IMG/VR virus record: IMGVR_UViG_3300042924_004960
Coordinates: 1-26,829 of that record
DNA from: a virus
Length of the DNA: 26,829 bases
Direction: 5' to 3' (one strand)
Shown: in pieces, positions 1 to 26,829 of the stretch
How the letters are laid out: each line of letters starts with the position of its first letter
How positions within the stretch are numbered: the stretch's first letter is position 1
Position numbers and translations under genes: made by a program
The notes under the pieces: model-generated
Database searches by the model: none
Seen by the model: only the letters and a program-made list of their open reading frames with translations
What the model was told of the DNA's origin: nothing

Positions 1-60
1 CCTACTTATCTCGGAAACGTCGGTATTGAACCAGGGCATGTGTAGCTTTGCGACTCTCAT
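1..60 (-). CDS. 5' end of an unidentified gene, cut by the window edge
   Basis: An ATG at 60-58 on the minus strand opens a frame of 20 codons that runs off the left edge without a stop. A GAGGG ribosome-binding site sits 5 nt upstream. The start lies one base beyond the stop codon of the gene at 62-403, as expected for the next gene of the left operon. The visible residues begin MRVAKLHMPW. No function can be assigned from so short a piece. Confidence 0.55.
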   Translation of the reverse strand, partial: MRVAKLHMPWFNTDVSEISR

Positions 61-61
61 T

Positions 62-403
62 TCATCCCTCTGGTAGTTCTTGCTGGTGTTTGAGATCGTC
101 GGGAGATACAATCCCTCCATCAATGACCTGAAGGTGTTGTCCGTCAAGCCCGGTGGCCTGAGCGACTGTGACACCTTTTCCTTTAGCCGGGCGACCGCCT
201 CTTGCTTGGTGCTTGCGTAGGCTTGATAAGCTATCCCCTGGATTTGCATCCTGGCTTCCCATCCCTTGCCCTTCTGCCGGATATTCGGTTCGTTGTTCTG
301 GCTCATCGTGACTTTCCAGCATAGCGCAAAGCGCGAGGAATTCACGTCGCTTCTTTAGCGGAAGCGCGTGGAAACCTCGTAAATCTGCGGTGCTGAATTG
401 CAT
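62..403 (-). CDS. hypothetical phage protein, 113 aa
   Basis: I do not recognise this protein. The first 30 residues are helical and basic (ALPLKKRREFLALCAML). A hydrophilic middle follows with a basic Gly/Arg/Lys stretch near residues 65-78 (KHQARGGRPAKGKG), which could contact nucleic acid. The ATG is preceded by AGGA at 8 nt. The gene starts 3 nt after the stop of the upstream minus-strand gene, so it belongs to the left operon. No signal peptide or membrane segment is visible. The reading frame is well supported by packing and its ribosome-binding site, but the function is unknown. Confidence 0.7.
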   Translation of the reverse strand: MQFSTADLRGFHALPLKKRREFLALCAMLESHDEPEQRTEYPAEGQGMGSQDANPGDSLSSLRKHQARGGRPAKGKGVTVAQATGLDGQHLQVIDGGIVSPDDLKHQQELPEG

Positions 404-406
404 GAG

Positions 407-613
407 TTAGTCCTGCTCTGGGAGAATTGGGCCTTGGAAGCTGTGGAATCTGGAGAGGTGGAAAACTTCCCTGCTCCCGACTTGCCTTGCAATCAATGTA
501 TCTTTGGTTGCAGGTGAGTAGAAAACCCAGACCACAAACTCAGTACCAGAAGCAATCCACTTTGCCCAGTACCAACCTGGTTTGGTCGGTTGCTTGGGTG
601 TCCAGTTGCTCAT
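407..613 (-). CDS. small Trp-rich phage protein, 68 aa
   Basis: I chose the ATG at 613, which overlaps the upstream stop as ATGA and has AGGA 8 nt upstream, over an upstream in-frame start at 634. The protein begins MSNWTPKQPTKPGWYWAKW. This PxKPGWYWAKW pattern followed by alternating hydrophobic residues is common in small accessory proteins of tailed phages, probably a compact beta-rich fold. No enzymatic motif is seen. It sits in the left minus-strand operon between a membrane protein gene and the gene at 62-403. The function is unknown. Confidence 0.72.
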   Translation of the reverse strand: MSNWTPKQPTKPGWYWAKWIASGTEFVVWVFYSPATKDTLIARQVGSREVFHLSRFHSFQGPILPEQD

Positions 614-858
614 CGTGTTAATCCTGCCAACCAAGGATGATCGGCGTACAATGTCGTGGCGAGAACCGTCAGCGTGGCGAGTGCCAGGAAGACGATGCCT
701 GCGAAAAGGGTGTAAGTGCCGAGCTTAGTTCGGCGGGTGCGCTTTAGCTGTCCGTAGGCGTTGCCGTAAATGTCCGGGCGGTCAGAGCATCTTGCGCCGT
801 TGTACTTCCTAGCGGCGATGATGGCGTCCTTTGGCTTGTGTGCTTCTGAAAGTTTCAT
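610..858 (-). CDS. small single-pass membrane protein, 82 aa
   Basis: A basic N-terminal half (about residues 1-45, rich in Lys and Arg) is followed by one strongly hydrophobic segment at about residues 48-70 (TLFAGIVFLALATLTVLATTL) and a short tail. This suggests an inner-membrane protein with its N-terminus in the cytoplasm by the positive-inside rule. It overlaps the next gene by ATGA. It lies just downstream of a predicted intrinsic terminator at 876-912, so its expression may depend on readthrough or an unseen promoter. No strong ribosome-binding site is visible. The function is unknown, and position alone does not support calling it a holin. Confidence 0.65.
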   Translation of the reverse strand: MKLSEAHKPKDAIIAARKYNGARCSDRPDIYGNAYGQLKRTRRTKLGTYTLFAGIVFLALATLTVLATTLYADHPWLAGLTR

Positions 859-875
859 TGTTTTGGTTTCTCTTG

Positions 876-912
876 GAAAAAATGCCCGGTGCCAATGCGT
901 AAAACACCGGGC
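876..912 (-). terminator. intrinsic terminator after the SSB-like gene
   Basis: A perfect 8-bp inverted repeat (GCCCGGTG at 884-891 and CACCGGGC at 905-912) encloses a 13-nt loop. On the minus strand it is followed by ATTTTTT (877-883). This is a classic Rho-independent layout for transcripts coming from the SSB-like gene at 973-1596. The rather long loop may leave it leaky, which would allow expression of the genes to its left. Confidence 0.75.
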
Positions 913-972
913 TATGGGAGGAGAAGAGGGAGAACTTACTCGTTGATAAGAACCCCGTCGGTTGGGTAAGTC

Positions 973-1596
973 TTATTCGTCGGCGAATGGATCGTGGTCT
1001 GGGTCTGCCTTCTTCGCTGGTTTGGCTTTTGCCTTTGGTTCTTCCGGTTCGTCGTCGGTCTTTTCCTCGGGGACATAAAAGGCGGAATGGTTGACAATGA
1101 CTTCCTTGGCGTTCTTGAACCTCTTGATGTCGAAGTCAATCTTGTCTTCCTCGCTCATCCCTTCGGTTGATCCCTTAGACCATTCAGCAGGTTCTGGCAA
1201 TACCCATTCTCCGCTGTCCGCGTCCAGGGCGCGAAGAGAGATAAAGCTCGCGTTTGCGTTCTTAGATCCGGTAGTCAGTGAGAGCTTTACCAAATCCCCT
1301 TTCTCTACATGGTGCAGCCGCTTTGCGAAGCTGACCCCGATAGGAGATGCGAGTTTGATCTTGAATGTCTCAATGGTCTCTCCATCACGGAGTGAAACTC
1401 TGATGCCGAGGTATGGCTTGACATTGTATGCCGAGTTGCCTGGATCATCAAAGAGTTGAATCCGGTCAAGTTCTCCGCTGATGTAGGTGAAACTGGTGCC
1501 GTCTGGAACTCCTTTCCCGTACTGGTTGAATGCACCGTTTTTGATGCTGTAGTTGTTGAATGTTAGTCCCTTTGGGGATTCTGTGCCTGATGCCAT
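973..1596 (-). CDS. putative phage single-stranded DNA-binding protein (SSB-like)
   Basis: This 207-aa protein has a beta-rich, hydrophilic body with aromatic and basic residues (about residues 10-135), compatible with an OB fold. A low-complexity Pro/Lys/Glu linker (about 175-197) leads to the acidic tail DPDHDPFADE. A disordered linker with an acidic, Phe-containing C-terminus is the hallmark of SSBs (E. coli SSB ends DDDIPF) and of phage ssDNA-binding proteins such as T7 gp2.5, where the tail recruits replication partners. Such a protein would coat ssDNA made by the primase-helicase at 5639. The body was not matched to a specific family. The start has no clear Shine-Dalgarno sequence, only an A-rich leader. 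An intrinsic terminator follows the gene. Confidence 0.55.
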   Translation of the reverse strand: MASGTESPKGLTFNNYSIKNGAFNQYGKGVPDGTSFTYISGELDRIQLFDDPGNSAYNVKPYLGIRVSLRDGETIETFKIKLASPIGVSFAKRLHHVEKGDLVKLSLTTGSKNANASFISLRALDADSGEWVLPEPAEWSKGSTEGMSEEDKIDFDIKRFKNAKEVIVNHSAFYVPEEKTDDEPEEPKAKAKPAKKADPDHDPFADE

Positions 1597-1607
1597 GTGT
1601 TTATGTT

Positions 1608-2135
1608 TTAGATAGTCCGTAGACCTTTGGAGTCAAGCTCACCGAAGAAGTCTTCTAGGGTTGGCTCTACAGGTAGGAGGTTCACGCGCTTAAAGTACGG
1701 CCCGTCTACTGGGCAGACTTTGCGGGTGAAATTGGTGTCAATGAAGGCGAGAATGGCGGCCGCTTTTGGGCAGTCGTACTTCCGGACTTCGTACTGGTAA
1801 GCACGATAGACCTGTGCGCTCACCCAGTTGCCGAGCATCTTGGAATAAAGCTCGTCGTCCTTCTCGGGCGGCGTGTCCGGCAGGCGGTTGTACTTCTGGT
1901 ACTCAGGTGCGCTGATTTTCGCGAGGTTGTTCACCCAGCGGAAGATTTGCTTATTGCGCTCCTGGTCGCAAGCCCGGCGGTACTCGTCGGCTACTTGCGA
2001 TCGGATTTTCTGGAGCAAGTCCTTCGGCATCTTCTTCAGGTCGTGTTGCTGACCAAGTAGATTGTCGATGGCCTTACCGAACGCGGCTTCTGTTTGAGCC
2101 GCGTCCAGTACGGAGTACATTTGTCCGGTGGTCAT
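1608..2135 (-). CDS. hypothetical phage protein, 175 aa
   Basis: The ATG at 2135 overlaps the stop of the upstream gene as ATGA and has AAAGGTGG 7 nt upstream, so it is preferred over the longer start at 2207. The protein (MTTGQMYSVLDAAQ...) is mostly helical and charged in its first two thirds. Its C-terminal third has the pattern KVCPVDGPYFKRVNLLP. Only two cysteines are present, about 20 residues apart, so no zinc site is evident. It sits directly upstream of the SSB-like gene, and a role in DNA metabolism is possible but not shown. I do not recognise the family. Confidence 0.7.
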   Translation of the reverse strand: MTTGQMYSVLDAAQTEAAFGKAIDNLLGQQHDLKKMPKDLLQKIRSQVADEYRRACDQERNKQIFRWVNNLAKISAPEYQKYNRLPDTPPEKDDELYSKMLGNWVSAQVYRAYQYEVRKYDCPKAAAILAFIDTNFTRKVCPVDGPYFKRVNLLPVEPTLEDFFGELDSKGLRTI

Positions 2136-2395
2136 GGAAACACCACCTTTGCACCGTCCTTTACGGCTTGCAGGATGCACTCGAAAAGGAACTCTTGGAG
2201 GAACCAAGATTCTGGCAAAGTGTTTTCGGGTTGCTCAAACCTTTTGCCGTCAATCTCGGTGAATACGATGAACTCGCTATCCTTCCAAGATGGGCTGACT
2301 ACCTGGACGTAGACTTTGTATCCGTACATCGTCTGGCAGAAAGTCTCTCCGGCGTCGAACCCGATTGATGCGCTTGGAATATCAATCTTGCTCAT
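2132..2395 (-). CDS. hypothetical phage protein, 87 aa
   Basis: The start at 2395 (MSKIDIPSASIGFDAGETF) forms an ATGA overlap with the stop of the 168-aa gene upstream. The longer frame beginning at 2413 adds only six residues that overlap that gene. The protein has alternating beta-type segments (YGYKVYVQVV, SEFIVFTEID) and a C-terminal helix (SWFLQEFLFECILQAVKDGAKVVF). No known motif is recognised. It is translationally coupled to both neighbours in the left operon. Confidence 0.68.
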   Translation of the reverse strand: MSKIDIPSASIGFDAGETFCQTMYGYKVYVQVVSPSWKDSEFIVFTEIDGKRFEQPENTLPESWFLQEFLFECILQAVKDGAKVVFP

Positions 2396-2898
2396 GCCGC
2401 ACTCCCGTTGCATAGTGTTTGCAGTGCGAGCTTTAGACCGTTTAGCTGGTTGAACTTATCGGCCTCCGTGAGAGCGTTAAACTTGCGGAGAACTTCTGGG
2501 CAGTGGTGAGCCAGCATTCCGAACTGCCGCATCTGATCTATTGCGAAGTTGCTCGGCATCTCAGAGCCGTTGGCATAGCTCCATGCCTCGAAGAATTCCA
2601 GGTGGAACGCTACCGACTCGTTTGGGGTGAGGTGAGGAACTGGGGTGATGACCCAGACGCCCACTTCGGTGCGGAAACCGTCGACTGGGTATCGGCGCAG
2701 AAGGGCGGGAAATTCTGCGCGTAGGGCGTCGGTAAAGCCGTCTAGCTCGGTGATGACGATAGTGTTTTCGTCCGCGTGAGCTTTGGCGAGCAGGATATTC
2801 CCTGCCTTGATGTTCCGGTTGTAGCCCTTGCTAAGGGCGGTTAGTGTGGTGTACAGAGCTAACTCTGCGGCTGTGTGTGCGTTGAACGGTGTGTCCAT
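2392..2898 (-). CDS. first gene of the left operon, hypothetical, 168 aa
   Basis: This is the promoter-proximal gene of the minus-strand operon. The ATG at 2898 has AAGGA about 6 nt upstream and lies some 33 nt downstream of the expected transcription start. The protein is soluble and mixed alpha/beta, with an N-terminal helical region (AAELALYTTLTALSKGYNR), a central hydrophobic strand pair (TEVGVWVITPVP) and a helical C-terminus. No motif is recognised. Its place directly behind an operator-controlled promoter suggests an early protein. It overlaps the next gene by ATGA. Confidence 0.72.
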   Translation of the reverse strand: MDTPFNAHTAAELALYTTLTALSKGYNRNIKAGNILLAKAHADENTIVITELDGFTDALRAEFPALLRRYPVDGFRTEVGVWVITPVPHLTPNESVAFHLEFFEAWSYANGSEMPSNFAIDQMRQFGMLAHHCPEVLRKFNALTEADKFNQLNGLKLALQTLCNGSAA

Positions 2899-2937
2899 GT
2901 GTGATCCTTGCTGAGCCGTTGTCGCGGCTACAATAAG

Positions 2938-2969
2938 ACTTTACCACACTTTGCACAATTTTGTGCAAA
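2938..2969 (-). promoter_or_regulatory. left early promoter with repressor operator (OL-like)
   Basis: Bases 2950-2969 form a 9+2+9 bp palindrome of the half-site TTTGCACAA, the same core as the larger palindrome at 3878-3905. On the minus strand a -10 element TAAAGT (2943-2938) is preceded by TGG, an extended -10, and lies about 17 bp from the palindrome centre. The palindrome therefore covers the -35 region, so a bound repressor would block polymerase. The repressor gene at 3505-3849 is the obvious candidate ligand. Promoter strength and repression are inferred. Confidence 0.7.
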
Positions 2970-2979
2970 AAATGCAAAG

Positions 2980-3014
2980 AAAATAAAAAAAAGTCCCCGC
3001 TGGGTTCAGCGAGG
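2980..3014 (-). terminator. intrinsic terminator of the repressor operon
   Basis: On the minus strand CCTCGCTG and CAGCGGGG (3014-2995) form an 8-bp stem with one G-U pair and a 4-nt AACC loop. The run ACTTTTTTTT follows directly. It lies about 27 nt past the stop of the zinc-ribbon gene (3041) and just before the left operator, so it insulates the early operon from repressor transcription. Confidence 0.85.
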
Positions 3015-3040
3015 ATTCATTTTCAGCCAAGAAAAAGACT

Positions 3041-3508
3041 TTAGATCGGGACTAACTTCTCAACCGCTTCGCACTCGGGGCAACGTTTGACGGTGTACAA
3101 GACTTCCCTATGCAGGAAGAGCATGGCGACGAGGCAAATGGCGGTAATAACCCACGTCGATCCGCAAAGGAAGAATCCAACGATGAAGCATCCGGCGGCA
3201 ATCGCGCCCAAAACCTCGTATGCGCTCGGCTTGTATTTGTTTTTGTATAGGCAGTTTACGCATCCGCACCTTTGGCACGGGCCGACGAGTCTTGATGTGT
3301 TGACCAAAGAGCCGAAGAAAAGTGCCTTAAAGGAAAAGGGTTTGCTTGGTTGCTGGATCGGCGGTGCGGCTACGGTTTGGGATGCAGTGGCACAAGCCAT
3401 GCACCGACCTTTTGTGAGGTCGCTATAAGCTCTGGAGATGTGCTTCCGGCATCCAATACAGTAGATCGGTTGCATCATGTCGTCTTGGGTGAAATCCTGG
3501 TCGTTCAT
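3041..3508 (-). CDS. zinc-ribbon, two-helix membrane protein cotranscribed with the repressor
   Basis: This 155-aa protein has paired cysteines at 17/20 and 36/39 (a treble-clef or zinc-ribbon pattern), a second cluster at 78/81/83/86 and a final CPEC at 143/146. Two hydrophobic segments at about 99-115 and 117-132 would form a membrane hairpin, leaving the cysteine-rich parts on the same side. It overlaps the repressor gene by ATGA, has AGGA 5-6 nt before its ATG, and is followed by an intrinsic terminator, so repressor and membrane protein form a two-gene operon. Expression together with a repressor would suit a lysogenic-conversion or superinfection-exclusion role, but this is only inference from context. 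Confidence 0.72.
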   Translation of the reverse strand: MNDQDFTQDDMMQPIYCIGCRKHISRAYSDLTKGRCMACATASQTVAAPPIQQPSKPFSFKALFFGSLVNTSRLVGPCQRCGCVNCLYKNKYKPSAYEVLGAIAAGCFIVGFFLCGSTWVITAICLVAMLFLHREVLYTVKRCPECEAVEKLVPI

Positions 3509-3849
3509 ATCTTTCCTAATAGGTCTAAGGCGGCGTACAGTTCGGCTTTTGCGGTTAATTTGAGCGATTCGGATACTCCATGTTCTGCGAGCATATCTAT
3601 AAGCAGACGGATCTGCCTCCTGGTCGCTCTCGGTCTAATCGGCTCTTCGGCGTCCGGGTTGCCAATAAATTTCTGAATGCCGAGTTCGTTTAGTTTGGCA
3701 TAGGTAAAGACGGGAACCTCTGCCCTTCCAGTTTCAATGTTAGCGACCGTTGAACGTTTCATGCCGAGTAAGTCCGCAAATTCTTCTTGCGTCATGCCGC
3801 GATATTTCCTCAGAAGCTTGAAGGCTGCCGCGTACTCCAGTTGATCCAT
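3505..3849 (-). CDS. XRE-family (Cro/CI-like) repressor, 114 aa
   Basis: Residues about 6-60 form a helix-turn-helix of the XRE family, with the typical run YRGMTQEEFADLLGMKRSTVANIETGR, where TQEEFADLLG is helix 2 and the recognition helix follows. A C-terminal helical part (about 75-114) could dimerise. There is no S24/LexA-type peptidase domain, so RecA-triggered autocleavage is not expected. The start at 3849 (MDQLEYAAAF) fits the XRE N-terminus, whereas the longer frame from 4062 runs through the operator and the divergent gene. It lies next to the palindrome at 3878-3905 and is coupled by ATGA to the zinc-ribbon gene. It probably maintains lysogeny or delays early expression. Confidence 0.88.
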   Translation of the reverse strand: MDQLEYAAAFKLLRKYRGMTQEEFADLLGMKRSTVANIETGRAEVPVFTYAKLNELGIQKFIGNPDAEEPIRPRATRRQIRLLIDMLAEHGVSESLKLTAKAELYAALDLLGKI

Positions 3850-3877
3850 ACATATAATTTTCCTCAACAATGCTTCC

Positions 3878-3905
3878 ACAGTTTGCACAAAATTGTGCAA
3901 ACTGT
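3878..3905. promoter_or_regulatory. main operator palindrome between divergent genes (OR-like)
   Basis: Two perfect 13-nt arms (ACAGTTTGCACAA and its complement) are separated by AA. The inner 9-nt arm, TTTGCACAA, is shared with the left operator at 2950-2969. The palindrome lies between the XRE repressor and the first right early gene, where a CI/Cro-type switch would have its operator. Its symmetry fits a dimeric HTH regulator. Occupancy would cover the -35 region of the rightward promoter and the upstream region of the repressor gene. Confidence 0.85.
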
Positions 3906-3914
3906 TGGTATAGT
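3883..3914 (+). promoter_or_regulatory. rightward early promoter, probably leaderless
   Basis: TATAGT at 3909-3914 is preceded by TGG, an extended -10. A TTGCAC at 3883-3888 lies inside the operator with a long 20-bp spacer. The first ATG is at 3923, only 8 nt past the -10, and there is no Shine-Dalgarno sequence, so the transcript probably starts at or within a few bases of the ATG. Its layout mirrors the left promoter, with the palindrome centre about 17 bp from the -10. Confidence 0.65.
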
Positions 3915-3922
3915 ATTTCTTG

Positions 3923-4231
3923 ATGGACGAAAATACTACTGTTATCCGTAAAATCCAGCAAATCGACGGGGGGTGGAAGGGGGTCGAAAGTCTCCAGGCG
4001 TTTGACCTTCTTCGATCCCAAAGACACACTATGCAGGAGATTGCAGAGGCGTTCGGGTGCAAGACTCGAAACTTTTACTACCTGCTCGCAAAAGCTCGAG
4101 CCGAACTAGCAAAAAAAGAGGGCGATGATGCGACAACACCATCCACCCAGTATTTTGAAAGTAGCAGCAAGGATGTCGCGCACCACTGTTCATGTGGGAG
4201 TTTACCAGACTCTAAGGCGGTGGGATGGTGA
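3923..4231 (+). CDS. small HTH protein, first right early gene (Cro-position), 102 aa
   Basis: The protein carries a helix-turn-helix of homeodomain type at about residues 26-62 (LLRSQRHTMQEIAEAFGCKTRNFYYLLAKAR), followed by a charged linker and a disordered C-terminus with two Cys residues. It is divergent from the XRE repressor and first in the rightward operon, a position typical of Cro or early activators, although its fold differs from XRE Cro proteins. The ATG at 3923 has no ribosome-binding site and lies 8 nt after a -10 box. The C-terminus overlaps the next gene by 7 nt. It probably regulates transcription; the target is unknown. Confidence 0.75.
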   Translation: MDENTTVIRKIQQIDGGWKGVESLQAFDLLRSQRHTMQEIAEAFGCKTRNFYYLLAKARAELAKKEGDDATTPSTQYFESSSKDVAHHCSCGSLPDSKAVGW

Positions 4232-4635
4232 CCATTTCCAAACTATCCTTTGCCGCTGGTGGGGAGAAGAAGAAAGTGGAGCGTGTCCGCGCTAAGCCGG
4301 TCAACCACAACCAGCGGGCGAAAAGATGGCTCCTGGAGGACGGCGCACTGTGGGTGGAAACGCTCGAACATGAGCAAGCATTCTCGGTGAGGAAGAAGGA
4401 CTTTCTCGCCTGTGACTTCATGGCGATTTATGCAGACCACCTGTGCCTAGTCCAGCTCACCACGGACTCCAACAAGTCTGCTCGCAGGAAGAAGATGCTG
4501 GCAAACGTGGGGCTTGGACACTGGGTGAGGGCTGGCGGCTGTGTCTGCCTGCTCACTTATAAGAAGAGCGTTTCCGCTGGTGGCGCCATTTCTTACACTG
4601 CAACGGCTGAAGACATGACGGGGTTATGGCTATGA
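4225..4635 (+). CDS. putative PD-(D/E)XK-like nuclease, 136 aa
   Basis: The core pattern is CDFMAIYADHLCLVQLTT followed by a basic helix (NKSARRKKMLANV) and a strand (GGCVCLLTYKK). An Asp at the end of one strand, then a strand ending in a Q/E-x-T motif and a basic helix, is the layout of PD-(D/E)XK nucleases such as phage resolvase or VRR-NUC-like enzymes. Here the second acidic position is Gln, as in some divergent members. The start has AAGG about 9 nt upstream and overlaps the preceding gene. A role in recombination or resolving replication intermediates is plausible. The family call is by pattern only and could be wrong. Confidence 0.5.
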   Translation: MVTISKLSFAAGGEKKKVERVRAKPVNHNQRAKRWLLEDGALWVETLEHEQAFSVRKKDFLACDFMAIYADHLCLVQLTTDSNKSARRKKMLANVGLGHWVRAGGCVCLLTYKKSVSAGGAISYTATAEDMTGLWL

Positions 4636-4850
4636 GTTCTATTGATGTAGAAGGCATTCCTCAGCTTGCGCTCGGGGCGATACCGCGAAAGCATAAGGAC
4701 AGGCGCAATATCTTTTCTCCTAGCGGGATCGTTGACTCTTCGATCCTAGACGATGAGGTTTACCGTTCGCTTCTTAGTCCGGAAGTGGTTGCTTCGCTGG
4801 AAGAATTCAACGCAAGGAAGCGAAGGGAGCGAATCTGTGGCTTGGCATAA
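4632..4850 (+). CDS. hypothetical phage protein, 72 aa
   Basis: The ATG at 4632 overlaps the upstream stop as ATGA. An in-frame ATG two codons earlier, at 4626, is an alternative. The protein (MSSIDVEGIPQLALGAIPRK...) ends in a basic helix (SLEEFNARKRRERICG). No motif is recognised. It is tightly packed between the nuclease-like gene and the next small gene, which starts inside its 3' end. Confidence 0.65.
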   Translation: MSSIDVEGIPQLALGAIPRKHKDRRNIFSPSGIVDSSILDDEVYRSLLSPEVVASLEEFNARKRRERICGLA

Positions 4851-5181
4851 ACCAAAACCGCTGAATCCTAAGTTCTGGGATTCTAAGTTCGGGCAGGGGC
4901 TTATGGAAGAAGGAAAGGTTCGGCAAGGGCTTTTCTTCCCCGGTGGATCGCACTGGTACCTTTGCTACAACGAGAACAAAAAGACCCTGACGCCATGCCG
5001 AACGAAAGAAGTTGCGCCAACTTTGGTGGAAGTGCGATTTGGCAAAAGCGAACCGATAAAGGTCGGCTTGCATGGCAAGGGCTGTGAGGGCATCTCTTAT
5101 ACTGGCCCGTTTGACTCGCTGCGGCTTGCACTTAGTTTCCGCGATTGGCTTGGGCATAAGAAGCCGGAGGTGCCTCAGTGA
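4837..5181 (+). CDS. hypothetical phage protein, 114 aa, GTG start
   Basis: I chose the GTG at 4837 because GGAG lies 7 nt upstream and it limits the overlap with the previous gene to 14 nt; the upstream ATG at 4753 would overlap by nearly 100 nt. The protein has aromatic-rich segments (HKPKPLNPKFWDSKFG, GGSHWYLCYNENK) and beta-type stretches, with a final amphipathic helix (SLRLALSFRDWLGHKK). It could be a small nucleic-acid-binding or accessory protein. No family is recognised. The stop is shared with the following start (TGATG). Confidence 0.65.
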   Translation: MAWHKPKPLNPKFWDSKFGQGLMEEGKVRQGLFFPGGSHWYLCYNENKKTLTPCRTKEVAPTLVEVRFGKSEPIKVGLHGKGCEGISYTGPFDSLRLALSFRDWLGHKKPEVPQ

Positions 5182-5453
5182 TGGAAACTCCGATGGTTGA
5201 ACGCTGGATTTATACCGATGAGCTTGCTTATCACCCTACTGGTCGTATTGGTGGATCGCGGCGCATTGCTGACGTGATTCCAGAGGAAAAGGCAAAGCCG
5301 CTCGGACTCTGCGAGCAGATGCTTGCGATGCGAGAAAGCGGCATGACAAACAGGCAGATTGGCGAGTACTTCGGCTATGCACCCAAGTCCCGGAAAGTGG
5401 AATGGTGCCTTGCCTACGCCAAACAAAGGAGGCTCCGTGATGGTTTATCGTAG
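5181..5453 (+). CDS. small HTH protein, 90 aa
   Basis: A homeodomain-like helix-turn-helix occupies about residues 44-80 (MLAMRESGMTNRQIGEYFGY...VEWCLAYAKQR). The pattern (Leu, turn, I-x-E-x-F-G, basic helix) resembles the HTH of the first early gene at 3923, suggesting two related small regulators in one operon. An N-terminal segment of about 40 residues has no motif. It starts at the ATG overlapping the previous stop; a second ATG lies at 5193. It probably binds DNA, with an unknown target. Confidence 0.68.
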   Translation: METPMVERWIYTDELAYHPTGRIGGSRRIADVIPEEKAKPLGLCEQMLAMRESGMTNRQIGEYFGYAPKSRKVEWCLAYAKQRRLRDGLS

Positions 5454-5646
5454 ATTGCACAAAAAACCAACTCAACAAGACAACGACGTGACTGCGGTCA
5501 GTCAAGCACTGATGTGCTTTAGCCGGGAAGAACTGCGCGAACTGCTAGAAGGTCGCGCCAATAACCCGGTCGCCATGATGCGGGACACGGCGATTCGGCA
5601 CCTGAAGATTCTCGACAAGATCGAAAAGGGGTTGCTGAATGATTAA
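5440..5646 (+). CDS. hypothetical small helical protein, 68 aa
   Basis: A near-perfect Shine-Dalgarno sequence AAAGGAGG ends 6-8 nt before GTG-ATG at 5437/5440, and I take the ATG. The protein (MVYRRLHKKPTQQ...) has a basic N-terminus and two amphipathic helices (SREELRELLEGR, RDTAIRHLKILDKIEKGLL). It overlaps the 3' end of the HTH gene by 14 nt and the primase-helicase by 8 nt. The strong ribosome-binding site and coupling suggest it is made in quantity with the replication protein. The function is unknown. Confidence 0.68.
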   Translation: MVYRRLHKKPTQQDNDVTAVSQALMCFSREELRELLEGRANNPVAMMRDTAIRHLKILDKIEKGLLND

Positions 5647-8578
5647 GTTCTCCTTGTTTGGATCAATCCGATCAAAGACACCGGACGAAACGGTTTTGCC
5701 GTGGGCTGAGTTATCCGGAATCCTCACCGAGTTTGCTGAGCGCGGCACAAAGGAAGGGCCGCTTTGGTCGCCAGTTACCTTTGGTGGTGGTGCCAGGAAG
5801 AAGGAGAACGTTGACTGGGTCTATGCGCTGGTACTCGATTTCGACGGTGGGCATGATCCCGCTGATTTCCTCGAGCTATTTAGCGGATACCAGTACGTTA
5901 TTCACTCCAGCTTTTCTTCCACGCCTGAGCATCCGAAGTGGCGGGCGGTCTTTCCGCTGGCTGAACCTGTGCCTGGATGCGACTGGCCGGGATATTGGAA
6001 GGGGTTAGATGAGCGTTTTGGTGGCGGGGTGTCCGATGCGGCCTGTAAGGATGCAAGCCGTATGTACTACCTACCAGCTCACCCGGTCGGCACTGTGCCG
6101 TTTACCTATGTTGGCTCAGGTGAATTCCTAGACGCTAGGCCGTTCTTTATGCCCGAAGCTAAACCCGAACGACCAGATCCGCGCTCCGTCGCTCCTGGCG
6201 ATGGTGGGCTTATGCCTGGTGAGGACTTTGAAGGCCGCGCTGATTGGAGCGAAGCACTGCCGGGGTGGACACACGTTCGGCGTAGTGGGTCGCTTGACTA
6301 CTGGAGACGGCCAGGCAAGAAAGAAGGCATATCTGCCACCACTGGGCCGCGTGATATTGGCGACCGCTTGATCTGCTTCAGCAGTTCCACGGCACTTGAA
6401 GCAAACAAGGCATACACCAAGTTTGGCGCGTATGCGGTGCTGGAATTTGGTGGGGATTATGCCTCGGCGGCTAAATCGCTGGTGAAACGTGGTTTTGGAA
6501 ATGGTGCCAGCGAGAGCCGGCGAAAAATGCAAAATGAGCCAGCGAATTCGAACCTAGCGAGGGCAGGTGAGCCAGCGAGAATTTTGCAAAATAACATTGC
6601 TTATATCCATGGTGTTGAACCTAAGGCATCGGAATTCAACCCCGGAATCTCGCTGGCTCTCGCTGGCTCACGAAATTCTGACGCTTTGGTGCTCAACCGG
6701 ATCAAACTTTTTGCTAAGCACTTTGGAGAATGGCAAGGGCTTTCCGCTGATTTTGTCTCGCTCCTAAAGGTGGATGATGGCAACAATGGCAAGTACCTGT
6801 GGCAAACGATTGCAAGACTTGAGCCTCAGCTTATGCGGATTCAAGTCAAGATTGATCGCGCCAAAATTCGATCTGGTGAGCATAGAGACAGGCACGGAGT
6901 CACGCTCACGCGGACTTCTCGGCCTTCTATTGAGTGCAAGAATCGGCAGCTTGATGATTTGGGGGATGACCTGTTCGCGCTTTTGCTCGAGCAAAACGAT
7001 CCCGAAACCTATTTCTCAAGAACTGGGATGATCGTTGCTCCTGGCTTTGATGAGAACGGAATGATCTCGATTGTGCCAGTCATGGGGAACCGTCTTCGTG
7101 CGGAACTTTCTAGGAAATCGGACTTTATCGAATCAACTCCGACCAAAGAAGGGCTAAAGATTAAGCAGGTATTCCCGCCAAAAGAGGCCGTGGATTATCT
7201 CGAGTCTTTGTTCCCCTGGCCTGGCTTGCCTCCGCTGAAATCTATTGCCTCCTGTCCGGTGGTGACGAGTTCTGGGGTGCGCCGTTCGGCTGGCTATGAC
7301 TGGGATCAGAAGGTTTATGTGAACCTGCCAAGCGATGTTCCGGTGTGGGATGGCGGTGATCCGGTCAAGTTTATCTTTGATGAGCTGCTCTGTGATTTTC
7401 CGTTTGATTCCGATGCTTCTAGGGCAAACACGCTGGCAATTATGATGCTACCGATCTTGCGTCCGGTCATTGATGGGCCTACTCCGCTTCACCTTATCGA
7501 AGCTCCAACTCAAGGCACGGGTAAGTCGCTCCTGGCGAAGGTTGCTCTGCTTTCCACGCTCGGCCAATGTGGGGCTATGACGGTGCCGAAGGATGAGGAC
7601 TCTTGGTCGAAGAAGATCACCAGTGCGCTCGTTAAGGGTTCCCCGGTGGTGTTTATCGACAACATTGCGCATAAGCTCGATTCGGAGTCACTAGCGGCGG
7701 TGCTTACTACTACGTCTTGGACTGACCGGATTCTTGGGCAGACGAGCAACGTAGACGTGCCAAACGCGGCGGTCTGGATTGCGACCAGCAACAACTGCAA
7801 GATGTCCCAAGACATCGCGCGGCGAACCGTGTATATTCGCCTAGACTCGGAAATGGAGCATCCCGAAGAACGGGACGGCTTTAAGATTCCGGACATTGTG
7901 GAGTTTGCCACGGAGAACCGTTTGCGGATTCTTTCCGCGCTCACGGAGATTGCTGAGGTCTGGATTCGTGCTGGGCGTCCGCTAGGCCGGGAGAAGATGG
8001 GATCGTTTGAATCGTGGGCTAAGATTGTCGGTGGCTGCATGGCGGCGAACGGCGTTCCTGGCTTCCTATCCAACCGTGAGCAGTTGCAATCAAGCGCTAA
8101 CGATGAACGGGATATTTGGGAAGCGGTGTTTGCTCACTGTTTTGAAAGATATCTTGATTTTCCGCAGTCTACGTCGGTGATTTACGATGACCTTAAAGAG
8201 ACTGATTTCCTATCGGAACTTGGCTTAGTTAAGACTGATGAGGCCAACAAACGAAGCCTTGCCATGATGCTTACCTCGAAGGTCGGGAAGATATATGGTG
8301 CCACTAAACTAGAGAAGTCTACAAGGGCTGGAGGATCCCGTAGGTTCAAATTTACAGGGGTTGGTGCCACTAAGGACACTAATCATAGTTTTTCCAGTAA
8401 CGCGCGCGCAGGCGCATACATACAAGAGGAAAACCAAAATTCTCCAAATTCTTCAGATTATTTCCATACGCCTGAGGCTGGAAATACTGCACTTAGTGGC
8501 GTTAGTGGCACCAGTCAGGTTCAAAACGGTGGTGCCACTAACGGTGCCACTAGCGAAATCGTGGAGGAGGTCTGGTGA
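5639..8578 (+). CDS. phage primase-helicase (AEP-like primase plus P-loop ATPase), 979 aa
   Basis: The N-terminal region has features of archaeo-eukaryotic-type primases: a LDFDG metal-binding motif (Asp 67/69), an IHSSFSSTPEHPKWR segment (about 88-102, with His89 and Lys100), and a later D-A-S-R-M-Y-Y-L-P stretch (138-146). A variable linker spans about 290-350. The C-terminal half is a helicase-type ATPase with Walker A APTQGTGKS (about 622-630), Walker B VVFIDN (about 670-675) and a sensor-like ATSNN with downstream arginines. Its last 90 residues are low complexity. It would prime and unwind at the phage origin. AAAGGGG precedes the ATG. Two clusters of short repeats lie within the gene (6506-6671 and 8297-8552). 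No polymerase gene is near, so the host replisome is probably used. Confidence 0.85.
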   Translation: MIKFSLFGSIRSKTPDETVLPWAELSGILTEFAERGTKEGPLWSPVTFGGGARKKENVDWVYALVLDFDGGHDPADFLELFSGYQYVIHSSFSSTPEHPKWRAVFPLAEPVPGCDWPGYWKGLDERFGGGVSDAACKDASRMYYLPAHPVGTVPFTYVGSGEFLDARPFFMPEAKPERPDPRSVAPGDGGLMPGEDFEGRADWSEALPGWTHVRRSGSLDYWRRPGKKEGISATTGPRDIGDRLICFSSSTALEANKAYTKFGAYAVLEFGGDYASAAKSLVKRGFGNGASESRRKMQNEPANSNLARAGEPARILQNNIAYIHGVEPKASEFNPGISLALAGSRNSDALVLNRIKLFAKHFGEWQGLSADFVSLLKVDDGNNGKYLWQTIARLEPQLMRIQVKIDRAKIRSGEHRDRHGVTLTRTSRPSIECKNRQLDDLGDDLFALLLEQNDPETYFSRTGMIVAPGFDENGMISIVPVMGNRLRAELSRKSDFIESTPTKEGLKIKQVFPPKEAVDYLESLFPWPGLPPLKSIASCPVVTSSGVRRSAGYDWDQKVYVNLPSDVPVWDGGDPVKFIFDELLCDFPFDSDASRANTLAIMMLPILRPVIDGPTPLHLIEAPTQGTGKSLLAKVALLSTLGQCGAMTVPKDEDSWSKKITSALVKGSPVVFIDNIAHKLDSESLAAVLTTTSWTDRILGQTSNVDVPNAAVWIATSNNCKMSQDIARRTVYIRLDSEMEHPEERDGFKIPDIVEFATENRLRILSALTEIAEVWIRAGRPLGREKMGSFESWAKIVGGCMAANGVPGFLSNREQLQSSANDERDIWEAVFAHCFERYLDFPQSTSVIYDDLKETDFLSELGLVKTDEANKRSLAMMLTSKVGKIYGATKLEKSTRAGGSRRFKFTGVGATKDTNHSFSSNARAGAYIQEENQNSPNSSDYFHTPEAGNTALSGVSGTSQVQNGGATNGATSEIVEEVW
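6506..6671. repeat. cluster of GCCAGCGAG-type repeats in the primase gene (candidate origin)
   Basis: Copies of (GA)GCCAGCGA(GA) lie at 6506-6515, 6536-6546 and 6567-6580 on the plus strand and, inverted, at 6648-6659 and 6658-6671. A degenerate half copy (TAGCGAGGG) lies near 6555. The copies at 6567-6580 and 6658-6671 are perfect 14-nt inverted repeats. AT-rich AAAATGCAAAA and ATTTTGCAAAAT words lie between them. The cluster falls in a variable linker of the protein. Iterons beside an AT-rich stretch within a replication gene resemble the lambda origin within gene O. Origin function is inferred. Confidence 0.55.
8297..8552. repeat. five copies of GGTGCCACTA near the 3' end of the primase gene
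   Basis: Identical 10-mers GGTGCCACTA lie at 8297-8306, 8363-8372, 8531-8540 and 8543-8552, with one inverted copy at 8503-8512. They encode Gly-Ala-Thr repeats in a low-complexity tail where protein constraint seems weak. They could be binding sites for a replication or regulatory protein, or simple expansion of coding repeats. Confidence 0.5.
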
Positions 8579-9093
8579 TAAATTGCTTTGATCTCTTCCA
8601 GGCAATTCACGCATCCGGCGGGTACTTGAAGATCGGTCCAAACGGAACGGTCACGGGTCACGCGCCGGGGTTTGGTGAGGATGTCAAGACTCACAAGGCC
8701 GAGATACTCGACTCGCTATGGTCGGAAGTGCGGCTGTGGCCAGAAGATAAGCCATACCTTACGCCTAGTCCAGACCTATGGAACTTTGCTCCGCGTGACT
8801 CAGACGCTCCGCTCGCCTGGAAGATTGAGGAAATGGTTCAGCTCATCAATCATCTAGGCAAATTTGATAAGCGGATTTTAGAACTAAAGAAACCACTGCT
8901 CGCTTTTGACCAGGCTTGCCAAAACTCACACGATGCCGGAATTAAGTGGATGCGCGACCATCGGGACGAGTTTATGCAATCGCTGCACGATCTTGGGCTT
9001 TTTGAGAAACCGCTGGAAGGCGTCGATCTTATCAAGGCCGCTGAAGAAATCTTTGAGGTGAAATCGAATGAACATCAATCAATTAACCAGTGA
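8575..9093 (+). CDS. hypothetical protein with N-terminal docking-like domain, 172 aa
   Basis: The GTG start overlaps the primase stop (GTGA) and has GGAGGAGG 4-5 nt upstream, a very strong ribosome-binding site. The first 50 residues (LFQAIHASGGYLKIGPNGTVTGHAPGF...VKTHKAEILDSL) follow the pattern of TubC-like N-terminal docking domains (a short helix, a beta-hairpin, then HKAEIL), which also occur next to primases in mobile elements. The rest is helical and charged. It may tether a replication partner to the primase-helicase; this is inference. It overlaps the sigma-like gene by 26 nt. Confidence 0.6.
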   Translation: MINCFDLFQAIHASGGYLKIGPNGTVTGHAPGFGEDVKTHKAEILDSLWSEVRLWPEDKPYLTPSPDLWNFAPRDSDAPLAWKIEEMVQLINHLGKFDKRILELKKPLLAFDQACQNSHDAGIKWMRDHRDEFMQSLHDLGLFEKPLEGVDLIKAAEEIFEVKSNEHQSINQ

Positions 9094-9829
9094 AGTTTTG
9101 GCGAGTTTGGTTTCAAGCTCCGTAGAAGACCGGATGCTCAAGAAGCAGGTTCGCGCTCGGAGGGTTTTCTCGGACGGGAAAAACTCCTTCATTTGCATTG
9201 GCAACGAGTTCCACGGCTCCAGGATGCTGGTGAGCATCGTCAAGGTTAGTTCCACGCTGTTTCACCATGACTTCATTTGGAATCGGAATAATCAGCGGTG
9301 GGCTTTTGAATCCACCGGGCAGATACTGACGACGGTTCTTGAGTGCGACATCTCGCCGGCTGCTGTTGCTCTTGCTATTTCCAGGCAGTCACCTAAAGGC
9401 TACGGCATGATGTTGGAGCTAGATTCGAGCCTCCTGGTCAATGGCCGCGCTTATTTGATGTCCAAGGGGTTTGACCGGGACAAGGCAGATTATCACGCTC
9501 TGATCGCATTCCAAAAGGCGATGGATGCGATAACTTACATTGAAGGCACGAACTTCTTTGCTTGCCTGAACTCCGCGTATTACTCGAGACTATCTAACGA
9601 GTTTCGGTATGAGCAAAAGGCCGGACGCGCATCTCCTGAACTTTCGCTCATCGAGGACTTGACGTCTGAGGAGATGGATGTCCCATTGGTTTGCGGATCA
9701 TTAGCCCACAAGGTCGCGGATCTGGTCTTGGGCGGTCAAACGTTTGAGGAGGCATCTGAAAGTCTATGCCTGACTGAGGCTGAGCGTCAATCGGTGAAAC
9801 AAGAACTGGCACTTGCTCTTGGTGTTTAG
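9068..9829 (+). CDS. putative phage RNA polymerase sigma factor, 253 aa
   Basis: Residues about 122-188 fit sigma70 region 2: YLMSKGFDRDKADYHALIAF, then QKAMDAITYIEGTNFFACL, then a basic helix with SNEFRYEQKAGR. T4 late sigma gp55 has the same order (an acidic/helical start, a KxhxxFD-like turn, F/Y-rich helix, then a basic helix). The C-terminal part (about 210-250; SLAHKVADLVLGGQTFEEASESL...) is a possible HTH like region 4. The first 100 residues are unlike housekeeping sigmas. GAGGTG lies 7 nt before the ATG. It is the last early gene, and its own end (Gly-Val-stop) contains the first copy of the GGTGTTTAG late motif, which fits a role in switching on late genes. The call is by pattern; another HTH regulator is possible. 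Confidence 0.5.
   Translation: MNINQLTSEVLASLVSSSVEDRMLKKQVRARRVFSDGKNSFICIGNEFHGSRMLVSIVKVSSTLFHHDFIWNRNNQRWAFESTGQILTTVLECDISPAAVALAISRQSPKGYGMMLELDSSLLVNGRAYLMSKGFDRDKADYHALIAFQKAMDAITYIEGTNFFACLNSAYYSRLSNEFRYEQKAGRASPELSLIEDLTSEEMDVPLVCGSLAHKVADLVLGGQTFEEASESLCLTEAERQSVKQELALALGV
9821..9829 (+). promoter_or_regulatory. late motif copy 1 (before the amidase)
   Basis: GGTGTTTAG ends 7 nt before the amidase ATG at 9837. The motif is also the last codons and stop (GGT GTT TAG) of the sigma-like gene. No conserved -35 element is seen upstream. The spacing matches the other copies and would place a transcript start at or next to the ATG if it is a promoter. Confidence 0.7.
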
Positions 9830-9836
9830 AAGAAGC

Positions 9837-10400
9837 ATGAAAGTCGCAATCGACCCAGGTCACGGGATGTCCAACGTAAGGTCGGGGGTCTATGATCCCG
9901 GCGCGGTATCGAACTTTCTATCTGAGGCAGACATTGCGCTTCAATGGGCATTGACCGGGAAATGGGTTTTTGCTCTTAACGGAATTGAAACATTCCTCAC
10001 CAGGGATGATGACCGGGACTCTACTCCGGTCGGTAGGCGAGACGATCAAGCCACTAAAGAAGGATGTACCCACTTCATCAGCCTCCATTGCAACGCGGCG
10101 GCAAGCACTAAAGCTCGGGGCATTGAATCTTTCTACCGTGACGATGCGGACAAGCTGCTCGCCACAACCGTTCTGGCTGCACTTGCCAGGGTTGTTCCTG
10201 ACGCGCCAAACCGGGGAGTCAAGCACGAAAGCCAAACCCACGTTGGACGGCTTGCGGTGCTGAATTTCAAACCACCTGCAACACTTGTTGAGCTTGGGTT
10301 CATCACTAACCCGCAGGATCAGGCTTACCTGATTTCACGCGATGCACGAATTCGTTTCTGGACGAACTTACTCCCAGCGTTTAAGAAGGCAAAAAGATGA
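9837..10400 (+). CDS. N-acetylmuramoyl-L-alanine amidase (endolysin), 187 aa
   Basis: This is a full-length Amidase_3 domain that cleaves the bond between N-acetylmuramic acid and L-alanine in peptidoglycan. The zinc ligands are visible as His9 in DPGHG, Glu30 in LSEADIA and His84 in SLHCNA, and the catalytic Glu152 lies in TLVELGFITN. There is no signal peptide, so export would need a holin, for which the next gene is a candidate. I start at 9837 (MKVAIDPGHG) rather than the upstream in-frame GTG because the family begins with this strand and the late motif precedes it. It overlaps the next gene by ATGA and is the first gene behind a GGTGTTTAG element. Confidence 0.93.
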   Translation: MKVAIDPGHGMSNVRSGVYDPGAVSNFLSEADIALQWALTGKWVFALNGIETFLTRDDDRDSTPVGRRDDQATKEGCTHFISLHCNAAASTKARGIESFYRDDADKLLATTVLAALARVVPDAPNRGVKHESQTHVGRLAVLNFKPPATLVELGFITNPQDQAYLISRDARIRFWTNLLPAFKKAKR

Positions 10401-10654
10401 CTCCAATTCAGGGTGATATTGTCGCAGTCCTTGCCACGATTATTGGCGCGTGCGTTTTCTTAGTGCGAACCGTGGTGATGATGCTCAAAGATAGCCAGAA
10501 GATTTTTACCAAGACTATTGAAACGCTTTCAGGCTCGGTAGATCGGAACTCGCAAAGCGTGGAAGAACTCGCGCACGAAGTGAAGGAATTGCGAACCGAC
10601 GTGGGAGAACTTAAGGCAAGCCGAATCGCAAAGAGCCCGTCGCATTCTCGCTAG
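10397..10654 (+). CDS. small membrane coiled-coil protein, holin candidate, 85 aa
   Basis: One hydrophobic segment at about residues 8-29 (IVAVLATIIGACVFLVRTVVMML) is followed by a long amphipathic helix with heptad-like spacing (SQSVEELAHEVKELRTDVGELKA) and a basic tail. Size, single membrane helix and position directly after the endolysin fit a phage holin or a haemolysin-XhlA-like lysis helper. It overlaps the amidase gene by ATGA. The lysis role is inferred from context. Confidence 0.65.
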   Translation: MTPIQGDIVAVLATIIGACVFLVRTVVMMLKDSQKIFTKTIETLSGSVDRNSQSVEELAHEVKELRTDVGELKASRIAKSPSHSR

Positions 10655-10662
10655 GTGTTTAG
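10654..10662 (+). promoter_or_regulatory. late motif copy 2
   Basis: TAGGTGTTTAG (10652-10662) includes the stop codon of the preceding gene. It ends 7 nt before the ATG at 10670. The gene that follows has no other ribosome-binding site at normal distance. Confidence 0.65.
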
Positions 10663-10669
10663 AGCGGTG

Positions 10670-10915
10670 ATGTTCAACTTTTCTCAACTGATCGCCACAG
10701 CCCGGCTTGCACTTTCCACAGTCCCGGCACAGGCACACGCTTTTGTAGAGCGTGCGCTTACGATTCCAAAGAGCCAACGGGACAAGCTATATTCCGCGTC
10801 TGGCCTTGATGCCGCTGACCGAGAAGAGGCTGATGTGCTTTACCGCAAGGTTGCAGACGCGGCTTCTGATTGGGTCGTCTTCGTTGCCAGCAAAGGCACG
10901 ATCGACGCTGACTAG
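10670..10915 (+). CDS. hypothetical late protein, 81 aa
   Basis: This small helical protein (MFNFSQLIATARLALSTVPAQAHAFVERAL...) has an amphipathic N-terminal helix and an acidic C-terminal half (AADREEADVLYRKVADAASDW). An in-frame GTG at 10655 would add five residues but lies inside the late motif, so I prefer the ATG. It sits between the lysis pair and the methyltransferase. There is no clear membrane segment. The function is unknown. Confidence 0.62.
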   Translation: MFNFSQLIATARLALSTVPAQAHAFVERALTIPKSQRDKLYSASGLDAADREEADVLYRKVADAASDWVVFVASKGTIDAD

Positions 10916-10941
10916 ACTTTCACGAATACCTGGGAATAGAG

Positions 10942-10958
10942 TCGGAAGAGAATTCCGA
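10942..10958. repeat. short inverted repeat in the 93-nt gap before the methyltransferase gene
   Basis: TCGGAA and TTCCGA enclose a GAGAA loop. A short T-run (GGTTTTA) follows within 4-10 nt. It could be a weak terminator or part of a regulatory site. The rest of the gap (10916-11008) shows no recognisable promoter or GGTGTTTAG motif, and the methyltransferase start has no Shine-Dalgarno sequence. Confidence 0.35.
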
Positions 10959-11008
10959 ACACGGTTTTATGTAATTTCACCGGTCTTGAACACCCTTCCT
11001 CCTATTTT

Positions 11009-12319
11009 ATGAGTGAACCAAACTTCCCGCCCTACAAAAAAGAAAAGCTATCCCGCTTGACGGGTTACGCGGCAAATAGCCGAACGCACTCCACCGAGCA
11101 GATCAAGCAGATCGCGGATTCTATTACCGAGTTTGGCTTTACGAACCCGATCCTGGTTGACGAGAACGGCATGATCATTGCTGGCCACGGGCGACTTGCG
11201 GCGGCTCAACTGCTTGGCATAAATGAAGTTCCGACGATTACGCTGGCAGGGCTTACGGAAGCGCAGAAAAGGGCTTATGTGATCGCAGACAATAAGCTGG
11301 CTCTGAACGCTGGCTGGGACTTAGGGCTTTTGAAATCGGAACTCGGCGCGTTAAAGTCTGACGACTTTGATCTATCCCTCACTGGCTTTAGCAGCCTTGA
11401 ATTAGCAGACCTCTTTGCGGAAAAAACAACCGGGCTTACTGATCCTGATGAATTGCCTGAAGCGGATGAAGATTCAGTTTCTGTCATTGGAGACGTATGG
11501 GTCTTGGGTGCGCACAGGATCGCTTGCGGGGACTGCACGGACGCACTGGTGGTGGATTCAGTGCTTGCAGGCGTTAAACCGCATTTGATGGTAACTGATC
11601 CTCCTTACGGCGTGAAGTATGAAGCAGACTGGCGAACCAAGGCCGGATTGCAGGATGCAGGGGCGCACGGAAAAGTTTTAAATGATGACAGGGCTGATTG
11701 GAGAGAGGCGTGGGCATTATTCCCGGGAAACGTTGCTTACATTTGGCATGGTGCGCTACACGCTCAAACTGTGTCCGAATCTCTTGCCTCTGTTAAGTTT
11801 AAAGTTCGCGCTCAAATTATCTGGGTTAAAACGCGATTTGCAATAGGGAGGGGTAATTACCACTGGCAACATGAGCCGTCTTTTTACGCAACCAAAGAAG
11901 GTGATCTGGATGATGGGTGGAGATTCGTAGATGATCATGAATCAGCGGCTTATGTAGTGAAGGATGGTAAAACCGCTAATTGGGAAGGTGGGAGAAAGCA
12001 AAGCACAGTGTGGTTTATAGAACACATCAAGTCAGAAACTGGGCATAGCACCCAGAAGCCTGTAGAATGCATGGCTCGCCCTATTCGCAATAATTCCAGT
12101 CCTGGGCAGGCGGTTTATGAGCCATTTAGCGGATCTGGAACAACCATCATTGCTTGCGAAATGGAAGGAAGGGCTTGCTATGCCGTTGAATTAAACCCGC
12201 CTTATGTTGATATGGCCATAAAGCGTTGGCAAAACTTTACAGGGAAGCAGGCGGTCAGGGAATCGGACGGCGTTACCTTTGATGAGGCATTAAAAGATCA
12301 TGGCAAATCCTCCGCATGA
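11009..12319 (+). CDS. ParB-like domain fused to DNA methyltransferase, 436 aa
   Basis: Residues about 10-105 form a ParB/Srx-type domain (SRTHSTEQIKQIADSITEFGFTNPILVDENG, then GHGRLAAAQLLG). The C-terminal part is an adenine- or cytosine-N4 DNA methyltransferase with motif IV DPPY at 197-200 and the S-adenosylmethionine-binding motif FSGSG at about 373-377, in the beta-class order (IV before I). Such fusions are common beside phage terminase genes and may protect phage DNA from restriction or mark it for packaging. It is full length. It overlaps the small terminase gene by 20 nt. The recognition sequence cannot be predicted. Confidence 0.9.
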   Translation: MSEPNFPPYKKEKLSRLTGYAANSRTHSTEQIKQIADSITEFGFTNPILVDENGMIIAGHGRLAAAQLLGINEVPTITLAGLTEAQKRAYVIADNKLALNAGWDLGLLKSELGALKSDDFDLSLTGFSSLELADLFAEKTTGLTDPDELPEADEDSVSVIGDVWVLGAHRIACGDCTDALVVDSVLAGVKPHLMVTDPPYGVKYEADWRTKAGLQDAGAHGKVLNDDRADWREAWALFPGNVAYIWHGALHAQTVSESLASVKFKVRAQIIWVKTRFAIGRGNYHWQHEPSFYATKEGDLDDGWRFVDDHESAAYVVKDGKTANWEGGRKQSTVWFIEHIKSETGHSTQKPVECMARPIRNNSSPGQAVYEPFSGSGTTIIACEMEGRACYAVELNPPYVDMAIKRWQNFTGKQAVRESDGVTFDEALKDHGKSSA

Positions 12320-12692
12320 ACCAACCGACGCGCAAATTGCCACCGTTCGCGCTATGTCTGCATACGGTATCCCGCAGGATGACATCGCGAAGGTTATTGG
12401 CATTGATCCAAAGACGCTCCGCAAGCATTACAGCGAGCAGTTAGAGAAGGGATCAATCGAAGCCACTGCAAAGGTTGCAGAATTCCTATTTCGCCAAGCC
12501 ACAACGAACAACGTGGCGGCGGCTATGTTTTGGATGAAGTGCCGTGCAGGTTGGTCGGAGAAGACTCGCGTTGAAGTATCGCAACGACACGAGGACTTAG
12601 ACCTGACCAAGCTTTCTTCCGATGATTTGGCACAAATGGAGGCACTTCATGCGAAAGCCAGTATCCCTAGCTCAAATTCAAGCGGAAATTAG
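12300..12692 (+). CDS. terS: terminase small subunit, 130 aa
   Basis: An N-terminal helix-turn-helix (ATVRAMSAYGIPQDDIAKVIGIDPKTLRKHY) is followed by a helical stretch with the usual TerS pattern AATAKVAEFLFRQATTNNVAAAMFWMKCRAGWSE. This class of small terminase recognises the packaging site and feeds DNA to the large subunit. The start overlaps the methyltransferase gene, and its stop lies inside the large terminase gene. No strong ribosome-binding site is seen, so translation is probably coupled. Confidence 0.85.
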   Translation: MANPPHEPTDAQIATVRAMSAYGIPQDDIAKVIGIDPKTLRKHYSEQLEKGSIEATAKVAEFLFRQATTNNVAAAMFWMKCRAGWSEKTRVEVSQRHEDLDLTKLSSDDLAQMEALHAKASIPSSNSSGN

Positions 12693-13998
12693 GCGGCGCG
12701 ATCTAAGCCGCTTCCTTCCTCACGCGATGCCTAACCTGCGCTGGGACTGGCCGCATACCAAGCTCATCATCGATCATCTCCAGGCGTTAGCTGATGGTGA
12801 GATTGAGAACCTGATGATCTCCTGCCCTCCGCAGCATGGCAAGACTCAGGTCGCATCCATCGGGTTTGGTGCGTTTCTGCTTAACCAGCGCAAAGAAACC
12901 CGCGTGGGGATTGCGTCCTACTCGGAAACGCCTAGCCTCCGCATCTCGCGCTCGATTCGGCGCATCATGGAAGGCGTTGGGGCTGAGTTTACTGGCGACC
13001 TTAAGAGCGTTCAGGAATGGGAACTGGACGACGGTTCTAAGGTTCGCGCGACTGGTGTCGGTGGTGCGTTTACGTCGTTTCCGGTAGACATTGGTATTTT
13101 GGATGACCCGATCAAAGACCGCGACCAGGCGGAGAGCCTCAATGCCAGGGAATCGCTCTGGGAATGGTACACGGACGTTTGGGTAGCTCGGAACATGGCG
13201 CACCAGGTACTCATCGGCACGGAGTGGCACCAAGACGGGCTGCACGGACGCATCCGCAACGCTCCGGGTAACCAACGATGGACATTGCTGAACCTTCCTG
13301 CTATCGCGCTGGAAAACGATATTCTTGGTCGCGCTCCTGGTGAGGCGTTATGCCCAGACCGAGTGACATTGGAGCAATTAGAAGAACGCAAGCTCCAGAA
13401 TCCTTATTCATTTGAGGCGATGTACCAGGGCAACCCAAGCCCACGGGAAGGAACGCTGTTCAAGGTCGGTTCGCTAGTCTACTGCAACCATGACGAAGTG
13501 CCAATCAATCTACCAAAGGTAAGACGTTGGGACTTGGCAAGCTCACCGGAAGGGGACTATACCGTCGGCCTCTTGATCGAAGGGCCGTGCCGAGATGGGC
13601 GGTTCTATGTGACCGATGTAGTGCGCGGTCGATGGAACGTATTCGAGCGTGACCAGGTGATTCTGCAAACCGTGAGCAGGGATGGAAGGGTGGTAAGGCA
13701 GGTATTTCCAAACGATCCCGGTTCTGCTGGTGATGCTCAAATCAACGCGATGAAACGGATGCTCGCTGGCTATCCGGTTTATGACGAACGGGAAACGGGT
13801 AGCAAAGAGGTTCGGGCTGAACCCGTCGCGTCTCAGATCGCGGGTGAGAATATCGTCATTGCTCGAGCGCATTGGAATACCGAATTCGTTGAAGAGCTGC
13901 GGACGTTTCCGCGTGGTCGCCATGATGACCAGGTTGATACGCTCGCTGGTGGGTTCAACTACTTGGCAGCCAAAAAACGCATTTCGGTAGCGGTGTAG
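12649..13998 (+). CDS. terL: terminase large subunit (packaging ATPase-nuclease), 449 aa
   Basis: The ATPase half has Walker A CPPQHGKT (about 59-66) and Walker B GILDDP (about 149-154). The nuclease half has the RNase H-like acidic residues in RRWDLASS (Asp about 295), DPGSAGD and RGRHDDQVD (Asp about 426/427). The protein drives DNA into the prohead and cuts it. I choose the ATG at 12649 (MRKPVSLAQIQAE) because GGAGG lies 6 nt upstream; the longer frame at 12622 lies inside terS. It overlaps terS by 44 nt. Length is normal for the family. Confidence 0.95.
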   Translation: MRKPVSLAQIQAEIRRRDLSRFLPHAMPNLRWDWPHTKLIIDHLQALADGEIENLMISCPPQHGKTQVASIGFGAFLLNQRKETRVGIASYSETPSLRISRSIRRIMEGVGAEFTGDLKSVQEWELDDGSKVRATGVGGAFTSFPVDIGILDDPIKDRDQAESLNARESLWEWYTDVWVARNMAHQVLIGTEWHQDGLHGRIRNAPGNQRWTLLNLPAIALENDILGRAPGEALCPDRVTLEQLEERKLQNPYSFEAMYQGNPSPREGTLFKVGSLVYCNHDEVPINLPKVRRWDLASSPEGDYTVGLLIEGPCRDGRFYVTDVVRGRWNVFERDQVILQTVSRDGRVVRQVFPNDPGSAGDAQINAMKRMLAGYPVYDERETGSKEVRAEPVASQIAGENIVIARAHWNTEFVEELRTFPRGRHDDQVDTLAGGFNYLAAKKRISVAV

Positions 13999-14006
13999 GT
14001 GTTTAG
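13998..14006 (+). promoter_or_regulatory. late motif copy 3 (before portal)
   Basis: TAGGTGTTTAG at 13996-14006 begins with the terminase stop codon and ends 7 nt before the portal ATG at 14014. The flanking CCTAG on the 3' side resembles copy 4 (TCTAG). Confidence 0.7.
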
Positions 14007-14013
14007 CCTAGTT

Positions 14014-15261
14014 ATGAATCTATCCCAGCGGGTTAAGCAGTTCTTCCTGTCTACTGCGCCACGCTCTAGCGTCGGTATGCTTCAGGTTCCTGTTTTGCGC
14101 TCGCTCGACCCGCAGAAGGAGCCATTGCACCTTAATTCCGTGGTGATGTCGCTGATTAACTGGGCATGGGTTCAGTCTTCGGCGGCTCCACTTGCGGTGT
14201 TCAAGAAGGATGATGCGACCGACCAGGACGAGATTGTAAAACTTCCGTTGGTGCTTGAGGCAATCACCGCTCCGGTGCAAGGTATCTCCAGCCGCAACGC
14301 AATGTTCGGGATGTGGATGTCCCTCATCACCGAAGGCACGGCATTTTTCTACCCTGTGCGCGATGCTAGGAACCGCGTGGTAGGGCTTCAGTACCTGTAC
14401 CATTATTACTGCACGTTCCAGGGTGGCAAGGTTCAGTATGTAGCACCAAGCGGCGAAACGACGTACTTTGACGAGCAGGATTTAATCATTCTGCGTTATG
14501 GTATTGATCCTGAAGATTCCAGACGCGGATACTCACCACTCAAGGCCTGCCTTCGCGAGGTGCTGACCGACCAGGAGGCAAGCGAGTATCTCCGCGCTGT
14601 GCTTTCAAACTTCGGTGTCGTTGGCTCCATCATTTCCAGCGATGATGAGTCCGCAAACTTTGACGAGGATGCGGTCAAGGCGATTACTGCGGCTTGGAAG
14701 AGTGCAACGACCGGAAGCAACCGGGGCAAAACGCTGGTATCAAGCACGAAGCTCAAGATTCAGGAGATCAGATCCAATCCAAAGGACATGATCCTGGAAA
14801 AGGTTCGCAACATCCCAGAGCAACGAATCTGTGCGGCGTTTGGCGTTCCTCCTGCGGTGTTGCAGCTCGCATCGGGTCAGGAAACAAGCACATATAACAA
14901 TTTGACCCAGATGATCCGGCTTGCTTGGAACCAGTTCCTCATTCCGGTGACTGACATTATCGCAAGTCAATTTACTGACCAGTTTTTACGTATTTTTACT
15001 GACGATTCTGCGCTCTATTTGGGCTATGATAGGCGTGGTGTTGAGGCGTTACAAATTGACCGTGCAGAATTGGAAGCCAGGTACACGCTTTTGTACCAGG
15101 GTGGGATTGTGATGCTGAACGAAGCTCGGACTGCGCTCGACTTTGAACCTGCTCCTGTGGACGGGTTTTACCAGGATTTGAGTTCTGCGGCCAGTCTGAC
15201 TCTTGCAAAGGCTCGGTTCGCTGAAAGTCTGGCAAAGAAGCAAGGGCGATCTGATGTGTGA
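14014..15261 (+). CDS. HK97-type portal protein, 415 aa
   Basis: It forms the dodecameric portal ring at the capsid vertex. Typical features are the N-terminal pattern with LNSVVMSLINWAWVQSSAAPLAVF, the segment TEGTAFFYPVRDARNRVVGLQYLYH, the helix-rich RICAAFGVPPAVLQLASGQETSTYNNLTQ and the C-terminal LLYQGGIVMLNEARTALDFEPAP. Length is usual for this family. I use the ATG at 14014; an in-frame GTG at 13999 lies within the late motif. It overlaps the minor head gene by 8 nt. Confidence 0.93.
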   Translation: MNLSQRVKQFFLSTAPRSSVGMLQVPVLRSLDPQKEPLHLNSVVMSLINWAWVQSSAAPLAVFKKDDATDQDEIVKLPLVLEAITAPVQGISSRNAMFGMWMSLITEGTAFFYPVRDARNRVVGLQYLYHYYCTFQGGKVQYVAPSGETTYFDEQDLIILRYGIDPEDSRRGYSPLKACLREVLTDQEASEYLRAVLSNFGVVGSIISSDDESANFDEDAVKAITAAWKSATTGSNRGKTLVSSTKLKIQEIRSNPKDMILEKVRNIPEQRICAAFGVPPAVLQLASGQETSTYNNLTQMIRLAWNQFLIPVTDIIASQFTDQFLRIFTDDSALYLGYDRRGVEALQIDRAELEARYTLLYQGGIVMLNEARTALDFEPAPVDGFYQDLSSAASLTLAKARFAESLAKKQGRSDV

Positions 15262-15973
15262 GATTCGGATGGACGGTGGATTGCCTCCTGACCAGGCGGT
15301 GCTTATAACCACGCTTGGGCATAGACCGCGCTCCAAGGCGTACCGTGACAATGTAGACAAGGCATTACCCAGCGGCTTTGATGTTGAGGAGACCTTGACC
15401 CAGATTTACCGGGCATTAAAGGGCGATCTTATGGGGCTTGTTGAGCAGGTTAAGTCTGGCGCGATTGATCCTCAGCAGTTCGCGGACGATGCGTACCTTT
15501 TGATCGAAGATGCTCACTCTAAGGCTTGGTTTATTGGTCGGAAGCGTTCGGGGATGACCGATGCCTTCAACTCAGCCGATCAGCAAGCGGGGCGGGTCGC
15601 GGCTGACTTTGATTCCTTTTTCATTGCGAATTGGCGCGATGATTTCGTGTCCGGTCGCTATTTTGACGGGGAAGAATGGGCTGATGGATTGCTCAAGGAA
15701 CGAGCGCGGGCTTATGGTACGCGGGTTCGCGGGACTGCCAACGAGGCATTTGTGCTTGGGACTGAAGAGCAGGGGCTTGACGTTGAATTCACTTGGGATC
15801 GCTCTGCGCTGGAATCGTGCCAGGACTGCATAGAGTACGAATCCCTGAACCCGTGGCTCCCTGGTGAGCTTCCTTCTTTTCCAGGCGATTGCTCCACGGA
15901 TTGCCGGCACAACTGCCAGTGCCGCATCGTGCGCTCGGACGGCAAGCTCGGTTTCGATCCATTTGACGACTAG
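15254..15973 (+). CDS. minor head protein (MuF/SPP1 gp7-like), 239 aa
   Basis: Its position directly after the portal, its helical body with many acidic residues, and its C-terminal cysteine-rich segment (SCQDCIEYESLNPWLPGELPSF, then CSTDCRHNCQCRI) are typical of MuF-like minor head proteins. Members of this family bind the portal and may be ejected with DNA. I start at 15254 (MCEIRMDGG), with AGGG about 8 nt upstream. The stop (TAG) shares its CTAG with the stop of the convergent HTH gene. Confidence 0.8.
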   Translation: MCEIRMDGGLPPDQAVLITTLGHRPRSKAYRDNVDKALPSGFDVEETLTQIYRALKGDLMGLVEQVKSGAIDPQQFADDAYLLIEDAHSKAWFIGRKRSGMTDAFNSADQQAGRVAADFDSFFIANWRDDFVSGRYFDGEEWADGLLKERARAYGTRVRGTANEAFVLGTEEQGLDVEFTWDRSALESCQDCIEYESLNPWLPGELPSFPGDCSTDCRHNCQCRIVRSDGKLGFDPFDD

Positions 15974-16158
15974 GTTTTCTTTTTTCGACCTCTTTTCCAC
16001 TCTGTTTTGCGCTCGTAGACAAAATCTTCGGGGATGATCCAGGCTTTGATTGGCCCAAAATCGTGAAGAGTTGCGCCTGGGATTCGACCCTCTTTACAGA
16101 GGGTATTTATTCTTCTTCGGCTAATTCCCCACTTTACGGCGGCTTCGGCGGTGGTCAA
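15970..16158 (-). CDS. small HTH DNA-binding (excisionase-like) protein, 62 aa, TTG start
   Basis: A winged-helix or MerR/excisionase-like HTH fills residues 1-45 (TTAEAAVKWGISRRRINTLCKEGRIPGATLHDFGPIKAWIIPED), followed by a very basic tail (KTEWKRGRKKKT). The start is TTG at 16158, overlapping the stop of the upstream gene. It is the last gene of an antisense cassette inside the late region and meets the minor head gene tail to tail, with the two stop codons sharing CTAG. It probably binds DNA. The target is unknown, and with no integrase in view an excisionase role is only one possibility. Confidence 0.68.
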   Translation of the reverse strand: MTTAEAAVKWGISRRRINTLCKEGRIPGATLHDFGPIKAWIIPEDFVYERKTEWKRGRKKKT

Positions 16159-16523
16159 GCGTGGTCACCAGTGATGTTCAAAAGCGATGCGGTTCCGGTT
16201 CCATGATCCACAGAAAGTTGCATTGATCCAGCGATGGCGGCGTGAAGTCCTGGGAACAGTTCTTCAAACTCAGCAGGTGTTGCGTCGCCGTCAAAATCTG
16301 AGTCATGGAAAACCCCGTCTATGTCTTGATAACCGATCCAAGTTTCGGATTCAAAATCAAACTTGAGGTTTTTGTTTACATACTGAAAATCGACAGGCTT
16401 GCCGTTTTCAAATTTGAGTTCGACCAACCCCGCTCCACGGTAACGGGAATCGGTTGGTTCGATGTTTGCGACATATGCGATGCTGGGGTGAAATTGCCCA
16501 GTATTTTTTGTGAAGTGGATCAT
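16155..16523 (-). CDS. hypothetical cassette protein, 122 aa
   Basis: The start at 16523 (MIHFTKNTGQFHPS) overlaps the upstream stop as ATGA and is preferred over 16541. The protein is beta-rich and acidic, with an Asp-rich segment (DIDGVFHDSDFDGDATPAEFEELFPGL) that looks like a calcium-binding loop pattern (DxDxDG-like), though this is not diagnostic. No family is recognised. It belongs to the antisense four-gene cassette. Confidence 0.65.
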   Translation of the reverse strand: MIHFTKNTGQFHPSIAYVANIEPTDSRYRGAGLVELKFENGKPVDFQYVNKNLKFDFESETWIGYQDIDGVFHDSDFDGDATPAEFEELFPGLHAAIAGSMQLSVDHGTGTASLLNITGDHA

Positions 16524-16738
16524 AGAACCTCCCCAAACCAAACTTCAAGAGCAGCTTTGCACTCTGCGCCGCTTCCTGTCGCAACCACGCTGTAAGTTTT
16601 TTGCCCGCGTGGCTTTACTTCGGCGCGGCGGTTGCCCTTTGCCGCGCCTTTTATGCGCCCAAACCCCTTTGATCCTTCCCACTTCTGGAAAAAAAGTTTC
16701 CGTCCGTCATTGTCGAGTTTAATTTTCATGGTTGTCAT
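16520..16738 (-). CDS. small basic protein, 72 aa
   Basis: This short basic protein (MTTMKIKLDNDGRKLFFQKWEGSKGFGRIKGAAKGNRR...) is rich in Lys, Arg and Gly in its first half and acidic at its end. AGGGA precedes the ATG at 16738 by 7 nt; a second ATG lies three codons later. It is coupled to the next gene by ATGA. It may bind nucleic acid. No family is recognised. Confidence 0.65.
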   Translation of the reverse strand: MTTMKIKLDNDGRKLFFQKWEGSKGFGRIKGAAKGNRRAEVKPRGQKTYSVVATGSGAECKAALEVWFGEVL

Positions 16739-16758
16739 TGTGATTTCCCTGCTTGGTT

Positions 16759-17058
16759 TTAGATTGAGTTCCAGACTTGGTCAAAAGTGACGTTTTCGCC
16801 AAATGTTTCAAGGATGAAATCGGCGGCTAAGTTGAATGCTTCATTGTCTTTCGTTCGGCGAGTTGAAACTGAGCTTGTGTTTGGCTGGACTCTAAGCGCG
16901 TCACTGTTTTTGTAGAAGCCAGGAAGACGACTGGATTCGAGGTATCCGGTTCCGGTTGTGTAATAGATTTTCTCACGAGTGGTTCCGTTGACGTAGATTC
17001 GTCGTTCGCCGTTTCGTGTTGTGAAGGTTCCGAGCTTAATTGTGGATGTGCTTTGCAT
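16759..17058 (-). CDS. first gene of the antisense cassette, hypothetical, 99 aa
   Basis: The ATG at 17058 follows AAGG by 9 nt and lies about 32 nt downstream of the predicted start from the strong promoter at 17097-17124. The protein (MQSTSTIKLGTFTTRNGERRIYVNG...) begins with beta-hairpin-like segments containing many Thr, Arg and Tyr, and ends in a helix (NEAFNLAADFILETFGENVTFDQVWNSI). No family is recognised. An overlapping frame at 16827-17117 is rejected as a shadow. Confidence 0.68.
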   Translation of the reverse strand: MQSTSTIKLGTFTTRNGERRIYVNGTTREKIYYTTGTGYLESSRLPGFYKNSDALRVQPNTSSVSTRRTKDNEAFNLAADFILETFGENVTFDQVWNSI

Positions 17059-17096
17059 TTTGTTTTACCTTGTGTGTCCCTTGCGGTTACGTTATT

Positions 17097-17124
17097 ATTA
17101 TACCATGCCTGGAACAATAAACAA
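17097..17124 (-). promoter_or_regulatory. strong extended -10 promoter of the antisense cassette
   Basis: On the minus strand a perfect TATAAT (17102-17097) is preceded by TGG (extended -10). TTGTTT (17124-17119) lies 16 bp upstream as a -35. It would drive the four genes at 17058-15970 and needs only the host's housekeeping sigma, unlike the surrounding late genes. This is typical of a moron: an autonomously expressed accessory cassette. Confidence 0.82.
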
Positions 17125-17165
17125 GGGGAATTAGGATTTTTTTTGAAAAAAGTTATTGCCCCCTA

Positions 17166-17174
17166 GGTGTTTAG
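17166..17174 (+). promoter_or_regulatory. late motif copy 4 (before protease-capsid operon)
   Basis: TAGGTGTTTAG at 17164-17174 lies in a non-coding gap and ends 7 nt before the ATG at 17182. Because no upstream gene ends here, the conserved TAG of the 11-mer cannot be explained as a stop codon. This is the best evidence that the motif acts as DNA or RNA rather than as a by-product of gene ends. A poly-T/poly-A stretch (about 17136-17150) precedes it. Confidence 0.75.
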
Positions 17175-17181
17175 TCTAGAC

Positions 17182-17937
17182 ATGAGCGAAAGCCTGGTGC
17201 GAAAGAACTGTTTGACCGTCCTCAAGTCTGCCAATGAAGAAGGCATGGTTGAGGCGTTTGTCTCGGTCTACAACCTGAAGGACTCTCACGGAGAGCGGAT
17301 GCGCTATGGTTGCTACGGCGAATCCCTAGCGAAGAAGATGCCCAAGGTTGCCTATTTCCACAACTGGAGCGAACTCGTTGGCAAGGTCGTTGAAGCTAGG
17401 GAGATTCCTGCTGGTGATCCTTCCCTGCCTGAATCTATCCGCGAATTTGGCGGTCTTTTTGTGAAGTGCCAATTCTCGATGGATGTCCAGAAGGCAAAGG
17501 AGACTTTTGCGCTGATTCGGGATGGCGTCCTTGATGAGTGGTCTGTCGGCTACTACGAAAAGGGGCGCGAGATTGAGGGTGAAGATTACTGGGTGACTGC
17601 GACCGATCTAGTCGAAGTGTCCCCGGTTTTGCGTGGCTCCAACCCTGCCACGTCCACAGTTTCAGTTAAGGCGTCTGGAGCGCCGTTTGCTGATGAACTC
17701 GGTTCGGTTCGTGAGGCCGTGTCGAAACTTGTTACCAGATCCAAAGAAGTCGCTGAACTTCGCAAATCCAAAGGCGGTGCGTTCTCTCCTGAGAATCTTG
17801 AGCTGCTCAAGCAGATGCGTGAAGAGATTGACGGCTTTATTGCGGACAACGACCAAAAGCAAGAACCCGAAGCACCTGACGCTGATGCTCAATTAGCACT
17901 TGCGGCTGTCGCTGAGGCTGTCCTTGCACTTTCGTAA
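17182..17937 (+). CDS. HK97-type prohead protease (U35), 251 aa
   Basis: It cleaves the capsid N-terminal delta domain and scaffold during maturation. The family features are the His60 region (KVAYFHNWSELVGKV), the FSMDVQKAKETFALIRDGVLDEWSVGY stretch with likely catalytic Ser121, and ATDLVEVSPVLRGSNPAT. The last 80 residues are coiled-coil and acidic (SVREAVSKLVTRSKEVAELRKSK...), as in proteases that carry a scaffold-like tail. The ATG at 17182 is preferred to the in-frame GTG at 17167 in the motif. It lies 4 nt upstream of the capsid gene. Confidence 0.92.
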   Translation: MSESLVRKNCLTVLKSANEEGMVEAFVSVYNLKDSHGERMRYGCYGESLAKKMPKVAYFHNWSELVGKVVEAREIPAGDPSLPESIREFGGLFVKCQFSMDVQKAKETFALIRDGVLDEWSVGYYEKGREIEGEDYWVTATDLVEVSPVLRGSNPATSTVSVKASGAPFADELGSVREAVSKLVTRSKEVAELRKSKGGAFSPENLELLKQMREEIDGFIADNDQKQEPEAPDADAQLALAAVAEAVLALS

Positions 17938-17941
17938 CGCT

Positions 17942-19249
17942 ATGAATTTCACTCAAAAAGAAACTGAACTGCGCTCCAAAATGGAGCCAATCATTGTGAA
18001 GGCTCAGGCTGGCACGGCTTCCTCGGAAGAAGTGACCGCACTGAAGGCTATGACCGACGAACTGACTTCCCTCAAGGCTCAAATGGAAGCTGCCGTTGCG
18101 GCTGAAAAGGCACAGGCTGACCTGGCGGCTGGTAAGGGCGTCAATGCTCTTGATACCACTGCAAAGGCTGAATCTGCTGTTCTTTCGAGCAAGGGTTTGA
18201 CCTTTGACGACCGTCCAGAGATGACCGAGAAGCAAGCTCGAATCTATGGTACTGACGAACACGTCAAGGCATTTGTTGACTTCTTCATGACCAAGGGTAA
18301 GCCAAGCGATACCCAGACTCTTAAGGTCGTCAACGAAATGGTTGATACTGAAGGTGGATTCTTCGTTCCTCCTCAGTTTATGACTGACCCGATCCAGCGA
18401 AAGGTGGCTCCGTACCGGTTGCAGAACTTGGTGACCAACTTCCAAGCCGCAAGCAACCAGATCAAGTACCCGACGATCCGGTACACCGCCGACGATCTGT
18501 ATACCTCCGGTATGCGTCCGATCCTCACGGGTGAGCAACCTGCCTCAGCTACTGCGGCAAACGTGAACCCTGAGCCGGTATTCGGTGAGACTGTGATCAA
18601 CATTCACACGTACATGGCGACCCTGCCTGTTACCAACGACTTCTTGGAAGATACAGTGAACTTCGGTTCTTGGATCACCACGAACTTGATGGAAATGGCG
18701 GCTGTGAACATTGATGGCTTGATTGCAAACGGTCTCGGTGGAAACCTCGGACCGCTCGGCTTGGTCACTGCTTCTGCAACTGGCTTCGCTAACGGTATCA
18801 CCAACGTTGCCACAACTGTCAACGACTCCTTCTCCTGGCAAGACCTGGTGGGAGTCACAATGGAGCTTCCTGAGCAATACGCATCCAACGGTACTTTTGT
18901 CATGAACCGACAATCGGCTGGAAAGGCTGCGATCACTCTGCAAGGTTCAGACGGTCAGCCGATCTTCCGGCGTGGCGGTGTCAACAACGGTATCACTGAT
19001 GCTCAGCCTGACACTTTGAACGGTTACCCGATTGCTTACTCCGCTCATATGCCGAACTTGGCTGATGGCGCGTTGCCTGTGATCTTCGGTGATCTGTCCC
19101 AATACGTGCTTGCTCGACGCGGTGTGATGACCATTAAGGTTCAGCAAGAAGTGAACTACACTTCCAACCGAACCTTGTTCACTCTGCGCTACCGAATCGG
19201 CGGCGCACCGGCACAACCAGCGGCGTTCAGAACGCTCCGATGCATCTAA
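17942..19249 (+). CDS. major capsid protein (HK97 fold), 435 aa
   Basis: An N-terminal coiled-coil delta domain (about 1-75, EVTALKAMTDELTSLKAQMEAAVAAEKAQ) precedes the mature domain with typical phrases DTEGGFFVPPQFMTDPI, KYPTIRYT, ATLPVTNDFLEDT, NGTFVMNRQS, LNGYPIAYSAHMP and GDLSQYVLARR. The delta domain would guide assembly and be removed by the upstream protease. The start lies 4 nt after the protease stop and lacks a Shine-Dalgarno sequence, which is odd for such an abundant protein and implies coupled reinitiation. Confidence 0.95.
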   Translation: MNFTQKETELRSKMEPIIVKAQAGTASSEEVTALKAMTDELTSLKAQMEAAVAAEKAQADLAAGKGVNALDTTAKAESAVLSSKGLTFDDRPEMTEKQARIYGTDEHVKAFVDFFMTKGKPSDTQTLKVVNEMVDTEGGFFVPPQFMTDPIQRKVAPYRLQNLVTNFQAASNQIKYPTIRYTADDLYTSGMRPILTGEQPASATAANVNPEPVFGETVINIHTYMATLPVTNDFLEDTVNFGSWITTNLMEMAAVNIDGLIANGLGGNLGPLGLVTASATGFANGITNVATTVNDSFSWQDLVGVTMELPEQYASNGTFVMNRQSAGKAAITLQGSDGQPIFRRGGVNNGITDAQPDTLNGYPIAYSAHMPNLADGALPVIFGDLSQYVLARRGVMTIKVQQEVNYTSNRTLFTLRYRIGGAPAQPAAFRTLRCI

Positions 19250-19258
19250 GGAAAAACA

Positions 19259-19708
19259 ATGAACCTAACATCTAACTATCGAATCGAACGTGTTGCTCCT
19301 GATGGTACAGCGGCTTCCACGTTCACTCTTGCGGCTGGAACTACGACCGTAAACTCTGCGGCTGTTGACCTTCTGGACTTTGCTTCCGTGGTCTTTTCTG
19401 CTCACATTGGCGCGATCACTGGCTCCGGTCAGGTGATCTTCACTGTGGAAGGATCGGCAAACGGCTCTACTGGATGGACTGCCCTCACGGGTGCTACTAC
19501 GACTGTCGTTGGCTCGGCTAACTCCAACAAGATCGCGCTCATTGGTGTTGCGCGTCCGGCGTCGCCGTACCGATACGTGCGGCTTGTGTCGGCTCGAACC
19601 GTTGCCAACGTCGTACTTGACGCTGTGACTGCATTTGCTGGAGATGGTCGGCTTAGCGCTCCAACTCACCCAACAGCAACTGTTGCGGCTTCTGTCTACG
19701 TCGCTTAA
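19259..19708 (+). CDS. probable head decoration or structural protein, 149 aa
   Basis: AAGGA lies 6 nt before the ATG at 19259. The protein is beta-rich and Ala/Thr/Val-rich with an Ig-like or jelly-roll flavour (DLLDFASVVFSAHIGAITGSGQVIFTVEGSANGSTGWTALTG, then YRYVRLVSARTVANVVLDAVTAF). Small beta proteins with this pattern often follow the capsid gene and coat the head. There is no signal peptide. The exact role is inferred from position, and it is followed by an intrinsic terminator. Confidence 0.65.
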   Translation: MNLTSNYRIERVAPDGTAASTFTLAAGTTTVNSAAVDLLDFASVVFSAHIGAITGSGQVIFTVEGSANGSTGWTALTGATTTVVGSANSNKIALIGVARPASPYRYVRLVSARTVANVVLDAVTAFAGDGRLSAPTHPTATVAASVYVA

Positions 19709-19732
19709 TTGCGGCAATAGCAGGATCAAAAG

Positions 19733-19765
19733 CACCTCCCTAGCGATAGGGGGGTGTTTAGTTTT
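19733..19765 (+). terminator. intrinsic terminator overlapping late motif copy 5
   Basis: CACCTCCCTA and TAGGGGGGTG (19733-19742 and 19747-19756) form a 10-bp stem with one G-U pair and a GCGA tetraloop. TTTAGTTTT follows. It would end the protease-capsid transcript. Its 3' arm and tail contain the GGTGTTTAG motif that precedes the connector gene. Confidence 0.8.
19753..19761 (+). promoter_or_regulatory. late motif copy 5 (before connector)
   Basis: GGTGTTTAG ends 6 nt before the ATG at 19768. The GTG in the motif is out of frame with the ATG here, so the motif cannot be an alternative start codon. The element sits in a gap of about 60 nt and overlaps the terminator hairpin. Confidence 0.7.
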
Positions 19766-19767
19766 AT

Positions 19768-20409
19768 ATGCCGCGAGCAAACTACCCTACGACCTCCGAA
19801 CTCACTGGATACCTCGGCTCACCTACTTTGCCGACGGTGATTTCCAGCGGCTACCAATCCATGCTCGATTCGGCGGTTGAAGATTTCGAGAGGCTCACCG
19901 GGATCAAGCCTTTCAAGGCAGACGCGAACGCAAGCACCACGATCTTTAGTTCAGCCCATGAGAGCGGTGATGCGCTTTATTTGCCAACGACGTATTTCAC
20001 GCTGACTTCATTAAAAGCAAACGTTACTCCGAGCGATGCGGGTACTGAATTGGTGGTAGACCAGGATTACTTCTTGCTCCCTGAAGCTGGACCTTATGAC
20101 ATGGTGCGCTTCCGTGGTCCTCGCTCGTTTGGGATCAAGGATTTCAGCGTGACTGGTCGCAAGGGATACAGCACGACGATTCCTGAGGACGTGTTTGAGG
20201 CGATCCTGCTGAAGGCGGCGGTTACGATCTACAACTATCAGGCAAACGCGGCTGGTGGCAATTACGAGAAGGTCAAACAAGGTCCGGTTGAGCTAACCTA
20301 CGGCGCGTCAGGCTCGGAGCTTGTTGAAGGGCTGGGTGGCAAAGCAAGAGCCGCTGAGGAGCGATTCAACGCTGTGGTTGCCAAGTACAAGCGCATGGTG
20401 ATTCTATGA
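19768..20409 (+). CDS. head-tail connector (gp6/gp15-like), 213 aa
   Basis: It matches phage connector proteins that bind under the portal: a helical N-terminus (SGYQSMLDSAVEDFERLTG), beta strands in the middle (LPTTYFTLTSLKAN, ELVVDQDYFLLPEAGPYDMVRF) and the helix VFEAILLKAAVTIYNYQAN near the C-terminus. Order after the capsid gene is as expected. It overlaps the next gene by ATGA. Confidence 0.78.
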   Translation: MPRANYPTTSELTGYLGSPTLPTVISSGYQSMLDSAVEDFERLTGIKPFKADANASTTIFSSAHESGDALYLPTTYFTLTSLKANVTPSDAGTELVVDQDYFLLPEAGPYDMVRFRGPRSFGIKDFSVTGRKGYSTTIPEDVFEAILLKAAVTIYNYQANAAGGNYEKVKQGPVELTYGASGSELVEGLGGKARAAEERFNAVVAKYKRMVIL

Positions 20410-20735
20410 TTCTGAGTTTGGCGGTGACGGTCAAGTTGCCAGTCTCCAACTCTATCGTGGGTGGGGAAGGGCATGGCGGTCAAACGTTCTCGGCTGGGAC
20501 TGCGGACACGGTGCAGATAACGCCCATGACAACGACTGCGGCTTACGAACTTACGGGGGTGGATATTGATCGTCCGTTCCTGCTCCTGACCACTCCGGCG
20601 TCTGCTTCGCTCTACGTTATGGGCGGGGTGGTGGAGTTTAGTTCGCGCTCATTTCGGATTATGCGTCCACCATTTACTTTCAACGTTGTACCAATCGCTT
20701 CTAATTGCAACGTGATTCTCTCGGAGATTTTATAA
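20406..20735 (+). CDS. putative neck/head-closure protein, 109 aa
   Basis: This small beta-rich protein (MILSLAVTVKLPVSNSIVGGEGHGG..., then RPFLLLTTPASASLYVMGGVVEFSS) sits where head-closure or stopper genes occur, between the connector and the tail completion genes. It shows no conserved motif that I can name. It is coupled to the connector by ATGA. The role is inferred from gene order. Confidence 0.6.
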   Translation: MILSLAVTVKLPVSNSIVGGEGHGGQTFSAGTADTVQITPMTTTAAYELTGVDIDRPFLLLTTPASASLYVMGGVVEFSSRSFRIMRPPFTFNVVPIASNCNVILSEIL

Positions 20736-20736
20736 G

Positions 20737-21189
20737 ATGGCATTTTCTGATCATTACAGGCCGATTTTGGATGAGCTGCACGATGCGGTTGTTGCTGAGT
20801 GGGGGCTGAGCGAAGCGAACGTGTACATGGGTTCGCCAGGACTCGAGATCAACATTCCTCACGCGATCATCGCTCCACAGCGGATCACCACGGATAGGAA
20901 CAGCGAGTATGGGACGGGTAGAAAACCAGCAGGAATTTTCACCGTCACCGTTCGCGGGGAGTTTGCGATCACTGCGAGTACCCAGCGACCGATTGATCTT
21001 GTATTTGATCAGGTTGATGCGCTTTGCTTTGCGATTGAAACCAACGCGACGTTTGGCACTCTGGGGATGATGCCGCTCGTGGAAGAAGTCGGGCTTGACG
21101 AGATTACCGGGGAGATGGACGGTTCGGGTCAACGGCGAACGGTTGTTGAGATGGTCGTAAGTTTCGTGGTGCAGAGGGCGCGTGGCTAG
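20737..21189 (+). CDS. putative tail terminator/completion protein, 150 aa
   Basis: The protein has an alpha/beta layout (YRPILDELHDAVVAEWGLSEANVYMG..., then GIFTVTVRGEFAITASTQRPIDLVFDQVDAL, and a C-terminal strand RRTVVEMVVSFVVQRA) resembling the tail terminator (gpU-like) or tail completion fold. Size and location between the head-closure and gp10-like genes fit, although in many phages the gp10-like gene comes first. It overlaps the next gene by 8 nt. Confidence 0.6.
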   Translation: MAFSDHYRPILDELHDAVVAEWGLSEANVYMGSPGLEINIPHAIIAPQRITTDRNSEYGTGRKPAGIFTVTVRGEFAITASTQRPIDLVFDQVDALCFAIETNATFGTLGMMPLVEEVGLDEITGEMDGSGQRRTVVEMVVSFVVQRARG

Positions 21190-21709
21190 GAAGCACCTTT
21201 CTTCTGCTTCGCTTTTCCAGGCTCATATCAAGGCGTTTGCCAAGATGAACGGGACTCACCGGGAGCTTGTTTTAAAGAGCGTTCAGCAGGCACGGCGCGA
21301 CTTGCACAAGGAGATGAGCGGTTCAGTTAAGACGGATGCACTCCGTAAGATGGGTCACCCATACGGGCGCGGTGGATCGGCTGGAAGTGCAGGGCGCGGG
21401 CAGAGGGGGGATAGACGCGGACGCGCGAGTTTGGCGCCTAACCCGATCAACTGGCAGAGCGGAACGCTTAGACGTTCGATCTACCTCACGGAACGGACTC
21501 CGGGTAATTGGTATCTGGGATCTTCGGCTCCTTATGCCAAGTACCAGCTTTCGCCGGATGGAACAAAGGGCAAAAACGGCAAAGGCGGCATGATTCGGCG
21601 CGGTGTGTTTGGTGGTCGCAAGATGGGCGGTTCTTTGGGACGAATTGAGCGGTATTGGCGGGCTAGGAACCGTGGGATTCGTGAGGCTTTGAAGCGTCAA
21701 GGGTTCTAG
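21182..21709 (+). CDS. HK97 gp10-like neck/minor tail protein, 175 aa, GTG start
   Basis: The GTG at 21182 has AGAGGG close upstream. The protein is basic, with a helical start (LVLKSVQQARRDLHKEMSGSVK), a Gly/Arg-rich disordered insert (about 62-82) and the segment NWQSGTLRRSIYLTERTPGNWYLGSSAPYAKYQ, which is the usual core of HK97 gp10-like proteins (SGxLRRSI...APYAxYxE). It helps join head and tail. The stop is followed directly by late motif copy 6. Confidence 0.75.
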   Translation: MARKHLSSASLFQAHIKAFAKMNGTHRELVLKSVQQARRDLHKEMSGSVKTDALRKMGHPYGRGGSAGSAGRGQRGDRRGRASLAPNPINWQSGTLRRSIYLTERTPGNWYLGSSAPYAKYQLSPDGTKGKNGKGGMIRRGVFGGRKMGGSLGRIERYWRARNRGIREALKRQGF

Positions 21710-21717
21710 GTGTTTAG
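21709..21717 (+). promoter_or_regulatory. late motif copy 6 (before tail tube)
   Basis: TAGGTGTTTAG at 21707-21717 includes the upstream stop codon and ends 6 nt before the ATG at 21724. As in copy 5, the GTG is out of frame with the gene. Confidence 0.72.
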
Positions 21718-21723
21718 CTTTGT

Positions 21724-22554
21724 ATGAGCGCACGACGCACCGATTTAAGCACCAAGTCCTTTACGATTGAGTCTCTTGACTTGATCGCGCAAATTAGGTC
21801 TGATGATTTACAGCTAACGAATACACTTGTTGACGCTCGCGGTGCTTCTCGGTACGAAGTGCAGGTGCAAACTAAGCGAAGCGGCACTTTGAATTTTACG
21901 ATTCAGAACACAACTTCTGGAGCTACTCCCGCGGACTACATCCCGCGAAGCAATTTGAGTGTGACGGCTTTAACGGCCGGCAGCTACAATTTCCTCGACC
22001 ACTGGAAGAGCTTTACTTTGTCTTTGACCAATTCCACGGCTGACGGCTCGGGTGGTCGCGATGAGTTTACGTTTGCAAACTACGTCGGCGGGTCGGCTTT
22101 GGAGCTAACTGTTGACGCTCAGGTTCCTGTTGCTGAGCTTCAGTATGACCAGGTCGTTGATATGCTGAGCGTAACGGCTGCTGACCGGGTGAAGGCAATG
22201 AGTGTAGACCTGGGATCGGGTCAGGCTATCAGCGGTAATGCTGTCCTGGCGTCGGTTGGGATTGGGTTCCAACGGGGTTCGATTATGATGGTTCCTCACA
22301 CCTATCGCTGGACTGGCACTCCGGTTATTACGGGCGCGGTCACGACTGGTGCCACGGCTTTAATTAACAAAGCCATTTCTGGAACTTTTGGAGACTCGAT
22401 TATGGATTTAGTCCATGACACCGGGGCTGGGATCATTACGATCACCGATGCAAGAGTCCAAAGTTTGACGGTCACTGTGAACGATTCAGACATTCAGACG
22501 ATCAGCGGGGTTCTTGCTCTGGCTGGCGCACCAACATTTACTGCGAGTACATAA
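21724..22554 (+). CDS. major tail tube protein, 276 aa
   Basis: This beta-rich protein, abundant in Thr, Ser and Gly (LQLTNTLVDARGASRYEVQVQTKRSGTLNFTIQN...), is followed by a second beta domain (about 185-276, ending LTVTVNDSDIQTISGVLALAG). Length and position, directly before a frameshifting chaperone pair and the tape measure, identify the tail tube subunit. It has its own late motif, consistent with the need for high expression. The family was not pinned down by motif. Confidence 0.8.
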   Translation: MSARRTDLSTKSFTIESLDLIAQIRSDDLQLTNTLVDARGASRYEVQVQTKRSGTLNFTIQNTTSGATPADYIPRSNLSVTALTAGSYNFLDHWKSFTLSLTNSTADGSGGRDEFTFANYVGGSALELTVDAQVPVAELQYDQVVDMLSVTAADRVKAMSVDLGSGQAISGNAVLASVGIGFQRGSIMMVPHTYRWTGTPVITGAVTTGATALINKAISGTFGDSIMDLVHDTGAGIITITDARVQSLTVTVNDSDIQTISGVLALAGAPTFTAST

Positions 22555-22555
22555 C

Positions 22556-22690
22556 ATGAAAAGCGAAGAAGGAAAAAAGACAAAAGAGGGTGGATTTCCT
22601 GCCCATTCCATGCCGGCGCCAGTTGTAAAGGAAGACTTAATAACTGAGCCTGCACCTGCACCACAAGACGAAGAAGAAGAGGGCGAATAA
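22556..22690 (+). CDS. small acidic Pro-rich ORF, 44 aa
   Basis: ATG at 22556 follows the tail tube stop by one nucleotide, and its TAA at 22688-22690 overlaps the next ATG (TAATG). The peptide begins MKSEEGKKTKEGG, has a Pro/Ala-rich middle and ends DEEEEGE. It fills the gap exactly and is coupled on both sides, which supports a real gene. The low complexity suggests a disordered linker or small accessory tail protein. Confidence 0.6.
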   Translation: MKSEEGKKTKEGGFPAHSMPAPVVKEDLITEPAPAPQDEEEEGE

Positions 22691-23154
22691 TGGGGCTGCT
22701 TGATACCTTGGAGAAGGATTACAAGGCAGAAGAGGAGTTCTCGGTCGAGCTTCCGGTGGCGTCGTTGCCAAATGGGAAGATGACGCTTTGGTTCCGTGGG
22801 TTCAAGGACGTCAACGAACGCCAGGCGGCGGCTAAGAAGGCAAACGGTTACTCGAAGGCCGCGCTTGTTTTGGGGAAGGCTCGAGAGCTTGGAATCACTG
22901 GCGATAACGAGGCGATTTCCGAACAACTAGCGGCGGTTCATTTGATCCATGCGACGTTTCTCAGATCCGAACCAGAAGAAGAGTTTTCGCTTCAAGATGC
23001 CATGCGTCTTTTGCGTCTCGGCGAAGCGTTCGTCTTACTTAAATTCCAGTGGGAACAGGGTCAGAAGACCGTACAAAGCGTGATGACTCAGTACTTTATT
23101 GATGAGGCAAAAAAAAACTCAGTGACAGTAGACGATTCCTTCTCTGCGGATTAA
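22690..23154 (+). CDS. tail assembly chaperone, short form (gpG-like), 154 aa
   Basis: It sits between the tail tube and the tape measure, the position of gpG/gpGT in long-tailed phages. The protein has a beta-type N-terminus (EEFSVELPVASLPNGKMTLWFRGF) and helical middle (AMRLLRLGEAFVLLKF). GAGGG lies 7 nt before the ATG. Near its end the frame crosses GCA AAA AAA AAC, a canonical slippery site, and the -1 frame is open to the tape measure gene. Such chaperones bind the tape measure and recruit tube subunits. Confidence 0.85.
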   Translation: MGLLDTLEKDYKAEEEFSVELPVASLPNGKMTLWFRGFKDVNERQAAAKKANGYSKAALVLGKARELGITGDNEAISEQLAAVHLIHATFLRSEPEEEFSLQDAMRLLRLGEAFVLLKFQWEQGQKTVQSVMTQYFIDEAKKNSVTVDDSFSAD

Positions 23155-23294
23155 GGGATGCGGGTTCGCCGGCTGATGTGGTGCTGAAGCACTTTGACGA
23201 TTTAGACGATTATGTTTTCAGCCTAGCGGCACTTGCGGAGATAGAGTTTGACGAGAAGGTTGCCATGGCTGGGATCAATTTAGGAGTGAAATGA
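22690..23294 (+). CDS. tail assembly chaperone, -1 frameshift product (gpGT-like), about 201 aa
   Basis: After slipping back one base at 23109-23118, translation continues from 23118 in the -1 frame for 58 residues and stops at TGA 23292-23294. The extension (ending AEIEFDEKVAMAGINLGVK, with a HFDDLDDYVFSLAALA core) looks like coding sequence and fills the 136-nt gap between the short form's stop and the tape measure. The stop overlaps the tape measure ATG as ATGA, as expected for a real gene end. The conserved G/GT arrangement in long-tailed phages supports it. Confidence 0.83.
23109..23118 (+). promoter_or_regulatory. -1 ribosomal frameshift slippery site (A9C)
   Basis: Nine A residues followed by C are read in the zero frame as GCA AAA AAA AAC. 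The final seven bases, A AAA AAC, match the X XXY YYZ rule in phase. tRNAs can re-pair one base back with few mismatches. I found no clear stimulatory stem-loop within 15 nt downstream. Confidence 0.82.
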
Positions 23295-24667
23295 GCGTTA
23301 CAGATGTACTAGAAACCCAGTTTAAGCTTGATGCCTCGCAGTACAAGCGTGAGGCGGGCATGGTGACGTCATTCAACGATACGCTGGGGCGCGATTTTAA
23401 CAAGCTGAACGGCGTGATGGATGCGATGCGGCTTGCTGGTGTTGCGGCTGGGGTCGCTTTGGCTGGCATTGGGATTGCGGCGGCTGGAGCTTTTGCGGCG
23501 TTTAGGCAGTACGCGGCTTTTGAGTCCTTGGAGAATGGGCTGGTTGCGGTTGAAGGGAACGCAAAGAAAGCAAAACAGGCACTGGAAGATTTGAAGCGAA
23601 TTGCTCGTCAGCCGGGGATTGGCTACGAAGAAGCAGTGCGTGGATATGCGGGGCTTCGGCGCGGTGGTGCGGATGCTGATTTCTCCCAACGTGCGGTTGC
23701 GGCGGCTGGGAACGCGAACGCTTTTGCTGGCGGGAATATTGAGAGTTTCCAGCGCATGATGCTCGCGTTTGGGCAGATCCTCAACAAACCATTCCTCCAA
23801 GGTGAGGAATTGATGCAACTTAACGAGGCTGGTATCCCAGCTTCTCGAATCATCCGTGAAAAATTTGGGACTGCTGATGGTGCTGAGTTAAAGAAACTAG
23901 GCGTGACGTCTGGCATGGCGCTTGAGGCACTTGTTGAGGCGATGGAGAAGATGCCGGCCGCAGCCGGCGGTGCGCAGAATCTTCTCGACAACATCGCAGG
24001 CGCGCTTAAGTTTGCGATGGCTGGATTTGGCGCTGGGCTTGCTTCCGGGGTTGGGAACCCGCTAAACTCGGTGCTTAAAACCCTAGACCAACTGAACTCC
24101 AACAAATACTTTGAGTCGCTCGGTGCAAACATCGGGCGCATCTTTGAGGCCGTTGCTGGTGGTGAGGGTGAGGGGCTGATGAAGTTTGCCAATACGCTGG
24201 AGGTTCTTTCGATGGCGATTGCTGATGCGATGCCGGATATTATGTTCTGGCTCAAGGCTCTTTTGCTCACACTCGGGCCCGTCGGCATTGTTGCTCTTGA
24301 AAAACTTAAGGCACTGGAAGGAGATAGGTCTCTTGCAAAGGCTCAGCAAGAAAACGCTGATAATTTCCAGGCTATCAGGGAAGCACAGGATAAAGCCAAG
24401 GCAGAGACTGAAAAGCAAAAGACTGAGGATCAAAACTCTGCACAAGACCCTGCGACTCAGTTCCTACGCAAGATTGAAAAGAACACCGCCCAGGCTTTAG
24501 AGATTCAGAAGGCGGCTTTTGGTGGTGGTGAGCTTGCACGGATTGGGGTCACTGCCACGGAGATTCGCGGGAAGTCTAACCGTGAGAAACTCGCTCACCA
24601 GATCGGCGTGGTTGGGCTTGATATGGCGTTTCCGGTGATGAGGCAAACGCGAAGGCTAGGCACTTAA
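23291..24667 (+). CDS. tape measure protein, 458 aa
   Basis: The N-terminus (VLETQFKLDASQYKREAGMVTSFNDTLGRDF) is the usual start of phage tape measures. A hydrophobic segment (about 48-70, AGVAAGVALAGIGIAAAGAFAAF) and a central helical tape-measure domain (YEEAVRGYAGLRRGGADADFSQ..., LNEAGIPASRIIREKFG) follow, with a second hydrophobic part near 315-335 and a charged coiled coil at about 348-388. At about 1.5 A per residue the length predicts a rather short tail, near 70 nm. GGAG precedes the ATG. It overlaps the chaperone extension (ATGA) and the next gene (TAATG). Confidence 0.92.
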   Translation: MSVTDVLETQFKLDASQYKREAGMVTSFNDTLGRDFNKLNGVMDAMRLAGVAAGVALAGIGIAAAGAFAAFRQYAAFESLENGLVAVEGNAKKAKQALEDLKRIARQPGIGYEEAVRGYAGLRRGGADADFSQRAVAAAGNANAFAGGNIESFQRMMLAFGQILNKPFLQGEELMQLNEAGIPASRIIREKFGTADGAELKKLGVTSGMALEALVEAMEKMPAAAGGAQNLLDNIAGALKFAMAGFGAGLASGVGNPLNSVLKTLDQLNSNKYFESLGANIGRIFEAVAGGEGEGLMKFANTLEVLSMAIADAMPDIMFWLKALLLTLGPVGIVALEKLKALEGDRSLAKAQQENADNFQAIREAQDKAKAETEKQKTEDQNSAQDPATQFLRKIEKNTAQALEIQKAAFGGGELARIGVTATEIRGKSNREKLAHQIGVVGLDMAFPVMRQTRRLGT

Positions 24668-26829
24668 TGGCTTTTGATGATCCTTTCGTTATTGAGGTAG
24701 ACCACGAACAAGGGCGCATTGTGAAGCCTCTGAACGCTGTTCTCTGCCAAGGCTCCAGCGATGGGGTGGGGCGGGATAAAACGCTGGGATGGTCGCTCAG
24801 TAAGGGATCAGACGTATTCATTGAGGTCGCTAAGTACACCGCTTTCCTGGCTCCATACCAAGGGTCACCTACATGGGCGAAAACGACCACCGGGAACTAT
24901 GTTCGCAGGCGAAAGACTGACTTTGCTTTTGGGGATAGCACGAAGTGGAGCGAAGCGGAGACTAAGGTTGCTGGGGATTGGTATCTCAACGGCTCGAACC
25001 TCCCGGCAAATGAGACGATGATCACCACCGCGACGTTCGGAAAGAATCGCGGGTTCTATGTTTCCTACCTTGTCCCTAGCACGGGAACGGAAGACTTCGA
25101 AGTGATTCAGGTCGGCTGGAATTCCACTGCTACGCTTGCAGGTGGGGTTGGGCTTTCGATTAGCTCGACTGGGAATGTTCTGATTTACCGGGATGGGGTT
25201 TACCGGGGTCAGGCGAGCATCAGCGGATTTACGGCGGGGAATCAGACCGGGCAACGGTGGGTATCGCTCCTGCTGATTCCTGGTCGCAAGTCGGAGCTGA
25301 TCGTAGTTCCTGACCAGGGGACGGGTTTCACCTTTGATTTTGAGGAACTGAACACGGTTACATCGCCGGAGATTACGCCTCCAAGTACGAAGTTCTGGGC
25401 AAAGTTTCCGAGTACGGCGGCTGGGCGTTCGGTGAGTATCCAGATTGCGCCGATCACCTATCCAACCTCGGGTGTTCTGGCTGGTGTTGATGCGTGGTTC
25501 TCTGAGCCTCCGGATTCGGGCGATACCTTGCTTTCTCCTGACATTTTCTGGGATGAGGCCTATGCCGGGACGACTGGGGTTACGGCTTCGCTTCGTGAGA
25601 CGACGGCTTTTGGTACGGTGTTTGCGCCAAACGGGACGAAGATTTCAGCCACTCCGCGCTTTGATTTGACCGGGGACGGGAATTATACGCCATTTATTTA
25701 TGGTGGGGTCTTTGGCTACCGTGAGGAGCGGGGGCTGACCGATGATGCGGAGATTGCGGACATTACCAACGCTCTGACTCAGCGCAGCATCTCGGTGGGC
25801 GAAACTCCGGACGCTACCAAGATGATGGTCAGCACGGTTGGGCTTGATCCTGTAGCCACGGCTGGGATGGTGGATCCGCTTGGGCACATGTGCAGACCGA
25901 TCCGGGCTAAGATGGGCGGTCAGACGCTCTTTGATGGGGTGACAATGCCTCCCTCTGTTGCTGGTGCGCCAAGTGAGGCTGGGTATGAGCTTAATTTTGA
26001 ATGTTTGAGCCGCTGGCATTTGGGCGATAAAGCACAGTTCCGCGCTCCTTATGCGCTCGACGGGTTTACTTTCGTTAATTCCATTAGCTTCTTGCTACGC
26101 CAGGCGGGCGTACCGGATGCGCTGATGAACATTGAGAATCCAAGTATTACGCTCGACTCTGGCAAGACTGCCTCGCTCGGTGAATGGTCGCTGCTTATTC
26201 GTCCTGGCGATACGGTGAATGAGTGGATCGCTAAGGTGTTTGAGGGCTATGCCGGGAACTGGTTTTATAACTGGGTTCCAAAGTCTACGGGGGGCATGGA
26301 GTTCAAGGTGCTTTCACCGACGGGCATGGGTTCCACTCCTGTCCTTACTTTGTGGGGAACGGTTGCTCAGGCGGTTGCTCAGTTGGTATCGGAAGGGCTT
26401 TCTGCTGGGGATGCGGCTAAGTTTTACGCGCATAGGCTCTGGCAAGACTTCCAAGAGGAGCAGTTGCCACCGGAGGCCAACGAGGTTCGGGTCATTGGTC
26501 GCAATCCTAAAAACAATCAGCCGATTGCGGCTTTTAAGGTGGATTATGCGGCGGCTAATCCTACGACTCTTCCGAGTTTGCGGCCTTCTAACTGGGTCGG
26601 GTATCGCTCGGTCGCGGCGATTGTGAACCCTGGCATTACTTCGCAGACGAGCGTGAACCGTGCGGTCAATTTGCTCTTTGATCGGCTTACTCCTAAGCGG
26701 CGACTTGTGAAGTTTGGTTCCCCGGTTTGGATTAAGCTGACGGCTTCCGGGCAGTACCTTTACCCACCGATGTCGGTGACGCTGAAGAACATCTATGACG
26801 GTGTAGACGCTGAGGTGCGGATTACGGGG
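24667..26829 (+). CDS. large tail protein (distal tail/hub candidate), 3' end beyond window
   Basis: A frame of 721 codons opens at ATG 24667, overlapping the tape measure stop, and remains open to the window edge. The N-terminal part is beta-rich (TLGWSLSKGSDVFIEVAKYTAFL...). A concanavalin-like region may lie around 100-260. The C-terminal part contains SLLIRPGDTVNEWIAKVFEGYAGNWFYNW (about 505-533), which resembles the hub domain phrase of phage baseplate and tail-spike hub proteins, where a compact domain follows a P-G-[DE]-[ST]-V pattern. Directly after the tape measure one expects distal tail or hub proteins, and this may combine both. Part of the protein is missing, so the call is tentative. 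Confidence 0.72.
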   Translation, partial: MAFDDPFVIEVDHEQGRIVKPLNAVLCQGSSDGVGRDKTLGWSLSKGSDVFIEVAKYTAFLAPYQGSPTWAKTTTGNYVRRRKTDFAFGDSTKWSEAETKVAGDWYLNGSNLPANETMITTATFGKNRGFYVSYLVPSTGTEDFEVIQVGWNSTATLAGGVGLSISSTGNVLIYRDGVYRGQASISGFTAGNQTGQRWVSLLLIPGRKSELIVVPDQGTGFTFDFEELNTVTSPEITPPSTKFWAKFPSTAAGRSVSIQIAPITYPTSGVLAGVDAWFSEPPDSGDTLLSPDIFWDEAYAGTTGVTASLRETTAFGTVFAPNGTKISATPRFDLTGDGNYTPFIYGGVFGYREERGLTDDAEIADITNALTQRSISVGETPDATKMMVSTVGLDPVATAGMVDPLGHMCRPIRAKMGGQTLFDGVTMPPSVAGAPSEAGYELNFECLSRWHLGDKAQFRAPYALDGFTFVNSISFLLRQAGVPDALMNIENPSITLDSGKTASLGEWSLLIRPGDTVNEWIAKVFEGYAGNWFYNWVPKSTGGMEFKVLSPTGMGSTPVLTLWGTVAQAVAQLVSEGLSAGDAAKFYAHRLWQDFQEEQLPPEANEVRVIGRNPKNNQPIAAFKVDYAAANPTTLPSLRPSNWVGYRSVAAIVNPGITSQTSVNRAVNLLFDRLTPKRRLVKFGSPVWIKLTASGQYLYPPMSVTLKNIYDGVDAEVRITG

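Follow-up and report, generated by a model that had tools for sequence, protein, structure and literature searches.

Layout of the putative immunity region

The window, that is, the whole stretch of 26,829 nucleotides of viral DNA analysed here (IMG/VR record IMGVR_UViG_3300042924_004960), holds a leftward operon with the gene of an XRE-type repressor, flanked by two matched palindromes and by putative early promoters that read outward from it. The features on which the analysis rests are the following:

2392-2898, minus strand: gene at the head of the left operon, its 168-aa product without a family match in Pfam or PHROGs
2938-2946, minus strand: extended -10 of the putative left early promoter, TGG TAAAGT, with TAAAGT at 2943-2938
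2950-2969, no strand assigned: putative left operator, TTTGCACAA-TT-TTGTGCAAA, whose minus-strand reading is identical to the core of the right operator
2994-3015, minus strand: strong intrinsic terminator that closes the repressor operon, upstream of the left promoter, a 9-pair stem followed by T8
3041-3508, minus strand: cysteine-rich 155-aa product, a putative membrane protein, whose gene takes the place of lambda rex and by its layout is co-transcribed with the repressor
3505-3849, minus strand: 114-aa XRE-type repressor, with an HTH_3/HTH_31 domain at the N-terminus and, by low-confidence prediction, a short helical tail at the C-terminus
3878-3905, no strand assigned: putative right operator, ACAGTTTGCACAA-AA-TTGTGCAAACTGT, perfect 13-nt arms around 2 nt, with a 20-bp core at 3882-3901
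3906-3914, plus strand: extended -10 of the putative right early promoter, TGG TATAGT, with TATAGT at 3909-3914 and the -35 position inside the operator
3923-4231, plus strand: gene of a 102-aa HTH-like protein that opens the right operon (the Cro position), starting 8 nt past the -10 and thus probably near-leaderless
5639-8578, plus strand: 979-aa primase/helicase of the right operon (PHROGs), which served as a probe for relatives

The helix-turn-helix domain of the repressor scores above the curated cut-offs of Pfam HTH_31 (2.5e-10, 40.9 bits, cut-off 27) and HTH_3 (5.9e-10, 39.5 bits, cut-off 23), which places it in the XRE / Cro-CI class, and its PHROGs match is to transcriptional regulators. 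Among its nearest solved sequences are HipB and C.BclI, small HTH_3-fold regulators that bind palindromic operators; the window repressor shares their fold but not their biological role, and the similarity is distant and confined to the HTH. A fold search of the PDB returned generic HTH matches only, none with E below 0.001, and the AlphaFold model made without an alignment (mean pLDDT 61) was too weak past the HTH core to show dimerisation. The protein ends at 114 aa, matches HTH-type models only and has no S24 domain. We confirmed no relatives of it in bacterial or archaeal genomes and found none by tblastn in named phages, nor did the first 9 kb, used as a DNA query, match any named phage.

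The product of the second gene of the repressor operon, at 3041-3508, has no match in Pfam or PHROGs, and the gene is a candidate for an exclusion or accessory lysogeny function. Folding of the terminator downstream gave -15.3 kcal/mol (z -4.0), and a search of Rfam returned no match. By eye, minus-strand positions 3850-3930 show no convincing -10/-35 pair that could serve as promoter of the repressor gene itself.

On the left, the first gene, where a lambda-type region would have an N-type antiterminator, codes for the 168-aa product without a family match, and the operon runs toward a truncated gene at 1-345 that, on inspection, looks like the N-terminus of an integrase; it was unmatched in the Pfam and PHROGs libraries. 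On the right, the 102-aa protein gave a weak match to Sigma70_r4_2 (E 0.0018, below cut-off) and has no XRE domain, while its AlphaFold model, made without an alignment (mean pLDDT 56), has an HTH-like helical core. Farther along this operon lie terminase, portal, protease and capsid genes. The window also encodes a 436-aa protein (11009-12319) that combines a ParB N-terminal-like domain with an N6/N4 DNA methyltransferase, with an amidase-type lysin gene near it at 9813-10400.

Operator palindromes and outward promoters

An earlier reading of this DNA from sequence alone (hereafter the sequence-only reading) had placed matched palindromes at 2950-2969 and 3882-3901, and these coordinates proved exact. 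The pattern TTTGCACAA-NN-TTGTGCAAA occurs in the window in two exact copies, with zero mismatches, at these positions, against 0.03 sites expected by chance from dinucleotide shuffles. No further site was found in the 26.8-kb window with up to three mismatches. Read each along its own outward promoter, the two 20-mers match at 20/20 positions. The perfect 13-nt arms claimed for 3878-3905 are there as well, an arm of that length being reached in 0/60 shuffles, and a scan of the 26.8 kb for perfect inverted repeats (arms of at least 9 nt, spacer no longer than 12 nt) returned the two sites alone. Each promoter has one full palindrome and no extra operator copies, and isolated half-sites occur near chance level. 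Within the palindrome 11 bp, or roughly one turn of the helix, separate the half-site centres, and the two operators lie 932 bp apart, centre to centre.

The hexamers TATAGT and TAAAGT, each behind TGG, are present where the sequence-only reading had put extended -10 elements. In both outward promoters the -35 position is occupied by the operator palindrome. Neither has a -35 consensus, which is why a general promoter scan found no sigma-70 promoter at either site. The spacing of about 17 bp that had been claimed between palindrome and -10 stands when it is counted from the operator centre to the -10 hexamer (17.5 bp on the right, 16.5 bp on the left), but not from the edge of the 20-mer, where the gap is 7 bp and 6 bp, respectively; the 28-mer at 3878-3905 directly abuts the TGG.

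Replacement of operators and repressor among related phages

We compared the window with five related phage contigs (L010, L011, L016, L051 and L052), a set with three immunity types. Among 2.9 million viral contigs the exact palindrome was found in one other, 3300042906_001069 (L011), which carries it twice, with both operators unchanged; the same contig encodes the only near-identical repressor (100%). A different immunity type is found in L010 (3300034012_001657), whose primase is 100% identical to that of the window in the best segment and whose early region shares 91-99% DNA identity with it in the main blocks, and about 97% over a 6-kb block. Its repressor gene (L010:3350-4042) codes for a 230-aa protein with an S24 domain (PF00717), and both promoter-operator regions are replaced with respect to the window, with the 155-aa gene retained between them. 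Both L010 promoters carry TTTGTGGAAA-NNNN-GGTAA, which occurs nowhere else in the 35-kb contig within one mismatch; this shared word has only 10 nt and was matched by 21/300 shuffles, and is weak evidence on its own. The third type was reached via the 155-aa gene, 100% identical in L016 (3300034092_003405), where the repressor (L016:5291-6004) also matches PF00717. Both L016 promoters carry one and the same 28-mer, TACTATTTTCCGTAAATTTGGTATAATA, which covers the operator as well as the extended -10 (0/300 shuffles). Its 23-mer core is present in L051 and L052, once on each strand at a distance of about 1.3 kb, and the word, as 28-mer or as 23-mer core, has exactly two copies in each of the three contigs. 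The repressor genes of L051 and L052 are 97.6% identical in DNA to that of L016, whereas their 155-aa genes are only 74% identical. Repressor relatives with identities in between, and with operators that could be read, did not turn up, and the weak relatives (L005-L009), which are too distant, showed no comparable operator pair.

The 155-aa product is 96-100% identical in L010, L011 and L016; this protein, probably membrane-anchored, is kept in all three immunity types. The L010 and L016 repressors are 98% identical in their C-terminal part and 34% identical in their N-terminal, DNA-binding part; judging from these identities, the pair is a natural domain swap. In DNA, the two contigs are about 95% identical over a stretch that begins in the middle of the repressor gene, takes in the 155-aa gene (inside which identity dips to 80%) and ends at the terminator. 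At both ends of this stretch identity falls to about 30-60%, on one side with the DNA-binding domain and right promoter, on the other with the left promoter.

In L011 the diagnostic sites are L010-like up to 2859 (with one exception, at 2727), from 3209 to 3383 and again from 4237 onward, and window-like at 2910-3185 and 3497-4227 (with one or two mixed sites, 3517-3518). On this pattern L011 is of mosaic origin and matches the window in two segments apart from each other, one with the left operator and one with the repressor. Because parental origin switches between the tracts, the left operator appears to have followed the repressor while the intervening DNA did not, as would be expected under selection for cognate operators. 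Repressor and operators are exchanged together between these relatives, a pattern that suggests heteroimmunity.

The outward promoters could be followed through the same comparison. A TGG-extended -10 is found in five of the six corresponding promoters of the three immunity types, that is, besides the window, at the right promoter of L016 and at the left promoters of L010 and L016. The promoter calls are supported by this recurrence, since the operator sequences differ. The claim that the palindromes flank the XRE repressor operon and control outward promoters is largely supported, by the replacement of both sites with the repressor across three immunity types, by the recurring TGG-extended -10s and by the terminator that precedes the left promoter. 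The -10 of the right promoter precedes the start codon by only 6-8 nt in all three types, so the right transcripts are probably near-leaderless; the places concerned are 3914-3923 in the window, L010:4110-4126 and L016:5210-5220. At the left promoter the distance to the start codon is 34-40 nt in all three types.

The proposed switch, its alternatives and known systems

With good confidence we read these features as the immunity region of a temperate tailed phage, in which a dimer of the 114-aa repressor would shut both early promoters through one palindrome each; the two palindromes are very probably the on/off sites of the repressor. The spacing of the half-sites would fit a dimer, which would bind one 20-bp palindrome at each early promoter, cover the -35 positions next to the extended -10s and occlude RNA polymerase. 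Silenced in this way would be the leftward operon, from the 168-aa gene toward the end read as an integrase, and the rightward operon, with the 102-aa HTH gene, the primase/helicase and the DNA packaging and structural genes, and the silencing of both early promoters would hold the prophage quiet. The repressor and the 155-aa gene would be transcribed leftward up to the terminator before the left promoter, and the 102-aa protein may share the same sites, as Cro does. A higher affinity at 3878-3905 than at 2950-2969 is plausible, and the distance between the operators would in principle permit looping. Since the S24 domain of its relatives is missing, the window repressor would lack LexA/CI-type self-cleavage, and induction would need another route.

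Alternatively, the palindromes could serve mainly the 102-aa HTH protein, and the 114-aa XRE protein would regulate elsewhere or not at all. The gene of the former is the first of the right operon and its product has an HTH-like helical core; it also lies in the same swapped tract as the repressor (3497-4227), so covariation cannot separate the two proteins as binder. Nevertheless, we regard this as unlikely: the 102-aa protein has no XRE domain and its HTH scores are sub-threshold, while between L010 and L016 the change in the repressor is confined to its DNA-binding half, matching the change in the operators. Moreover, binding by the 102-aa protein would not exclude the repressor, as lambda repressor and Cro bind the same operator sites.

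Host factors are used by some phages, and the sites might belong to a host transcription factor and have been adopted by the phage. This we consider very improbable, as both sites change along with the repressor between phages whose early regions are about 97% identical apart from that. In addition, a search of 257 Gb of bacterial and archaeal genomes at large found the exact palindrome 26 times, as single hits scattered over many phyla, with nothing regulon-like and none beside a clear relative of the XRE repressor. We find it scarcely credible that the palindromes act as terminators or replication iterons or recur by chance, even though inverted repeats are capable of the first two roles: no T tract follows either of them on either strand, the real terminator is the one at 2994-3015, and there are just two copies, each at a promoter, where chance would give 0.03. 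A literature text search for TTGTGCAAA returned only unrelated papers among the matches listed.

Taken as operators of the 114-aa repressor, the palindromes can be set beside known systems. The analogy with lambda OL/OR with a single site each, drawn by the sequence-only reading, holds in layout: the repressor and the following gene lie between two matched operators, each of which overlaps, at the level of sequence, an outward early promoter, and a divergent small HTH gene occupies the cro position. Lambda and 434 are heteroimmune relatives that differ in repressor and operators (PMC6550527), as the phages compared here would be. In contrast to lambda, which has three sites per operator, there is one per promoter here; the window repressor has 114 aa and no S24 autocleavage domain, and the gene in the rex position has no family match and is conserved across immunity types. 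Judged on these features the region is a two-ended temperate-phage immunity switch of a known general kind, but not a strict lambda-type region, because multiple sites per operator and a repressor with an S24/LexA-like C-terminus are not found in the window. In the immB region of the telomere phage PY54, the divergent repressor and cro genes are separated by a stretch with only one recognisable operator palindrome (PMC4488713), like the single palindrome between the repressor and the cro-position gene here, but that scheme has no matching second operator, and the likeness is one of described layout. In Cluster A mycobacteriophages (L5/Bxb1) the repressor acts with an operator and stoperators, 20-30 oriented sites through the genome (PMC6550527); repressor and site consensus vary together between heteroimmune relatives there as well, whereas here there are exactly two promoter sites.

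The window would hold a lysogeny switch of an ordinary kind, seen here through an unusually clean natural swap among relatives. We suggest, tentatively and at somewhat less than even confidence, that specificity changes by paired replacement of two tracts around a conserved core, and that such an exchange can also turn an S24-type repressor into a short one. The first tract would comprise the DNA-binding domain of the repressor, the right operator and the HTH gene, the second the left operator and left promoter, and the core the rex-position gene plus, in two types, the C-terminal domain of the repressor. The S24-type repressor would presumably be SOS-cleavable, and the short one would have to be induced otherwise. 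The contigs amount to a natural domain-swap experiment in which the DNA-binding domain and both distant operators change and the DNA between them stays. From sequence alone they supply candidate operators for three phage repressors not yet characterised. They are also a clean example of how heteroimmunity arises where a joint change of two operators is required, which has been called poorly understood (PMC6550527).

Finally, the second gene of the left operon (2141-2391) has a different sequence in L010 and L011 (35-46% identity), as an exchangeable cassette beside the switch. The left transcript has a hairpin at its 5' end, directly ahead of the ribosome-binding site (2906-2930 on the minus strand; L010:2743-2790; L016:6565-6605), which reads AGCCG-CGACAA-CGGCT in the window and ACCGC-GAAA-GCGGT in L010. 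It is retained across immunity types with both sides of the stem altered (z -1.7 to -2.9), and is possibly an mRNA-stability or boxB-like element.
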